Source of the DNA: Chitinispirillum alkaliphilum
GTDB taxonomy: Bacteria; Fibrobacterota; Chitinivibrionia; Chitinivibrionales; Chitinispirillaceae
Direction of reading: 5' to 3'
Assembly: GCA_001045525.1 (NCBI GenBank)
Contig: LDWW01000006.1
Location: forward strand, 62,001 to 126,000
DNA: 64,000 nucleotides
Positions 1 to 64,000 of the stretch are shown one piece after another; the stretch's first letter is position 1; the number at the start of each line of letters is the position of its first letter. The translations under genes were made by a program, and so were the position numbers. Under the pieces are notes generated by a model. That model was not told the origin of the DNA and made no database searches. It saw nothing but the letters and a program-made list of their open reading frames with translations.

Positions 1-435
1 TCTGTTCGGGCTGTGATCAAAAAAAGACAGCAAAGAATATATTGGAAAACTCTAAAAAGTTTCATACTGAGATCCTTTGTTTGCAATTTTACTTAAGGCA
101 GGTATGGGGAATAAAATAATTTCGGTTTTTTTCATATACTTTAATTTTGACATTTTTGACAATTTTATTACTGTAATGCTGTAAATTTTAACCCATTAAA
201 CATACAGTTTCCAAAAAACTTCCGTTTTCGTGGAATCGCGGCGTATTGTCATATAGTAACAAAAGCCATAATCGGGTTAGTAACAGATCTGCTTTAGTAA
301 TAATTCCTGATATTTTACCCGGTAATATCACTACACCAGCAATATCAGGCAAAAAGCAAGACCCTGAGGCTACACTGGTCACTTTTTCATAAATAATACA
401 TTACCCTAAACGCATTAAAATATGTAAAACTGAAC
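1..435. other. Intergenic, no gene seen
   Basis: AT-rich sequence without a convincing reading frame. The only open frame (188-382, minus) has no ribosome site and no recognisable protein character. Nothing structured was seen apart from the promoter at its right edge. Confidence 0.6.
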
Positions 436-464
436 TTGACTTACTAACTGCCTGACCATATTTT
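436..464 (+). promoter_or_regulatory. Putative promoter directly before the nfeD operon
   Basis: TTGACT (436-441), a 17-base spacer and TATTTT (459-464) form a sigma70-like promoter. The predicted transcription start falls on or within a base or two of the ATG at 471, and no Shine-Dalgarno is visible before that ATG, so the mRNA may be leaderless. This is pattern matching only. Confidence 0.4.
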
Positions 465-470
465 CTCATT

Positions 471-1946
471 ATGTTAAAACTAACTTTTTTTATTCTCCTG
501 TTATTCCTGGTTTCCCTCCCCTACTCTCAAGAGTACGGGGAAAACAGCGAAACAACTTCAAATGAAGATGTGACAATTATCACCATACCCATAAGCGGCA
601 CTGTAGACAATGGGATGGCCGCCTTTGTGGAAAGGGCTCTTTATGAAGCCTCTGAGCATGAAAATCCAGTTGTAATACTGAAAATGGACACCTTTGGAGG
701 TCAGGTTGATGCCTCATTCAGGATAGTAGATACTATAGTCAACTACTCTTCCGGTCCAACCTACTCACTTGTCACTTCAAAAGCGATATCAGCCGGTGCC
801 CTTATAGCACTTGCCGCTGATCAGCTTTACATGCAGAACAACACTACAATCGGTGACGTTGCACCACTGATAATGTCCAATGAAGGACCACAGATGCTGG
901 GTGAAAAATTCCAGTCACCAATCAGGGCAAAATTCCGGGCTCTGGCTCGGCGCAACGATTATCCCGAAGTTCTCACAGAGGCAATGGTTACCAAAGAAAT
1001 ACAGGTCACGGAGCTGACATTACCCGATACTGTGATTTATGTTGATTCCATTGGCTATGCTGAGCTGGATGAGACTCTGAGAAACAGAATTATCTCTCAG
1101 CGGACAGTTGTGAGAAAAGGGGAACTTCTCACTATGACCGATGCAGAAGCACTGGAGCTTGGATTTTCCAGAAAAAGTGTAGGAAGTATTGACGAGATGC
1201 TTCAGCATCTGGAATACGATCAGGCCCAGCGGATAGAGATTGAAGAGAGCTGGTCAGAAACAATGGTACGTTTTCTTGGCTCTATAGCCCCGTTTCTTAT
1301 GATGATCGGGTTTGCAGCACTTTACATTGAATTACGCTCTCCGGGCTTCGGAGTACCGGGGATAATCGGTGCGGTCTGTCTTGCTGCGGTTTTTTTCGGT
1401 CAATACATGGTGGGACTTGCCAATCACACCGAGCTGCTTTTAGTTATTTTGGGGGTCGTTTTTCTTGCCATGGAGATCTTTGTGACCCCAGGTTTCGGAT
1501 TTATGGGGCTGCTTGGAATATTTTTCATGATGGCCGGAATGGTACTCTCTTTTCAGAATTTTGTTATACCCGACCCCCAATTACCCTGGCAAAGAGAGAT
1601 CCTTTTCAATAATATCATAAGGGTTGCGTCCAGTATATTAGGCTCGCTTATATTGATAGTACTATTTTTCCGCTATCTGTTTCCAAAGCTTGGAACAGTT
1701 GTCAGCGGTCCGTACCTGAATGCAACACTTGAAGGAGCGCGGGCGGATTCAGATGTCCTTAATCTTCCAAAGAGAGGCGATACAGGTGTTGCAAAAACAA
1801 CACTTCGTCCCTGTGGAACGGTGTGGATCGGTAATGAGATTTATGATGCCTCGACGGATGGAGAATTTATTTCATCCGGAACAGAAATCACCATCTCAGA
1901 AATCCGCGGCTCAAAAATCATTGTAACCCGTAAGGCCGATTCATGA
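471..1946 (+). CDS. NfeD-family membrane-bound serine protease (long form)
   Basis: A 491-residue protein with a signal peptide (residues 1-20) and an N-terminal ClpP-like protease domain (about 35-240). The DTFGG segment (72-76) and the SAGAL motif with S107 match the catalytic serine region of NfeD1b/stomatin-operon proteases, which use a Ser-Lys dyad; a lysine near residues 146-154 could complete it. Four or five membrane segments follow (about 268-415), then a C-terminal NfeD OB-fold (about 425-491). Length and domain order match the long NfeD family, which acts in membrane-protein quality control. The stop overlaps the next start (ATGA), so the two genes are translationally coupled. No stomatin/SPFH gene follows; a short NfeD does instead. 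No Shine-Dalgarno precedes the ATG. Confidence 0.9.
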   Translation: MLKLTFFILLLFLVSLPYSQEYGENSETTSNEDVTIITIPISGTVDNGMAAFVERALYEASEHENPVVILKMDTFGGQVDASFRIVDTIVNYSSGPTYSLVTSKAISAGALIALAADQLYMQNNTTIGDVAPLIMSNEGPQMLGEKFQSPIRAKFRALARRNDYPEVLTEAMVTKEIQVTELTLPDTVIYVDSIGYAELDETLRNRIISQRTVVRKGELLTMTDAEALELGFSRKSVGSIDEMLQHLEYDQAQRIEIEESWSETMVRFLGSIAPFLMMIGFAALYIELRSPGFGVPGIIGAVCLAAVFFGQYMVGLANHTELLLVILGVVFLAMEIFVTPGFGFMGLLGIFFMMAGMVLSFQNFVIPDPQLPWQREILFNNIIRVASSILGSLILIVLFFRYLFPKLGTVVSGPYLNATLEGARADSDVLNLPKRGDTGVAKTTLRPCGTVWIGNEIYDASTDGEFISSGTEITISEIRGSKIIVTRKADS

Positions 1947-2440
1947 TCTCAAGACTTATCATACCGATTCTCTTACAGCTTTTGGGAGTAGCAATCATTC
2001 TGGCTGAATTCATTCTCCCCTCTGCAGGCATACTAACAGTAGTTGCAATTGCCCTTTTCGGTTATTCCATTTATCTGGTCTTTGCAACTGTATCTATAAC
2101 AGCTGGATTTATTGTCATTGCTGCGGATGTAATTCTTATACCAATCCTTGTAATTATAGGTGTTAAGCTGCTTGAGGTTTCACCCGTTACCCTCAGAACA
2201 TCACTGGGTAAAGGGAATGGCGATGAGAAGAGTGACGATAAGGATGAAAGAGAAATTACGGTAGGTCAGGAAGGTCAAACCATTACAGATCTACGCCCCG
2301 CCGGCACCGCACTGATCAACGGTAAACGAAGGGATGTTGTTAGTAAGGGTGAGTATATATCGAAAAACAGTACCATAAAAGTGATAGAGACAAGTGGTAA
2401 CAGAATTGTTGTCAGAAAACAGGCTGTTATTGCAGAGTAA
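1943..2440 (+). CDS. NfeD-like short membrane protein
   Basis: A 165-residue protein with three closely spaced membrane segments in the first 85 residues, a charged linker (about 90-110) and a C-terminal OB-fold of the NfeD type (about 112-162, with the RPAGTALI and GNRIVV strands). It starts inside the stop codon of the protease gene (ATGA overlap). Short NfeD proteins usually pair with a stomatin or a long NfeD and are thought to form a membrane scaffold; here the partner is the long NfeD. A perfect hairpin followed by T residues lies 15 bases after the stop, so these two genes are probably the whole operon. Confidence 0.85.
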   Translation: MISRLIIPILLQLLGVAIILAEFILPSAGILTVVAIALFGYSIYLVFATVSITAGFIVIAADVILIPILVIIGVKLLEVSPVTLRTSLGKGNGDEKSDDKDEREITVGQEGQTITDLRPAGTALINGKRRDVVSKGEYISKNSTIKVIETSGNRIVVRKQAVIAE

Positions 2441-2446
2441 ATTTGT

Positions 2447-3691
2447 TTACCTTGAGAAGCGGCCGCTTCTTTTTACAAGTACACTGTCGATTTTGGTCGG
2501 AGAGGCTTTTATAATATAAAAGATCCATCCATCGATATTGAACTCCTCTCCCGTGGCAGGAATTCTCTCCAGAAATCTGCATAACACACCATTCAATGTT
2601 CTGCTATCATCCAAAAAGCTTCTGAGAGTTTCCGGAAGCCACTCCTGAAAAGCCTCCATATCCTGCAATCCTTTGAAGACCATGGCGTCAGCATCTTTTC
2701 CCGGCATAATCTTTCTTTCAAACAAAGCCAGGTTAAACAGTTTATCCAATCCGGAAGAGGTTGAGTAGACACCCGAGAACGCACCAAACTCATCAAGCAC
2801 ACAAACCTCTGTAACCTTTTTACGAAACATAAAAGTCAACAGGTTAGAAACTTCTATTGTATCATGAACCCAATGAACTTTGGTATAACAGTCTGACAAT
2901 AAGGTTTCACCTTTTTTCCTTATGATCTCATTGAGGTGCACGATACCCCTGATCTGTTGTTTTTCCCGGGGATTACTCACAAGTGCATAGGTGTGGTTTA
3001 AACGAACCATCTCTTTTATTGCTTCACTTACCGTTGTCCTGAGCTTAAAGATCGAAACCATGGACCGGTGAATCATGAACTTCTTTGCGGGTTCAGCCCC
3101 CTGTTCCAGAATACTGGTAATAAGAGGCTCTTCAGCAACGGTAATCACACCCTCCTGCACCGATTGTCTGATCCCATATTCCAATTCTTCCATGGTGACA
3201 AAAGGACTTGGTTTTCTCATTCTTTCCCTGACCCGGTTCAAAACCTTCTGGTTGATATTCTGAATGTAGTTCAGTACCGGGAGAAGCAAATTTTTCAGTT
3301 TGTTAAAGATGGGTGCAAAGAAAACCGCAAGTTTCTCGTTATTTTTTAGGGCGATATTTTTTGGCAGAATCTCACCAAGCATCACGATCATTACTGTTGC
3401 AACCACAAGACTCATCAGGGCCGCGTCACGGGGAAAAAACCTCTCCATCAAAGAAAAGATAAGTCCGGTCAAAGTGATATTTACAAATATGTTTCCCAAA
3501 AGAATAAGAAGCAGCGTTCTTTGTCCATCTGTAAGCAGGGTATATACCAGACGATACGGTTTTTGAGTATGGTTTTTGAAGTAGACAAGCCGCTCTCTTC
3601 TGATGGAGAAAAAAGCAGTTTCCGATGCAGAAAAAAAAGCAGACAGAAGTATGAAAATCAGATTCGAGAAGATTAATATTGGTAGGATCAT
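2447..3691 (-). CDS. CNNM/CorC-HlyC family membrane protein with CBS domains
   Basis: A 414-residue protein. Residues 1-180 are the DUF21/CNNM transmembrane domain, with the family motif FFSASETAFFS near the N-terminus and the LGEILPK segment. A CBS-domain pair follows (about 200-320), then a C-terminal transporter-associated CorC_HlyC domain (about 330-410). Such proteins (YfjD, CorC, MpfA, often misnamed hemolysins) are linked to magnesium or cobalt efflux and cell-envelope stress. It is monocistronic and convergent with the nfeD pair, with only six bases between the stop codons. The ion cannot be deduced from sequence. Confidence 0.88.
   Translation of the reverse strand: MILPILIFSNLIFILLSAFFSASETAFFSIRRERLVYFKNHTQKPYRLVYTLLTDGQRTLLLILLGNIFVNITLTGLIFSLMERFFPRDAALMSLVVATVMIVMLGEILPKNIALKNNEKLAVFFAPIFNKLKNLLLPVLNYIQNINQKVLNRVRERMRKPSPFVTMEELEYGIRQSVQEGVITVAEEPLITSILEQGAEPAKKFMIHRSMVSIFKLRTTVSEAIKEMVRLNHTYALVSNPREKQQIRGIVHLNEIIRKKGETLLSDCYTKVHWVHDTIEVSNLLTFMFRKKVTEVCVLDEFGAFSGVYSTSSGLDKLFNLALFERKIMPGKDADAMVFKGLQDMEAFQEWLPETLRSFLDDSRTLNGVLCRFLERIPATGEEFNIDGWIFYIIKASPTKIDSVLVKRSGRFSR
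2455..2474 (+). terminator. Terminator of the nfeD operon, inside the opposing gene
   Basis: AGAAGCGG/CCGCTTCT is a perfect 16-base palindrome (2455-2470) followed by four T. It lies within the last codons of the convergent CNNM-type gene, so the same bases serve as coding sequence on the minus strand and terminator on the plus strand. Confidence 0.65.
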
Positions 3692-3816
3692 AGTATGAGT
3701 TTTAAAGATTGATTGTAAGAGAACAGATACAAGAGAGGTCTATTTTATCCAGATAACCCCTTAAAGGTGAGAGGCAGTGAGTACCATCACCGCCTCCCCA
3801 AAAACTCTGAAAACCC

Positions 3817-4254
3817 TTAAAACGGCAGATCCTCTTCACTCATTGGCTCACTGGCGTGATTATTGGACTGAGGTACAGGTTCTGAATAGGACATATCAGG
3901 ACTGCTTTGTCCCGCACTGTTCCCGGCTGATGTATTCAAAAACTCTACCGAATTTGCCACAATTTCAGTTCGGTATTTTTTATTCCCATCCTTATCATCC
4001 CAGGAGCGGGTACTGATCCTTCCCTCTATGTAGCAGGTGCGCCCCTTTTTAAGATACTGGTTCACCAGCTCAGCCAACCGACCCCAAACTACAATATTGT
4101 GCCACTCAGTACGGTCCTGACGCTGCCCGTTTTTATCACTCCACCGCTCTGTGGTGGCAAGCGAAAAAGTTGCAACAGCAGTTCCGCTCGGGGTATACTT
4201 TAGTTCGGGATCTTTTCCTAAATTTCCAATGAGAATAGCCTTATTTACGCCCAT
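3817..4254 (-). CDS. ssb: Single-stranded DNA-binding protein SSB
   Basis: A 145-residue SSB that binds single-stranded DNA as a tetramer in replication and repair. The N-terminal OB-fold (1-105) begins [17 protein letters not shown] and contains the conserved TEWHN and KGR segments. A low-complexity Gln/Ser/Pro linker follows, and the tail ends in the acidic EEDLPF motif that recruits partner proteins. An upstream in-frame ATG exists at 4299, but the start at 4254 is preferred: AGGAGG lies directly before it with normal spacing, and it gives the standard SSB N-terminus. Standard length; monocistronic. Confidence 0.96.
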
Positions 4255-4310
4255 TTTTCCTCCTAATGTTTTTAATGGGTTCAAAACCATCCCAGACAAC
4301 CGTTGGGATT

Positions 4311-4338
4311 ACTATAAAATGATCTTACCCGATTGCAA
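4311..4338 (-). promoter_or_regulatory. Putative ssb promoter
   Basis: Read on the minus strand, TTGCAA (4338-4333), 16 bases and TATAGT (4316-4311) lie about 57 bases before the ssb start codon. This is a reasonable sigma70 pattern with a 50-base leader. Confidence 0.4.
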
Positions 4339-4339
4339 A

Positions 4340-4856
4340 CGCAACTTAAAAAACAAATGATTGAAATACTGTGAAAAGATAGAAAATCAGGATAAGTCGT
4401 CCTGCCCGGAATGGTGTTTATTCTGCATTTTTAATTTACATTTACACACCCGGCACATAGCAAACAAATCTACTCCCTGCATTAATCCGTAAAAAAATTG
4501 CCCCTTCCGGGTTCCTGATATCTTCAGCTGCCTCAAGCCTCGCGGATGGGATAAACAAATTCTTTATCCCACTGAAGCATCTCGGAGTATTTCTGCTTCC
4601 GATTGCAAAATCAGCTCTGTTACTACATTAATCAGCTTAGGTGCTTCACCTGTCCGGGGCCTTTCGGAACTAAATTCCTGCAGCTCAAAATAATTTGAAG
4701 GAAAGATAAACATCCGAAAAACCTCATATAAGTAGTTCTGTCTTGAATTGAGGATCACATGAGCCTGTTATGAGAGCTGTTTGCTCTATAAGTTTCGGAT
4801 CATTAATATATATATTTAATTAGAAGCATTTTACTAACAGTCAGAGAGAAATCGCA
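4340..4856. other. Intergenic, no gene seen
   Basis: About 500 bases between ssb and the AraC-type regulator. A 64-codon minus-strand frame (4564-4758) has no ribosome site and no recognisable features. The stretch probably carries the promoter region of the regulator. Confidence 0.5.
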
Positions 4857-5933
4857 TTGAAACGTCACCGATACAAAACCACATTGATCTGCGGCTCAGG
4901 AATGATTTGTTCATTATTGGTGATTATGATCTTCCTTTTTCACCGTGTAACAATCACCCCGGGAGAAGAAAATCTTCGTTTTATCACATATTCAGACAGT
5001 GAAGATTACGGGATAGAATGCTCTGAGGTACTCTCCCTAAATGTAGATAGAGGACTTGCGGCATTCTCATATACTATTGGTACCAAAAGGGATTATCCCT
5101 ATATCGGCATGGCTGTGGAAAGAACAGACAGCACTTACTGGAACCTTGCACGCTTTAACAAGATCACTCTCAGGGTGGACAAAAATATGACTACCCCCTA
5201 TACTCTCCTTCTGGGGACCATGGAGGAGGGGTTTTCTTCTGAGGACAAACCCGTTACCTGGCGACTTTTTCAGGATGATATCAATGAAATATCAGGAGAA
5301 CGTATCTCTTTGCCAATGAAACATATGCAAACTCCAACCTGGTGGTTTGGCACAAATTCCTTGAGTAAAAACAACAATCGTAAGAGCCTCTCCCGGGTAC
5401 GAATGATCAGACTTCAGAACCACCCGCTGGCTCCCCGCAACACCCCTCAGCGGATCCATTTGCAAAGGATTACCTTTTCCCACTCCGCAGGCCGGATTAT
5501 GCTGTTCCTTGTTCCATCACTGGGACTGATGCTCTTTCCGCTGATAAAAAGAGAAAAACGTTTACCCGGATACAGACCGCTTGCAATTGAGAATCGTCAA
5601 AGCGAAGAGTTGTCAATTCTTGAAGAATTTATAGGGAAAGAGTACAACCGCCTTGATCTGTCACTTCAGACAGTTATCAGGGATACCGGACTTTCAGAAA
5701 AGAGTATCCGCCACACACTTAAGAGCAAATATGGCAAGGGATTCATTGAATACCTCACCCACATACGAATGAATGAAGCAGCACGACTTCTCTGCCAATC
5801 AGACCGTCAGATCGCAGAAATAGCTTTGTTTGTTGGATACCGCCACCCAACGACATTTACCAAAATTTTTAACCGAACCTTTGGCGTTTCTCCCCGTAAA
5901 TATCGTGAGCATCACCGAAATAATGACACATAA
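4857..5933 (+). CDS. Membrane-anchored AraC-family transcriptional regulator
   Basis: A 358-residue protein starting at TTG (GAGAG lies just upstream). It has a membrane segment at about residues 13-29, an extracytoplasmic region of about 170 residues, a second membrane segment at about 211-228 and a C-terminal double helix-turn-helix of the AraC/XylS type (about 255-355, including the IAEIALFVGYRHPTTFTKIF second helix-turn-helix). This layout places a sensor outside the membrane and the DNA-binding domain inside. The next gene, in the same direction, is a secreted GH16 glycosidase, so the regulator may sense a glucan-derived signal and control that gene; this is inferred from position only. 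Confidence 0.85.
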   Translation: MKRHRYKTTLICGSGMICSLLVIMIFLFHRVTITPGEENLRFITYSDSEDYGIECSEVLSLNVDRGLAAFSYTIGTKRDYPYIGMAVERTDSTYWNLARFNKITLRVDKNMTTPYTLLLGTMEEGFSSEDKPVTWRLFQDDINEISGERISLPMKHMQTPTWWFGTNSLSKNNNRKSLSRVRMIRLQNHPLAPRNTPQRIHLQRITFSHSAGRIMLFLVPSLGLMLFPLIKREKRLPGYRPLAIENRQSEELSILEEFIGKEYNRLDLSLQTVIRDTGLSEKSIRHTLKSKYGKGFIEYLTHIRMNEAARLLCQSDRQIAEIALFVGYRHPTTFTKIFNRTFGVSPRKYREHHRNNDT

Positions 5934-6077
5934 CACCCAAAAAAAAGCGAATAAAAGCTGCTCATTTGCGGAAAATACCTGTCATATTCTGCATTTCAGT
6001 ATCAGCAATGAAGAAACAGAAGCATTTTGGTATCTTCTCTCAGAACAGAAACAGAGGCACTCTTTATAGGAGGTACA

Positions 6078-7337
6078 ATGAATAAACTCAAAAACTTTGG
6101 CACCATACTGATGGTCTCCGCTCTTTTGCTTAAAGCGAATCCGCCCATGATGGAGGCGTTTGTCGAAGAGTTTCCGGCAACAGGAGAGCAAAAAGAGATG
6201 CAGTATTTTCGTCATGACACAGGAGGTGGTGATGCTCATTTCACCTGGCGCTCCGGTGTGCCTTCTCAAACAGAACCACATACCACAGTTCTCGCCCTGA
6301 CCATGGATCCAGCAGATCTTGCCGGTGCCTGGATGGGTCCCAATGTGTACACCCCAAACCTCTGCCATTTCGGCACATATGTAACCCGTCTGCGAATCCC
6401 CGATGCATCCTCACAACCAAATGTCGGCAGTGTTGTAGGCTTTTACACCTTTTACAATGATGAATGGAGAGATGATCTGCCAAACGATATAAACCAAAGC
6501 GGTTTGTATGATAACAGCGAAATCGATTTTGAGTGGCTTATTGCAGACCCCAGAATAATCTATATCGGAGCCTATACTGATTACGGTCCCACCCCGGAGA
6601 CCATCGGTACAGAAAATCCCGTATATGTCACACGACAGATCAGCCGTGCGATAAATCTTGCCACCGGGGAGATCTACCACACAAAACACATTGACTCTGA
6701 ACCACTGGGATCAGCCGGAACTCCACTCACCTCACCGGAAGAGAACACCCCTGCATCAATAGAGTCCATTGAGGATTTCGATGCATCGGCCCGGTTTCAC
6801 ACCTACGGATTCGACTGGCTTCCCGAGAGTATCAGGTGGTGGATGCTGCACCCCCAAACCAAAGACACAGTAATTCTTTGGGATTATCATGGTCCACAGG
6901 AGCGAATAACACAAAAACCGGCAAACCTGATGATCAATATCTGGCACACAAACGACTGGCCGGTTATTGGCAACCCACATTCCTTTGAACCCCCAAACGA
7001 CACTTTCACTGTAGAGATAGACTGGGTCAGTTATACTCCCTATGACCAAAATGATGACACAAGATCTAAAGCAGCAGGCTCTCTGCATCATTCCAGAGCT
7101 CCAAACAGCGGATTTTCCCTTGTTTCCCACACTAAAGGCACAATGCTTTTACGGGAAGAAAACAGCCCAGCAAAAATTATGATCTACAATCTCCAGGGTA
7201 CACTTATGGAGAAGTTTGCCATAACCGAATCACAAACCTTACTCTCCCACTACAAAGTACCGGTAGTTGTTTGGATGCGTGACAGCTCGGGAAACGTTTT
7301 TACCCGAAGGCTGATTTCACAAAAAAGGGGCAAATAA
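6078..7337 (+). CDS. Secreted GH16-family glycoside hydrolase with C-terminal sorting-like tail
   Basis: The start at 6078 is set by TAGGAGG (6067-6073); the in-frame upstream start at 6027 has no such site. The 419-residue product has a signal peptide (about 1-27) and a jelly-roll GH16-like domain (about 40-320). The catalytic signature ExDxE is present as E148-I-D150-F-E152, where the first Glu would be the nucleophile and the last the acid/base. Family members cut beta-1,3/1,4-glucans, laminarin, agar or similar; the substrate is not determined here. The last 75 residues resemble the beta-rich C-terminal sorting domains of secreted Fibrobacterota and Bacteroidota enzymes (KIMIYNLQG, then VVVWMRDSSGN). 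Divergence from known GH16 subfamilies is considerable. Confidence 0.8.
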   Translation: MNKLKNFGTILMVSALLLKANPPMMEAFVEEFPATGEQKEMQYFRHDTGGGDAHFTWRSGVPSQTEPHTTVLALTMDPADLAGAWMGPNVYTPNLCHFGTYVTRLRIPDASSQPNVGSVVGFYTFYNDEWRDDLPNDINQSGLYDNSEIDFEWLIADPRIIYIGAYTDYGPTPETIGTENPVYVTRQISRAINLATGEIYHTKHIDSEPLGSAGTPLTSPEENTPASIESIEDFDASARFHTYGFDWLPESIRWWMLHPQTKDTVILWDYHGPQERITQKPANLMINIWHTNDWPVIGNPHSFEPPNDTFTVEIDWVSYTPYDQNDDTRSKAAGSLHHSRAPNSGFSLVSHTKGTMLLREENSPAKIMIYNLQGTLMEKFAITESQTLLSHYKVPVVVWMRDSSGNVFTRRLISQKRGK

Positions 7338-7352
7338 AATCACATGCGACTT

Positions 7353-7389
7353 CTCCTGCAGATCATTCATGCAGGAGAGGGGCTTTTTT
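7353..7389 (+). terminator. Rho-independent terminator of the GH16 gene
   Basis: CTCCTGCA (7353-7360) pairs with TGCAGGAG (7370-7377) across a nine-base loop. The stem is followed by GGGGC and a run of six T. Confidence 0.8.
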
Positions 7390-7539
7390 AGTGAAAACTT
7401 CCAAACTTTTCAGGGATCTGACAGATTAATTTCTGATTGAGGGGCGGTTCGATTTATCCCCAAATGATTTCATCAATTTGCACTTCCAACAGAAATGCTC
7501 AAAAGGTATTTTATAGGAAATTTCAAAAGAGGACCTTTC

Positions 7540-7998
7540 ATGTTTTTTAAGAATGTCACACTGCTTGAAGATGCATTAACTACGGATCATTTCCCTGCAC
7601 TTGAAACATTTCCATGCCCCTATGAAAAAGAAGAGACAAAAAGCGGGGTGATCAGGATTGTATTTCCGGAATTTACCTGTGTGTGCCCCAAAACCGGTTA
7701 TCCCGATTTCGGAGCAATCCATTTGTGTTATTTGCCCGACAAACTCTGCATCGAGCTCAAATCGTGGAAATTGTACCTCAATTCTTTCCGCATGATAGGC
7801 ACATTTCACGAAACCGCAACTCATCATTTGTTCAAGACTGTAAAAGAGGCACTCAATCCGCGCTGGCTCTATGTTGCGGGAGATTTCTATCCAAGGGGCA
7901 ATGTGGATACCACTGTAGTATTTGAAACCGGAGGGGATCGTCCTGCCGGGACCGATACACTCCTGCCACTTCTTTCTCCTCACAGTAAAAGTAAATAA
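7540..7998 (+). CDS. queF: NADPH-dependent 7-cyano-7-deazaguanine reductase QueF
   Basis: QueF reduces preQ0 to preQ1, the last free-base step of queuosine biosynthesis for tRNA. The 152-residue unimodular (type I) form shows the FTCVCPKTGYPDFG segment with catalytic C49 and D56, E72 in IELKSWKLYLNSFR, the family's nitrile-reductase signature with a Trp insertion, and the downstream FHE motif. ATG 7540 is preferred over ATG 7495 because AGAGGA lies just before it. No other queuosine genes are adjacent, and no preQ1 riboswitch was recognised upstream. A hairpin terminator follows. Confidence 0.93.
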   Translation: MFFKNVTLLEDALTTDHFPALETFPCPYEKEETKSGVIRIVFPEFTCVCPKTGYPDFGAIHLCYLPDKLCIELKSWKLYLNSFRMIGTFHETATHHLFKTVKEALNPRWLYVAGDFYPRGNVDTTVVFETGGDRPAGTDTLLPLLSPHSKSK

Positions 7999-8009
7999 GA
8001 GGTAAAAAT

Positions 8010-8043
8010 GCTCAGGCTTTTTTTGAGAAGCTGAGTATTTTTT
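8010..8043. terminator. Bidirectional terminator between queF and ptsI
   Basis: A near-perfect stem, CTCAGGCTT against AAGCTGAG (8011-8035), is followed by a T run on the plus strand (8037-8043) and by GCATTTTT on the minus strand. It overlaps the stop codon of the opposing enzyme I gene and serves two convergent genes. Confidence 0.6.
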
Positions 8044-9691
8044 CCTTAAGAAAGGGTATTGTGGAAGATGTCACGCTGAAATTGTTCAGTCCAGCGTCGA
8101 GAAGTGCTTTTGTGTAATCAGTATCTCCTGCGATTTCCCCGCATACTGCGCAGCTTTTCCCTCTTGCCTGTGATTTTTCAAGTACAGAACGGATCATAGG
8201 AAACACAATCTTAATCCCTTCAGAGCGGTACTCCTCGAAAGATGGATCGTCTCTGTCCAAAACCATCGTGTATTGGATAAGATCATTGGTCCCGATGCTC
8301 ACAAAATCAACTATCTCAATGATCTCATCGGCAATGGCAACAGCTGCAGGGGTTTCAATCATTGCGCCGATTTGGGGATCATTTTTAAGTTTCACACCGG
8401 AATCGATAAGCTTGTTTTTTTCCTCTTCAAGCATTGTTTTGGTTTTTTTCACATCCATTGAAGTTGTTACCAGAGGAATCAGGATTCTGATATCATAGAA
8501 CTGAGAAAGGCGTAAAAACGCGCTGAGCTGAGTTCTGAGAAGCGATTCATTTTTAAACAGCAGACGTATACCTCTCAGTCCAAGAGGCCCGCTGTCATCG
8601 AAATCCATTGACACAGAAGGGATTGTCTTGTCTGCACCGGTGTCAAGCAACCGGAGGGTTACCGGCTTATCCTTTAGTTTCACAAGAGATTGGTTGAGGA
8701 TGTCAAACAGCTGCTCGGCCCCAGGCTCCCTGCGCATTGACATATATAATCCTTCTACCCGGTACAATCCAATACCCTGGGCTCCGTAACGCAAAGACAT
8801 GTTGACATCCGCAGGCCCGAACGTATTGGCAAATATATTTATCGGCTCTCCGTTATAGGAGATTTTACGATTTCTTGTTCTGGAAACAACTCTCTTTAGC
8901 TCCTCTTTTCTGTGCGCTATGGCATTTTCGGCCGCTTTGATTTCCCGGGGTGGTGGGTTAAGAACAATTTTACCCTCCTCGGCATTGATTATTACCCTGG
9001 TGCCATCTGTGAGAAGATTTTCTTCGAGGTCAACATTACTTACAAATGGAATAGAATATTCCCTTGCAAGCAGCGCGATATGGGAATCCTGTCCCCCTGT
9101 GGCGGTAACGATACCAGAAATTGCCCTTGCATTGAAATGAACAGCATCCGACGGGAGCAGTCTTTTAGCAGTGATGATCAGTCGTCTGCCCCCCTTTACT
9201 TTTAATGCATTCTGAGTATCAAGCAGTGCCTTGAGCAGAAAACGCATCGAATCGTTTAAATCATCGGATGTTTGCTGAAGTTTTATGGAGCCGTTATTAT
9301 GAATTTCAGATATTTTTCTTGCAAAAACATCCTTAACCACAGCCTCGGCATTGACCTTTCTTCTATAGATCTCTTGCTCAACCTCTTCAATAAATTCCCT
9401 GTCCTTGAGGGATAGGTATTGGAAAGAGAATATTTGTGCGGAATTTTTATCAAGATTATCTTCGATGAGTGCCCCGACATCCAGGATCTCTTTTCTGGCA
9501 ATTTCGAGGGCTTTTCTGAAGCGATGTATTTCACCCCTGAGTTCGTGATCTTTGAGGTAGTTGACTGAAAATTTGCGGCTGAGAACGTCCCGGTAATTAT
9601 GCACAACACCAACACTCAACCCAGGTACTACCGAAACACCCCTGATTACCTTTCTTTTACCATTGGATGATATCTGGGACATGGTTCTCAT
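8012..9691 (-). CDS. ptsI: PTS enzyme I (phosphoenolpyruvate-protein phosphotransferase)
   Basis: A 559-residue enzyme I, which takes phosphate from PEP and passes it to HPr. The N-terminal PEP-utilisers domain (about 16-135) and the swivelling domain carrying active-site H204 (GGQDSHIALLARE, about 199-211) precede the PEP-binding TIM barrel (about 260-550), with RVEGLYM, the TNDLIQYT motif and the active-site Cys in CAVCGEIAGD near residue 516. The canonical GG(R/K)TSH is GGQDSH here, a mild deviation. No HPr or EII gene lies nearby, so it may have a regulatory role or serve partners elsewhere. GAGGAG lies 14 bases before the ATG, an unusually long spacing. Confidence 0.92.
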   Translation of the reverse strand: MRTMSQISSNGKRKVIRGVSVVPGLSVGVVHNYRDVLSRKFSVNYLKDHELRGEIHRFRKALEIARKEILDVGALIEDNLDKNSAQIFSFQYLSLKDREFIEEVEQEIYRRKVNAEAVVKDVFARKISEIHNNGSIKLQQTSDDLNDSMRFLLKALLDTQNALKVKGGRRLIITAKRLLPSDAVHFNARAISGIVTATGGQDSHIALLAREYSIPFVSNVDLEENLLTDGTRVIINAEEGKIVLNPPPREIKAAENAIAHRKEELKRVVSRTRNRKISYNGEPINIFANTFGPADVNMSLRYGAQGIGLYRVEGLYMSMRREPGAEQLFDILNQSLVKLKDKPVTLRLLDTGADKTIPSVSMDFDDSGPLGLRGIRLLFKNESLLRTQLSAFLRLSQFYDIRILIPLVTTSMDVKKTKTMLEEEKNKLIDSGVKLKNDPQIGAMIETPAAVAIADEIIEIVDFVSIGTNDLIQYTMVLDRDDPSFEEYRSEGIKIVFPMIRSVLEKSQARGKSCAVCGEIAGDTDYTKALLDAGLNNFSVTSSTIPFLKEKILSFSKKA

Positions 9692-9900
9692 ATATTTCTG
9701 GTTTTCTCCTCAGGCTGTGGCCGGCTTGAATCTATATAGAAACAGAATCGGCCCAAAATATGGGCTGATATACATGGGTGCTGAGAGTGTTTAATGTCAG
9801 GATGGGCAGATCAGGTGTATAGAACAGCACATTATTAATATAATGCATTCGTTTTGAACCGCAAGTTATTGTCTGAGAAATTCAGATTGGAATAAAAAAA

Positions 9901-10842
9901 CTAATCCGCCTCATTCATAAGCAGCGCAAATTTATTCATATCCATGCCGATTTTTCTAAGTTTTGCATTTATTTTCATTCCCAGATCTCTTTCCGGCAGA
10001 GTTTCAATTATAATTGAATTGCACCCCGAATCGTCCATCTCCCGCAATGTCTCATAGAAATTCTGAGCCGCTTCACACATATTTTCCGATGCGGAGAGTG
10101 TTTTGTTTAAAAAAAACTGGGATGATTCTTTGGCACAGGCGCCAAAAGTCAAGACTCCAACCTTTCCGGAAGTTCCACTTGGATCAAAAAACATAGAGTC
10201 CTTTTCGGTTACAAACAGAGGGGTTCTGTAAGGTTTGGATTCCGGAAGATCAGCCCAGAAATCAACAAAGGGAAGAGTTGAACGTAAGAGCGGACCGACA
10301 ATACTCCTGAGAGCAGCCTCGGAAACAGCCCCCTCAGATATGAGCAGTGGATTTTGCGGATCGACAAATGAAACAGTGGTAGATTCCTGAAACGGTGTAC
10401 CTCCGATTTTAACAACCCGATCCACCAGTTCATCTCTTTGGCTCTCTCTGCACCCCGTTTCACATAGTGCAATAGGTCTTTCTGCTGCCGCTATCAGCTC
10501 TCTCATCTCTTTGCATTCCGGAAAGTTGAAAATCAGATATGGTTTTCCTCCGCTCAATATCTGAGGGGTCTTCTCCTTACTCTTTAAGATTAGATTCAAA
10601 GCCCCCGGCCAAAACGCACCTGAGGCATGATAGGCCGGTTCGGGAAACTCCTCAGCTAAATTGAGAACATCTATTCTTTTATTGATGCAGATAACAAGCG
10701 GCTCTTCAAGACTCTTTTCTGTAAGCTGCAGGATTTTTGCGATTCCGCCAGCGCTGAATGCAGAAGTAATGTAAAAAGAACGGGATACTGTATCAACCCT
10801 CAGCACCCCTCCGATCTCCAACAGAGATTTAATCTCTCCCAT
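9901..10842 (-). CDS. Divergent Sua5/YrdC/TsaC-like protein, probably not a canonical tRNA t6A enzyme
   Basis: A 313-residue protein with the layout of a long-form Sua5: a YrdC-like domain (about 10-195) and a C-terminal Sua5 domain (about 215-305, with the LREMDDSGCNSIIIETLPE strand). Recognisable remnants are GGVLRVDTV for the PTET-VYGL strand, FWPGALNLILK for PGP-TLVL, and ESTTVSF..PLLISEGAVS for the ST-V...RPG-I segment. The KGRP nucleotide-binding motif and the (A)PSAN-SG motif are not conserved. Known Sua5 makes threonylcarbamoyl-AMP for t6A; loss of these motifs suggests a paralog with altered or lost activity. It starts two bases after biotin carboxylase ends, so the two are co-transcribed. 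Confidence 0.65.
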   Translation of the reverse strand: MGEIKSLLEIGGVLRVDTVSRSFYITSAFSAGGIAKILQLTEKSLEEPLVICINKRIDVLNLAEEFPEPAYHASGAFWPGALNLILKSKEKTPQILSGGKPYLIFNFPECKEMRELIAAAERPIALCETGCRESQRDELVDRVVKIGGTPFQESTTVSFVDPQNPLLISEGAVSEAALRSIVGPLLRSTLPFVDFWADLPESKPYRTPLFVTEKDSMFFDPSGTSGKVGVLTFGACAKESSQFFLNKTLSASENMCEAAQNFYETLREMDDSGCNSIIIETLPERDLGMKINAKLRKIGMDMNKFALLMNEAD

Positions 10843-10844
10843 TT

Positions 10845-12230
10845 TCAGATTGTCCTTTCATATACAATTTTTTCTCTAACCCCCTGATCCAGAATGCTCT
10901 CTTCAACAATGAACCCGGTATTGTACTTACCACCATTGAAAACTTCATTATTCATGATTTTTTTATGAAGAGGAATTGTGGTTTCGATTCCTTCGACCTG
11001 AAATTCAGAAAGCGCCCTTCTCATTCTTGCTATTGCTTCTGGCCTGTTTGGGGCATGAACAATAATCTTGGCAATGAGGGAGTCGTACTGATGCGGAATT
11101 TTGTACCCGGCATAGATGTGAGAATCCACCCTTACTCCCGGCCCCCCTGGCAAAACAAGATGTGTGATTTTACCGGGTGAAGGGATAAAGTTGTTTTGCG
11201 GATTTTCTGCATTTATGCGACACTCTATTGAGTGCCCTTCATGAGTTATTTGGTCCTGAGTAAAGGGGAGTTTTTCACCCGATGCAGTAAGGATCTGATA
11301 TTTTATCAGATCTATATCAGTACAAAGCTCAGTCACAGGATGTTCAACCTGAATGCGGGTGTTCATTTCGATGAAGAAAAACCGATTCTTCTCATCTACG
11401 ATAAATTCTATTGTGCCCACCCCTGTATACTGAGTTTCTCTTGCCAATCTCACAGCCGCTTCAAACATCTCAGCCCTGACCTCTTCGGGAAGAAAAGGCG
11501 CAGGACTCTCTTCCACAAGCTTCTGGTGTCTTCTCTGAATTGAACAGTCCCTCTCCCCCAAAGCCAAGGCATTGCCGTAATTATCAGCCAATACCTGAAC
11601 TTCCACATGCCGGCCAGCCTCAATGTAGCGCTCCACATACACGCTGTCATTTCCAAAGAAATTCCTTGCTTCACTTCTTGCAGAATGGAGACTTTCTTCA
11701 AGTTGAAATTTCTCCCGTACTATCCTCATTCCCTTTCCACCACCTCCTGCGGCAGCCTTAATGATGATGGGGAACCCGATCTCTTCCGCAATTTCCATCA
11801 CCAACTTATCACTCTCAACAGCACCCAGACTTCCCGGTATCACCGGAACACCAGCACTTAAGGCAGTGTTAAGAGCAGCGATCTTATCGCCCATGCGGCT
11901 GATTGTACCATGAGACGGTCCGATAAAGGTGATCCCATAATCATCCACCATTTTAGCAAATTCGCTGCTTTCTGAAAGAAATCCATAGCCGGGATGGATC
12001 GCATCTGCCCCGGACACTTTTGCAGCTGTTATTATCTCCAGCTTATCCAAATAGGTTTCAGCAAGTGTTCCGCGCCCCAGACACATCGCCTTATCGGCCA
12101 TTGAGACATGCAAAGATTCACTGTCAGCCTGAGCATAAACTGCAACAGACTCTATTCCCAGTTCCCTGCACGTACGAATCACCCGTAAAGCAATTTCGCC
12201 GCGATTGGCTATAAGTATTCGTCTTATCAT
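10845..12230 (-). CDS. accC: Biotin carboxylase subunit of acetyl-CoA (or other acyl-CoA) carboxylase
   Basis: A 461-residue biotin carboxylase with the three family domains: the N-terminal fold (RRILIANRGEIALRV), the ATP-grasp domain with the glycine-rich loop AAGGGGKGMR near residue 160, the HVEVQVLAD strand and the MNTRIQVEHPVTE catalytic motif, then the C-terminal domain with INAENP. It carboxylates biotin on BCCP using ATP and bicarbonate. In many bacteria accB lies directly upstream; here the upstream neighbour is divergent and the downstream neighbour is a Sua5-like gene, so the carrier protein must be encoded elsewhere. Standard length. Confidence 0.93.
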   Translation of the reverse strand: MIRRILIANRGEIALRVIRTCRELGIESVAVYAQADSESLHVSMADKAMCLGRGTLAETYLDKLEIITAAKVSGADAIHPGYGFLSESSEFAKMVDDYGITFIGPSHGTISRMGDKIAALNTALSAGVPVIPGSLGAVESDKLVMEIAEEIGFPIIIKAAAGGGGKGMRIVREKFQLEESLHSARSEARNFFGNDSVYVERYIEAGRHVEVQVLADNYGNALALGERDCSIQRRHQKLVEESPAPFLPEEVRAEMFEAAVRLARETQYTGVGTIEFIVDEKNRFFFIEMNTRIQVEHPVTELCTDIDLIKYQILTASGEKLPFTQDQITHEGHSIECRINAENPQNNFIPSPGKITHLVLPGGPGVRVDSHIYAGYKIPHQYDSLIAKIIVHAPNRPEAIARMRRALSEFQVEGIETTIPLHKKIMNNEVFNGGKYNTGFIVEESILDQGVREKIVYERTI

Positions 12231-12514
12231 ATCGAAAACTCTTTCTCTAAGGTTTATCCGGGAATATGTATTTGGGAAAAATGCCGATTTATCTTATCGG
12301 TCGAAAAAATCAGGTAAGCAGGAGAAAATATATTCACTGATGCAAACCGATGTCAAATCAGATCTGATTTTTTTTCTTTTGAAATCGACAAACCTTCCAG
12401 TAATGAGTTTCTGTATCCCAAGTATTTCTATTTATCACATTATTTCTAACACTCGATTTCCCCAAAAAACCATATTATCCATAAAATGCACAATTCATTT
12501 TGCCCGAGGGGTAC

Positions 12515-14383
12515 ATGGTTACACTGGTAGTTCAAAACAAGAATAGATCCCAAACTTCACATCTTCTGTTCAGAACCATCGGAGCACAGGAAATCTCTGT
12601 TCAACCTCTGATTAATGACCTCAACAACTCCACAGCTCTCTCGGCTGGGGACCTTCGCCAGATAGTCATTGGCCACGGACTGAACAAATTCCCATACCCT
12701 GACAGCCAAAGTGCTCAAAAGCTTCTCTCCGTGTTAAGGGATCACAAGGTTGAGGCTATAATGGTGCCCGCTCCAAAACCTGGAACAGAAGTTCTGGCGG
12801 CAAATTCTGCAGTGTTGAATACAACCTCAGTTGAGCTGTTCAATTCCCGTAAAGAACCGGTCCTGAAAATCGATGCTGATTCCAAGCTCTTTTTTGTCAT
12901 CTCGGATGTGTCAGGGAAAGATCAGACCCGAAGGGTTTTCAGAGCAGCACACGGAGGCTCCAGATACAGTGACCTGGAAAGTTTGCTCAGATCCCTTGCC
13001 TTCCACGATCCTGTCGTTGATATCTATTGCAAGGAGAAAAACACACAGGTGATAAGAATTGACCCCAGACGATTTGCCTGGCTGAGCTTAGGGTCCAAAC
13101 TTACTCACTCGCGCGGCACCAATCTTTCGGTACTGCTTAAAGAGATCACCTCAGTTTGTAAAAGTTGGCACTATGATGACTATTTCGGGCTCTCGGATCT
13201 CTCCAACCGAAATATAAAGGGTATGAACAGAAACAGAGTTCTCTCTCACCTGACGGATTATGGCACACTTGTGGCCACAGCATCACATCATGATCTTCTG
13301 GCCAACAGCAACACCCCAAACATTGCAACAGAGCAAGTAGCCGCTGCAAAGAGCACAGATCACCGGACTGAGAGAAAAAGTAAAACCCTCCAAGATCTGC
13401 TCAGACGACCATCTCCCCCGCCCCCTATGGAGAGTTTCTGGTTTGATACAAATATTTTAAGCCGGATAGCGGTTATTATCCTTCCAGTAATGTCTGTCTC
13501 TTTTCTTAAGATTTTTACCGGCTTACTTATCCAGTCCCGTGTGGTGGGTGCGGTATTTGGTGCAATAGCACTAATCGCCTCGGGTTTTCTCCTGGCAAGA
13601 AGTCTTTACTTTGTGAAATGCAAACGCATGATTCAAAACACACCGACATCAAAAATCAGATCTGCAAGCATAGGTTTGGTTGAACTCACAGGTAAAGCTG
13701 AGTGTAAATTTAATCTCAAAACACCTTTCACCCTGGTGCCCTGCCTGTACTATCAGTGTCGAGTTTACAGGCGTAACTACAGTCAGAATGACGGACCGAG
13801 GTGGAAACTGACCAGGAGTTATTCCTCAGGAAAGCTCCCTTTCTATCTTACCGATGATACCGGGCGAATACTTGTACAACCCAGTAAGGCGATGTTTTGC
13901 CGCTCGCAGTTAAAAAGGGAGATTGTAAACGGAAACGGCTCTGCTTTCAGTGCAGTTGACAGAGATACAAAGGTTGAAACAGATTTCATTCCCGAAGGAG
14001 GGAGTGTTTATCTACTTGGGTTCAGGTACCGTAAATGGCAGAAAAAAAGCGTCCAAGAGCGTGTCCGCGAGAGACTTCATGCCCTTGAGTATAACAAATC
14101 AGAACTGGTCAGATACGATACAAATGGTAACAATCGCCTCGACCATGATGAGCTGCTCAGAGCCGCTGCTCAGATTGAAACTGAAATACGTGCTCCGTCC
14201 CGTACCCTTACACCAGGAAGGGATATCATGATAGGGAATTCTCCACACGGCAAGACACCACTGATTGTTTCAGGATCTGAAAAAGATCTTATAAAACGTC
14301 TAAGTACTGACAGCTTAATTTATCTTATATCAGGTTTCCTTTTACTTGCATTTACCATAAAAGTATTTGTATCATTTGCTTAA
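12515..14383 (+). CDS. Membrane protein with GIDE-like domain and an EF-hand loop
   Basis: About 622 residues from ATG 12515; a TTG 15 bases upstream is also possible. Residues 1 to about 300 are cytoplasmic-looking and match no family I recognise. Two membrane segments follow (about 314-357, SRIAVIILPVMSVSF and VVGAVFGAIALIASGFLL). Next is a region (about 360-510) resembling the GIDE/MULAN domain found in mitochondrial E3 ligases and bacterial LemA neighbours: NTPTSKIRSASIGLVELTGKA, then CLYYQCRVY. A perfect EF-hand-type calcium loop, DTNGNNRLDHDE, lies at about 537-548. A final membrane segment ends the protein. The next gene is LemA, a common partner of bacterial GIDE proteins. Function unknown. 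Confidence 0.7.
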   Translation: MVTLVVQNKNRSQTSHLLFRTIGAQEISVQPLINDLNNSTALSAGDLRQIVIGHGLNKFPYPDSQSAQKLLSVLRDHKVEAIMVPAPKPGTEVLAANSAVLNTTSVELFNSRKEPVLKIDADSKLFFVISDVSGKDQTRRVFRAAHGGSRYSDLESLLRSLAFHDPVVDIYCKEKNTQVIRIDPRRFAWLSLGSKLTHSRGTNLSVLLKEITSVCKSWHYDDYFGLSDLSNRNIKGMNRNRVLSHLTDYGTLVATASHHDLLANSNTPNIATEQVAAAKSTDHRTERKSKTLQDLLRRPSPPPPMESFWFDTNILSRIAVIILPVMSVSFLKIFTGLLIQSRVVGAVFGAIALIASGFLLARSLYFVKCKRMIQNTPTSKIRSASIGLVELTGKAECKFNLKTPFTLVPCLYYQCRVYRRNYSQNDGPRWKLTRSYSSGKLPFYLTDDTGRILVQPSKAMFCRSQLKREIVNGNGSAFSAVDRDTKVETDFIPEGGSVYLLGFRYRKWQKKSVQERVRERLHALEYNKSELVRYDTNGNNRLDHDELLRAAAQIETEIRAPSRTLTPGRDIMIGNSPHGKTPLIVSGSEKDLIKRLSTDSLIYLISGFLLLAFTIKVFVSFA

Positions 14384-14419
14384 AACTACTAACAACCATT
14401 CCCCAGAAAGACTCTAAAC

Positions 14420-14998
14420 ATGGGAACCATACTCTTGATTTTGATGCTCACCGCATTGGCAGTAGTTGTTGTTTATATGATTATTATGTTCAACGGACTT
14501 ATCACCCTGCAAAGTAACATTTCAAAATCCTGGAGCAATATAGACATCTTACTTAAACAGCGCTATGATGAGATCCCGAAATTGCTCAAAGTGTGTGAAG
14601 GGTATATGATACATGAGCGCACCACACTGGAAAATGTCACCAGGGCACGTGCCATACTCGATAACTCAAATAGCAAAGAACAACAGACACAGGCAAGCAA
14701 TATGCTCTCATCAACACTTCGATCCCTCTTCGCTGTGGCAGAGAAATATCCCGAACTAAAAAGTGATATCAGTTTCCGACAGCTTCAGTCAAGAATTTCA
14801 GAAATTGAGGAGATGATTGCTGATCGCCGCGAATTCTATAACGAAACAGTCAACACCTACAACATCAGGATACGGCAATTTCCGGATTTTTTCATTGCCA
14901 GACAACTTGGATACCGTTCACGTCCAATGTGGAAAATCAATCCTAAGCATCGTGATGATGTAGATATAGAGTTCTCTTACAGTTCAATAGCCCGGTGA
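14420..14998 (+). CDS. lemA: LemA family protein
   Basis: A 192-residue LemA protein with an N-terminal membrane anchor (about 3-27), then the diagnostic SWSNIDILLKQRYDEIPKL helix and a long helical bundle ending in NTYNIRIRQFPDFFIA, the family's most conserved segment. The N-terminus lies outside and the helical domain inside or in the periplasm, depending on the species; its role is unclear. It follows the GIDE-like gene by 36 bases in the same direction, as in other bacteria where the two co-occur, which supports a shared membrane-associated function. Confidence 0.92.
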   Translation: MGTILLILMLTALAVVVVYMIIMFNGLITLQSNISKSWSNIDILLKQRYDEIPKLLKVCEGYMIHERTTLENVTRARAILDNSNSKEQQTQASNMLSSTLRSLFAVAEKYPELKSDISFRQLQSRISEIEEMIADRREFYNETVNTYNIRIRQFPDFFIARQLGYRSRPMWKINPKHRDDVDIEFSYSSIAR

Positions 14999-15093
14999 AA
15001 ATCCGGGTTTGCCGTGTATGCAATAAATCTTCCATCCAAACGATGTCAAATTGGCTGTACAGCTCCTCAAGCTGGCCCAAAAAGCGGGATAAT

Positions 15094-15122
15094 TTGACAA
15101 AACCATGTTATCTATGTATTTC
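15094..15122 (+). promoter_or_regulatory. Putative promoter of the amino-acid ABC importer
   Basis: TTGACA (15094-15099), a 17-base spacer and TATTTC (15117-15122) lie 60 bases before the start at 15182. The -35 box is consensus and the -10 box is weak. Confidence 0.45.
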
Positions 15123-15181
15123 TTTTTTCTAATACGCTTCCTTTTTCACCTTTAATCACTCTTTTGGGAAAAAATCAGCTT

Positions 15182-16591
15182 ATGAAAAAATCAGTACTCT
15201 TTTTTACTCTTATTCTGACACTTTTCTTTGCTGTTTCAGGGAAACCGGGACAGCCCCTTTCAGTTGCCCTTACAGGTCAGTACCCTCCGTTCAGTTTCTA
15301 TGATGGACGTGGTGAGGTAAGAGGGTTTGATGTGGATATATCCAACGCCATCGCAGAAAAGCTGGGTTTGGAACTGCAAATTATCACCACAGAATGGGAC
15401 GGCATACTTGCCGGACTATTGGCAAACCGCTACGATGCGATCATCGGCTCAATGGCCATAACCCCTCAAAGAGCCGAAAGAGTCCTCTTTTCAGACCCCT
15501 ACTATATCTCAGGGGCACAGTTTTTCATTCACGAAGAAAACCGGCAGGATATCAGGAGTGTAAGCGATTTAAAGTCCAGAAGGGTGGGAGTTGTTCTGGG
15601 CGAAACCTTTGAACATTACTTAAGAGAACATCACCCGGAAATTGAAGTTGTGACCTACAGAAGCACCGTCGATATATTCCAGGATATGCACAACAGACGC
15701 ATAGATGCTTTTTTGAGCGACAGGCTGGTGGGACTCTACCAGGTTAACTCTGCAGAGATGCCCTTTGTACCGGCGGGAGATCTTCTCTATGAAGAAAGAA
15801 TGGGTATTCCGGTGAGAAAAGATAATCCAGAGCTGCATGGTGACATCAACGCCGCACTCCACGAGCTCCAAAGAGAAGGGATTTTGGAGCAGATCCATTC
15901 CAAGTGGTTCGGTCCCCAAAGCTCCGGTCACACCTCCGATATCACAACCAGAACAGTTGTTTCAATGCTTATAAAGGGTTTCTCTACTACCATTCAGGTT
16001 GCTTTACTATCACTTGTGTTTGGTCTTCTGCTTGCGATACCAGCCGGAGTTCTGCTGCACTCAGAGCCAAAGTTTTGGTACAGTGTAGTACGGGGGATCA
16101 CGGATTTCATTCGCGGCACCCCGGTTTTGATACAGCTGTTTTTTATCTACTTTGGGGCGCCTCAGCTTGGGATCTCCTTATCTCCTGTGACTTCTGCAGT
16201 GATCACTCTTACCATCAATTCTGCGGCCTATATGTCGGAGGTGATCCGTTCAGGGTTGATCTCTGTCGATCAGGGGCAGGCTTTTGCTGCGCGGGCACTG
16301 GGACTGAACCGTCTCCAACAATTCACCTATGTAATATGGCCCCAGGCATTCAGAATCGCCCTTCCACCACTTGTTAATTCCAGTGTGGCACTACTCAAAG
16401 ATACCGCTTTGGTTTCTGTTATCTCGGTCAGCGAGGTAATACGTGAAGCACAATCGATAATCAGTGTAACTTTCGATCCGATGAGATACTACTTTGCAGT
16501 TGCGATCATGTTTTTTGTTTTTACCTATCCCCTGATGAGACTTGCGGGAAGAATAGAACGAAATCTTAAAAGTAAGGGCTTTTCTGTATGA
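15182..16591 (+). CDS. Fused substrate-binding protein and permease of a polar amino-acid ABC importer
   Basis: A 469-residue fusion. A signal peptide (1-22) precedes a family 3 solute-binding domain (about 25-245: VALTGQYPPFSFYD at its start, GFDVDISNAIAEKLG, FSDPYYISGAQFF). The HisM/GlnP-type permease follows (about 255-465) with five or so membrane segments and the EAA loop EVIRSGLISVDQGQAFAARALGL. Such binding-protein/permease fusions tether the receptor to the membrane and usually import glutamine, glutamate or similar. TTG at 15164 is an alternative start; ATG 15182 is preferred because it begins a normal signal peptide. The ATPase gene overlaps the stop by four bases. Confidence 0.9.
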   Translation: MKKSVLFFTLILTLFFAVSGKPGQPLSVALTGQYPPFSFYDGRGEVRGFDVDISNAIAEKLGLELQIITTEWDGILAGLLANRYDAIIGSMAITPQRAERVLFSDPYYISGAQFFIHEENRQDIRSVSDLKSRRVGVVLGETFEHYLREHHPEIEVVTYRSTVDIFQDMHNRRIDAFLSDRLVGLYQVNSAEMPFVPAGDLLYEERMGIPVRKDNPELHGDINAALHELQREGILEQIHSKWFGPQSSGHTSDITTRTVVSMLIKGFSTTIQVALLSLVFGLLLAIPAGVLLHSEPKFWYSVVRGITDFIRGTPVLIQLFFIYFGAPQLGISLSPVTSAVITLTINSAAYMSEVIRSGLISVDQGQAFAARALGLNRLQQFTYVIWPQAFRIALPPLVNSSVALLKDTALVSVISVSEVIREAQSIISVTFDPMRYYFAVAIMFFVFTYPLMRLAGRIERNLKSKGFSV

Positions 16592-17304
16592 TAGAAATAA
16601 AAAACCTCTCCTTTTCATACCCCGGCGGTGAGAAAAGGGTGCTAAAAAATATCAGCGCATGTTTTGACGATGATGGAACTATTAGTGCAATCCTTGGAGA
16701 AAGTGGTTCAGGCAAAACAACTCTTCTGCGATGCTTGGGAGGTTTCCTCCAGCCCCAGTCGGGGGAAATTATTGTAAAGGGAGAAAACATCAGCACAATT
16801 GAAGAGAAGCATTTCAGAAGTATGGTGGGGATAGTTTTTCAGCGCCTGTATCTGTTCCCTCACAGAACTGTAATGGGCAATCTCACTCTTGCACTTGAGA
16901 AAGTGATGAGAGTTCCGCCCAAATCAGCAAAAGAGAAGGGGCACGCGGTACTCAGCCGTCTGGGACTTGAGCACCTGGCCCAGAGCTACCCCTCGCAATT
17001 AAGTGGAGGTCAGGCACAGAGAGTTGCCATTGCAAGAGCACTGGTACTTGATCCCGATTACCTTCTTCTTGACGAGCCGACATCAGCACTTGACATAAAC
17101 ACAACCAGAGATTTTGGTGACTGGCTGGTGCACCTTCAGGAGCGTACCAAATTCATAATAGTCACCCATGACCTACCCTTTGTTCATGATATAGCATCTA
17201 CAGGTGTTCTCGTTAACAAGGGAGAGATCGAGGCACAGGGCAGTATTGAAATGATCACTGATGTTTTTACCCGTACACACCAGAGCATCTCTGAGATGAG
17301 CTGA
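16588..17304 (+). CDS. Amino-acid ABC importer ATP-binding protein (GlnQ type)
   Basis: A 238-residue ABC ATPase with Walker A (GESGSGKTT, about 36-44), a Q-loop in VGIVFQRLYLFPHRTV, the signature LSGGQ-AQRVAIARAL, Walker B (YLLLDEPTSALD) and the switch His in VTHDL. It starts within the stop codon of the fused receptor-permease gene, so the two form a complete importer. The sequence is most like the GlnQ/HisP subfamily of polar amino-acid transporters. Length is normal. Confidence 0.92.
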   Translation: MIEIKNLSFSYPGGEKRVLKNISACFDDDGTISAILGESGSGKTTLLRCLGGFLQPQSGEIIVKGENISTIEEKHFRSMVGIVFQRLYLFPHRTVMGNLTLALEKVMRVPPKSAKEKGHAVLSRLGLEHLAQSYPSQLSGGQAQRVAIARALVLDPDYLLLDEPTSALDINTTRDFGDWLVHLQERTKFIIVTHDLPFVHDIASTGVLVNKGEIEAQGSIEMITDVFTRTHQSISEMS

Positions 17305-17372
17305 TTTGCCTGCATTGCTCTTTTGTGTGTATTTTTTCTTTAACCCGGATATACACTTTTACAGGGGGCAGA

Positions 17373-18644
17373 ATGAACAGACATACCCATTTTCTATTGG
17401 TTGTGGCTCTTATAACAATCCTTACAGGATGCAGCAATGAGCCTCAGCTCTCATTTATGGCCGGTGGTGCACCAAACGAGATAGCGTACTGGGAATCTGT
17501 AACTGAAAGATTTACAGAGGAAACCGGCATACCGGTAAGACTCATTCGCCAGACAACTGACACAGATCAGAGAAAACAGAGCATAATTATGGCTCTCAGA
17601 GGCAGAAGGAGCGATCCGGATGTGATGCTGGTGGATGTGGCCTGGATCGGTCAGCTTGCAGCCTCAGACTGGCTTTACCCACTGAATGACTATGATATCG
17701 ACATCTCTCCTTTTTTCCAGAGCGTAATCTCTCTTGCAAATTTTTACAATGACCAGTTGATCGGAATTCCCCTTTATGTAGACGGCGGACTTCTCTATTA
17801 TCGAAAAGATCTCCTTGAACGGTATGGGTTCAGCGGTCCGCCCCAGCACTGGAGTGAACTTCTTGACATGGCTAAAAAGGTTCAGCTGAACGAACGTAAC
17901 GTTAACGATAATTTCTGGGGATTTGTATGGCAGGGTGCCCAGTACGAGGGTCTTGTGTGTAATGTAGTGGAAATTTTTACATCTGCAGGGGGTGGCATTC
18001 TCGATCAGGATGGCAATTCAAAATTAATGGATCCAAACAATCTTGAAGCACTGGAGTTTATGACATCACTGATACACACTCACAAAATTTCTCCCCCCAA
18101 CACATTTACCGACATGAAGGAGGAGGAGGTCAGGATGTCGTTTCAGGCGGGCAATGCAATGTTTCAGCGAAACTGGCCCTACGCCTGGGGACTTCATAAT
18201 GCTCAGGGCTCTGGTGTCAGGGGTAATGTTGGAATCGCGCCTCTGCCCTCCTTTCAACAAAACAGCAGCGCAGCAACTCTGGGAGGATGGCATGCGGTTA
18301 TATCAAGCTATACCGATGTGCCGGAAAAAGCGGTAAAATTCTTGAAATATATAACCTCCTATGATGTGCAAAGGGACATGGCCCTCAATCTCGGGTGGAA
18401 TCCGGGACGTACTGATATTTACGATGACCCTCAGATAAGAGAAGCTATGCCTCACTTAATTGAACTAAAACCGGTTTTTGAAAACGCTGTGCCCCGCCCG
18501 GTAGTGCCCTATTATGCTGAGATCTCAAGTGTGCTGCAAAGATATATCAACGCGGCCCTCGCAGGACTGATGTCACCCCAAGACGCCCTCGAAAGGGCCG
18601 ATCGGGCAGTAAGCAAAATCATAAAATCTTATGAACAAAATTAA
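17373..18644 (+). CDS. Carbohydrate ABC importer substrate-binding lipoprotein (family 1)
   Basis: A 423-residue binding protein. Start 17373 is chosen because AGGGGG precedes it and it gives a proper lipoprotein signal ending in the lipobox LTGC at about residue 20; the in-frame upstream start at 17325 does not. The mature protein has the MalE/UgpB-type fold (SFMAGGAPNEIAYWESV, the DVMLVDVAW strand, GIPLYVDGGLLYYRKDLL, GNAMFQRNWPYAW). It would deliver a sugar or oligosaccharide to the permeases encoded next. The substrate cannot be named from sequence. The stop overlaps the next gene by 14 bases. Confidence 0.9.
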   Translation: MNRHTHFLLVVALITILTGCSNEPQLSFMAGGAPNEIAYWESVTERFTEETGIPVRLIRQTTDTDQRKQSIIMALRGRRSDPDVMLVDVAWIGQLAASDWLYPLNDYDIDISPFFQSVISLANFYNDQLIGIPLYVDGGLLYYRKDLLERYGFSGPPQHWSELLDMAKKVQLNERNVNDNFWGFVWQGAQYEGLVCNVVEIFTSAGGGILDQDGNSKLMDPNNLEALEFMTSLIHTHKISPPNTFTDMKEEEVRMSFQAGNAMFQRNWPYAWGLHNAQGSGVRGNVGIAPLPSFQQNSSAATLGGWHAVISSYTDVPEKAVKFLKYITSYDVQRDMALNLGWNPGRTDIYDDPQIREAMPHLIELKPVFENAVPRPVVPYYAEISSVLQRYINAALAGLMSPQDALERADRAVSKIIKSYEQN

Positions 18645-19533
18645 ACGAATACTTTTGAATTACCAAAAGAGAGAAGCACAATGTGCTTCTCTCTTTATAT
18701 TTCCTCTTTTAGCTGTTACCATTGCCTTTATCCTTATCCCTGTGGTCGGCACGTTCCTGAACAGCCTGTACAGGGATGTGGCCTTTATGCCCAGAACGTT
18801 TATTGGTATTGCAAACTACCGCTCAGTACTCTCCTCCACCTACTTCTGGAGGGCAACGGTGTTTACACTTATGTTCACCTTTGCAGCAGTTGCCCTGGAG
18901 CTTTTTTTCGGGCTTATCTTTGCACTGATACTGAACGAAAAAATTCCCGGCAGAGGAGTATTGAGGGCAACAATACTCATCCCCTGGGCGATCCCCACCA
19001 TAATAGCAGGCAGGACCTGGCAGCTGATGTACCAGTACAGTTACGGGGTTATCAATTTTCTGTTTACAAGAACAGGTTTTCTGGAAGAGAATGTAAATTG
19101 GCTTGGAAGTTCCGGGAGTGCATTTTGGGCAATTGTTATTGCTGATGTGTGGAAAACCACCCCTTTTGTGACGATTATATTACTGGCAGGGCTTCAGGCG
19201 ATACCACAGGATTTGTACAATCAGGCTAAAGTCGATGGTGCCGGACTGTTCCGCAGATTCTACAAGATCACCCTCCCTCTTATCAGTCCGGTCCTTCTGG
19301 TGGCACTGATTTTCAGAACAATTGATTCAATGAGAATATTTGACCTGATCTACGTCCTGACCGGCGGAGGCCCCGGAGGCAATACGCAAACACTTTCATA
19401 TCTTGGATTCAGGTATTTCAACAATGATCAGTTTGGCATGGGTTCAACCATCTCTGTTGTCATGTTCATGATATCCTTCACCATAACCATCCTCTATATC
19501 CGGGCAGGGAAATTCAGCAGGGGGTTAAATTAA
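18631..19533 (+). CDS. Carbohydrate ABC importer permease (MalF/UgpA type)
   Basis: A 300-residue inner-membrane permease with six membrane segments and the EAA loop (NQAKVDGAGLFRRFYKITLPLI, about 198-218) that docks on the ATPase. It is the first of two permeases, overlapping the binding-protein gene by 14 bases and lying four bases before the second permease. It matches the short MalF class that lacks a large periplasmic loop. Confidence 0.9.
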   Translation: MNKIKRILLNYQKREAQCASLFIFPLLAVTIAFILIPVVGTFLNSLYRDVAFMPRTFIGIANYRSVLSSTYFWRATVFTLMFTFAAVALELFFGLIFALILNEKIPGRGVLRATILIPWAIPTIIAGRTWQLMYQYSYGVINFLFTRTGFLEENVNWLGSSGSAFWAIVIADVWKTTPFVTIILLAGLQAIPQDLYNQAKVDGAGLFRRFYKITLPLISPVLLVALIFRTIDSMRIFDLIYVLTGGGPGGNTQTLSYLGFRYFNNDQFGMGSTISVVMFMISFTITILYIRAGKFSRGLN

Positions 19534-19536
19534 CAG

Positions 19537-20364
19537 ATGAAAGAGCTGATTGTAAAAAGGTCGATGATTTTTGCGGGTTCAGTTTTTTTGCTCGGATTTG
19601 CACTTACGCCCTTTCTGTGGATGATAATCATCTCATTCACACAGGAGCCTGATTTTCTTCTTACCGGAAACTACAGTTTTACCTTCGGAAACTATATCAA
19701 CATCCTCACCATCAGCTCTCTTCATTTCCCCGACTATCTGCGTAACAGCCTTATCGTTTCATCTCTGACCGCACTTGCGGTGACGGTAATAACCAGTTTT
19801 GCCGCTTATGGGGTATCCCGTTTTCGGTTTCCCGGCAGGATAGCTATACCAGTTGGGATTCTTGCAGTGTCAATGTTTCCCCAGATAAGCATTGTGGGGT
19901 ATCTTTTCAGAATGTTTTCTGCAGCGGGTATAACCAATACCTACTGGGCACTTGTACTCCCCTATACAGCCTGGACGGCCCCTATCGCACTATGGATCAA
20001 TATGAGCTATTTTATGCAAATCCCCACAGAACTTGACAAAGCAGCACTGGTCGATGGTGCCGGCAGAATCAGAACTCTTCTTAAAATCATTCTCCCCCTC
20101 GCTCTTCCGGGCCTGTTTTCTTCCTTCATACTCATCTTTATCATGAGTTTTAATGAATTTCTGTTTGCCCTGATGTTAACAATAGATTATTCGGCACAGA
20201 CAATTCCGGTTGGAATCGCTCTGTTTCAGGGCATACATGGTGAAATCCCCTGGGGCAACCTAATGGCCGCCTCTGCGGTTTCATCCATTCCGCTTGTGGT
20301 TGTAACACTGGTATGTCAACGCTACATTGTTGGCGGCCTGATGAGCGGTTCTCTAAAAGCGTAA
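19537..20364 (+). CDS. Carbohydrate ABC importer permease (MalG/UgpE type)
   Basis: A 275-residue permease with six membrane segments and the EAA loop DKAALVDGAGRIRTLLKIIL (about 167-186). It forms the heterodimeric pore with the preceding MalF-type permease. The short spacing (three bases between stop and start) supports strict co-expression. Confidence 0.9.
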   Translation: MKELIVKRSMIFAGSVFLLGFALTPFLWMIIISFTQEPDFLLTGNYSFTFGNYINILTISSLHFPDYLRNSLIVSSLTALAVTVITSFAAYGVSRFRFPGRIAIPVGILAVSMFPQISIVGYLFRMFSAAGITNTYWALVLPYTAWTAPIALWINMSYFMQIPTELDKAALVDGAGRIRTLLKIILPLALPGLFSSFILIFIMSFNEFLFALMLTIDYSAQTIPVGIALFQGIHGEIPWGNLMAASAVSSIPLVVVTLVCQRYIVGGLMSGSLKA

Positions 20365-20387
20365 ATCATTCCAAAGAGGGATAATAC

Positions 20388-21551
20388 ATGTCGGAGAAAA
20401 AAATACCCAATCTACAAGAAAACGAAAAATCTGAAGCCACAAAAATAACACTCAAAAATGTAACCAAAACATTTCATACATTCAGAGGTAGTGTAGAGGT
20501 TCTCAAATCACTTGACCTGAAAATTTACCCGGGGGAATTTTTCGTTCTTCTGGGCCCCTCCGGATGTGGAAAGAGTACCACTCTCAACCTGATTGCAGGA
20601 CTTGAAAAACCATCCTCAGGAACAATCTCCTTTTCAGATAAAACGGTTGCTGACAGTGGAAAAAATATTTTTCTTCTCCCCTTTGAACGGGACGTTTCAT
20701 TTGTATTTCAGAACTATGCGATTTATCCTCATATGACTATAGAGAAAAATATTGAATTCCCCCTCACAAATCTTAAAAAGAAAATTTCCAGATCCCAGCG
20801 CTCAGAACGGGTACGCAAAACAGCCCAAACCCTTCAGATCCAGCATCTTCTAAACCGTAAACCCTCAGAGCTCTCAGGCGGTCAGCGCCAGCGGGTTGCG
20901 ATCGGACGGGCTATTGTGAGAAATCCGTCCGTTTTTCTGATGGATGAGCCGCTTTCCAATCTGGATGCCAAACTTCGCATGGAGATGCGGGCAGAGCTTA
21001 AAGCGATACAGAAAAGGCTTGGAATTACAACGGTCTATGTGACACACGATCAGGTTGAAGCAATGACCCTGGGAGACAGAATTGCGATACTGGATCAGGG
21101 AATAATACAGCAGACAGGCTCACCTGATCAGATCTACTCCAAACCTTCAAATAAATTCGTAGCATCGTTTATCGGTTCACCCCCTATGAATATTCTCACA
21201 GGCAAAACAGTGACCCAGGGTGAGGAGACCCTCTTTTCAACTCAAGATTTCACCCTCAGAATCAAAGAACCACTCAGCTCCATGCTCAAACCCCATCTCC
21301 ATAAAGAGATTCTGCTTGGTATACGACCGGAACACTTTTCTCTTACCGATCATAACCCGGACTTAATAATCAGCTTTAACGTAACAGAGAATCTTGGATC
21401 AGAGTATCTCCTTCATTCGTTTATGAAGGGAGGGGGGAATTTTATTGTATCTGCCCCTTATTGTCCTGAGAACAAGGAAAAAGTTCCGCTTTCAGTTGAT
21501 ATGAATGAGGTGCATATGTTCGATTCTGAAACCGGAGAGAGGCTACGGTGA
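20388..21551 (+). CDS. Carbohydrate ABC importer ATP-binding protein (MalK/UgpC/MsmX type)
   Basis: A 387-residue ATPase with Walker A (GPSGCGKST, about 58-66), signature LSGGQRQRVAIGRAI, Walker B (VFLMDEPLSNLD) and the VTHDQVEAM switch. The C-terminal 120 residues form the TOBE/regulatory domain typical of sugar importers (LGIRPEHF). An N-terminal extension of about 20 charged residues is unusual. It completes a self-contained four-gene importer with its own ATPase (17373-21551). AAAGAGGG lies just before the ATG. Confidence 0.92.
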   Translation: MSEKKIPNLQENEKSEATKITLKNVTKTFHTFRGSVEVLKSLDLKIYPGEFFVLLGPSGCGKSTTLNLIAGLEKPSSGTISFSDKTVADSGKNIFLLPFERDVSFVFQNYAIYPHMTIEKNIEFPLTNLKKKISRSQRSERVRKTAQTLQIQHLLNRKPSELSGGQRQRVAIGRAIVRNPSVFLMDEPLSNLDAKLRMEMRAELKAIQKRLGITTVYVTHDQVEAMTLGDRIAILDQGIIQQTGSPDQIYSKPSNKFVASFIGSPPMNILTGKTVTQGEETLFSTQDFTLRIKEPLSSMLKPHLHKEILLGIRPEHFSLTDHNPDLIISFNVTENLGSEYLLHSFMKGGGNFIVSAPYCPENKEKVPLSVDMNEVHMFDSETGERLR

Positions 21552-21581
21552 GCAGTTCTGATTATGTTAATCTGGGCAGGT

Positions 21582-21613
21582 AAAAAAAGGCTCTCTGAAC
21601 AGAGCAGAGAGCC
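21582..21613 (-). terminator. Terminator of the minus-strand gene 21639-22214
   Basis: GGCTCTCTG (21589-21597) and CAGAGAGCC (21605-21613) form a nine-base-pair perfect stem. Read on the minus strand, the stem is followed by a run of seven T (21588-21582). Confidence 0.75.
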
Positions 21614-21638
21614 TTAGGGGTTTGACACATTCTTTTGG

Positions 21639-22214
21639 TTACATTTTCCAGAGGACCCCTGCAGTTAAATAGTTTCTGAACCGCCCCAGGTAAGCATTTT
21701 CAATGTATACAGCAAAATTATCTCTTATGAAATAGTTTGTCCCCTGTTTTGAAGCTATTCTTATTCTGCTGTGTCCGTACCATCCGGGCTGTAGAAGGTC
21801 AAGACTTAGGCCAAGTCCAATATACACATCAAAATTTTCGAGCCATTCAAAAGGTTCCCCCACATTTTTAAATCCCAGATGGGCAGTACCCATGCCTGCA
21901 ACAGTTATTCCCAGCTCCGAAAACCCGTAATTAACATCTGAAACAAAACTTCCGATCCCGGCAATACCAAAACTCAATGGTACAGCTTCACCGACTCTGT
22001 GTTCACCAACGATATATTCCACCCCGGGATTAAGCGCAAGACCCACTCTCCCCCACCATGGACTAAACCCAATTGCGGCAAAATATGACATATCACCGGT
22101 ATCAAAATGCGGGTCCCATTCCTCAAATGCGTTATTTTCGCTCCATGCAAATGATGTAAGCAGCAGTATTGCAAGTGCAGAGACTATCGATAATACGCTC
22201 TTTTGTTTTTTCAT
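21639..22214 (-). CDS. Secreted hypothetical protein, possibly an outer-membrane beta-barrel
   Basis: A 191-residue protein. The start at 22214 is set by GAGGGGAG just upstream and by a clear signal peptide (MKKQKSVLSIVSALAILLL..., cleavage near residue 26); an upstream in-frame start at 22274 is less likely. The mature part is rich in Gly and aromatic residues in alternating strands (FSPWWGRVGLALNPGVEYIV, FDVYIGLGLSLDL) and ends in an aromatic-hydrophobic strand (YLTAGVLWKM), consistent with a small eight-stranded outer-membrane barrel. No family recognised. Monocistronic, with its own terminator. Confidence 0.7.
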   Translation of the reverse strand: MKKQKSVLSIVSALAILLLTSFAWSENNAFEEWDPHFDTGDMSYFAAIGFSPWWGRVGLALNPGVEYIVGEHRVGEAVPLSFGIAGIGSFVSDVNYGFSELGITVAGMGTAHLGFKNVGEPFEWLENFDVYIGLGLSLDLLQPGWYGHSRIRIASKQGTNYFIRDNFAVYIENAYLGRFRNYLTAGVLWKM

Positions 22215-22783
22215 GATAAACTCCCCTCGAGAGAATTTTTTAACTAATTGTTCTCTTAATAAACAGGAGTGCAAAGACAGTGCCCAAAGGACACTTTGTG
22301 CATCAATTTGATGTTTCTTTGTGGGGAGGGGGATAACCTCTTCATAAGCTACATTTTTAGAGGTTAAAAGTCAGAGGGAAAGGATGCTGAAATAGTGGTA
22401 TCTGTCCCCAAAAAGAGATCAATCCTGTCCTTACCTTAAGGGCTGGTTAGAACTGGCGCTTCGAACACATAAATGCTGTAAACATCTCAACAAAACCGGA
22501 CGTTTCCAACAGTACTTGTCACCGATATGAATTCAAAATAATTGTGAATCAATTCGTTTGAAATGTTAAACGAATCTGTTTTTACCAGGAAAACAGGAAA
22601 TCATTGTATTGAAGTGGAGATGGTTATATATTATTCTAAGAAATTAAACTCCCATCAGTTAACTCCAAGTGTATCGTTTGTCACTATTCCAAAAGAACAT
22701 GCCATATAAACCACATATGGCAAGAACGCTATCAAGCAGCGAATTTACTTTAGTATAACAGAAAAAAAATCGGGAAGGATGCT
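22215..22783. other. Intergenic, no gene seen
   Basis: About 570 bases between divergent genes, AT-rich, with no convincing reading frame or repeat. It must hold the promoters of both the barrel-like gene and the TPR lipoprotein, but no consensus promoter stands out. Confidence 0.5.
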
Positions 22784-24691
22784 ATGATACAAAAAAGGAT
22801 AAACCTATTTCGTTGTGTTCCTATACTCCTGTTGTCGCTTCTGTTTTACGGATGTGCACACAGGGATATAGGTCAGGTGAAATGTAATCAATTTAAAACG
22901 GCTCCTGAATTGAATCAAAAAATTCAGACAGCGTTAAGCTTGATGGATTCGGGAGCTCTGCTTGAGGCTGTACTTACGCTTGACAGAGTGATTGTAACAT
23001 GGCCTGAATATGCTCCAGCATATCTTTATCGGGGGGAGGTAAAAATTTTACTTAATAACTACGCAGGGGCTAAAAGGGATTTCAACAAGGCCATAAAGCT
23101 GGATGCAGATTACGCGCGTGCATACACCAACAGAGGACTGGTAAAGGCAATCACTGAAGATATCCAGGGAGCAATGCGAGATCATAACACAGCAATCAAA
23201 AAAGACCCCCATCTTGCGGATGCATACAACAACCGGGGATTCACCAAAGGACTTACAGGGGATCTGAGAGGAGCAATCGCTGATTACAGAAAAGCTATAG
23301 AGCTTGATCCGGATCACCAATACGCTTTTTACAACATCGGTTTGATAAAAATGACGCTTGAAGAGTATGGGGCTGCAATTGAAAAATTTGACATAGCGAT
23401 AAAAAACAATCCCTGGTTTGCAAGTGCCTACTGTTCAAGGGGACAGTCCAGACAACTGATGGGAGACCATGCTGGTGCCTTGGAAGAATACAAAAAAGTT
23501 CTTGAGATTGATCCTGACTATGTGACGGCGCTGTACAATATGGGGCTGACATATGCCGGATTACGGGATTATGTGGAGGCGATAAAAGCTTATAGCAGGG
23601 CAATTGAGATTAACCCTGAGTTTCCCGATGCATATTACAGCCGTGGTATAAGCAGATATATTTTAGATGATTACAGTGGGGCGATTGATGATTTCAGCAT
23701 GGTGTTGCTGTTTAACCCACTATTTGTTGATGCAGTTTTCAAACGCGCTAACTGTAAAGCGCGTCTTGGAGATTCAGAAGGTGCCCTTGACGATTACGGG
23801 TATGTAATAGCCATAGATCCACTGCACTACAAAGCGCATGTAAGCCGAGGAATGACCAGGGAAAAAACAGGGGATGTCAGGGGTGCGCTGGAAGACTATA
23901 CTGCTGCAATTGAAATAAATCCTGAGTATAAGTGGGCATACTATTTCAGAGGGGCGCAAAGACTGAAAGAAGAAAATTGTCATGATGCAATAGAAGATTT
24001 CGACAGAGTCATAGAAGCTTCTCCCGGAAAATTCTTTTATGCATATGTAGCAAGAGGGGGATGTAAACATAAGCTTGAGGATTATGAAGGAGCGATATCA
24101 GACCTCTCAAGAGCTATCGAGCTCAACCCGGATTATGCTCAAATCTACGCTCTGTTCAATGACCGGGGGCAGAGCAGGAACCGGCTCGGTGATTACCAGG
24201 GAGCTGTTGAGGATTACACAAAATCAATTAAACTCAAACCCTGCGACGAAACTGCCTATTTCTACAGAGGGAAAAATCTGTTTCATCTGAGAAAATATGA
24301 GCAGGCCATAAAGGATTTGAATAAGGCCATAGATCTCAGAGACGAAAAATACACTCTTGCTTATTACTACAGAGGGATGTGCAAAAAGAGAAAAAAAGAT
24401 TATACAGGGGCTATTGAGGATTTCACCATATATGTCGAGCGGTTTCCCGATTTTAAGATCGCCTATATATTGCGGGGGCTAAGCAGATTCAGAGTTGAGG
24501 AGTACTGTGGGGCACAGAAGGACTTTAGCAAAATAATTGAGCTCGATTCCGGAGATAAATTTGCTTATTACATGAGAGCATTGGTAAAAATCGAGACTGG
24601 AGAGATATGTGAAGGGTGCCGGGATCTCAGCAAAGCCGGTGATTTGGGGTATACCAAAGCCCTGGATGCTTACAATGAATTTTGTAAATAG
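22784..24691 (+). CDS. Tetratricopeptide-repeat lipoprotein
   Basis: A 635-residue protein with a lipoprotein signal (lipobox FYGC, Cys near residue 24) followed by about 16 consecutive TPR units of 34-36 residues, covering nearly the whole chain. The repeat consensus (AYxNRGxxKxxxGDxxGAIxDYxKAIELDPDY) is strong throughout. Such proteins are protein-protein scaffolds in the envelope; no enzyme domain is present. GGGAAGGA precedes the ATG. The repeats are similar but not identical at DNA level, so the array looks stable. The partner is unknown. Confidence 0.88.
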   Translation: MIQKRINLFRCVPILLLSLLFYGCAHRDIGQVKCNQFKTAPELNQKIQTALSLMDSGALLEAVLTLDRVIVTWPEYAPAYLYRGEVKILLNNYAGAKRDFNKAIKLDADYARAYTNRGLVKAITEDIQGAMRDHNTAIKKDPHLADAYNNRGFTKGLTGDLRGAIADYRKAIELDPDHQYAFYNIGLIKMTLEEYGAAIEKFDIAIKNNPWFASAYCSRGQSRQLMGDHAGALEEYKKVLEIDPDYVTALYNMGLTYAGLRDYVEAIKAYSRAIEINPEFPDAYYSRGISRYILDDYSGAIDDFSMVLLFNPLFVDAVFKRANCKARLGDSEGALDDYGYVIAIDPLHYKAHVSRGMTREKTGDVRGALEDYTAAIEINPEYKWAYYFRGAQRLKEENCHDAIEDFDRVIEASPGKFFYAYVARGGCKHKLEDYEGAISDLSRAIELNPDYAQIYALFNDRGQSRNRLGDYQGAVEDYTKSIKLKPCDETAYFYRGKNLFHLRKYEQAIKDLNKAIDLRDEKYTLAYYYRGMCKKRKKDYTGAIEDFTIYVERFPDFKIAYILRGLSRFRVEEYCGAQKDFSKIIELDSGDKFAYYMRALVKIETGEICEGCRDLSKAGDLGYTKALDAYNEFCK

Positions 24692-24999
24692 GCAAGGATT
24701 AAAGGCTTATTCCCATTCTTTCTCAATAAGATCATTCTATTCAGCTCTTTTCATTCGTTGTCAATTTATCAGAGGAAATAAGCTTTTAAAGATTGCTCTG
24801 ATATGAGGTCGGAATTTCTTCTTTCCCAGAAACCAAGCCTAACATTAGATAATTGTCTGACTTTATCATTCAAATCTCATAAAAGCGCTTTGTTCTCTCA
24901 CATAAGCGCACTGAACTAATTTTGATTTCCGAATAGCGAATAATCGGTCTACTGCACCCGTTGACACATAATACAAACAGATAATCAGTAAGGAATATT
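24692..24999. other. Intergenic, no gene seen
   Basis: About 308 bases, AT-rich. No hairpin-plus-T terminator for the TPR gene and no further gene were seen. Confidence 0.5.
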
Positions 25000-25149
25000 A
25001 TGGAAAGCCATTGCTGGAGGTGTGGTAAAATAATCTTGTTGGTGGATAACTATGGCAGCGAGGTGAGATGGCTGTGTTTTGAATGCAGTGAAATTGAGAA
25101 AAAAAGAAATGATGGAGGAAAATTCGGTAATTTGGCAAGGCCATACTGA
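25000..25149 (+). CDS. Small zinc-ribbon protein (49 residues)
   Basis: A short frame from ATG 25000, preceded by AGTAAGGAA with normal spacing. The 49-residue product has two CxxC knuckles (CWRC at 5-8 and CFEC at 26-29), so it is a plausible single zinc ribbon. It overlaps the next reading frame, whose likely start is at 25109, which suggests translational coupling of two zinc-ribbon proteins. No family recognised. Confidence 0.5.
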   Translation: MESHCWRCGKIILLVDNYGSEVRWLCFECSEIEKKRNDGGKFGNLARPY

Positions 25150-25514
25150 TATTCCCAAACAGGACACTAAAACGGGGAAAGTAAGGTTTAAATGCAGTTT
25201 CTGCGGCTATGAGCAATTTGTTGAAAAGATCTATACACTTGATGATATTTCAAGTATCAAGTGTACATTCTGTAGAAATTCGGTAAAGAATCGGAGGGAT
25301 TTAAATCTTGGATTAACACATATTTTTAATTCTTATTGCACTGTTATTAGCGATACCGTATGCGGATCCGGGAAACAGGGATATGGTTCATCTGGGATAT
25401 TTTATTGTATTAGCCATATGTGTCTTGGTTTGCGGCATGAGGGCGGCAAAGGATTGGGAAATGAAAATAAGAGTTAAAAAAATGAAAAGGACAGCAAAGA
25501 ATAGCGATGAATGA
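25109..25514 (+). pseudogene. Zinc-ribbon membrane protein with a frameshift
   Basis: The frame from ATG 25109 encodes two CxxC knuckles (CSFCGYE and CTFCRNS) and then, after residue T-H-I-F, loses protein character up to its stop at 25477. In the neighbouring frame a natural continuation begins at the T5 run 25323-25327: FLILIALLLAIPYADPGNRD, a second membrane segment (YFIVLAICVLVCGM) and a basic tail ending at 25514. Adding one T restores a single protein with a zinc ribbon and two membrane segments. It is either a real single-base deletion or a sequencing error. The intact 25000-25149 partner overlaps its start. Confidence 0.5.
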
Positions 25515-25617
25515 TTTTTTCGTTTGTTAGTTTGGTATCTTTATGGCCTCCTTAAGTTGACACCAATGCGCATCATGCGGGAGAGCCAAAAGGAGAAATC
25601 GGTGCCGTCTTCGGCAG

Positions 25618-25782
25618 GTGTCCAGAATATTTCTATTCCTAAGTCTTAGCTCTTTTATGGTTATGATCGCCCTCGGTTGCCAAACACTTCTTGAGGAAAC
25701 GGTTGTAAGCGTAGTGCCGGGAGTAAAAACGACCGGCACAGAATGTGGGAACAAGTTCGCAAAAAAAAGGACTCATCTATGA
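25618..25782 (+). CDS. Possible small lipoprotein (54 residues), doubtful
   Basis: A GTG-started frame encodes a hydrophobic N-terminus ending in ALGC, a weak lipobox, followed by 33 polar residues. There is no Shine-Dalgarno at a normal distance, and the 3' end runs into the terminator of the opposing gene. Listed only because the stretch 25515-25776 is otherwise empty. Confidence 0.22.
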   Translation: MSRIFLFLSLSSFMVMIALGCQTLLEETVVSVVPGVKTTGTECGNKFAKKRTHL

Positions 25783-25786
25783 TGAG
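25761..25786 (-). terminator. Terminator of the YfcE-type phosphoesterase gene
   Basis: CTCATC (25772-25777) pairs with GATGAG (25781-25786) across a three-base loop; on the minus strand this is followed by CC and eight T (25768-25761). The hairpin includes the stop codon of the gene at 25777. Confidence 0.65.
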
Positions 25787-26307
25787 CGATAGAGTCCGCT
25801 TTCAGATCTGATTAAAGTCATGGAATCAGTCTCTTTAAAATCGAGATCAAAAATGGAAACACAGACTTCCCGATCCAGAATGCTGAGCATGCCAAAACCA
25901 GGCTCCATATTCTTATCGAAAGGCCCTTTAAGATGTCCCGGGTTCACATACAGTTTCCCGTCATCGAGGCGAATTTCCGCTTTATGAGTGTGGCCATGAA
26001 GGATAATATCAGATTTGGCTACATCCTCCCGTGTCAGATCCTTATCGATGCTGTGCACCAGCAGGATCTGTAAACCCATCACGGTTTCGGTCTGCTTTGA
26101 AGGCAGAGAACCGTTTCTGTAGCGTTCATCATATATACCCGGCACCTGTACTACATCGAGATATCTGTCGCCCAGCTCAGAGACATCATCGTAGTCATCT
26201 CCCAGATGATAGAGGGAAGCTATTTTATGTTTTGAGATAAGAAAATCAACTGCCTTATTAAGGTAAGACAGATTGCGATGAGTATCACTTACGATTCCGA
26301 TTCTCAT
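25777..26307 (-). CDS. YfcE/MJ0936-type metallophosphoesterase
   Basis: A 176-residue calcineurin-like phosphoesterase. Metal-binding motifs are IVSDTHRN (about 4-11), the HLGDDYDD segment (D-x-H...GD) and ILHGHTHKAEI near residue 105. The usual GNCD motif is changed to GIYDE, and the LVHG His-Gly is LVHS, so two canonical positions differ. Family members hydrolyse phosphodiesters in vitro and their substrate is usually unknown. It is followed by its own terminator and lies 76 bases downstream of the transketolase gene on the same strand, so read-through is possible. Confidence 0.85.
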   Translation of the reverse strand: MRIGIVSDTHRNLSYLNKAVDFLISKHKIASLYHLGDDYDDVSELGDRYLDVVQVPGIYDERYRNGSLPSKQTETVMGLQILLVHSIDKDLTREDVAKSDIILHGHTHKAEIRLDDGKLYVNPGHLKGPFDKNMEPGFGMLSILDREVCVSIFDLDFKETDSMTLIRSESGLYRSS

Positions 26308-26383
26308 AACAGTTCCCCTTATGATCGTTTTAAAAAATTGAGGGCTGCCCGAAGCAACCCATCGTTATCAATCCTGCATTACT

Positions 26384-28471
26384 TTAAGACCCTGCGGCCT
26401 GTTTTACGGAAGATACTCTGCTGAGATTTTTTTCATACTCTTTAAGGTATATCTGAGCCTGATTAACCACATTTTCGACCGTATACCCAAACTTCTCATC
26501 AAGAACCTGAAAAGGTGCTGAAGCTCCGAATCTCTCCATGCCAATAACCTTGCCCAAAGGTCCAGTCAGTTCCTTGAGATTTAAAGGCAGTCCGGCGGTG
26601 AGTCCCAGTACCGGAGCAGAGAAAGGGATCACAGATTCCCTGTACTCTTGTGATTGTTCATTGAAAAGCCCCTCACAAACCGCGGAGACCACTCTTGTGG
26701 CTATCCCCTTTTGGGCCAGGACTGCAGCACTTTCCACAAGTGTTATAACTTCGGAGCCGTTACCGACAAGAACAAGATCAGGTTTTCCCTCACACTCGAC
26801 TATTGTGTAGGCCCCCTTCTCTACCCCCAGAGCATCGTCATATCTGGTGGATCCAGGTTTAGAAGGCAGATCTTTTATTTTTTGCCTTGAGAGCAGAAGC
26901 GCAGTTGGTCTGTCCCTGTTTTCCAGAGCGATTTTCCAGGCTATAGTGGTTTCAGCCGGATCAGCGGGACGAAAAACCAGCATACTTAATTTCCCCTCGG
27001 GGTTAGCCATTTTTTCCAGCAGTCTGATCTGTAATTCCTGTTCGATTGGCTGGTGTGTAGGCCCATCCTCCCCTACCCTGAAGGCATCATGGGTCCAGAC
27101 ATACATAACCGGCAGTCCCATCAGAGCAGCAAGACGCACTGCGGGTTTCATATAATCAGAGAAAGCGAAGAAAGTTCCACAAACAGCCATAACACCACCG
27201 TGTGAAGCAATACCGTTCATTACAGCAGCCATAGTAAACTCAGCAACCCCGGCCTGCAGAAACGCACCGGAAAAGTCATCCTTTTTAAGAATGCTGCTCT
27301 GCTTAAGAAAACCATCGGTTTTATCGCTGTTAGAAAGATCTGCGGAAGAGACAATCATATTGTCGAACTTTTTGCCAAATTCACCAAGCACAACCCCGGA
27401 AGCTGCACGACTGGGAATGTCTGCCTTATGCTCGATACTTTCCCAATCCAGAGCAGGAATTTCATCATTGATGTAAGAACTGAGTTTGACGGCGAGGTCG
27501 GGGTTTTGCTTTTCCCACTGTGCCTGCTGTTCTTTTTTACTCTTTGCGTAAGCTCTTTTCCGGTCAAGAACTTCTTTATAGTACTGATCTACCTCAGGGA
27601 ATATCACAAACGGATTTTCCGGATCACCACCAAGTTTTTTTACGGTATCCTCAAATGATGCACCCGCGGCAGAAAGAGGCATCCCATGAGTTGCCACCTG
27701 ACACTCAAAGCTGTTTCCTTTCTCATCCACCGCTCCCTTACCCATTACAGTATTACCAATGATAAGTGTGGGACGCTGTTTTTCAGAGACAGCCTTATCG
27801 AGAGCTTCTCTTATCTGATGCTGATCGTTACCGTTTATTGTAATTACACTCCATCCCCAGGCCCTGTACTTGGCCGCGGTATCCTCACTGGTCACTTCAG
27901 ATGTGCAGCTTGAAAGCTGAATTTCATTTGAATCAAAAAACATCACAAAATTACTCAGCCCCAGATGTCCGGCTAAACGCCCCACACCCTGTGAGATCTC
28001 CTCCTGAATACCACCATCTGAAATGTAGGCATAAGTCTTGTGCGCCATCCATTCGCCGAAACGTGCCACCAGGAACCGTTCGGCAATCGCGGCACCAAGT
28101 CCCATTGCATGCCCCTGTCCAAGCGGACCCGATGTATTCTCAACTCCCCGTTTTATATCCCGCTCAGGGTGCCCGGGAGTAGGACTCCCCCACTGTCTGA
28201 AATTCTTTATTTCATCGATGGAGTAGTTGCCTGCAAGGGTAAGAGCGGAATAGAGCATGGGAGACATATGCCCCGGATCGAGATAGAAGCGATCACGGTT
28301 AAACCATGCGGGATCATCGGGATCCCAGTTGAGATACTCAGTATACAAAATGTTGATAAAATCAGCACCTCCCATGGCCCCTCCCGGGTGACCTGATTTG
28401 GCTCGCTCCACCATAGCTGCTGAAAGAATACGAATATTATCCGCGGCACGGTCGATAGTTTTGAAATCCAT
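26384..28471 (-). CDS. tkt: Transketolase
   Basis: A 695-residue transketolase, which moves two-carbon units between sugars in the pentose phosphate pathway using thiamine diphosphate. The N-terminal ThDP-binding half contains SGHPGGAMGGADF, DPGHMSPMLYS (the usual SAGHGS site is SxGHMSPM-like), GPLGQGHAMG and the GDG-N motif as SDGGIQEE, which lacks the exact GDG. The pyrimidine-binding half has AGVAEFTMAAVMNGIA, VWTHDAFRVGEDGPTHQPIEQE and the C-terminal GMERFGASAP. These are variants seen in the less common clade of long transketolases. Monocistronic; normal length. Confidence 0.9.
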   Translation of the reverse strand: MDFKTIDRAADNIRILSAAMVERAKSGHPGGAMGGADFINILYTEYLNWDPDDPAWFNRDRFYLDPGHMSPMLYSALTLAGNYSIDEIKNFRQWGSPTPGHPERDIKRGVENTSGPLGQGHAMGLGAAIAERFLVARFGEWMAHKTYAYISDGGIQEEISQGVGRLAGHLGLSNFVMFFDSNEIQLSSCTSEVTSEDTAAKYRAWGWSVITINGNDQHQIREALDKAVSEKQRPTLIIGNTVMGKGAVDEKGNSFECQVATHGMPLSAAGASFEDTVKKLGGDPENPFVIFPEVDQYYKEVLDRKRAYAKSKKEQQAQWEKQNPDLAVKLSSYINDEIPALDWESIEHKADIPSRAASGVVLGEFGKKFDNMIVSSADLSNSDKTDGFLKQSSILKKDDFSGAFLQAGVAEFTMAAVMNGIASHGGVMAVCGTFFAFSDYMKPAVRLAALMGLPVMYVWTHDAFRVGEDGPTHQPIEQELQIRLLEKMANPEGKLSMLVFRPADPAETTIAWKIALENRDRPTALLLSRQKIKDLPSKPGSTRYDDALGVEKGAYTIVECEGKPDLVLVGNGSEVITLVESAAVLAQKGIATRVVSAVCEGLFNEQSQEYRESVIPFSAPVLGLTAGLPLNLKELTGPLGKVIGMERFGASAPFQVLDEKFGYTVENVVNQAQIYLKEYEKNLSRVSSVKQAAGS

Positions 28472-28744
28472 TTGTGTGAGTACTCCTGAGAAAAAAACCG
28501 TGATATATTGAAGATTATTAAACCCGATGATGATAAATATTACCCGCAGGTGTCTGCAGAAATTGAAAAATAATTAATGCACACCCTAAAAAGCATTTTT
28601 CCCTGAACTGCTGATCTGTTCCATTTAACTCAAAAGTGGCGTTTCCTTTGAGAATTTTTCAGGCGAGCCGCTTTGAGGGCGGGCTTTGACCGGCATACTC
28701 TTTGCACCTTTTTCACTTTGGTCAGAATGCCCTGTGGAGGATTG

Positions 28745-29794
28745 GTGTCAAAGGATATTTTCTACTTTTTAATTGCAATAATTTTATCCTTTCTTGTTTT
28801 CCTGCTCGATATCTTGTTGGGACCTCAGGGATATGTGGAATGGGTCCTCTACTCTATTCCTCTTGTAGTCGTCTACAACGCTAAACGCATTGCTTATACA
28901 TACCTGATTCTTGGACTCTCAACCGTACTACTCTACTTAGCCATGCCCTATTCTCTTGTCTACCAGATCAACCCAACCGTATCCCTAATCAACAGGTCTG
29001 AAGGTCTGATTACCTTCCTGATTTTCTCTTTTATCATAAATAACCTCATCAAAGCGAGGCATAATTTAGAACAATCAAACTTATCTCTGCAGAGTAAAAC
29101 AGAAGAACTAAGCTATCTCAACAAGGAGCTTGAGTCTTTCAGCTACTCTGTTTCCCACGATCTGCGCACCCCCCTTTCAACAATAAAAGGGTTTGGCGAT
29201 ATCATAATTGAAGACCATGCAAACACCCTGGATAAAGAGGTTTTGGATTATGTCAGGGTGATTAATTCTGAAGCAAAGAAAATGGGGCAGCTTATAAATG
29301 ATATGCTTAGATTATCCAGAGTTTCACGTACTGAGCTTAATCCTGAAGAACTCGATTTAACTGAAATCATCACCTCCATTGTAGATGAACTGAGGCAAAA
29401 ACAACCTCATAAGAAGGTAACCGTTAGAATCGAAGAAAATTTATCCCTCATTGCAGATAAAAACCTGTTACAAATTGCACTCTCCAATCTTTTAAACAAT
29501 GCCTGGAAATACAGTAGTAAAAACGACAAAGCGGTCATTGAGGTGGGGAAAACCGAAATAAATGGAAAAACAACCTATTTTGTCAGGGACAACGGGGTGG
29601 GATTTGACCAAAGGAGAGCTTCTGAGTTGTTTATTCCATTCAATCGCCTCCATTCCCAACAGGAGTTTAAGGGAACGGGAGTGGGATTATCCATAGTGAG
29701 TGCGGTAATAAAAAGACATGGTGGTGAGATCTGGGCAGAAGGCAAAAGGGGAAAAGGAGCAGTTTTCTATTTTACAATACCCCGCAGGTTATAA
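28745..29794 (+). CDS. Membrane-bound sensor histidine kinase
   Basis: A kinase of about 349 residues from GTG 28745, which has GGAGG just upstream (spacing four); upstream in-frame starts at 28673 (TTG) and 28727 (ATG) are alternatives. Three or four membrane segments fill the first 110 residues. A short coiled coil is followed by the HisKA dimerisation helix with phospho-acceptor His in YSVSHDLRTPLS, then a HATPase domain with N-box LSNLLNNAWKYS, G1 VRDNGVGFD and G2 GTGVGLSIV. No periplasmic sensor domain of size is present and no response regulator gene is adjacent, so it is an orphan kinase. Function unknown. Confidence 0.88.
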   Translation: MSKDIFYFLIAIILSFLVFLLDILLGPQGYVEWVLYSIPLVVVYNAKRIAYTYLILGLSTVLLYLAMPYSLVYQINPTVSLINRSEGLITFLIFSFIINNLIKARHNLEQSNLSLQSKTEELSYLNKELESFSYSVSHDLRTPLSTIKGFGDIIIEDHANTLDKEVLDYVRVINSEAKKMGQLINDMLRLSRVSRTELNPEELDLTEIITSIVDELRQKQPHKKVTVRIEENLSLIADKNLLQIALSNLLNNAWKYSSKNDKAVIEVGKTEINGKTTYFVRDNGVGFDQRRASELFIPFNRLHSQQEFKGTGVGLSIVSAVIKRHGGEIWAEGKRGKGAVFYFTIPRRL

Positions 29795-29925
29795 AGTATC
29801 GGCTGACCGATCCTGCAAATTGTGTCAAAAACATCCTGTGTATAATTTGTCTGTAAAGCTTAGGTTGATGCCTATGCACATCCAGCGGGAAAACCTGAAA
29901 GAGGACCAGTGCAGTCCGAGCATAA

Positions 29926-30012
29926 TGCAAATAAAACAGCTGAATATTACGGGTACGCCGCGAGGCGTTGCGGCCAAACGTTGTTTTTCAAAAGCTCACC
30001 GTCGTACGTGTT
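29926..30012. repeat. Dispersed repeat R2, copy A
   Basis: About 87 bases nearly identical to 38005-38097 and, in its 3' half, to 30312-30369. It has an internal GCCGC...GCGGC stem and ends in the CTCACCGTCGTACG block. The (GAGTGAC)n array starts four bases later. No coding function. Confidence 0.7.
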
Positions 30013-30015
30013 TTG

Positions 30016-30064
30016 GAGTGACGAGTGACGAGTGACGAGTGACGAGTGACGAGTGACGAGTGTC
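30016..30064. repeat. Short tandem repeat (GAGTGAC)7
   Basis: Seven head-to-tail copies of the 7-mer GAGTGAC, the last with one change. It directly follows repeat R2 copy A. Confidence 0.9.
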
Positions 30065-30311
30065 GAGTGGTGGAGGTGAGATAAGGAAATTCCACATTCC
30101 GCTCAACATTTCCTGTTCCGCTGGTCCTGTAGGGACGATATGTCTGTGTTTGTATGCCACGAATGAGAATAGATGCTTTTAGGGCTAAAGGGTTCATATT
30201 GCGTCACCCCCTACCGGCTCTGTCTTAAGTGTAAGTTGTTCAGGGGGGACGCACAGGTATTTGTGGTAGTAGGAATGGAGATAAAAGAGCAGGATTTTTC
30301 TGGTTGGGCAC

Positions 30312-30369
30312 GGAGTCGTTGCGGCCAAACGTTGTTTTTCAATAGCTCACCGTCGTACGTGTTAAGGGT
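30312..30369. repeat. Dispersed repeat R2, copy B (3' half)
   Basis: Shares the GTCGTTGCGGCCAAACG block and the CTCACCGTCGTACGTG block with R2 copies A and C. The 5' half of the element is absent here. Confidence 0.65.
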
Positions 30370-30975
30370 CCCCGTGGTGTGTCGAAGTGTCTGCTGCTGA
30401 ATTCGCACAAATCCATAAGATGACCGCCGGTTCGATGCGCACAATGCCCTATTCCAGATTCAGTGTCGATACTTGTGGTATAACGAGGGCCTACGACCAG
30501 GTGGCGATGTCTCGACTGGTCGGCCATACCCTGTGTTGTCTCATCTCCCCCTGCATGATTAGCCGAACCGCTGACGAAAAAAATTGTGTCTCCAGACCTC
30601 GCAAGCCAGGTGCTTGGCATTTCCCAAGTCCGGCATACAGTCTGCGATAGAGGGAATACCTCGTAACCATGAGATTTTCCAGCCGCTGGGCTTCCTGACT
30701 GAAGTGATGCACCACCTTTTTAACAAGGGCGAGCTCCATCATAGGTCATAAAGGTTATTCGCTCTGTACCGGTTACACTGAATAATCGATCTGTTAGGTT
30801 TTTTGAACAGAATAACTTTCAATGGGACATTTTGCGAGATTGCTTGATTGATCAAAACTGTCCTGCTTCTACCTGTTAAATTATTTATATTACAACGAAC
30901 TTGCTATTTTGAACCGGTGATATATCATTTCAAAAAACTGCAAAAACAAACACATATGAGATCATTGACTGAGAG
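30370..30975. other. Region with no convincing gene
   Basis: Open frames exist on both strands (30387-30650 plus; 30339-30620 and 30491-30742 minus). The minus-strand frame 30491-30742 has a protein-like helical composition, but none has a ribosome site or recognisable motif. It may be decayed coding DNA. Confidence 0.4.
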
Positions 30976-31504
30976 GTGGTCAAAGTCAAACATTTTACTA
31001 TTACTAAACCAAACCCTGATGTCCTGATTTTCGAAAAATCAAAGCTTAAACACATCTGGTTTTTATTGCTCCATGCATTTTTCTTTATAATATGGTACAG
31101 AGTGGCAATTTCCTCTATAGATGCCTCACTTGACCAAACCGTCAGGTATTTTGTTTATTTACTTCCTTTATTGGCGGTTGGAAGTGTAATAAAATCATTG
31201 AAAATTGTAATCGGAGGAGAATCTTTCACCTTCGATTCTGGATGTAAAACTATCCTTAAAAATTATAACAGAATCGCTATTATTTGATGATGTTAAAAAT
31301 GTTCATATCAGAACAGTCAGGGATCGGGACAGTCGGAGAATGTACTTGCTATCTATTGTTAAAAAAGATGAAAACAAGATAAAAATCGAGCGCTGCAATG
31401 ACTATGATGAGATATTGGCTGCTGCAGAAGACATCGCTGATGTGCTCGATATTGAGATTGTAACAAAATCCCATGGTTATGGTTCACTGATTAATGCTAA
31501 ATAA
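30976..31504 (+). pseudogene. Two-TM hypothetical membrane protein with a frameshift
   Basis: From GTG 30976 the first frame encodes two membrane segments (about residues 31-50 and 60-80) and a soluble start (GGESFTFDSG), then stops at 31287. The +1 frame continues without a break as LLFDDVKNVHIRTVRDRDSR and onward for about 70 residues to a stop at 31504. Together they would make one protein of about 175 residues with two membrane helices and a small cytoplasmic domain like bacterial PH-type modules. The shift lies near 31275-31285. No named family. Confidence 0.5.
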
Positions 31505-31912
31505 TCTGAATAACAAAATGAAATATTAACAACTAATAACACAATCGGATCACAAGATCACCAATGACCATAAGCCATATGAAAGTAAATCTGAAATAAA
31601 TCAGCTACAAATCAAAATATCAGAACCGAATGGATATTTATTAGCTTGTTGACAACTCATAACACATTAATGTGGTCTTTCAGTCACCCCTCAATGCTGG
31701 CTACAGCACGCGCCACAGTTCGACATGGAGTTCACTGCAGGCATTAAGGCAATGCTATCCCGCTGTCGGGCAGAGTGAAAATCAACACCAAATATGTAGG
31801 GATATTCCTGTTCTCAAAGCTCTGAAAGAGCAACCAGTTACAGCCCGGGGTTTCCTTAACCCAAGGCTGAATGTCCCATAAGTTTCTCCGGAGCCTGAAA
31901 ATTCCTATCCCT
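31505..31912. other. Intergenic, no gene seen
   Basis: About 400 bases between the broken membrane-protein gene and the GH5 gene. Open frames here are shadows or lack start signals. No clear terminator for the GH5 gene. Confidence 0.45.
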
Positions 31913-33661
31913 TTACTTAAGTCTAAGGGCTTGCTCCATGCCAGGGAGCAGATCATTATTGTTATCAAAAGTTCCAAACCAAACGGCCCATGGAATATCA
32001 AGCTCAGAAAAAATATCAATTATCGCAGTGAAATAATTAACAAGCGAATTCTGATCAGCCTGTACCTGATAAGCGCCAAATTCATTACAGATTATGGCAA
32101 CATTATGTTCGATCGCCCAGTTTTTTGCAGGAATAATCTTATTCATCATTGCATTTTTGTTTCCATGCCTATAATACTCCTGAAATTGACTTTTCACCCA
32201 CTGAGGAGCTGCATCACTGATTCCAAAATGAGATAACTCAGTCGACCATGAATCTTTACTGTATGGGAAATGCGTATTTTTCGAATGTTCTAATCCCTCA
32301 GCCCAACTTGCCCCCTGATGAGTGAATATGAATGGTTCATAGAAATGGAACGCATAGATAATGTTGCCGTCATCCGGAGCAAATGGAGTGTTTTGGACCA
32401 GAACTTCGATATCATACCAGCGTGATTCACCATAAATAACGGTATGCCGGGTATTTACTTTCCGAATGGAATCAAGCATCTCCTGTGCAAGAATTCGCCA
32501 TTGATCATTGGGTACATCGTCATAAATTCCGGGTTCATTGGTAAGTTCAAAGAAAATATCATCCCGGTCAATAGTTGCGCAGAAGTAAGCAACTGCTTTC
32601 CAGCAATTAGCTGCCATGGCCCGATATCCGGGATCTATAACTGTATTTCTGTTTAGGCTTCCGTCATATTGATGATAGTCTATAGTGAGAGACATATTAT
32701 TACGATTAGTCCACAACAGAAGAGAATCTATAATTTCAAAAAGTGTAGAATCAAGGGTGAACGGCTCCGTCCCTGCTATAACATCATCACGATTGATTAC
32801 CCACTTATCAAGATCAATTGGGAGGCGGATTCCTTTAAAACCCTGAGATGCGAATTTATCTATTCGTGCACCATCGTAGACATATTCTCCGGTAAACGGC
32901 ACATCCACTTCAAGCCAGTTAGTGAGGTTTACACCTTTGGTAAGATAACGTTTCGCTTTTTCGTGAAGGGGATTTGTGATAGACTTGGTTGAAACTTCGA
33001 TCAAATCTGGAATCTCAGGTTCAAGTATTTTCATGTCATTGCGGGGAGTGAAAGGGATCTGTTTTTTCAAATAAAAATACTCCACCATAAAGGATCCTGA
33101 ATCTCCAGTCTTACCGTTCACACGCCAGGCAAATCCACTAATCCTTTTGGGGGGAAAGGGTATCTGTTTTCCCCAGTTAGGTTGATTGAGATCTCTGTTA
33201 AAGCTAATTTGGACAGTTTTCCAGTCTGAAGAGGAAGGTACTTTGAATTCATGATGGGCCCAATCGGTAACCAGATCTGTTTCGGCGATAAAAACATGGG
33301 CATCACCTTTATATCTGTACATAATCCCATCAAATTCTGAGGCGTCATACAAAGGTGTGTTAGGTCGAAGTGATAAAGTAACGTATGGGTCCCATTGATA
33401 CTCTTTCTTATCAAGCACATACTCTACTTTACCAACAGTTTTGCCATTTATGATAGACTCCGCATAATTTACAACAGACCCTCCGTTATCATTTTGATCA
33501 CTATGTGTGAACAGGTGAAAGCCTTCTGGTAGTTTCTGATCGAAGTTATGGATCAGAAGATCACTTTCATTTATATCGGTATGTTCATTTGAAGTTATGT
33601 TAGTGTTGCAATAAGAAAACATAAATACAAGAAATAAAATCATTCCAAGAGTTTTAACCAT
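31913..33661 (-). CDS. Secreted GH5 glycosidase (endoglucanase-like) with N-terminal CBM11/CIA30-like domain
   Basis: A 582-residue secreted enzyme. After a signal sequence (1 to about 18, possible lipoprotein Cys18) comes a beta-sandwich of the CIA30/CBM11 type (about 35-202, with FDGIMYRYKGD and SGFAWRVNG) that would bind glucan. The GH5 barrel follows (about 235-580): GFKGIRLPID, the acid/base E376 in FFELTNEPG, the HFYEPF strand and the nucleophile E527 in IICNEFGAY. The expected activity is cleavage of cellulose or a related beta-1,4-glucan. It is isolated among decayed DNA but intact. No other hydrolase gene is adjacent. Confidence 0.9.
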   Translation of the reverse strand: MVKTLGMILFLVFMFSYCNTNITSNEHTDINESDLLIHNFDQKLPEGFHLFTHSDQNDNGGSVVNYAESIINGKTVGKVEYVLDKKEYQWDPYVTLSLRPNTPLYDASEFDGIMYRYKGDAHVFIAETDLVTDWAHHEFKVPSSSDWKTVQISFNRDLNQPNWGKQIPFPPKRISGFAWRVNGKTGDSGSFMVEYFYLKKQIPFTPRNDMKILEPEIPDLIEVSTKSITNPLHEKAKRYLTKGVNLTNWLEVDVPFTGEYVYDGARIDKFASQGFKGIRLPIDLDKWVINRDDVIAGTEPFTLDSTLFEIIDSLLLWTNRNNMSLTIDYHQYDGSLNRNTVIDPGYRAMAANCWKAVAYFCATIDRDDIFFELTNEPGIYDDVPNDQWRILAQEMLDSIRKVNTRHTVIYGESRWYDIEVLVQNTPFAPDDGNIIYAFHFYEPFIFTHQGASWAEGLEHSKNTHFPYSKDSWSTELSHFGISDAAPQWVKSQFQEYYRHGNKNAMMNKIIPAKNWAIEHNVAIICNEFGAYQVQADQNSLVNYFTAIIDIFSELDIPWAVWFGTFDNNNDLLPGMEQALRLK

Positions 33662-33933
33662 AAAACAGCTCCAATTAGGTGGGTTAATTTAGATGGGCAG
33701 AATCTGACATATACAATGTAAATATAATTAACTCAGGTTTCAAAGCGTTCAGAAAAGTTTATTATTTGGGCTACCACAAAAGTACCAGTTTTATTATATA
33801 TCAAAAACATTCCCGCCGATAGTACTGGAAAGATGCAGATGGGAATTTCTCAGCTGCAGCGGACCTTGTCGCTGCTGGGCTGGCTTATAAGGTAGGTTAA
33901 CCATTTTACAACTAAACACATTCAATTTCGATC

Positions 33934-34662
33934 TCATGGCAATAAATTTTTCGAATAATACCCCATTGATGTGTCACAAGCATTAATTGTAAACAATTCT
34001 TTTAATTCGAATTTTTTGGTTACAATGGAATCAATTTCATTACTTGAGAAATTTCCATACTCATATATCACTTTCCTTGTTAAAAAATTTATACGCGTTT
34101 TGATAATTTCACCAGTATTACGTTTTGCGATGTTATCTTCAATCCCAATTAGCACAATTTTTCCATTTTGATATCTGTATTTATAGGTTCTGTTTCCTAA
34201 TGACCAGGAACCAGCACTCATCCAAAAATGCAAATCAATTGATATTACACCGTTTTCGTTGATTGATATCGAGGATAATGGCTCCTCCGCATTACACATT
34301 TTATACGGAACAAGTGTTCTGGCCTCCACAACTTTCTTATATTTTCCATTTCTATTTTTAAAAAATATTCCAAGCACTCTATCATTAGTATTTTCCATTT
34401 TATCCATACAACAATTCTTTATTTTTGAAGAATCGTTTGATTGTGCTACAATAATCAGATCTTCAAGGCTATTATTGTTAATATCGCCTTTACAAGTATA
34501 TATGATTTCCCAATTTTTTGGAACAAGTTCTCCAATTGATTTACCTTCTTGATTAAGTGACGTATCGACAACATTTTGTTCCTCGGCATCTGTTACAGAA
34601 AAAGTCTCCACAGAAATAAATACAATGGATAAGATTAGAAATCCTAATTTGGAGAAAAGCAT
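33934..34662 (-). CDS. Secreted hypothetical protein with FG-GAP/VCBS-like calcium loop
   Basis: A 242-residue protein with a signal peptide (about 1-26). The segment GDINNNSLEDLIIVAQ (about 58-73) resembles the calcium-binding loop of FG-GAP/VCBS repeats and of small secreted proteins that report net charge or lysis. Beta-rich strands follow (SISINENGVISIDLHFWMSAG, YKYRYQNGKIVLIG). Composition is strongly AT-rich compared with the first 30 kb, suggesting transfer. No family firmly recognised. Confidence 0.65.
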   Translation of the reverse strand: MLFSKLGFLILSIVFISVETFSVTDAEEQNVVDTSLNQEGKSIGELVPKNWEIIYTCKGDINNNSLEDLIIVAQSNDSSKIKNCCMDKMENTNDRVLGIFFKNRNGKYKKVVEARTLVPYKMCNAEEPLSSISINENGVISIDLHFWMSAGSWSLGNRTYKYRYQNGKIVLIGIEDNIAKRNTGEIIKTRINFLTRKVIYEYGNFSSNEIDSIVTKKFELKELFTINACDTSMGYYSKNLLP

Positions 34663-35297
34663 AATTAATCCTTGCCATTTGCAGCTTTTATGGTATCAAT
34701 TTTTCCGTGCGGTTCTTCGGTCTTTTGCCTTTTCATGCGCAAAACGTCCCTGCTAATTCAGGAAGATTTGTACTTGGCCTGTTGTAAGATGTGCTCCCCG
34801 TTCTTATTCCTTTTCCGGCGGCGGCTCCTTTTGTTTTTGTATTCATAGACAAGCGCGTAAATACCATATATTTGTTTACCCCTCAGTTTTTTGATTCTAA
34901 AAATTTCAAACCTCTTTATATAATCATGACAGTCATCGAAAACGACAGTTTCATCAACTTAACAACCTTAAATTCCTCTTGATGCTCCGTTAGGTGTCAT
35001 TTAAGCGTGCCTGACAAGAACAAAATTATTAGAGTAAAGATATTTTTATCCTCTTTGGTTTATTTAAGGTATTCCTTGCCTGAGCCTGCAGGCTACCACC
35101 TCACCATCGGCTATCGCCAGAAGTGCGTGTTCACCGTCAAAATGAACCCCCATGCCCGGCACTGTATTTCCCTAAGAAAAAAAACGTCCTGTTCTGTTAA
35201 TATTCAGATCAAATGAATCCTGAGCGCCTTTACCCTCGATCGGATGAATTAAATCGCATTTCATTTTACCTTATTCTTACAAAACGAATTATACAGG
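34663..35297. other. Region with decayed coding remnants
   Basis: No intact gene. On the minus strand 35081-35150 reads GVHFDGEHALLAIADGEVVA, a pattern like the LAIADGEVVA strand of M23-type peptidases, but stops close on both sides. A second short frame lies at 34800-34950. ACACCTAACGG on the minus strand near 34995 resembles an attC R'' box. Confidence 0.35.
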
Positions 35298-35918
35298 TTA
35301 ATATATTTTAGCAATTGCCCTTACTAAAGATGCTTCAGCATGAATTTTTAATGGGAACACAAAAATGTCAAATACTTTAATGTTTAGAATTTTTTCAAGA
35401 TTGGTAAGGTTTTCAAGTATTAAAATACCGTTCTTAAATAACTTAATATGCTCTTCAAACGGGAATCTATCAGGGGATGGTGAATCAATTCCTAATATTT
35501 TGACTTTTTTTTCAATTAACAAATCGATAACTTCTGTTTCGAAAATCGGATATTGGGTGAAATAGTTTTCTTGATAGTAACAACTACTATGTCCGGTGCA
35601 AAATATAATTATATCATTACTACAAATAATATCTTCTTGAAAATCACACCTCTTAATCGTTCTTTTTCCCCTGACATCAAATATTTTTCCAGGTCCGGTA
35701 AAATTATTTAAGTCAATTTCAGATATTGTCTTATTATCACGAATCAAATGACTTGAAATATCAATGTGAGTACCTGTATGCATCCCAATTTCTAGACGAG
35801 AGTTATTATACTTGTGAGTTTTTATAGTTTTATCCAAATACAAATTCATTTTGTTATCAAAGCAATGCACGGGCATTCCATTTTCAATTTTATGACTAAG
35901 ATCAATTAATCTACCCAT
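35298..35918 (-). CDS. Cyclase/kynurenine-formamidase-like metal hydrolase
   Basis: A 206-residue protein from ATG 35918 (GGGG lies before it; a TTG start at 35936 is the alternative). It carries the metal-binding signature of the cyclase family (PF04199 type), HTGTHIDISSHL at about 48-59, plus the downstream ILGIDSPSPDR segment. Family members include bacterial kynurenine formamidase and isatin hydrolase, which are zinc or manganese enzymes. The substrate here is unknown. AT-rich; minus strand like its neighbours, separated from the GNAT gene by a foldable attC-like stretch, as for gene cassettes. Confidence 0.82.
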   Translation of the reverse strand: MGRLIDLSHKIENGMPVHCFDNKMNLYLDKTIKTHKYNNSRLEIGMHTGTHIDISSHLIRDNKTISEIDLNNFTGPGKIFDVRGKRTIKRCDFQEDIICSNDIIIFCTGHSSCYYQENYFTQYPIFETEVIDLLIEKKVKILGIDSPSPDRFPFEEHIKLFKNGILILENLTNLEKILNIKVFDIFVFPLKIHAEASLVRAIAKIY

Positions 35919-35997
35919 ATTGAAACCCCGGTTCAATTTACATCAGCAATGCGTCTATCTTTCATTATTCTTATTCTTTTCTTTTGAACAAAATTTT

Positions 35998-36110
35998 GCC
36001 GATAACGTTCCGAGGCTATATGAATATTTGCGTAACGTAGCAGATCAAAATTTTTTGGGTGAAGCGAAGCGGAACCATTTAGTTTGATGTTGTAAGATGT
36101 GTTGCCACTC
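35998..36110 (-). other. Possible degenerate attC-like site
   Basis: Downstream of the GNAT gene on the minus strand: CTTACAACATC, then TAAATGGTTCCGCTTCGCTT, then TTTTGATCTGC and GTTACGC or GTTATCGG. ATCAAA pairs with TTTTGAT. The boxes only partly fit integron attC consensus, so this is tentative. Confidence 0.3.
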
Positions 36111-36160
36111 ACTTTCCTTAGTTTAATCCCTTCGGCACCGTATTCCTTAAATTTGTTTAT

Positions 36161-37024
36161 TCATGTATGTGCCATTATCTGATGAGAAAAACTCGAAGCG
36201 GGTATTGCTCCTTTGAAAAACATATCTTCATTTTTATGCTCTTTAATTTCCCAGCCTTCTTCTTTCAACTCATCAGGAAAAAAATGTAGGTTAATAGTTT
36301 TTTCTCCATCTAATCCCAATATTTGTAAAATATTTTTGATTGAGTATTCATTTTTTGAGATAACATCATACAGTTCAATACTTTTGTCATTCTCGAAGTA
36401 CACCAGGTAGTCATCTGTTTCAGAAATGCGATATATACAATTGCAGAGGTCACACATGCTATGCCACATGTAAATAGACTCACATCCATTAGTGTCGAAC
36501 TTACTTGAAATTTGCTTTCTGGACAGTACTGCATTATATAATCTTTCCAGCTCATAACCGTCACCAGTATTGACCTGGACTAAAGATGTTTGAGCATTTT
36601 TATTTGTTGATACTTTCACAGAGTAATACACATCGTGATACTTTTTGAAACCGTACCTCGGATAGAAATTCATGACAGACTCATTTGGAAACAGATAGAA
36701 GAAATCGACTTTATTACCATATTGTTCAATAACCATTTTCATGAGCTTGTCTGACAATCCTTGATTACGATAGCGCGGATGCGTCATTACAGTACCAATT
36801 TGTATGGCTCTTTTAGTCTCTCCATTCATTACCAAATTCATTTCTGTGGTCGAAACATTTGATATCACATTGCCGTCGTGAATTATTGAATGGCACTTGT
36901 AACTGTTATTCCCAAATCCTTTTTGATACCATTGTTCAAAACTGATGTCAAAGACAAGCTTGGCCAGGTTGTCAAAACTTTTTCGAAGTGGTTCATTATC
37001 TTTGTAATCTTGTATGACATCCAT
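36161..37024 (-). CDS. GNAT-family N-acetyltransferase
   Basis: A 287-residue protein from ATG 37024 (AAGAAGTAAG lies just before; a TTG start at 37075 is the alternative). The N-terminal half is a GNAT domain with the acetyl-CoA loop in THPRYRNQGLSDKLMKMVIE (about 82-101) and the FYLFPNES strand and NFYPRYGFKK ending motif (about 120-140). A C-terminal domain of about 130 residues resembles that of two-domain Eis-like acetyltransferases. The substrate is unknown. Isolated, AT-rich, bounded by two foldable attC-like stretches. Confidence 0.85.
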   Translation of the reverse strand: MDVIQDYKDNEPLRKSFDNLAKLVFDISFEQWYQKGFGNNSYKCHSIIHDGNVISNVSTTEMNLVMNGETKRAIQIGTVMTHPRYRNQGLSDKLMKMVIEQYGNKVDFFYLFPNESVMNFYPRYGFKKYHDVYYSVKVSTNKNAQTSLVQVNTGDGYELERLYNAVLSRKQISSKFDTNGCESIYMWHSMCDLCNCIYRISETDDYLVYFENDKSIELYDVISKNEYSIKNILQILGLDGEKTINLHFFPDELKEEGWEIKEHKNEDMFFKGAIPASSFSHQIMAHT

Positions 37025-37079
37025 TTTTCTTACTTCTTTCTTCCGCCACTGACTGTTAGAATTTAATTTAGACAAAATT

Positions 37080-37150
37080 CCTTACGTTTTGCAGGTATTC
37101 GAAGTAGCGGAGCCATTTAGATACCCGCTGCTAAGTGTTGTTCCCAAAAT
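37080..37150 (-). other. Possible degenerate attC-like site
   Basis: Upstream of the GNAT gene on the minus strand: AACACTTAGCAG, GGTATC, TAAATGGCTCCGCTACTTCG, ATACCTGC and ACGTAAGG. GGTAT pairs with ATACC and GCAG with CTGC to give an imperfect hairpin. The same TAAATGG(C/T)TCCGCT loop occurs downstream of the same gene at 35998-36110. Confidence 0.35.
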
Positions 37151-37379
37151 CTCATTATTGACAGATGACTTTTTTAAATAGTTGTTATGATTTATCTAAA
37201 GCTTCTTTGTTCAGAGTAATCTCAAGTATTGCTTTCCCATTATGACTTTTAAACATTTTGAGAATATTAGATTAAAATCAAATTCTCCTTCACCTATACC
37301 GAATCTCAAAATCAACAAAGCACCCAAAAAAACCACTCCCCACCCTCTCTTTAGAACACCCGGGTAAAAAGATCAAACC

Positions 37380-37765
37380 ACACATTACAAACCAATATCT
37401 TCGCGGATGGAATCTGAAAGCAGACAGGCAAAAGGAAGATTTCAGGTGGTACAGAATTCGGCCATCTTAAAGGCTGAAGGATAGAGGCGAAGGAGAAAAG
37501 TAAAGAATGGTTTATTTCCCCTTTCCCCATCAACAGCCACTGTAAAGATAAAATATACATTTAATAAGTGTTGTGACAAGTGGAAAATATATTTATTTCT
37601 ATATTGTTAGCTTAGAGGCGGAAGCTGCAAGGAGGTCGACCGATTTACAGCGCATATGACGGACTTTTTCTGACCCGATTTCACGGCAGCAGCCAAAGCA
37701 CTCTCGACTTCGGGGAATTTTTCTCTCTCTCGAATTCTCTCGAAAGTATTACAATCGCAAGGTAT
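37380..37765. repeat. Dispersed repeat R1, copy 1
   Basis: Matches 59782-60172 over most of its length and 53770-53975 in its first 200 bases. Shared blocks include ATCTGAAAGCAG, GGTACAGAATTCGGCCA, CAGCCACTGTAAAG and TATACATTTAATAAG, and at the far end TTCTCTCGAAAGTATTACAAT. No gene inside. See findings. Confidence 0.75.
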
Positions 37766-38004
37766 TGGTTGGTATTGAAGTTGATAGTATAGTTATATGG
37801 TTTTTAGTATATGCAAACACCGGCACCAGATATAAAAAGATACGCATCATCAAATTTCAAGCTTTTGTAATATCAGCCCGCTATAATCTTCTGCACCCAT
37901 GCTATACTCCTACAACCGCTGGTATATAGGCATGATCTTTTCTGGCCAAAATTTTGTTGTAAATCTTCAATGCAGGAAATGCGAAATTCTAAGTTTTGAG
38001 CAAA

Positions 38005-38097
38005 ATGCAATAAAACAGCTGAATATTACGGGTACACCGCGAAGCGTTGCGGCCAAACATTATTTTTCAATAACTCACCGTCGTACCGTGTTAAGGG
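38005..38097. repeat. Dispersed repeat R2, copy C
   Basis: Nearly identical to 29926-30012 (GCTGAATATTACGGGTAC, GCGTTGCGGCCAAAC, CTCACCGTCGTACCG). Its 3' end abuts the 132-bp tandem array, as copy A abuts the GAGTGAC array. Confidence 0.75.
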
Positions 38098-38099
38098 TA

Positions 38100-38876
38100 A
38101 GATTCAACCACGAAACACACGAAAGAAGATTACTTGATGCAGAATCTTTGAACAAAGCATTTTACTCGTGTCTTAATCTTTTTTTCTCGACTTTCGTGTA
38201 TTTCGTGGTTTATCCATTTTACAACACACACGAAACACTCAAAAAGAAGATTACTTAATGTTTTCAGAACCTTTGAACAAAGCATTATACTCGTATCTTA
38301 ATCTTTTTTTCTCGACTTTCGTGTATTTCGTGTATTTCGTGGTTTATCCATTTTACAACACACACGAAACACTCAAAAGAAGATTACTTATGTTTTCAGA
38401 ACCTTTGAACAAAGCATTATACTCGTATCTTAATCTTTTTTTCTCGACTTTCGTGTATTTCGTGTATTTCGTGGTTTATCCATTTTACAACACACACGAA
38501 ACACTCAAAAGAAGATTACTTATGTTTTCAGAATTTTTGAACAAAGCATTATACTTGTATCTCAATCTTTTTTTCTCGACTTTCGTGTATTTCGTGTATT
38601 TCGTGGTTTATCCATTTTACAACACACACGAAACACTCAAAAGAAGATTACTTATGTTTTCAGAACCTTTGAACAAAGCATTATACTCGTATCTTAATCT
38701 TTTTTTCTCGACTTTCGTGTATTTCGTGTATTTCGTGGTTTATCCATTTTACAACACACACGAAACACTCGAAAGAAGATTACTTGATGTTTTCAGAACC
38801 TTTGAACAAAGCATTATACTCGTATCTTAATCTTTTTTTCTCGACTTTCGTGTATTTCGTGTATTTCGTGGTTTAT
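38100..38876. repeat. 132-bp tandem array of TTTCGTG-type hairpin repeats
   Basis: About six head-to-tail units. The block TGTTTTCAGAA recurs at 38260, 38392, 38524, 38656 and 38789, an almost exact 132-base period. Each unit contains CACACGAAACACTC and TTTCGTGTATTTCGTGG, which are inverted relatives and can fold back. Since 132 is divisible by three, a spurious 190-codon frame (38258-38830) arises with 44-residue repeats. The array forms the last codons of the lipoprotein gene 38814-39713. Confidence 0.9.
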
Positions 38877-39713
38877 CCCTGAGGATGCAGCGGCTCTCCC
38901 CTCTATACCTGTACCCTGAGTCCAGTCAGAAAATGTACCACCTAAGTTGAATTGGTACTCTGTTGCAGAATGCGCTGTATCTCCAGGGGAACCGATGAGA
39001 TAAGATTTTCCAGTAAAAGTTGTTATCATATCGCCAACTATTACGGGGCTGTTTTGTAGTGATGGTCTTATAGGAGAGGTTAGGGTGTAACCTGGATTGA
39101 TTTTAATGGTATCGAGATTAGTTATCTTGCCCGGTTCAACAGAAACGGATTTCACTACAGGTGAAAAATTATGTTCGCCAGGAATAAAGATTATGCTATA
39201 GTTACCATAGGGAATAGAATCCAGGGTAAAGGGTACAAGGTTATGTACTTGTCTGGAATATCCAAGGTGAAGTTTTAAAGTTATTATAGGGATTGTGTCA
39301 AAGGTGCCATTAAGTTGGACCACTCCGTGTATCTTCCCATACGCTCTGGTTTTAACTGGATCAAGAGTTATGGAAACAGTATCCGTGATACTGACTTTTT
39401 CTACTAATGCAGCAGTATTTGAAGTTGTACGGATAGTTATGGAGTAAACACCCATTTCCGGAAGTCTAAATGTGTACTTGCCGTTTCTATCCGTAAAAAC
39501 CGTCGTATCCACCTTGTAAAATTCGGCTATTTTTGGCTCGTCTATCTGTTCTGCACTTCTAAGGGTTACCTCAGCATCATTGGAGGGAGTACCATCTTTA
39601 TTATATACATACCCGGTTAATACGGGATTACCAACATTGGAACCATTGCCGGAAACATCAAAAATGCATCTGGCCAAAAGCAATAACAACACCAGCGGAT
39701 AATAACGGCTCAT
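38814..39713 (-). CDS. Lipoprotein with carboxypeptidase-regulatory-like domain, 3' end replaced by repeat DNA
   Basis: A 299-residue predicted product. A lipoprotein-type signal with Cys16 precedes a CarboxypepD_reg-like beta-sandwich (about 31-120: GYVYNKDGTPSNDAEVTLRS, RNGKYTFRLPEMGVYSITI) and a second similar region (about 130-205). The last 20 residues (NHEIHEIHESREKK...) are encoded by the tandem repeat array, so the native C-terminus is missing. It overlaps the TIGR02147 regulator by four bases; regulators of this family are often followed by such lipoproteins in Fibrobacterota. Probably expressed as a truncated protein or not functional. Confidence 0.7.
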   Translation of the reverse strand: MSRYYPLVLLLLLARCIFDVSGNGSNVGNPVLTGYVYNKDGTPSNDAEVTLRSAEQIDEPKIAEFYKVDTTVFTDRNGKYTFRLPEMGVYSITIRTTSNTAALVEKVSITDTVSITLDPVKTRAYGKIHGVVQLNGTFDTIPIITLKLHLGYSRQVHNLVPFTLDSIPYGNYSIIFIPGEHNFSPVVKSVSVEPGKITNLDTIKINPGYTLTSPIRPSLQNSPVIVGDMITTFTGKSYLIGSPGDTAHSATEYQFNLGGTFSDWTQGTGIEGRAAASSGINHEIHEIHESREKKIKIRV

Positions 39714-40657
39714 ATTTGCCCTCCTTTATTATTGTCTGAGGAAACAGGGAAAAATTGTATGTTCATTTGATACACTTTATCTGCCATTGGGTCCTGTTCT
39801 GCCAGAATCATAAGTTTTTTTTTAAACATATCTATTTCAGAACAGATCGTTTTATACATTGATTCTGTAATACCCAGAGTTATGGACGAAAAATCTCTTT
39901 TTGACTTGGGTACCCGGTTAAGTGCTCCAACTGCAGCATTTGCTGTTTTTAAATGAAAATTCATAACAGCAAGACTAAGAATTTCCTTTGGAGTTGTGAT
40001 GTTTTTACACCGAAGACTATAGCTTTTGTCTTCATTTTGGATTATTAACCCCAATTTTTTAAGAAGCTCTACGGAGCTCTTTGCCTGAGCAGAAGTAATA
40101 GGCGGATACACTTTTTTTGCTAACCACTCATAATCATCTCTAAAGTCGTATAAATCTATTAACGATCTGATTACACTATGTCGCAGCTCAGAATAAAACT
40201 CATATTGATCATTATTGAGGATATGAGGTTCTCTATGTGAAGCAGATGAGTTACTTTTGATTGAAGATATTTTTTCAAAAAAATAGTTCTTTTCTTCAAT
40301 CTGTTTAGCCTGATTGAACCCAACAAGATATTCGAAATAGCTTGCTTCTTTTTTGTTCAGCCGTATTGCTTTTATTAACCCGGGAATATTTGTACTGGAA
40401 AGATTTCTTTTACCTTTAATTACATTATGTAAAAAACCACGGCTTTTGATACCGGCTTTTTCAGAGAAGACCTTGTATGAAAAATATTTGTTAACTGTTT
40501 TCATATTTTCGAAATAATCTTTTAGGAAACACCTGTAATCAGTATAGGAAAATATCGATAGCATGCGGTTTCTTTTGCTTTCGCTAACAGAATGCTCATC
40601 TGGAGGTATATTTTGTTTTATTGTCATATGTATAATGTACTCTAATTTCCTCATCAA
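39710..40657 (-). CDS. TIGR02147-family protein (putative DNA-binding regulator)
   Basis: A 315-residue protein of the TIGR02147/DUF4423 family, a paralogous group expanded in Fibrobacter. The N-terminal FSYTDYRCFLKDYFENMK and KAGIKSRGFLHNVIKGKRNL segments (about 35-85) form a helix-turn-helix-like module, followed by a helical DUF4423 region to residue 300. The 5' end is uncertain: TTG 40657, ATG 40627 and ATG 40564 lack clear ribosome sites, and the conserved part begins just after residue 32. It overlaps the downstream lipoprotein gene by four bases. A palindrome upstream (40681-40711) may be its operator. Confidence 0.85.
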   Translation of the reverse strand: MMRKLEYIIHMTIKQNIPPDEHSVSESKRNRMLSIFSYTDYRCFLKDYFENMKTVNKYFSYKVFSEKAGIKSRGFLHNVIKGKRNLSSTNIPGLIKAIRLNKKEASYFEYLVGFNQAKQIEEKNYFFEKISSIKSNSSASHREPHILNNDQYEFYSELRHSVIRSLIDLYDFRDDYEWLAKKVYPPITSAQAKSSVELLKKLGLIIQNEDKSYSLRCKNITTPKEILSLAVMNFHLKTANAAVGALNRVPKSKRDFSSITLGITESMYKTICSEIDMFKKKLMILAEQDPMADKVYQMNIQFFPVSSDNNKGGQI

Positions 40658-40680
40658 ATCAACAGAGCAGAAGCGTTAAT

Positions 40681-40711
40681 GTTTCCAGGTGGAAACAGTT
40701 GAGGTGGAAAC
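40681..40711. promoter_or_regulatory. Possible operator palindrome upstream of the TIGR02147 gene
   Basis: GTTTCC-AGGT-GGAAAC (40681-40696) is a perfect inverted repeat, followed eight bases later by another GGAAAC half-site (40706-40711). It lies 24-54 bases before the most upstream start of the regulator. Autoregulation is an inference. Confidence 0.35.
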
Positions 40712-40858
40712 GATTAGCTTTGAGCCGATATCCCTATAGCTGTCTAATGGGATCTGAACTACCCAATTTACTTTTTTATCGGGAGGAAAAGAAAGCAGCT
40801 AACAAATGATTTGGAGATTACTGTAACAGGACCGGCAGAATAATAGTCTGGGAAATCG

Positions 40859-41161
40859 TTGGTTTCTCATATGGGTATTCAGCAGTGTACGGTTGGTGGT
40901 GAGAGAGATAGGGATTTCGAAAAGGAAATGAGAAGCAATTTCACCTTTTTCGGAACCCGTTTAGGATTTGGAACAGAGTATTTTTTCAGCAATAATTTCA
41001 GTATTGGTGGAGAATTCGGATATAACTCAATATATCACAAAATAGAAAATAAAGATGTAGATTATGATCGTTGGAACGACATTTACGAGGAATATGTGTT
41101 CACATTAAAAACAAAACTGGGTATTACCAGAAGTGCTTTAACACTTAATTTCTATTTCTAA
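40859..41161 (+). pseudogene. Fragment of an outer-membrane beta-barrel protein
   Basis: One hundred codons with alternating polar and aromatic strands (FFGTRLGFGTEYFFSNNFSIGG, YVFTLKTKLGITRSALTLNF) and a terminal Phe (NFYF-stop), the hallmark of an outer-membrane barrel C-terminus. There is no signal peptide and no ribosome site, so this is probably the 3' remnant of a longer gene whose 5' end is lost. Confidence 0.5.
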
Positions 41162-41189
41162 ACCTGCCGAGCCGCTTGGTCTTAGACGT

Positions 41190-41226
41190 TTTTGTAGTAG
41201 TGTACTTGAAGTACACTACTACAAAA
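41190..41226. repeat. Perfect 37-base palindrome
   Basis: TTTTGTAGTAGTGTACTT (41190-41207), a single central G, then the exact reverse complement (41209-41226). No T run follows, so it does not look like a standard terminator. Downstream of the barrel fragment. Confidence 0.85.
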
Positions 41227-41365
41227 TACAAAGGGTAAAAAGACTCACTCCTTTGCACAACCAGTTTTCAAAATACTCCACAGCTTTCATCCAATGGGAG
41301 TTAGCAACTTCATAATAACCCTTAATTTGTCAGTACTCGAATAAAAAAAGGGGCATGCGTGAGAA

Positions 41366-41783
41366 AAAGATCCCAATATGCGCAGTATTTTAAAAGAGAT
41401 CTCAGAAGGCAACTCCAATATGGATAGTATACAGGATATACTTTCTCTTGCCATACTACTCCTAACCAGGATCGATTTAATTTCAGGTATCGCTATTGGT
41501 GGAGTAGAAATCGATGACCTCTTTCTTAATAAAAAAAAGGGATTGGGCCAGTGAGCTGAAACTGACCCTTAACAAAGCAGATGCATCCAGAAATGCACGC
41601 CAGGAAGAGATTGTCTATCGCAACAAAATAATTCTGCTTGGCCGGAAGGCTCAGGCAAATATCAATACCTGGCTGGATCCTGTGTATTTTGATGATCCAA
41701 AAAAAAGGGCCAATTACGCAAGCGACTATTTCAGACGCGTACGTAACAAGACTGCAAACAGAATAAACCCGGAAGACATCTAA
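41366..41783 (+). pseudogene. Truncated, frameshifted copy of the 60290-61135 gene family
   Basis: Similarity to the intact gene begins near its codon 135 (MRSILKEISEGNSNMDSIQDILSL) and runs to a natural C-terminus (YFDDPKKRANYASDYFRR). An A8 run at about 41529-41536 contains one A too many relative to the intact gene, so the first part stops near 41552 and the second part is open from 41514 to 41783. The copy has diverged more from the intact gene than the one at 55388, so it is older. Confidence 0.8.
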
Positions 41784-42371
41784 CAGAATCCCTTCATTTG
41801 TAAAAACAACCTGCCTGCGTTTTTACGGATAGGCTCCTTTTTGTCCTTGTTGAAAACTCAATTATTATGAACCCAAATTGAGGATAAAAAGCAGTCCGTC
41901 CCTAACCATGTAAACATGTATTGAAAGGTAAAAAAAAAATGGGTGCGATGCAGGCGTTTTATGACTAACTTGAGTTGCACTAAAGGGTCGGGTGTCCAAA
42001 CATGCCCTGCCAGCGGCAGAATGGACCTCATATTTTGACTTTCTCATTCATTTTAATCCAGTAAATAGTAAAAAGCAGAAAACAAAAGGGTCAGAAAAAA
42101 AATCAAAACCGGTACACCGACCGGCACAATATCCGCCGCCTGCAGGGCATGTTTTGATTTTCTTAACCGCGCAATAATTGCGTATGCAGACACAGGCCTC
42201 TTTATCTGCCCAAAGTTGTTCATAAAACGCCTATATTACAGCCAAATGGCATATGGTATTTAGAGAGGGAGTGTGGTTGAGATTGCCTGTAGAGGGCAAT
42301 CGCTCGATGTCTTCAACAATTTAGATATGGCTGAAGACATCAGATCACGCCGAGATTATCTGAAAGCAAAA
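41784..42371. other. Intergenic, no gene seen
   Basis: About 590 bases between the pseudogene and the end of the giant lipoprotein gene. Short frames on both strands lack start signals. No clear repeat or terminator. Confidence 0.45.
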
Positions 42372-45300
42372 TTAATCCAAGTCCCTCATGAGACGAACTG
42401 AAATGCCATTTATTTTCCTATTGACAACAGGGACCGTGATAGAGGTAGAGGTAGAATTGATAAGCCCCAAACTCACAGAGCCGGAGCTGAGGGATCGGAT
42501 TACCACCCAAGCATGACCTACTGTGCTTGAACTTTGCCAGTAACCATTAGTTCCCAAACTACTATAGTTTCCATACTCTGAGCGATAACCACCAGGGAAA
42601 GCAGTAAATCCAGATCTGTTATTAATGCCTTGATTATTACCCACGTTACCTTGCATTGAATTCACATTCCACTCCCAGCCGGATGAGGCCATTGATTTAC
42701 CAATTTTATTACCGGTCGTTGTTTCATCCCAGTTGTACCCATCGGCAATGAGATAATTCTCCAGTGCAGCCCAGTCCGAATCACTTGGCAATCTCCAGCC
42801 CTCAATGATCGGTCGTCCTGCTTCAAAAACATACCAGTTATACAGTGCACCAAATTTGGCTATGCTGTCTTCGTCAGCAGTATTATTGTAATAGCAGTAT
42901 CCCGGTGTAGTCAGGTTGCCCCAATCTTCACTGTCCGGGACATGCGGAATTTCAGCTCCATCAGCGTATTTAGTCGTCCTCAGGTTTTCTACCAGCCACT
43001 CCTGCGTTCCAATTACCACCGTGGTATAGGTGTTGCCGTCAAAGTCAGTTACTGTTCCGGGTTGCCACCATCGTGCATAGAGTGTATGATCATCTGGGAT
43101 TACCACTTTACAGGAAATTGTTATCAGTGTTCCCCTTCCCCCCTCCTCTGTCCACCAGCCGCCGAAATTATACCCCTCACGTGTAACGGTGGGGAAAGAG
43201 CCATATTCAGCGTCAAATATCACCGTTCTTTCTTCAGGATCAGGTTCAGAGCCGCCCTGTGGGTCAAATGTTACGGTGTATTCATTTCCATTCCACTTTG
43301 CATGTATGTTAAGATCGCCGGTAGAGCCACTATCGATTATGGAAATTGGCATAGTAAAATCAGAATCCAGGAACCATCCGTCAAAGGTACACCCATCCCA
43401 TGAAGGCTGCCCAAGAATTATATCCGAAGACTCTATGGTATAATTGGGGGGGTTATCGTCATGATTTTCTCCCCCATCGAGGTGATAGGTTATGCTGTAG
43501 GTTACAGGAGTCCATCGTGCGAACAGCGTATGGTCACTGGCAATAGTTACTGCAAAAAAATCATAAACTCTTCCACCCCCATCTTCTTCTGTCCACCAGC
43601 CGCCGAAACTATACCCTGTACGGGTTACCACCGGAAGGTCCCCATAGGCAGCAGCAAAGGTCACCGGTTTTTCTGCCGGATCCGGCTCTGATCCTCCACG
43701 GGAATCAAATGTTGCCGTGAAAACATCCGGGACCCACTTTGCATATACAGAAACATTTCCTGTTGTCCCTGGTGTAATTACCGTAAATGGGTTTTCCAAT
43801 TCGGATTCCTCGAACCACCCATCAAACCGGTAGCCCGGCCTTGTCGGATTCTGCAAAGGGATATCAGAGTCGAGCACAGTAAAGGTCTGTGGGTTATCTT
43901 CGTGGTTCTCCCCATCATGGAGAGCGTGGTAAGTAATGTTAAACACTTCAGGTTTTCGAATCAGACGGACGGAAAATCCAAACTGAGGTGCATTGGACAC
44001 TTTGTACAAACTTTCACCATCGCGAATAAGACTTGCATCGTATGGCGATGCACTGGTTTTTCTTATTCCCCACCAGTATCCGTGTAATCCCCTACGGGAA
44101 AATATTCCCTGGCTGTATCTAATTCCACCCGGCAAACCAGTCCAACCTGTAAAGTTGTTCACTCTCTGTTGATTACCTACATGGCCTACCGATGCCGATG
44201 AATCCCATTCACCGCCAGAGGAAGCCAGTGCTTTGCCTATCCTGTTTGATCCATCTGGAACACCGGTCCAGTTAAAACCGTTGTTAGTCAAATAATCCTC
44301 AAGCTCCTGCCAGTCTTCATCTGTTGGTATCCGCCATCCGGGAGGCACGATTCTTCTCTTGTTTTCAGGGTCTGCGATGTACCAGTTGTACAGAGCCCCG
44401 TATTTTCGGATGGTGTCCTGATCTGTGGTGTTGTTGTAGTAACAATAAGCAGCAGATGTCAAAACACTCCATGCAGAGGCTGCGGGCACATGGGGGATAT
44501 CTGTTCCGTCAATGTATTTGGTGGTGCGGAGGTTTTCCACCGTCCACTCCTGATCTCCAATGAGAACAGTGGTATATACGTTTCCGCTGCCATCCGTTAC
44601 AGTGCCACCGGTTCCGGTATCCACCCACCGTGCATAAAGCGTCATATTAGACATTACACTATGTGCGGCAAAATTCCATCGCGATGTAAAAGAGGAATTG
44701 GCATACCAGCCGGCAAAAGTATACCCTTCTCTGCGGGGGTTAGGGGGAGTAGCGGCATACTGCACATTGTCTGACTGTATTTCTATACGCTGCGTGTCTA
44801 CCGGTGTACCACCGTTGGACACAAAGGTCACATAAAACATGTCTGCATCTGAAAACCACACCTCTATTGTTTTATCCTCTGTAACAGTTTCCAGTGTTAC
44901 CGTAATGGAATCACCAAAAACAGGACTAACCAGCTGGCCGTTAACCTTTGCAGAATCAAGCTTTGACAAGTGAACTGGCCGGAGTGTAAATGTGACCGAC
45001 TTCCCTTCACTTACCCGTGCACTTTTCGGAAGAACAGAACCACGACCAACAACAGTAGTGGTGATTTCATAAGAAGCGGCTCCTTCCCACTTTGCATACA
45101 AATCAATAACAGTGGTTGAGCGGCTTTCTATTATTGCAATTGAATCGGTGAACAGGGAATCCAAAAACCAGCCTCTGAATTCATACCCTTCTCTGAATGG
45201 GTCTTCCAGCACAATCTCCGGGCACTCTATGGTGTAGTCGGCTGGATTATCTGGGTGGTTTTCACCGTCCTCAAGATGATGATATCTTATGGAGTATACG

Positions 45301-47018
45301 ATAGGCTCCCACTTCGCATACAGCGTTGTATCGGACCAGATTGTATAACTCTCGAAAACCCACGGAAGTGTGAGACTCGAATCTCTGAACCACCCTGCGG
45401 GTCTGTACCCATCCCGTCGGGGTGCTTCGGGTTTATCAACTGTCGCCCCACCCTGCACCTTCTGAGTGTCAGCTGCATTTCCATTGTTTGGCTGAAAAAT
45501 GACTGTAAACTCATCCTGCAACAGCCTGACCCCAATCACCTTACTCGTATCACTACCACGAGTATTTTTTACAACACAAATAAACTCGGCACCATTGTAG
45601 CCGGCTGTAACAGATGCAAGAGCCAATCTTATTGTGTTATCAGAAGAAACCGAATCTTTGTAAACAACGGTAGAATCCCCTGACTTTTTTAACCAGCGAT
45701 AATGGAAAGGCGCACTTCCCTCAACGGTTAGGGCTAATTCGGCCGATTCACCTGACGTCACATCCACAATAGTATCGGGGGTCTGGACTGTTGGTATGAT
45801 AACATGATTTTCAAGTGTCAGGACTATGTCACCCCAATCAGAAATCCACTGACTCCCATCAACAGCACTCAATGCCCGAAGACGAGTTCTGAGCGTGTAG
45901 GAACTGCCGGCATTCCACCCGGACTGCTGCCCCAAAACTATGCGGCCCGAAGATGTCAGGGTATCAGAACTTCCGTCATTATTCAAATCCCATTCATAAC
46001 GAAATGCCGCGAATTCATCGGTGTTGAGAAGAATAACCGGCGAGGATAATTCTAAGCTCATACTGTTATGGACTTCTGCAGTGTAGTGGCCCTCACTGTA
46101 ACCGAAAATCCCGTTTGTATCGATTGTCACCCTCTTTACCTCTATATCGCCAAGATCACGGTACCACCTTTCAAGTACCGTGAGCCCATCAAAATAGGCT
46201 ACCAGGGTATCGCCCCCATCAGGGCTTTCTGCTTTTACCATCAGTGTTACATAACCCTGGCTTGGAACATTCGCAATATCGAATGTGCCATCCGGACCAG
46301 TTTTACTTTGTAAAATACCACCCAGTATCGATACAGCTGCATCCGGAACGGGCTGCAACTGCTGTTCTTCATCCCTGGCCACAACAGTACCAAACAATCT
46401 GCCACCCTCACCGGACCAGCGGATGTCAATATCGCTGTAAACCGAATCGGCTACGATATTCTTGACCACATTACCAAACCCGTATCCGCTCCGTATCATA
46501 AAGAGCCTTACTGTTCCCGGCGCAATGCCCGCAAGGCTGTATTCACCGGTGGTAGTAAATACTGGGGCTACATTCTGCCCCTGTACGGCGATTCCAACAA
46601 CTCCATTTATGGGCGTATCATCGGAGTCATACAGTCTTCCGGCAACAGTGCTGTATCGTGAAACGAGAACCGTGGTATCAAGGTCAATGCCTTCCAGAAG
46701 ACCCAGGCTTATGTTTACGGTTGAGTCGAAATACCCTTCCTTTAAGAATTCTATTTCATCATCCCCTGCCAACAATCCAGAAAGACGGTAGTGTCCGGAA
46801 GTATCACTTACCGTCACCAGCCCTTCAGAGACTGACCGTACCACTACTCCTTCAACAGAGCGGCCTCTTCGGTCCTTAATGACACCCGCAACAGATCCCC
46901 GATGCCGGTGAACAATATCTTCCCGGCTGGGAACAACAGGGTTTTCCGTTGAGCAGGATGTCTGTATGACAATCAACGAAATCAGCAATAGAGCCGTTGC
47001 AATGACAACATTTTTCAC
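42372..47018 (-). CDS. Giant lipoprotein with Ig-like, InlB-type repeats and two FISUMP domains
   Basis: A 1548-residue surface lipoprotein (lipobox TSC, Cys22). In order: three or four carboxypeptidase-regulatory-like domains (about 40-300), a PKD/Ig-like region (about 310-500), and six to eight Listeria-Bacteroides (InlB B) repeats of about 70 residues (GY-F-GWF/WW...LYAKW) at about 505-830 and 1060-1310. Two Fibrobacter major paralogous domains (TIGR02145-like; IG-QEW-VENLRTTKY, GYCYYNN, YGALYNWY, GWRIPTD-DW) lie at about 830-1050 and 1315-1545. The second InlB/FISUMP join has an aberrant stretch (about 1295-1305, LITISCKVVI) that looks like a compensated frameshift. It follows the PEGA gene by 21 bases. 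Likely a cell-surface adhesin. Confidence 0.85.
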   Translation of the reverse strand: MKNVVIATALLLISLIVIQTSCSTENPVVPSREDIVHRHRGSVAGVIKDRRGRSVEGVVVRSVSEGLVTVSDTSGHYRLSGLLAGDDEIEFLKEGYFDSTVNISLGLLEGIDLDTTVLVSRYSTVAGRLYDSDDTPINGVVGIAVQGQNVAPVFTTTGEYSLAGIAPGTVRLFMIRSGYGFGNVVKNIVADSVYSDIDIRWSGEGGRLFGTVVARDEEQQLQPVPDAAVSILGGILQSKTGPDGTFDIANVPSQGYVTLMVKAESPDGGDTLVAYFDGLTVLERWYRDLGDIEVKRVTIDTNGIFGYSEGHYTAEVHNSMSLELSSPVILLNTDEFAAFRYEWDLNNDGSSDTLTSSGRIVLGQQSGWNAGSSYTLRTRLRALSAVDGSQWISDWGDIVLTLENHVIIPTVQTPDTIVDVTSGESAELALTVEGSAPFHYRWLKKSGDSTVVYKDSVSSDNTIRLALASVTAGYNGAEFICVVKNTRGSDTSKVIGVRLLQDEFTVIFQPNNGNAADTQKVQGGATVDKPEAPRRDGYRPAGWFRDSSLTLPWVFESYTIWSDTTLYAKWEPIVYSIRYHHLEDGENHPDNPADYTIECPEIVLEDPFREGYEFRGWFLDSLFTDSIAIIESRSTTVIDLYAKWEGAASYEITTTVVGRGSVLPKSARVSEGKSVTFTLRPVHLSKLDSAKVNGQLVSPVFGDSITVTLETVTEDKTIEVWFSDADMFYVTFVSNGGTPVDTQRIEIQSDNVQYAATPPNPRREGYTFAGWYANSSFTSRWNFAAHSVMSNMTLYARWVDTGTGGTVTDGSGNVYTTVLIGDQEWTVENLRTTKYIDGTDIPHVPAASAWSVLTSAAYCYYNNTTDQDTIRKYGALYNWYIADPENKRRIVPPGWRIPTDEDWQELEDYLTNNGFNWTGVPDGSNRIGKALASSGGEWDSSASVGHVGNQQRVNNFTGWTGLPGGIRYSQGIFSRRGLHGYWWGIRKTSASPYDASLIRDGESLYKVSNAPQFGFSVRLIRKPEVFNITYHALHDGENHEDNPQTFTVLDSDIPLQNPTRPGYRFDGWFEESELENPFTVITPGTTGNVSVYAKWVPDVFTATFDSRGGSEPDPAEKPVTFAAAYGDLPVVTRTGYSFGGWWTEEDGGGRVYDFFAVTIASDHTLFARWTPVTYSITYHLDGGENHDDNPPNYTIESSDIILGQPSWDGCTFDGWFLDSDFTMPISIIDSGSTGDLNIHAKWNGNEYTVTFDPQGGSEPDPEERTVIFDAEYGSFPTVTREGYNFGGWWTEEGGRGTLITISCKVVIPDDHTLYARWWQPGTVTDFDGNTYTTVVIGTQEWLVENLRTTKYADGAEIPHVPDSEDWGNLTTPGYCYYNNTADEDSIAKFGALYNWYVFEAGRPIIEGWRLPSDSDWAALENYLIADGYNWDETTTGNKIGKSMASSGWEWNVNSMQGNVGNNQGINNRSGFTAFPGGYRSEYGNYSSLGTNGYWQSSSTVGHAWVVIRSLSSGSVSLGLINSTSTSITVPVVNRKINGISVRLMRDLD

Positions 47019-47039
47019 GACAGTTCTCCTTTTGATTTA

Positions 47040-48587
47040 TCAGAACGTGATGCTGGTCTTAAATCCCAGTGCAAGATTTCCGTGACTGTCGGGAATAGCT
47101 GAGAAATAGGTATTTCTCACGGACCGGGAATTTCTCATTCCCAATATCGCAGCATCAGTCATGTTTACTATCCAAAATGCAGCAGTACCGACTATTGCAA
47201 TATTAGTGCGTCTTGCTGCAATATCCCTTTCCTTAACAGCCCGGTCAAACTCTCTTTTTAACCTCCGCTCATACTCCCCAGGGTTTTCGCCAATCCGTGG
47301 TCTGGGAGGATCTTTTTCCAGGCGGTTAACAGCGGATTGCTTGTCAAGGTAGTCGAAACCCGACCAGGTGAGGGCCGCAACTGCCCCTGTGGAAGTGAGA
47401 GTATAAACCAATCCCCTTATGCGGTGTCCACCATAGTTCTGACCCCAGCCGGGAATCAGAGTGCTTCTGAAAAGGGTCGATGCAGGGCTGGTTTGCTCAA
47501 AAAGCAGTTCCCGCGCGAGTGCATCGATATGGCGTGCTCGCAGAAAACCTGCAGATGTTGCAACCAGACCACCAGTTTCGGTGTTAACCACGCGTACCAC
47601 CACAAGACGCCTTCCGTCGTCCTCTGTGACCGAACCCATCACAAGGTACTGTGCCGCAAGCATCTCTCCGGCCCGCAAAACCTTGTCTTCAGGCACAATG
47701 CCAGTCTGCGAAACCGCAATCTCCTTCATCATATCCACAAATCTTTCACGCTCGACTACCGATAATCCCGCTACCGAAGAAAGGTGATATACCGTATACT
47801 CAGAAAGGGATTTGCCGGCAGAGAAGTCCACCCCTTCGGAGACTGTAAAGGGAAGAACCGCCAGGACCTTCGGGGCATTGGGGTCAGGGGAAAGCATATT
47901 TACAAGTGAACTGATAATTTTTTCAGCATTATCGTTTTCAGAAGCCTCTTCAACCACTGCAGCCATATGTTGTTCTGCTGCTGTCTTGAGACTGTCTGAG
48001 ACAAATTGCGCTCTTATCTCTGCAACCGAGTCTTCATATGCTTTTACCGAATCTTTCCAAGCCCTGCTTCTTGTCATGGCAATATCCAGATTTACCTTCT
48101 GTCCAGACAGTATTCTTACCTCCTGCTCGACAATTTCATACCCATAAGCAGTTAATTCCACAGAATACAATTTTTCTTCCAGGGGATCTATCGTGAGTGG
48201 AGTTATTCCGGAAAGCCTGCCATCAAGATAAACCTTAGCCTCTACACCACTGCTTTCTACTGTAAGAGAACCAAACCCCTGTGGTGCGAACAGATCATCC
48301 CACTCATCTGCTTGATCAGACAGCGACCAATCCGAAAGAGAAAGATCAAGAACAGTTCCGTCAAAAAGCTCTACTTTAGAAAAGGCGCTCTTGTGAACTC
48401 TCCGCTGTACGAAATTTCCACCGGCATCCTGAATTTGCAACATTATTGTATCCGATTTCATAAAATCAAAAACTGCTCGTCGGGTCCGTCCGTCCGGAGT
48501 AGTGAAAGTAGAAAGTGAATTTGCTGCTTGCGCACTGAAAAAGGCAAGAAGGACCGTTACTAAAAGAATTCTGCAGATTGAAGGCAT
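47040..48587 (-). CDS. Envelope protein with PEGA and CsgG/FlgO-like domains
   Basis: A 515-residue secreted protein. The start at 48587 is chosen because GGAG lies six bases before it; ATG 48599 is an alternative. A signal peptide (about 1-22) precedes a short beta-domain, a PEGA domain (about 105-170, GSLTVESSGVEAKVYLDG and LTAYGYE), a coiled linker and a CsgG/FlgO-like domain (about 240-350: VLAVLPFTVSEG, LSVVERERFVDMMKE, AAQYLVMGSVTED). The C-terminus holds DUF5683-like membrane segments (STLIPGWGQNYGG and two hydrophobic helices). It is the first gene of a two-gene operon with the giant lipoprotein, so it may help assemble or anchor it; that role is inferred. Confidence 0.8.
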   Translation of the reverse strand: MPSICRILLVTVLLAFFSAQAANSLSTFTTPDGRTRRAVFDFMKSDTIMLQIQDAGGNFVQRRVHKSAFSKVELFDGTVLDLSLSDWSLSDQADEWDDLFAPQGFGSLTVESSGVEAKVYLDGRLSGITPLTIDPLEEKLYSVELTAYGYEIVEQEVRILSGQKVNLDIAMTRSRAWKDSVKAYEDSVAEIRAQFVSDSLKTAAEQHMAAVVEEASENDNAEKIISSLVNMLSPDPNAPKVLAVLPFTVSEGVDFSAGKSLSEYTVYHLSSVAGLSVVERERFVDMMKEIAVSQTGIVPEDKVLRAGEMLAAQYLVMGSVTEDDGRRLVVVRVVNTETGGLVATSAGFLRARHIDALARELLFEQTSPASTLFRSTLIPGWGQNYGGHRIRGLVYTLTSTGAVAALTWSGFDYLDKQSAVNRLEKDPPRPRIGENPGEYERRLKREFDRAVKERDIAARRTNIAIVGTAAFWIVNMTDAAILGMRNSRSVRNTYFSAIPDSHGNLALGFKTSITF

Positions 48588-49045
48588 TATCCGCTCCATA
48601 CAGTTTTATGTTTTTTGTTTTTACTGTCACCATCTATTATTCAGCGCTCCCAGTTAACAGGATTTATCCACACAGGAAACCGCTGCCATATTAACAGCTG
48701 AACCTACGCTGTTTTCATAAAGAATCAATTTTGGTTCAAACCTTCGGTGTAGTCTCCGGCGTAATCGCACACCCTACTCCCATCAAATTATCCAGAGCCA
48801 CCTGCAGGGAAGATGGGGATGTAGGGCCAACAGAGATTACAGATCCATTCATTGCGTGTGGGTTTGTGAAGGTTAGGGTTGCCGGAACCTGAAAAGTTTA
48901 CAAATAATTCAAAAAGATAACTTGAAACAGACTCCCTGTCAAGGGTGAAAAAAACTCACCCCGACTAACCTGAATTATGATAAAAAAAGCAGCATTGAAT
49001 TTAAGTTGCTGCTATATCAAATGTTAAAAGCAAATCAAGATCAAG
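48588..49045. other. Intergenic, no gene seen
   Basis: About 460 bases upstream of the PEGA operon. No convincing frame. It should contain the operon's promoter, but no consensus stands out. Confidence 0.45.
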
Positions 49046-50170
49046 TTGAAAAACAGCCTGAGCAGGACAAATTTATACGGACTAAGCCTTACAATCTGCA
49101 ACAAATTTACTGCATCATGCAGGAAGTCACTCAAAAGAATAATTTTCAATATTGACAATTGTGACCCTACCCGTGGAGCGCAGCAGCTATTACTCCGGCA
49201 GTTAAACTTGCATAAAATTTTCTCCATCTATTTCACAGGGCGAACGGCAGTTATCCTAAAAAAAAAACTATCGGGTACAAATCCGCCCCAATCACCACTG
49301 GCGAATGAGCGCTTTCGCCGGTCCTTTCCCGGGGCCAATTGTTCGAATCCTCGAGTTTTGGCCCTTCCCCGGCGAAAGCGCGAATATTGGAGCCAGTGTG
49401 GGGCTGAAGGCCCCAATTGTTTTTGAAACAGCGCTTCTTAGCGCTGGACTCTTAAAAAAGTACTGAAACTCAAACACTCTCTTATGCATATATAATTGCC
49501 GGAGTAATAAGCATATTCAACGCCTTTGATGACACCTACTGCTACCGTTCCTTACAAATATATAAGGTCAAAACAGGAAAGCTTGTTACAGCAGTTCTTA
49601 GACCAGGCAAACGCCCAAGCTGAACTGAGGCCAAAAGCATTCTGCAACGAGTAATTAAAGAGTTCCGAAGCAGGTGACCATAAAAATCCCTACCAGGGGA
49701 GATTCACATTCTGGCAATGAAGCATTTACGAAATTTATGTGAGTCAGTCAATTATGTTAAGTATGTCCTTTTCGTGGCTAAGATCAAGACTCTTGCCCGC
49801 ATTTGTGAAAAACGGTCTTTTATACAAAGATGATATTAGACTCATGAGAATTTCAGGCATTATGAATGGATCCGATTATGCCGCCAACAGTTGAAGTAAA
49901 AAACGACGGGTAATTGCAAGAATAGAAGCTAAGGGTGAAAGTGAGGATATCCGCTACATAGTGTCTAATGTCAAAAGATATACTACCGGTTTTCAAATCA
50001 ACGCATCGCTATTACCAAATTCAGCATAATACAATGCAAAATTATAAGGCGATATTTATACTACAAGCACATAAAAACCCGCTCAAACAGCTTGCTCCCG
50101 GAGAGCATTCGGCAGTATATTGTTTTGGTTTGTAAGAAACATCAAAATACCTTTCAGTTTTTCCGGAGCA
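49046..50170 (+). pseudogene. Decayed IS1380-family transposase interrupted by a MITE
   Basis: Pieces of an IS1380-type (DDE) transposase are visible in order: IIFNIDNCDPTRGAQQ before 49188; then, after the nested element, SIFNAFDDTYCYRSLQIY and TGKLVTAVLRPGKRPS (49510-49620); then TRGDSHSGNEAFTKFM near 49690, the Asp-Ser-His motif of the family; then weaker 3' remnants to about 50170. Stops and shifts occur throughout the right part. Removing 49190-49507 and one TA gives CAG CAG CTA AGC ATA TTC in frame. The element's ends were not found. The family call rests on motif recall. Confidence 0.75.
49190..49507. mobile_element. 318-bp TA-flanked MITE (IS630/Tc1-mariner-like ends)
   Basis: The element begins TTACTCCGGCA and ends TGCCGGAGTAA, perfect 11-base terminal inverted repeats (13 including the duplicated TA). 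TA at 49188-49189 and 49508-49509 is the target duplication. It has no transposase gene, and an internal stem GCGCTTTCGCCGG (49309-49321) against its complement (49369-49381) with a nested GGGCCAA/TTGGCCC pair. It sits inside the IS1380 transposase and precise removal restores that frame. Confidence 0.85.
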
Positions 50171-50202
50171 CAATTTTCGCCCCGGAGATCAGGAGTTTGG
50201 CA

Positions 50203-50904
50203 ATGAAATGGATGGCCATAACATCTCCAATATTTCTAATTTCAGCCATAATTATGTTTTGTTTAAGCTTTAAATCAATCATTGAAATGCATCACCTTTT
50301 AGGGAAAAGTGTAGTTGTGAATGCAGTTGTCAGTGAGACCGGCTACAATGAAAATACACAAGGCGGACAAATCCCCTATTCTTTAATTACCTATGTAGAC
50401 CACAACCAGAGAAGAAAAGAATTTAAATCTACTGCGATATTTGACAGCTCTTTTTCTGTACCGCAACCAGTTCTTCTCCGTATGAAACCTGCGTATCCGG
50501 AAAAAGCACGGCTCTCTTCAGATTATAACCGCTCTACTGCATTTATTATTCTTGGAGTTCTTGCAGGGCTCCCCTGCATGTTCATTGGGATCGTATTTTT
50601 CTTTCAGGGATTTTCTGCCCCGATTGCACGCTTTAAGGCGCGACGTTACAGCAGGATTGTTACTGCGGAAATCACCGGTGTAATAAGAGACACCACGATA
50701 CAGCTTAATCACAGACTTCCTTACAGAATTATTGCTAAGTGGAAAAATCCAAATTCTAAAAGAGTAAAAAAACACACTTTTGAAAGTGAACTTATATGGT
50801 TTGATCCTACGAAATTCTGTAAAGATACAATACTTGTAAAAACCGACCCAAAAAACATTAAAAAATATTGGGTTGACATTTCTTTTTTACCTAAAATCAA
50901 ATAA
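50203..50904 (+). CDS. DUF3592-like two-TM membrane protein
   Basis: A 233-residue protein. ATG 50203 is chosen because AGGAG lies seven bases before it; the longer frame from 50092 includes transposon-derived sequence. Two membrane segments (about 5-27 and 108-130) flank an extracytoplasmic domain with the DUF3592-type pattern (SVVVNAVVSETGYNENT, YSLITYVD), followed by a cytoplasmic domain ending KKYWVDISFLPK. The next gene is a shorter relative with the same C-terminal motif, so the two arose by duplication. Function unknown. Confidence 0.7.
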   Translation: MKWMAITSPIFLISAIIMFCLSFKSIIEMHHLLGKSVVVNAVVSETGYNENTQGGQIPYSLITYVDHNQRRKEFKSTAIFDSSFSVPQPVLLRMKPAYPEKARLSSDYNRSTAFIILGVLAGLPCMFIGIVFFFQGFSAPIARFKARRYSRIVTAEITGVIRDTTIQLNHRLPYRIIAKWKNPNSKRVKKHTFESELIWFDPTKFCKDTILVKTDPKNIKKYWVDISFLPKIK

Positions 50905-50942
50905 ACTATTAATTTCGTCAATATGGATCCTAAAGGGAATAG

Positions 50943-51434
50943 ATGAATACAACAGACAGATTTCTTAAATTGGGCATTTTATTATTTGTTTTTTCAGGGC
51001 TTTTTTTCTTCGCATCAGCGATAGTTTTTATTTCTAATATCAGTAAAACAAATATTGAAAACACCACTGATTACTCAATTTTGACAGTACCACTGTTATT
51101 ATGTGCCCTTTTGTTAGGAATGATAGGCTATGTTTTTTATACTCGTTCAAAAAAACAGCAAATCACCCTTACTGATATCATACATAAGTACACAAAAGAG
51201 ATCGTGGCCGAAATTACTGATGTTAGGAAAATCACAACAATCACATACACTGAAGGATCTCCCTACAGAATAGAGGCCCAGTGGTATGATGAGAAGGAAA
51301 ACTGTATATATACTTTCCAGAGCCAAAACATCTGGATAGATCCAAAAAAATATATAAGCGACACAATTACAGTGCGTGTCCACCCGCGCAACCACAAAAA
51401 ATACTGGGTTGACATTTCATCTATTCCTAAATGA
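50943..51434 (+). CDS. Two-TM membrane protein, paralog of the preceding gene
   Basis: A 163-residue protein with two membrane segments (about 9-31 and 43-65) and a cytoplasmic domain (about 70-163) that matches the C-terminal half of the preceding protein, including AEITDVR...YRIEAQW, F-SQNIWIDPKKY and the closing KKYWVDISSIPK. AAAGGG lies eight bases before the ATG. The extracytoplasmic DUF3592-type domain is missing. Thirty-eight bases separate the pair, which probably forms an operon. Function unknown. Confidence 0.72.
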   Translation: MNTTDRFLKLGILLFVFSGLFFFASAIVFISNISKTNIENTTDYSILTVPLLLCALLLGMIGYVFYTRSKKQQITLTDIIHKYTKEIVAEITDVRKITTITYTEGSPYRIEAQWYDEKENCIYTFQSQNIWIDPKKYISDTITVRVHPRNHKKYWVDISSIPK

Positions 51435-51730
51435 TTTATCATAAGTAATATCAGTTTGTAGAATACATGCAGCATCCGTTCTGATTGCACAAAAAGTGTT
51501 GACAGGACACTATTCTTCAGTTTAGCCTTGTCATTTTCTTTTCACCCCGATCTGCAGCCACCTCTTGGTAAGGTACAATATAAACGAGGGCACGATTCCA
51601 GAGGATATCTGGTGAATGTTGTCAATGAGCACATTGAACTACATGCTGGTGTTTAAGGAGAAGTTTGCAAAAGTAGAAGCAGAGGTGGAGATTGAAGTTG
51701 CCTCCATCAAAGAGCCACTCCCCCGCCCCA

Positions 51731-52036
51731 TTAAAACAAAACCCTCCCCGTCTCAGCATCAAACGAAAGCACTCCGCTCTGAACAACCCCCTGTTTCTGC
51801 CACCTCTCCAACCGCTTGAAATGGTATTCCACTTTAAGTGCCAGGGAACGGCTGCCTATCATCTGTGAAAAAACCAGAGCCTGTGGTTTGTGACTTTTGA
51901 GATATTTGGCCGTCAGCAGCCCCTGCGCCTGGTGCTCACGGAAACGCCGCTTTACATCGGTACTGATCCCCGCATAGAGTGTTTCATCGGCCGTGCAGAC
52001 AACATAGAGATACCAGGGTTTGGAATGGGTAGACAT
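51731..52036 (-). CDS. GIY-YIG domain protein (UPF0213 type)
   Basis: A 101-residue protein from ATG 52036. The GIY-YIG fold is shown by WYLYVVCTADETLYAGIS (about 8-25), DVKRRFREHQAQG with the conserved Arg and His, and a Glu in LKVEYHFKRL. Standalone members of this size (YhbQ/UPF0213) are small nucleases of unclear role. The open frame extends upstream to 52336 across a poly-G tract, but that part is not conserved-looking and no ribosome site is seen for either start. Isolated gene. Confidence 0.85.
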   Translation of the reverse strand: MSTHSKPWYLYVVCTADETLYAGISTDVKRRFREHQAQGLLTAKYLKSHKPQALVFSQMIGSRSLALKVEYHFKRLERWQKQGVVQSGVLSFDAETGRVLF

Positions 52037-52202
52037 GGAGAAAAGTGTTCCTTTGAGGTTTTGGGGTGATATAAGAGTAGAAAATAAGATTTGGGAGAGA
52101 TGAGTCAAAAGATAGGTTGTGAGGAAGGCTGGAGAGATTGCAACATTCCCCTTAAAGCAACCCCGCAGAATGCATGGAGGTGGGGTTGATTTCAGCCGGT
52201 AC

Positions 52203-52230
52203 TTTTTTTTTTGGGGGGGGGGGGGGGGGG
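52203..52230. repeat. Homopolymer tract T10G18
   Basis: Ten T (52203-52212) followed by eighteen G (52213-52230). It lies upstream of the GIY-YIG gene. Such runs slip during replication and sequencing, so the exact length is uncertain. Confidence 0.85.
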
Positions 52231-52397
52231 AGTTTACATGTAGGGAAAGCATTCCCCTGGTTGCAGCTCCCACTTCGGCGGACCTCAGCGGGATCTTCCA
52301 CCACCCCTTCAATGCAGTCATACGTCCCGCGGGCACGCTAAGGTAGGCGATATCGTAGCCCTTTAGAGTGAAAGTTCAAGTTTAAAATTATGGTCCT

Positions 52398-53130
52398 TTT
52401 AACCACGAAACACTCGAAAAGGGATTAAAAATCATCATGAATTCTATCTCCCTCTTATTTTCGTGCCTTTCGTGTATTTCGTAGTTTATTCATTTTTCCA
52501 CCAAACACACAAACACTCGAAAGAGAATTAAAAACCATCATGAATTCTATCTCCCTCTTATTTTCGTGCCTTTCGTGTATTTCGTGGTCTATTCATTTTC
52601 AACCACCAAACACACAAACACTCGAAAGAGAATTAAAAACCATCATGCATTCTATCTTCCTCTTATTTTCGTGCCTTTCGTGTATTTCGTGGTTTATCCA
52701 TTTCTCTACCACGAAACACACGAAATACTCGAAAGGGGATTAAAAATCATCATGAATTCTATCTCCCTCTTATTTTCGTGCCTTTCGTGTATTTCGTAGT
52801 TTATTCATTTTTCCACCAAACACACAAACACTCGAAAGGGGATTAAAAACCATCATGAATTCTATCTCCCTCTTATTTTCGTGCCTTTCGTGTATTTCGT
52901 AGTTTATCCATTTCTCTACCACGAAACACACGAAACACTCGAAAGGGGATTAAAAATCATTATATCTTCATTTTCGTGCCTTTCGTGTATTTCGTGGTTT
53001 ATCCATTTCTCCACCAAACACACAAAACACTCAAAGAAGATTAAAAACCACCATGCATTCTATCTTCCTCTTTTTTTCGTGCCTTTCGTGTATTTCGTGG
53101 TTTATCATTCCATCACCACGAAAAATCTCA
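52398..53130. repeat. 104-bp tandem array of TTTCGTG-type hairpin repeats
   Basis: Seven units with periods of 103-107 bases (ATG of the loop at 52437, 52540, 52645, 52752, 52855, about 52958 and 53053). Each unit has the arm CACGAAACACACGAAACACTCGAA, split and imperfect in places, then a loop with ATTCTATCTCCCTCTTAT, then the complementary arm TTTCGTGCCTTTCGTGTATT. The array ends exactly at the stop of the GxxExxY gene. Confidence 0.9.
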
Positions 53131-53502
53131 CATAATAACACGTTCAATCTGTACTTTAGGATAATATCCGAAGTTTACCAGTAAGCCAAGTTTGAGATTA
53201 GTAGCTTTTAGGTAATTAAAGAGTTGTGCTTTGTGCTCTTTTGTTATTTCGGTCACCGCTTTCAATTCAACAATGATTTTCCCATAGCAAATGAAATCCG
53301 GTTTATATGTTTGCTTTAGTCTATCTCCCTTGAAGGAAAGTCCAACTTCCTGTTGTGAAATAAATGGAATGCCTTGTAATGTCAATTCTTTCTCAAGGCA
53401 TTCCTGATAGACAGCCTCTAAAAAGCCACAACCCATTTCTTTATAAACCTCAAATATTGCACCCTGGATTTTGAAACATTCATCCTTGTATATAATTTCC
53501 AT
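53128..53502 (-). CDS. GxxExxY family protein (PD-(D/E)xK-nuclease-like)
   Basis: About 124 residues from ATG 53502 (ATG 53505 is equally possible; the open frame beyond is repeat-derived). The name-giving motif GFLEAVYQE is at about 26-34, and the nuclease-like core PDFICYGKIIVELKA at about 72-86 shows the PD...E-x-K arrangement. The family (TIGR04256 type) is widespread and of unknown function. The gene is embedded in the hairpin repeats: the array 52398-53130 touches its 3' end and a single unit (53520-53630) lies just before its start, so gene and repeats may travel together. Confidence 0.88.
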   Translation of the reverse strand: MEIIYKDECFKIQGAIFEVYKEMGCGFLEAVYQECLEKELTLQGIPFISQQEVGLSFKGDRLKQTYKPDFICYGKIIVELKAVTEITKEHKAQLFNYLKATNLKLGLLVNFGYYPKVQIERVIM

Positions 53503-53519
53503 CATGTTATTTTGGGACC

Positions 53520-53630
53520 TTTCTTTTTTAACCACGAAACACACGAAATACTCGAAAGGAGATTAAAAAAAAACATTATATCTCCCTCTTATTTTCGTGC
53601 CTTTCGTGCCTTTCGTGGTTTAAATCTTTC
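53520..53630. repeat. Single TTTCGTG-type hairpin unit upstream of the GxxExxY gene
   Basis: AACCACGAAACACACGAAAT, a loop with ATCTCCCTCTTAT, and TTTCGTGCCTTTCGTGGTTT. One unit of the same family as the 52398-53130 array, on the other side of the gene. Confidence 0.85.
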
Positions 53631-53769
53631 TTCCCCAATCAATATCTACAATATTTACTAATCCGGCGGTTATCATTTCTCGCCGCAATCCAAATCCACC
53701 TTATCCCCTACCATTCCCAACCATACCGTATCACCCTCTCTCGAGAGCATCACACAAAAACGATTTACC

Positions 53770-53975
53770 ACACAGCACAAACACATTTCTTCTCGGTCAA
53801 AATCTGAAAACAGGCAGGTAAAAGTAAGATTTCAGGCGGTACAGAATTCGGCCACTCTTAAAGCCTGAAGGATAAAGGAAAAAGGCTAAAAGTAAAGAAT
53901 GGTCCCTTCCTCCATCATCAGCCACTGTGAAGGTATAATATACATTTAACAAGTCTTGTGACAAGTGGTAATCTC
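53770..53975. repeat. Dispersed repeat R1, copy 2
   Basis: Shares AAATCTGAAAACAGGCAGG, GGTACAGAATTCGGCCACT, AAAAGTAAAGAATGG and TATAATATACATTTAA with copies 1 and 3. Only the first half of the longer R1 unit is present. Confidence 0.75.
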
Positions 53976-53989
53976 ATGAATCTCCACTG

Positions 53990-54471
53990 TCCATACAAGC
54001 CCTGGGGCATGTATGGACAGTGGATTTTGGTTATGGCAAATGGCAGAGCGGTGAAAATGCAAAACCATTCAGGAAGCATGGCTTTTTTACTTATAGTAAA
54101 GATGATTCAGCAAACAGGTACAGCTTTTATAATGTATTATCCCGAAGCCATTGTGTTCCATTGACTGATAAAAAAAAACCAGCTGGTATATTCCTGGGAA
54201 AATGTCGTTTTGTTCCAAAGTAATCCTCAAACTGCACTAACGGTAATTGACATGACAAATGCCTACCCCGACGCAACCCGAATGCAAAGAGGGCTTGCAA
54301 TGTTGGAGGGCAGGATGAGTATGAACTAAAAGGTACTCATGATCTTGGGGGATGTCAGTCGATGCTACTATAGAGATTGCCGAGGATGGAAGAATGGCGA
54401 TTATGGGAAATGACGGCAAACATCTTACCCTGAAAATTCTTTCATGTGCAGATGCAATAGGAAGAGTCTAA
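53990..54471 (+). pseudogene. Decayed fragment resembling heparinase II/III-family C-terminus
   Basis: Coding-like peptides appear in successive frames: DFGYGKWQSGENAKPF (54020-54070), LTVIDMTNAYPDATRMQRGL (about 54240-54300), QDEYELKG (about 54311) and SVDATIEIAEDGRMAIM then GKHLTLKILSCADA (54352-54460). The order and character (D-T-AYP-A...R-RG, QDE-EL, IAEDGR-A.....GK-L) resemble the C-terminal beta-domain of heparinase II/III-like lyases. Several frameshifts separate the pieces and no start is present. The family call is from motif memory. Confidence 0.45.
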
Positions 54472-54762
54472 AAAAGCGATTCAGGAACTTCATGGGCCAG
54501 CAAATTCTTAAATCATACTCCGGGCTGGATACGGGACTTCTGCCCTCCATGCCCTGAGTGTGGTGGCCCCTGTGCAATGGTTGTACAGGAGCCTTCTTAA
54601 GCAATTGCTGAACAGACCGTTTCTCCTGAGGATAACCCCATTCTTCTTTTTTTTAGGAATTATATGATAGATGCAGCAATCGGAGCAGCACATACATATT
54701 CTGAACCGATTCCGCCGGTGGCGGGATGGTCCCAGATTATCTTGCCTGCCCCAGATTAATTA

Positions 54763-55260
54763 TCAGGCATGGTCCTGATGAAACGAACGCAGCATCCAAG
54801 CCATCTTTTCGTGCACTTCCATGAGCCCAGTGAGAAAATCACTTGTACCCATATCGTCGAAACGCTCCTCGCAATCTCTGAGATCCTTTCGGAGGTTACG
54901 GATAATGCTCTCATGGTCTGCGGTCAGATTCGCGATCATGGTCATCGCACCTGGATATGAGCCGGGGGCTTCGGAAAGAGTGGTATGTTCCCGGTACTCC
55001 TCCATAGTACCAAGAGCAGGAGCACCCAAAGAGCGAGTGCGCTCAGCGATATTGTCGATCTGTTCGGCCAGTGCTTCGTACTGCTCTTCCAGTAATTTAT
55101 GGAGCGAATGGAAATGCGAACCGACCACATTCCAATGATAGTTACGCGTTTTGGTATAGAGAATCTGCTCGTCGGAGATTAGACGGGATAAAATTTCGAC
55201 GACCCCTTCCCTTTTGTTCTGTTCAATCCCAATGTTAATATTTTGTGAATCTGCTGCCAT
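54763..55260 (-). CDS. dps: Dps-family ferritin-like DNA-protecting protein
   Basis: A 165-residue Dps/ferritin-like protein that would form a dodecamer, oxidise and store iron and protect DNA. The family signature YHWNVVGSHFHSLHKLLEEQYEAL-type helix (about 40-64) carries the ferroxidase His and Asp/Glu positions; helices with AEQIDNIAERTRSLG and ADHESIIRNLRKDL follow. The N-terminal tail is short and only weakly basic, so DNA binding is uncertain. Monocistronic, with GGGGAGGAAG just before the ATG. An intact gene amid decayed DNA. Confidence 0.93.
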   Translation of the reverse strand: MAADSQNINIGIEQNKREGVVEILSRLISDEQILYTKTRNYHWNVVGSHFHSLHKLLEEQYEALAEQIDNIAERTRSLGAPALGTMEEYREHTTLSEAPGSYPGAMTMIANLTADHESIIRNLRKDLRDCEERFDDMGTSDFLTGLMEVHEKMAWMLRSFHQDHA

Positions 55261-55387
55261 GCTTCCTCCCCAAGGTTATGATGCGTTTTGACCGGCTGGT
55301 TCTTCAGAAGCATTTCCTCCGAAGATATTAGGCCGGATGTTAGAAAACGAAGTACGACAAAGCGAAACGCAAACCTAATGCCATTAC

Positions 55388-55780
55388 ATGCAGGACAATG
55401 TCAGAACCGAACGAAACCGCCTGATCGCCGCCGCAAGAATCGCGGTAAAAAGGGATCCAAACCTGCGCAGTATTCTAAGGGAGATCTCTGAGGGTAATTC
55501 CAATATGGACAGCATTCAGGATATCCTCTCCCTCTCAAAACTGCTTCTGAATGTGTTGGATACGGTTTCCGGTATCGCAGTCGGTGGGGTTAAAATCGAT
55601 GAAGAACACCTGAACAGAAAAAGAGAGTGGGCAGGCGAAATCAAACAGATTCTTAACAAAGCCGATGCGCTGAGAAATGTACGGCAGGAGGAGATTATCT
55701 ACCGCAACAAGATAATTCTTCTGTGCCGCCAAGCTCAGGCTACTATCAACACCTGGCTTGATGCGGTCTTTTTTTTTTTT
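55388..55780 (+). pseudogene. Truncated copy of the 60290-61135 gene
   Basis: Nearly identical to 60632-61008 of the intact gene: similarity starts abruptly at GCAGGACAATGTCAG and ends abruptly at GATGCGGTCT, which is followed by T12 and then GCACGCAATGCGGGAAAACC, a variant of the sequence that begins the 85-bp array at 61342. So this copy came from a locus carrying gene plus array, with the stretch between deleted. Both gene ends are missing. Confidence 0.88.
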
Positions 55781-55819
55781 GGGCACGCAATGCGGGAAAA
55801 CCGGCGCTGTGGGCCGTTC

Positions 55820-56466
55820 CTGACTCTTTTTTCGTGCCTTTCTTTTTTAACCACGAAACACACGAAATACTCGAAAGGGGAATAAAAATCATTATATCCT
55901 CCTCTTATTTTCGTGCTTTTCGTGTATTTCGTGGTTTGAATCTTTTACCACAAAACACACGTTTCCAAGAGCATTGCCGTTCTATCTTCCTCTTTTGTTT
56001 CGTGCCTTTCTTTTTTTACCACGAAACACACGAAACACTCGAAAGGGAAATAAAAATCATTGTATCTCCCTCTTATTTTCGTGCCTTTCGTGTATTTCGT
56101 GGTTTAAATTTTTTACCACAAAACACACGTTTTCAAGAGCATTGCCATTCTATCTTCCTCTTTTATCGTGTATTTCTTTTTTTACCACGAAACACACGAA
56201 ACACTCGAAAGGGAAATAAAAATCATTGTATCTCCCTCTTATTTTCGTGCCTTTCGTGTATTTCGTGGTTTAAATTTTTTACCACAAAACACACGTTTTC
56301 AAGAGCATTGCCATTCTATCTTCCTCTTTTATCGTGTATTTCTTTTTTTACCACGAAACACACGAAATACTCGAAAGGGGAATAAAAATCATTAGGATCC
56401 TCCTCTTATTTTCGTGCTTTTCGTGTATTTCGTGGTTTGAATCTTTTACCACAAAACACACGTTTT
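55820..56466. repeat. 166-bp tandem array of TTTCGTG-type hairpin repeats
   Basis: ACCACGAAACACACGAAA recurs at 55850, 56018, 56184 and 56350 (periods 168, 166, 166). Each unit has the hairpin arms of the family plus an extra block CCACAAAACACACGTTTTCAAG. The array ends inside the argC fragment, whose 3' part is missing. Confidence 0.9.
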
Positions 56467-56847
56467 CAAGATACAGATATTGAAACCCGTTGCATAACAT
56501 CCAGGTACACTTACCCTTTTTGAATTTCTGATTTTTTCCCGCTGCGCTTTGTTGAGTTCAGGGATTCCATACTCCCAATCAGGTGCAACGCGGTGAGCGG
56601 TACTGGGATCAAGAACGCGCACATTTTCATTCTGGATTAAAGAAACGCTCTCCCTGGCAGCATCATCCGGAAGACAAAGAAAAACAATATCAACTGAATT
56701 GAGGATCTCTTTTTTAACATCAAGATCTTTTTTGTGTTCGATTGGGATTTCAACCAACTCGATATCTTCCCTGTTAATTAACCTACTATGAATTTTGAGA
56801 CCTGTAGTACCATGTTGTCCATCTATGAAAACTTTGGTTTTGTTCAT
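56446..56847 (-). pseudogene. argC: 5' fragment of N-acetyl-gamma-glutamyl-phosphate reductase (type 2)
   Basis: The 133-codon frame begins like a type 2 ArgC (VFIDGQHGTTGLKIHSRL, the NAD(P)-binding loop, then FLCLPDDAA and SVPGCYATG with the catalytic Cys near residue 119). Full-length enzymes have about 310 residues. Directly after GCYATGF the frame runs into the 166-bp hairpin array and ends in unrelated residues, so about 180 residues are lost. ArgC makes N-acetylglutamate semialdehyde in arginine synthesis; this fragment cannot. AGGAAC precedes the ATG. Confidence 0.88.
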
Positions 56848-56988
56848 TTTGTTCCTCGTTTTTTTTATTTCTGCTACTCTTATCGCTGGGGGAGATGCTT
56901 GGGCGCAAAGATTAGGCGATGTGTCGTTTTAATGCATATAGCCTTGTTATCGGTTGAATTTTGGAGATTCTTCATTTACTTCCTTTTA

Positions 56989-57067
56989 TGTTAAGGTCAG
57001 ACTTTGTGGCGATTCTGGAACCGCGAAGCGGTGTTAAATTTGTCCGACAGCAGCGAATTATTATGCC
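56989..57067 (-). other. attC-like site of the VRR-NUC cassette
   Basis: Minus strand: GGCATAATAATTCGCTGCTG (stop codon TAA inside), L''-like GTCGGAC (57048-57042), a central ACCGCTTCGCGGT hairpin, L'-like GTCTGAC (57002-56996) and a degenerate R' near TTAACAT. GTCGGAC pairs with GTCTGAC with one mismatch. Confidence 0.55.
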
Positions 57068-58272
57068 TTTTTGCTTTGCTGAACTTTAAAAATTGTTGCA
57101 TTAAACCCCATGTGGGCATGATTGCCCAAAAACCAGTTTTTTTGATCTTCACTTAGTTTGTCGTTTTTTGACTTAACTTCAACGAATCGGATCTCACAGT
57201 CATTATGGATCAATAAATCAGGCCATCCACAAAAGTTTTTCCAATAATCCATCGACAAGTAATGAAGTACTTTCTTTAAATTTTCTAACCCAAGTACACG
57301 CATTACTTCTTTGGCTTTTGCAACATCACTATCACGGTGCGCCCAAAGATACTGCCTAAGACCTGAACTATGACCAAGCCAATAATCGAATAACCATTCA
57401 AGATCATCTAATTTATCTATGTGCCGGCTTATTAACTCTCTTTGCCTTTCGTAGTACAATTTACTTCCGAAGTCATCTGGAAGGATTGTAGATATGCGGC
57501 CTTCCTCCGACCTATCGCTATCAAAATCATTTCTGCTTCCAAACTGAACAAGACGCCCCTTTTCATCTCCAACATCTTGAATAACGAGAAACATGAAAAC
57601 ACCAAATAAGACGTGAAAGGGCACGCTCTCAACATGCATCACGCTAAATCCGAGGTTCTTAAAATAACGAGATGCAAATTCTTCTACAGTGACAATATCA
57701 TTACCGTCTTGAATACCTACCTTTTTCCCTTCATTTTTTATGTGTTCAGCCTTAACAAGAATAACCTCAGTGTTCGTTTGAGATATAACTTCAGACTGAG
57801 ATAGCTCGTTGTAATGATATTTAGGGGAAATTTCATGAACCTTTTTGATTTTTTCAATAACCTGCTTTTCTATGAGTTTCCGCTCCTCCGGGAAACTAAA
57901 CTCAGAGAAGCTATTCGGATTGATCTCTGGATGCGAATCATAAAATCTCCTGGTAGTCTCAAAGAATATTTCACGCCAGTAATACCTGACTATCTTTGAA
58001 GTTGCCCCATGCACAGGAGCTTTGGGGGCGGCTTCGGGTTTTTCTCCCCTGCATTCAGGACAAGTATTGTGTTGAAATCCAAGTGTGACGGCTACCTTTT
58101 CTCTGGAACCATACCAAGTACCAAAATGAAGCTGGTAGGGCAAGAACCGTTCCCCGTGCTCCTTATCACAGGAGCACATCATCACCTCTTTACAAAACTC
58201 ACACTGGTATTTGCGAATCAAGTCGTATTGGTTTAAGCATTTTAGCGATGGGTGCGTGCATTTTTGGATCAT
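57061..58272 (-). CDS. VRR-NUC-type nuclease-domain protein in an integron-like cassette
   Basis: A 403-residue protein. The N-terminal 90 residues contain several Cys (YQCEFCKEVMMCSCDKEHG, TCPECRG) that could form a zinc ribbon. The middle (about 100-330) is unrecognised and helical. The C-terminus (about 345-400) is a PD-(D/E)xK nuclease of the VRR-NUC type: GWPDLLIHND, FVEVKSKNDKLSEDQKNWF. Such nucleases occur in repair and defence genes. No Shine-Dalgarno is seen; the start follows the GTTATGC core box (58280-58286) by eight bases, and the stop lies inside an attC-like R'' box, as in integron cassettes. Confidence 0.8.
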   Translation of the reverse strand: MIQKCTHPSLKCLNQYDLIRKYQCEFCKEVMMCSCDKEHGERFLPYQLHFGTWYGSREKVAVTLGFQHNTCPECRGEKPEAAPKAPVHGATSKIVRYYWREIFFETTRRFYDSHPEINPNSFSEFSFPEERKLIEKQVIEKIKKVHEISPKYHYNELSQSEVISQTNTEVILVKAEHIKNEGKKVGIQDGNDIVTVEEFASRYFKNLGFSVMHVESVPFHVLFGVFMFLVIQDVGDEKGRLVQFGSRNDFDSDRSEEGRISTILPDDFGSKLYYERQRELISRHIDKLDDLEWLFDYWLGHSSGLRQYLWAHRDSDVAKAKEVMRVLGLENLKKVLHYLSMDYWKNFCGWPDLLIHNDCEIRFVEVKSKNDKLSEDQKNWFLGNHAHMGFNATIFKVQQSKKA

Positions 58273-58279
58273 AATTTAT

Positions 58280-58286
58280 GCATAAC
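58280..58286 (-). other. Core recombination box GTTATGC before the VRR-NUC gene
   Basis: GGCGTTATGC on the minus strand, a textbook-like R' core (GTTRNRY) directly upstream of the gene. It would be the cassette's 5' boundary; the 135 bases between here and 58421 may be a short cassette without a gene. Confidence 0.5.
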
Positions 58287-58420
58287 GCCTTGCTCTGCGG
58301 CAAAATTTAAAGGTAACGGAAAATTTGTCCATCTTTAGTTCTTTATCAAACGTCATTTGCCCTGAAATTTCCAGATAAATCAGTTTCACCGTCGGATATA
58401 GCCAGTGCGCTTCTCCTTTG

Positions 58421-58476
58421 CCCTAACGCGCTAATAAGCCAACGCGTTAGCGGTCGGCTAAATTGAGTTGTTATGG
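58421..58476 (-). other. attC-like site of the small membrane-protein cassette
   Basis: Minus strand: R'' CCATAAC (58476-58470, including the gene's stop TAA), AATTTAGCC, a loop with CGCTAACGCG, GGCTTATT, and R' GTTAGGG (58427-58421). R'' and R' are complementary with one mismatch, and AGCC pairs with GGCT. The length, 56 bases, is typical of a short attC. Confidence 0.65.
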
Positions 58477-59013
58477 TTCTGGTTCAACCAAATTTTGAAT
58501 CATCCGGTCATAGTTGCGTTCCCGTAACTTTAGTGTCAAAATAGATGTACAGAACAGAAAGAATATAAATCCGGCTACGGCAACAGAACCTTGACCAAAG
58601 ACAAATATGGCTAGTGAGCCAAGCGCCAACACACCAAAAAATCCTATAAAAATTCTTGTGATCCACTTATTGATGGACTTGAAAACGTCATTTCTGGCTA
58701 TACCGGCATATCTAAATTCGCCTTCGCTATATGACACCATTCCGGGCGTTTTCTTCAAAGCATAGATAATCTTGGAGCATTGATCGTTTTGAACAAGCTC
58801 CGTGATATCGGCGTAACTCATCCGGAGCCCGTGAATCAACCAGAATAGCTCAGTTACTGAATGAATGCTCTTCCGTGAAACGGCTTCTTCAAATTTTCCC
58901 ACAAGGTCAGCTCGTAATTTCTTCGTTTGTCCAAGATTGTAGGATATGAGCATAACTGTCCCTAGTGAGGATATTAGTCCAAAGGCAAGTTTGGAGATTA
59001 GTTCTAGATCCAT
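58471..59013 (-). CDS. Small membrane protein in an integron-like cassette
   Basis: A 180-residue protein with a membrane segment near the N-terminus (about 5-27) and two closely spaced segments (about 118-138 and 142-160), with a charged cytoplasmic domain between (about 30-110, including the SYSEGEFRYAGIARND motif). No family recognised. AGGAG lies six bases before the ATG. The upstream boundary is the attC-like site 59029-59090, and the stop TAA is part of the next attC-like R'' box. Functions of such cassette proteins are mostly unknown. Confidence 0.75.
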   Translation of the reverse strand: MDLELISKLAFGLISSLGTVMLISYNLGQTKKLRADLVGKFEEAVSRKSIHSVTELFWLIHGLRMSYADITELVQNDQCSKIIYALKKTPGMVSYSEGEFRYAGIARNDVFKSINKWITRIFIGFFGVLALGSLAIFVFGQGSVAVAGFIFFLFCTSILTLKLRERNYDRMIQNLVEPEP

Positions 59014-59028
59014 TCGTTACTCCTTTTG

Positions 59029-59090
59029 CATAATGCCAAGCTAAGCGGTGCAATTGACAGGAGCATCCGCTTGAACGTCGCGTTAGGTGT
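59029..59090 (-). other. attC-like site of the HEPN-motif cassette
   Basis: Minus strand: R'' CACCTAAC (59089-59082, containing the gene's stop TAA), then AAGCGG-A-TGC, a 14-base loop, and GCACCGCTT, then an R'-like ATTATGC (59034-59028). The arms AAGCGGTGC and GCACCGCTT pair over nine bases with one unpaired A, the extrahelical base that is a hallmark of integron attC sites. Confidence 0.7.
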
Positions 59091-59649
59091 GCTTTTTAGT
59101 GAATTCATTGTAGTAATAACCCTCTTTTGGCTCGTTACCCAGCGCTATATCCAGCATCAATTGTAAACTCCATATCGGTCCAAGGATTACTTTTTCCGGA
59201 TCTATATTTTCTGGCACCATATCTGGATTAATTACCATTTCAAAATTAATTAACCACCATTTTTCAATTTCCCAAAAAAGGGCTATAAGCTCCTGAAATT
59301 TTTCAACATCTAAGTTTTTTTTGGCATCTGAGATAAAACTATGAAGCTCATGGGTTACTTCATTCCTGTGCTTTCGTATGGCATCAAATGTTTTAATATC
59401 TGTATCATCAATAGCCCCCATTTCCTTAAACCAGAGCAATGATGAGTATAGAGGGCTTTTGGATCTTGACAGTACTTCTGACTTGTACTGGTCGTGATCA
59501 AAACCATCCGAAAAAAAAATCTCTGGTTTCTCAATGATACGATTCTTGAACATTTCGAAGGCTGTGATGAATAGCGAAATAGCAACCAAGTTTCCTCTCA
59601 AGGATTCTGGGTGTAAAAACTTCTCCCAAGATTTCTGCGACTCTTCCAT
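59083..59649 (-). CDS. Hypothetical protein with HEPN-like RNxxxH motif, in an integron-like cassette
   Basis: About 188 helical residues from ATG 59649; TTG 59655 is the alternative and has GTTAGGTG as a possible ribosome site. The segment IRKHRNEVTHEL contains RNEVTH (R95, N96, H100), matching the R-N-x3-H ribonuclease signature of HEPN domains, which occur in many RNA-cutting toxins and defence proteins. The rest is not recognised. The cassette starts at the core box 59661-59667 and ends at the attC-like site 59029-59090. No antitoxin-like partner is adjacent, apart from the small membrane protein of the next cassette. Confidence 0.7.
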   Translation of the reverse strand: MEESQKSWEKFLHPESLRGNLVAISLFITAFEMFKNRIIEKPEIFFSDGFDHDQYKSEVLSRSKSPLYSSLLWFKEMGAIDDTDIKTFDAIRKHRNEVTHELHSFISDAKKNLDVEKFQELIALFWEIEKWWLINFEMVINPDMVPENIDPEKVILGPIWSLQLMLDIALGNEPKEGYYYNEFTKKHT

Positions 59650-59660
59650 TTTCAATGCAC

Positions 59661-59667
59661 ACCTAAC
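59661..59667 (-). other. Core recombination box GTTAGGT before the HEPN-motif gene
   Basis: GTTAGGT on the minus strand, a consensus R' core box 12 bases before the ATG. Beyond it (59700 upwards) the sequence changes to repeat R1, so this is the likely 5' edge of the cassette array. Confidence 0.5.
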
Positions 59668-59781
59668 AAAAGCAAAGCTTGCTCTTCATGACTACCTAAT
59701 CTATGTTTCGTATTAATTGTTAATTTTTTACTACTATTGCATTTAATCAAATCATCACTTTGTATATATAGACTAAACCAC

Positions 59782-60172
59782 ACTCCACAACCCAATATCT
59801 TCTCGGACGGAATCTGAAAGCAGGCAAGCAATAAGAAGTTCTTCAGGCGGTACAGAATTCGGCCACTTTTAAAGGCTAAAAGACGAAATTGAAATTAAAA
59901 GTAATAAATGTTTCTATTCTCCATCAACAACCACTGTAAAGGTATAATATACATTTAATAAGGTTATGACAATTGGAAAATTGATAAATATCCCATAATT
60001 CTATCTTTCCCTCCTCAGGTATTTACTCCCCCAGTGTCCAAAAAACATATTTACTAAAAGTATCCATTCTCTTTCCCGGTTATAAATTCACAAACATTTC
60101 AATTCTCAGAAGTACTTTTCAATTCGGGGAATTATCCCCTGTCTCAAATTCTCTCAGAAGTATTACAATTGC
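59782..60172. repeat. Dispersed repeat R1, copy 3, upstream of the 60290 gene
   Basis: The fullest partner of copy 1: both share ATCTGAAAGCAGGCAA-like, GGTACAGAATTCGGCCA, CACTGTAAAGGTATAATATA and, at the far end, CTCTC...GAAGTATTACAATTGC. It ends 118 bases before the start of the lineage-specific gene. TATAAT-like boxes inside could act as promoter elements. Confidence 0.75.
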
Positions 60173-60289
60173 AAATTGCCGGCAGTTACGTACTACCGGC
60201 CTATTCAACAGGGTAGCGGTTTTTCTGCGTTTTCAGATTCAGAAAAAAACCTGCCTGAAACTTATAATCCTTTTTATGGAGGTTGTTTT

Positions 60290-61135
60290 ATGCCCGTTAT
60301 GGATTTGCACGAAGATGTACAGGATATTATTGAAGTGAGTGAAGAGGAGCTTCTTGATATGCCGGAGACTGCCGGTACTATCGAACAGAAGGTTGCAGAG
60401 ATCAGGGGTAAAGTTGCTCAGCCGCACATGCCGGTGACCATCTTTGTGGCTGAATTTGGTAAAGACCTGGCACACATGGAGCAGGACAGGGATGCATGGA
60501 TTGCATGCGGATTCGACTGGGCAGACTTTGACTACTATAAGGAGCTGCACAAGGAGCTTTTCAGGGCAAACTCAAGTGTTGTGGTCAACAGAGAGAATGT
60601 TTCTTCTGCGGTACGGGAGTGGCAAAAAGAGCAGGACAATGTCAGAACCGAACGAAACCGCCTGATCGCCGCTGCAAGAATCGCGGTTAAAAGGGATCCA
60701 AACCTGCGCAGTATTCTAAGAGAGATCTCTGAGGGCAATTCCAATATGGACAGCATTCAGGATATCCTCTCCCTCTCAAAACTGCTTCTGAATGTGTTGG
60801 ATACGGTTTCCGGTATCGCTGTCGGTGGGGTTAAAATCGATGAAGAACACCTGAACAGAAAAAGAGAGTGGGCAGGTGAAATCAAACAGATTCTGAACAA
60901 AGCCGATGCGCTGAGAAATGTACGGCAGGAGGAGATTGTCTATCGCAACAAGGTAATCATGCTGTGCCGCCAGGCTCAGGCTACTATCAACACGTGGCTT
61001 GATGCGGTCTATTTTGATGATCCGGATAAGAAGGCTAATTTTGCCAGTGATTATTTCAGACGATTACGCAACAATTCAAACAGATCCTCAAACAATCAGA
61101 CTCCCGCAGAACAGCCGATGAATACTGATCTGTAG
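60290..61135 (+). CDS. Lineage-specific protein of unknown function, parent of two truncated copies
   Basis: A 281-residue protein from ATG 60290, preceded by GGAGG at normal spacing (an open frame extends back to 60176). It is acidic at the N-terminus (EVSEEELLDMPET), with a central helical region and likely coiled coil (about 105-220, EWQKEQDNVRTERNRLIAAA, EHLNRKREWAGEIKQIL). A short hydrophobic stretch (LLNVLDTVSGIAVGGV, about 165-180) could be amphipathic. The C-terminus (NTWLDAVYFDDPDKKANF) is the best conserved part in the pseudogene copies at 41366 and 55388. No known family. Repeat R1 precedes it and the 85-bp array follows. Confidence 0.75.
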   Translation: MPVMDLHEDVQDIIEVSEEELLDMPETAGTIEQKVAEIRGKVAQPHMPVTIFVAEFGKDLAHMEQDRDAWIACGFDWADFDYYKELHKELFRANSSVVVNRENVSSAVREWQKEQDNVRTERNRLIAAARIAVKRDPNLRSILREISEGNSNMDSIQDILSLSKLLLNVLDTVSGIAVGGVKIDEEHLNRKREWAGEIKQILNKADALRNVRQEEIVYRNKVIMLCRQAQATINTWLDAVYFDDPDKKANFASDYFRRLRNNSNRSSNNQTPAEQPMNTDL

Positions 61136-61354
61136 GGGAAAAGAAGTGTATAGTGCCGGATGCCGGAGGCAGAGTGTTGGAGTAACACCTGAAATTTTTG
61201 GGTTCACTGCCGCCTTTGCCCCCCTTCCGGCCTCTTAATCTGTCCTGATGCGATTACACTGCAAGCTGTCCCCCTCCCCCTTTCCTTTTATCCCTCTTTT
61301 TATCAGCCTTTTGCTCTCTGATATGTGCAGTGGGCCAATTTGGTACGCAATGGC

Positions 61355-61817
61355 GGGAAATCCGGCGCTGTGGGTGCCACTTTCGGTGCAGTGGAGGGTC
61401 GGTTTGCCTGCAGTGGGTACTGTTTTTCGCGCTGTGACAAGGAAATCCGGCGCTGTGGGTGTCACTTTCGGTGCAGTGGAGGGTCGGTTTGCCTGCAGTG
61501 GGCACTGTTTTTCGCGCTGTGACAAGGATATCCGGCGCTGTGGGTGCCACTTTAGGCGCTGTGGAGGGTCGGTTTGCCTGCAGTGGGTACTGTTTTTCGC
61601 GCGGTGTCAAGGAAATCCGGCGCTGTGGGTGCCACTTTCGGTGCAGTGGAGGGTCGGTTTGCCTGCAGTGGGTACTATTTTTCGCGCAGTGTCAATGAAA
61701 TCCGGCGCTGTGGGTGCCACTTTAGGTGCAGTGGAGGGTCGGTTTACCTGCAGTGGGTACTGATTTTCGCGCTGTGACAAGGAAATCCGGCGCTGTGGGT
61801 GCAACTTTCGGTGCTGT
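61355..61817. repeat. 85-bp tandem array with ~21-bp internal phasing
   Basis: TCCGGCGCTG recurs at 61361, 61446, 61531, 61616, 61701 and 61786, an exact 85-base period. Within a unit GC(T/A)GTG recurs every 21, 22, 21 and 21 bases, so the unit is itself a fourfold repeat close to two helical turns. Units differ by a few substitutions. Several long frames are open on both strands (for example 61248-61763), but the period shifts frame from unit to unit and no ribosome site fits, so this is probably not coding. Confidence 0.92.
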
Positions 61818-62063
61818 GTTCGTGAATCATCAAATAACGAATGGCGCTTATTAGAATATTAATGTCGATTACCATCCTGGCGGTTTCACACTAGCTCAAG
61901 CCTACCAACTCGGTTATTTCCTGACTGATTGTACCGATGGCCGACCCGGATTTCCTTTGAATCGCCGGGTGAATTCAACTCTTTTTTGTCAACCCCAAGA
62001 GTAGAATAAAGAACTCTTAACGAGCTTATGATGGCGATTTTCTGATAGTAAAATCACGAAACC

Positions 62064-62107
62064 CACTTGTATGCTTTTAAACACACAAGTGCGCATAAAG
62101 CATACAA
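62064..62107. other. Two overlapping, mutually exclusive hairpins
   Basis: CACTTGT (62064-62070) can pair with ACAAGTG (62085-62091), while TTGTATGCTTT (62067-62077) can pair with AAAGCATACAA (62097-62107). The left arms share four bases, so only one stem can form at a time. Confidence 0.6.
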
Positions 62108-62189
62108 CCTGCTCTTTTGCCTTTTTCACCCATGCTTATAACCAATTTTTGTTACAATCGTGGGATAAAAAACATATTTCAAACGGATT

Positions 62190-62245
62190 GCGGCTATATG
62201 CTGATTTGCGGAACACTGTGGAGAAAAGCAGAACCATATAGCCGC
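62190..62245. other. Eleven-base-pair stem-loop
   Basis: GCGGCTATATG (62190-62200) is perfectly complementary to CATATAGCCGC (62235-62245), with a 34-base loop that can form a further GCTG/CAGC-like contact. It could be an RNA gene or element; no T run follows. Confidence 0.6.
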
Positions 62246-62389
62246 TGTTGTATGGTATGCTTGGGAGACTTTTCAAAATTACTTCTACTTTTATACATGT
62301 GCGTCTTTTCTTCCTAATAAAAATTTGCCTATTTCTTTCAGCTGGAGCATAGGACGTGCGATAGCTGCCTTTTTTTCATTCCACAAAAG

Positions 62390-63145
62390 CTATTTATCCC
62401 TCAATTTCAATAGTTCATCATCCAAACCGTAGCGGACGACATCGATGGTATTGCTCTGCTGAGAGATGTAGTCGCCAGTCAAAACAGGCAATTGAAACGG
62501 GAAGAATGCTGGGTTGTTTTTCAATAATCCAAGGGTGACTTTTCCTTCTTTATCGGCATACAGAGCAGCCTCGTATAAAAGTATTGTGAGGTTCGGTTCA
62601 CTGATTTCCATCGGTTTGCATTGTTCATAGCAGCCCTTGATCTTGGAATCCTCTAGCACGCCCCATGCGACAAAAGAGCGGATTGTGTATCGGGCATTCC
62701 TGGCCACCGTTTCCCTGTCGCCGTACTGCTCTTTGAGGCGGGAGAACACTTGAGCCTGCGTTATCTGATCCTGCAAATTGAAAAGCCTACCTGTCTGTTT
62801 TGCGACATTGAACCAGAAGGGATACGATGCAGAGATCACCGCCCAGTGGTACGGAAGCCAGTTTTGAGGACTCTCATTCCGAATAAGTGCGAGAGCATAA
62901 TCCCTGAAGGGAATTAAATCTTTGTCCGGCGCAAACCATGATGCGAGGATACTAATGGCCATGCCATACGTTTTTTTGCCTCGTTCGCCAGTACCGCCGC
63001 TTTGTTTCTGAATTGCTAAAAACTCGTCTAATTCAGCTCGAATCTCTTTTTCATTGAGACCGGCTAACATCATTTTGACGACATGATCCATCCAGTGTTT
63101 TTGAATGGTCTGCTTTATACCCAGTTTGTCGTGACGTTTGCTCAT
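62390..63145 (-). CDS. BrxA-like protein, terminal gene of a BREX-type defence locus
   Basis: A 251-residue helical protein that starts inside the stop codon of pglZ (ATGA overlap). Its position directly after pglZ fits the type 3 BREX order (brxF, brxC, pglXI, brxHII, pglZ, brxA). Features such as MMLAGLNEKEIRAELDEFL near the N-terminus and the RYTIRSFVAWGVLED winged-helix-like segment (about 157-171) resemble the DUF1819/BrxA layout, a small DNA-binding protein. The family match is from layout and context, not from a decisive motif, so another BREX accessory protein is possible. No gene follows before the non-coding hairpin stretch. Confidence 0.6.
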   Translation of the reverse strand: MSKRHDKLGIKQTIQKHWMDHVVKMMLAGLNEKEIRAELDEFLAIQKQSGGTGERGKKTYGMAISILASWFAPDKDLIPFRDYALALIRNESPQNWLPYHWAVISASYPFWFNVAKQTGRLFNLQDQITQAQVFSRLKEQYGDRETVARNARYTIRSFVAWGVLEDSKIKGCYEQCKPMEISEPNLTILLYEAALYADKEGKVTLGLLKNNPAFFPFQLPVLTGDYISQQSNTIDVVRYGLDDELLKLRDK

Positions 63146-63999
63146 TTTTGTGTCCTCTTTTCTACTTTGATCAGAGGCACAATTACTTCCTCGATAGCAA
63201 CACCTCCATGCCCGACAATTGAGTCGCCCTCATTAACAAATGCATCATTCCCAGTAGCAACTAATGGGAAATATTCGTCAGGCAGACCCGATGGCTGCCA
63301 TTCCCGTGCGGAGGTAAATGTTGAAGAGATACGTGAGCGCAGTTCCGGTGTTGGATATATGCGAACTCTTTCTCCACGACTCTCTGCAATCGCCCCTTCT
63401 GTTGGTCGTCCTTTCCCGCTCGACTCTATGTTGCCGTGGTCTGAAGTTATCCAGATTTCATAGCCATGATTGCTAAGATAATTAATAAGTGAAATCAGGT
63501 ATTCCCCTCTGCACCATTGGTCTATCTGGTTATGCATGCCTGCAGCTCCGAGCTGCATCCCATGCATGATCTTATCCACTTTATCTATCACCAAACCAAC
63601 AACCTTGGTTTGTGCCGGGTTGATTAAACTATCCATCGCGACTTCGGCATCACCATCTCCGAGACTGCGTTTATACGCTATATCCATCTTCGAAACGTCA
63701 TGGCTTTGCCAAAACTGTTTCCACAACTTCTCTTCGCTGTTTGTTGAGTTAATTGAAGACGGGAAATAGATGGGCGGCTTGCCTGAAAATATGGCTTGTC
63801 GTGAGACAGACGTAAGCGTAGGTATCCACGCAAACGTTGCTGACTCTCGCAGAACAAGATCACTGTTTTGTTTCTGGATTATGTTTCGAACTGTTACCCA
63901 TTGATCCAGCGAAAGACCATCTATAACCACCAGCGCGGCCTTTTTGCCCTTTTGGTCTTCTTCAATATATCGAGCCAGGTGTCGCGGTACATGGTGCAA
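63142..63999 (-). CDS. pglZ: PglZ-domain protein of a BREX-type defence locus (C-terminal part, continues past the window)
   Basis: The visible 285 residues are the C-terminal part of an alkaline-phosphatase-superfamily PglZ domain; the 5' end lies beyond 63999. Motifs include ALVVIDGLSLDQW (metal-binding Asp), WIPTLTSVSRQAIFSG (with the catalytic Thr/Ser), LVIDKVDKIMHG, the metal-binding SDHGN near residue 190 and VGHGGVAIEEVIVP at the end. PglZ is a core component of BREX phage-defence systems; together with the following BrxA-like gene the order resembles type 3 BREX. The methylase and ATPase genes would be expected outside the window. Confidence 0.85.
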   Translation of the reverse strand: MHHVPRHLARYIEEDQKGKKAALVVIDGLSLDQWVTVRNIIQKQNSDLVLRESATFAWIPTLTSVSRQAIFSGKPPIYFPSSINSTNSEEKLWKQFWQSHDVSKMDIAYKRSLGDGDAEVAMDSLINPAQTKVVGLVIDKVDKIMHGMQLGAAGMHNQIDQWCRGEYLISLINYLSNHGYEIWITSDHGNIESSGKGRPTEGAIAESRGERVRIYPTPELRSRISSTFTSAREWQPSGLPDEYFPLVATGNDAFVNEGDSIVGHGGVAIEEVIVPLIKVEKRTQK

Positions 64000-64000
64000 C

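Follow-up and report, generated by a model that had tools for sequence, protein, structure and literature searches.

An integron-type cassette array without a detectable integron integrase in the genome of Chitinispirillum alkaliphilum

Are the consecutive minus-strand genes at 56,989-59,667 of this stretch of DNA integron gene cassettes, and if so, what became of the integrase that would have assembled them? The integron integrase IntI recognises an attC site by its bottom strand in folded form, exchanges strands at the GTT core and captures circular cassettes. The window that we analysed is the whole stretch of 64,000 nucleotides (G000:C6:62001-126000), taken from a draft genome of 4.43 Mb in 160 contigs that is 98.9% complete. 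The original prediction, made from the letters alone, was of an integron-like cassette array with no integrase in view, in which three genes each end inside an R''-like box and are followed by a foldable site and an R'-like core.

Layout of the array and recognition of its attC sites

The genes, their stop codons and the R''-like and R'-like boxes were found where they had been placed. On the minus strand we distinguish three gene cassettes and one short geneless cassette, with four attC-type sites:

59657..59667, minus: 5' end of cassette A, GTTAGGTGTGC, the R' half that would remain from the previous crossover
59083..59655, minus: gene of cassette A, 190-aa HEPN-like protein with a conserved RNxxxHE motif
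59028..59088, minus: attC of cassette A, R'' ACCTAAC (including the TAA stop), R' ATTATGC
58471..59013, minus: gene of cassette B, 180-aa orphan protein, C-terminal half hydrophobic
58421..58476, minus: attC of cassette B, with R'' CCATAAC and R' GTTAGGG; of the four sites the closest to canonical form
58286..58426, minus: cassette X, about 141 bp, geneless or eroded, bounded by the crossover points GTTAGGG and GTTATGC
58280..58351, minus: attC of cassette X, with an intact R' (GTTATGC) and an eroded R'', aligning over its full extent with a Desulfocapsaceae attC
57061..58272, minus: gene of cassette C, 403-aa VRR-NUC nuclease-like protein (Pfam VRR_NUC, E=3e-11)
56989..57066, minus: decayed attC of cassette C, R'' GCATAAT at the stop, R' lost (CTTAACA)

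The 190-aa gene is listed from a TTG at 59655, an ATG two codons downstream being equally likely as its start. In cassettes A and B the TAA stop codon lies within the gene's own R'', and the 403-aa gene ends at GCATAAT. The attC-type sites number four and not three as originally predicted, the one at 58280-58351 having been missed. Read in order on the minus strand, the R' sequences are ATTATGC (59028), GTTAGGG (58421), GTTATGC (58280) and CTTAACA (56989), so that GTTAGGG and GTTATGC stand as R'-like cores, whereas the outermost site has none and ATTATGC is a mutated form in which the conserved GTT triplet is changed. When the sites were compared with the consensus sequences RYYYAAC for R'' and GTTRRRY for R', only 58421-58476 was found to retain both cores, intact or nearly so. 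We also considered an array on the plus strand, where 59028-59088 holds an intact GTTAGGT; it is contradicted by the strand of the genes, the position of the stop codons, the side of the bulge and the homologous cassettes described below.

To score the sites we used a script model composed of a core weight matrix and fixed-register pairs, which was trained on attC sites from plasmid integrons and from arrays adjoining integron integrases of the phylum, with no window sequence among them. The two highest scores on both strands of the 64 kb were those of 58421-58476 (23.4) and 59028-59088 (21.4), both on the minus strand, and the third-best score in the window was 19.9. In 200 dinucleotide-shuffled 64-kb windows, scores of 23.4 or more arose 7 times and scores of 21.4 or more 42 times in total; two matches anywhere in the same shuffled window occurred in 0 of 200 at the higher and in 4 of 200 at the lower value. 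Each score is thus unremarkable singly, and it is the pair in consecutive coding-strand spacers that is rare compared with shuffled windows. When 1.29 Mb of the genome, about 30% of it, was scanned with this model, five further isolated matches of at least 21.4 were obtained and no other pair or cluster.

The covariance models R2 and R3 were likewise built on real sites, none of them from the window; since MAFFT displaces the palindromic arms, the first covariance model was anchored with a temporary linker. The site at 58421-58476 was matched on the expected strand with E=0.028 by R1 (304 kb), and with 0.0019 by R2 and 0.0051 by R3 in the 64-kb window; in 10 kb the values were 0.0003-0.0008. 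With R3, 59028-59088 was ranked second (13.7 bits, E=0.1 in an unfiltered 10-kb search), which is below threshold, and with R2 it was third at 7.3 bits. Neither 58280-58351 nor 56989-57066 was matched by a covariance model, and both were recognised by comparison only. The array was to be given up if none of the three predicted sites matched an attC model; one of them did so significantly, another was second-best but sub-threshold, and the third was unmatched. Rfam holds no attC family and found nothing in the window. A genome-wide scan with R2 also returned nothing, although its filters dropped even the known 24-bit match of the window, and it is therefore uninformative on absence.

The stem that had been described at 59029-59090 was confirmed: nine base pairs (6+3, AAGCGG and TGC) with one extrahelical A, the bulge being in L''. 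The two best sites match the fixed register of reference attC in 4 of 6 and 5 of 5 inner pairs. Foldability by itself was a poor guide, as none of the four sites folded significantly better than shuffled DNA; the z values were -1.0 (58421), -1.2 (59028), +0.9 (58280) and +0.7 (56989), and 58280-58351 has no stable fold. By comparison, the intact attC of the Desulfocapsaceae locus L064 folds well against shuffled DNA (z -3.1). Because core bases are lost at two sites, the crossover triplet of a third is mutated and folding is weak, the array is probably decaying, and its features suggest that it would recombine poorly now.

An integron cassette starts with one half of the attC whose remainder closes it, and its 5' end is therefore expected to be complementary to its own R''. 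In cassette A, the 5' end GTTAGGTGTGC and the R'' sequence GCACACCTAAC (59082-59092) form an inverted match of 11 out of 11 bases; no second GTTA.../...TAAC inverted pair that is perfect over 11 bp occurs in the window at a spacing of 300-1500 bp. In cassettes B and C the agreement extends over about 6-7 bases.

Homologous cassettes in other phyla

The decisive evidence for cassettes comes from comparison with other bacteria. Among the other 167 genomes of the phylum that were searched, none has a relative of the 403-aa VRR-NUC gene. Relatives with 68-84% protein identity were found in two Marinobacter, in Nitrincola and Shewanella, and in Desulfocapsaceae, gammaproteobacterial and Halieaceae MAGs. 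DNA homology to the window begins in these seven loci at 58284, 58286, 58286, 58288, 58288 and 58290, and at 58301 in the Marinobacter locus L063; in six of the seven the start (58284-58290) is thus no more than about 3 bp away from the predicted crossover at 58286/58285. The 5' end of the cassette is TTATGCATAA or TTAGGCATAA in most loci, as in the window. At the other end, the Marinobacter cassette, gene and attC together, is 83.4% identical in DNA to the window over 1317 bp, and the homology runs through to 56992, which identifies the outermost site, 56989-57066, as a decayed attC. The sites of the Marinobacter copies are themselves partly eroded (5' core CTATG).

In at least three loci (L064, L066 and L069) a canonical attC lies 3' of the VRR-NUC stop codon, that of L064 scoring 34.7 bits (E=9e-6) with the covariance model. 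The window site 58280-58351 is 73% identical over 70 bp to this Desulfocapsaceae attC (L064:5217-5286), and the alignment makes 58286-58426 a short cassette that is geneless or eroded. In a more distant VRR-NUC relative from an Anaerolineae MAG the ends also match (GTTAGCCC / GGGCTAAC), while no attC match was found with the sphingomonad relatives.

For cassette A, a Salinivibrio protein is 43% identical to the 190-aa protein, and its gene has attC sites immediately upstream and lies inside an attC array; more distant relatives occur in two genomes of the phylum. The VRR-NUC cassette and, through this relative, the HEPN-like one are therefore found as discrete units in other integron arrays, which is not so for the 180-aa gene. 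No relative of the latter was found in 168 genomes of the phylum, in 369 genomes of Marinobacter's class or in plasmids, and it is by the sites on either side that cassette B is recognised. Viral contigs contained no relatives of the 180-aa or the 190-aa gene.

These comparisons bear on the alternative that three unrelated genes happen to be separated by chance attC-like intergenic hairpins. The folding, no better than that of shuffled sequence, and the 42 scores of at least 21.4 in shuffled windows would fit it, but the two top scores fall in consecutive coding-strand spacers, the 11-bp match between the ends of cassette A is unique and, most importantly, other phyla contain homologous cassettes whose ends coincide. 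We regard a chance origin as extremely improbable. The integron-like cassette array that had been proposed is borne out by the script model, the covariance model and the homologous cassettes alike.

Given that the VRR-NUC cassette is 83% identical in DNA to that of Marinobacter, which belongs to another phylum, such cassettes have crossed between very distant bacteria. Cassette sharing across phyla has already been described (PMC9668308). The present locus is a clean example, in which one cassette has both its boundaries defined to within a few bases and retains this identity between distant phyla. It also illustrates how scoring site by site misses such arrays, as two of the four sites could be recognised only against intact relatives.

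The search for an integrase

The genome assembly contained no match reaching the cut-off of the integron-integrase model TIGR02249 (265 bits), so that the absence of an integrase, which the original prediction had stated for what was in view, extends to the whole assembly. The contig that carries the array is 144 kb long, with ordinary sequence on either side of the array, and because the array is far from the contig ends, an adjoining integrase was not lost through an assembly break. No attI, Pc or intI remnant was recognised beside it.

The only recombinases found in the genome are proteins resembling XerC and XerD, one that is associated with IS91, and short remnants. The remnants are near-identical integron-integrase/XerA-like pieces at G000:C4:103035 (L004), C12:1184 (L006) and C81:1073 (L005), and a further piece, interrupted by a stop, lies at C27. 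The best match of the remnant protein is to the integron-integrase model (51.9 bits), but only across two short stretches. The remnants on C4, C81 and probably C12 contain in addition segments that match the extreme C-terminus, a pattern as if a single internally deleted copy had spread. Separately, a tyrosine recombinase gene at G000:C58:3282-3749 (L003) overlaps an IS91-type transposase gene, a pairing that recurs in a plasmid integron of Thiodictyon (L055) and next to the array in Salinivibrio (L075).

Integron integrases themselves (TIGR02249, E<=1e-40) were found in 18 of the 168 genomes of the phylum, one of them from the window genome's own family and with attC sites beside it. Cassette arrays had been called little documented in Fibrobacterota. 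We found no report of a CALIN (cluster of attC sites lacking an integrase) or an integron from this phylum in the literature searched, so that integron cassettes are documented here in a group without a report that we could find, but with these numbers the integrases cannot be called rare.

It could be argued that the integron is complete and that its integrase lies in an unassembled or unrecognised part of the genome. The genome is a draft, the contigs that carry integrases in relatives tend to be short, as they would be if arrays interrupt assemblies, and the four short remnants have the integron-integrase model as their best match. However, the array is embedded in its long contig with no IntI adjoining it and none above the cut-off genome-wide, and an integrase located elsewhere would work in trans. 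We consider a complete integron quite improbable.

For IntegronFinder 2, a CALIN requires no fewer than two attC sites (PMC9024848). By this two-attC rule, applied to sites from our script model, covariance models and homology, the locus qualifies: at least two nearby attC sites have the same orientation (the two top-ranked ones, with two more by homology) and no integron integrase is associated with them. CALINs are regarded as degraded integrons (PMC9024848), and integrases from elsewhere are still able to excise or capture their cassettes (PMC9668308). We therefore hold it very likely that this run of cassettes, in a genome where no integron integrase was found, is a CALIN. It most likely originated by IntI capture, followed by loss of the integrase or its action in trans, and by erosion. 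Each cassette would once have been a free circle that carried a single gene, without a promoter, and a single attC. An IntI would have folded the bottom strand of this attC as a hairpin, recombining it at G^TT either into this chromosome or into the array of an ancestor. The integrase would later have been lost, or would have acted from elsewhere, and the sites would have eroded since.

It is also possible, though less likely, that the cassettes entered one at a time at a fortuitous secondary site, through an integrase acting from a plasmid or phage or in a previous host, and that this chromosome never had an integron platform. The lack of a recognised attI or intI remnant by the array is in keeping with this, as are cassette genes that are foreign to the phylum; yet four tandem sites in the same orientation are more easily understood as an array, and integrases do exist in the same family.

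Neighbouring genes and comparison with known systems

To the right of the array, at 62390-63999 on the minus strand, lie brxA and the C-terminal part of pglZ, whose best match is a BREX-3 PglZ. RNxxxHE is the motif of HEPN ribonucleases, and integron cassettes are increasingly viewed as a store of phage-defence genes. The 190-aa protein gave weak matches to HEPN-type defence models and had no relative of known structure by sequence; the 180-aa protein of cassette B is probably membrane-bound, as its hydrophobic half would indicate. A nuclease-like and a HEPN-like gene beside BREX genes suggest a role of the cassette cargo in phage defence, and it is plausible that the array and the BREX genes together form a defence island. 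A wider proposal, which we make tentatively and put at somewhat less than an even chance, is that the phylum shares a pool of cassettes with marine Gammaproteobacteria and Desulfobacterota, and that the defence-like VRR-NUC cassette circulates across at least three phyla and was parked here, next to the BREX genes, as part of such an island.

Several repeats were noticed around the array. A 300-nt repeat flanks it with 98% identity (55390-55689 and 60631-60930, the left copy being truncated), further copies of parts of the right flank (59775-60180) are present at other places in the genome, and 61271-61903 is a tandem array with a period of 85 bp and copies up to 94% identical. At 55824-56471 a unit of 166-168 bp, which is rich in ACCACGAAACACACGAAA and looks like dispersed palindromic repeats, is present in 3-4 copies, and directly adjoining the array is a truncated N-terminal argC-like (semialdehyde dehydrogenase) fragment (56446-56847, minus).

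Compared with the sedentary chromosomal integrons of Vibrio and Xanthomonas, the locus has in common chromosomal cassettes of unassigned function together with attC sites, and complete integrons of this kind occur in the phylum; it differs in that it has no intI or recognised attI and four sites only, and in that its attC are mutually dissimilar and do not form a uniform family. The VRR-NUC cassette of Marinobacter (L063, L068), with its Desulfocapsaceae, Nitrincola and Halieaceae relatives, agrees with the window copy in gene and cassette boundaries, whereas the R' end of the attC has been lost in the window. With CALINs the locus shares tandem gene-attC units in the same orientation, no integrase found and few sites, as in degraded integrons, although its sites are more eroded than usual, one being significant, one borderline and two recognised by comparison only. 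The locus thus fits the known picture of a CALIN and adds a new host group to it.
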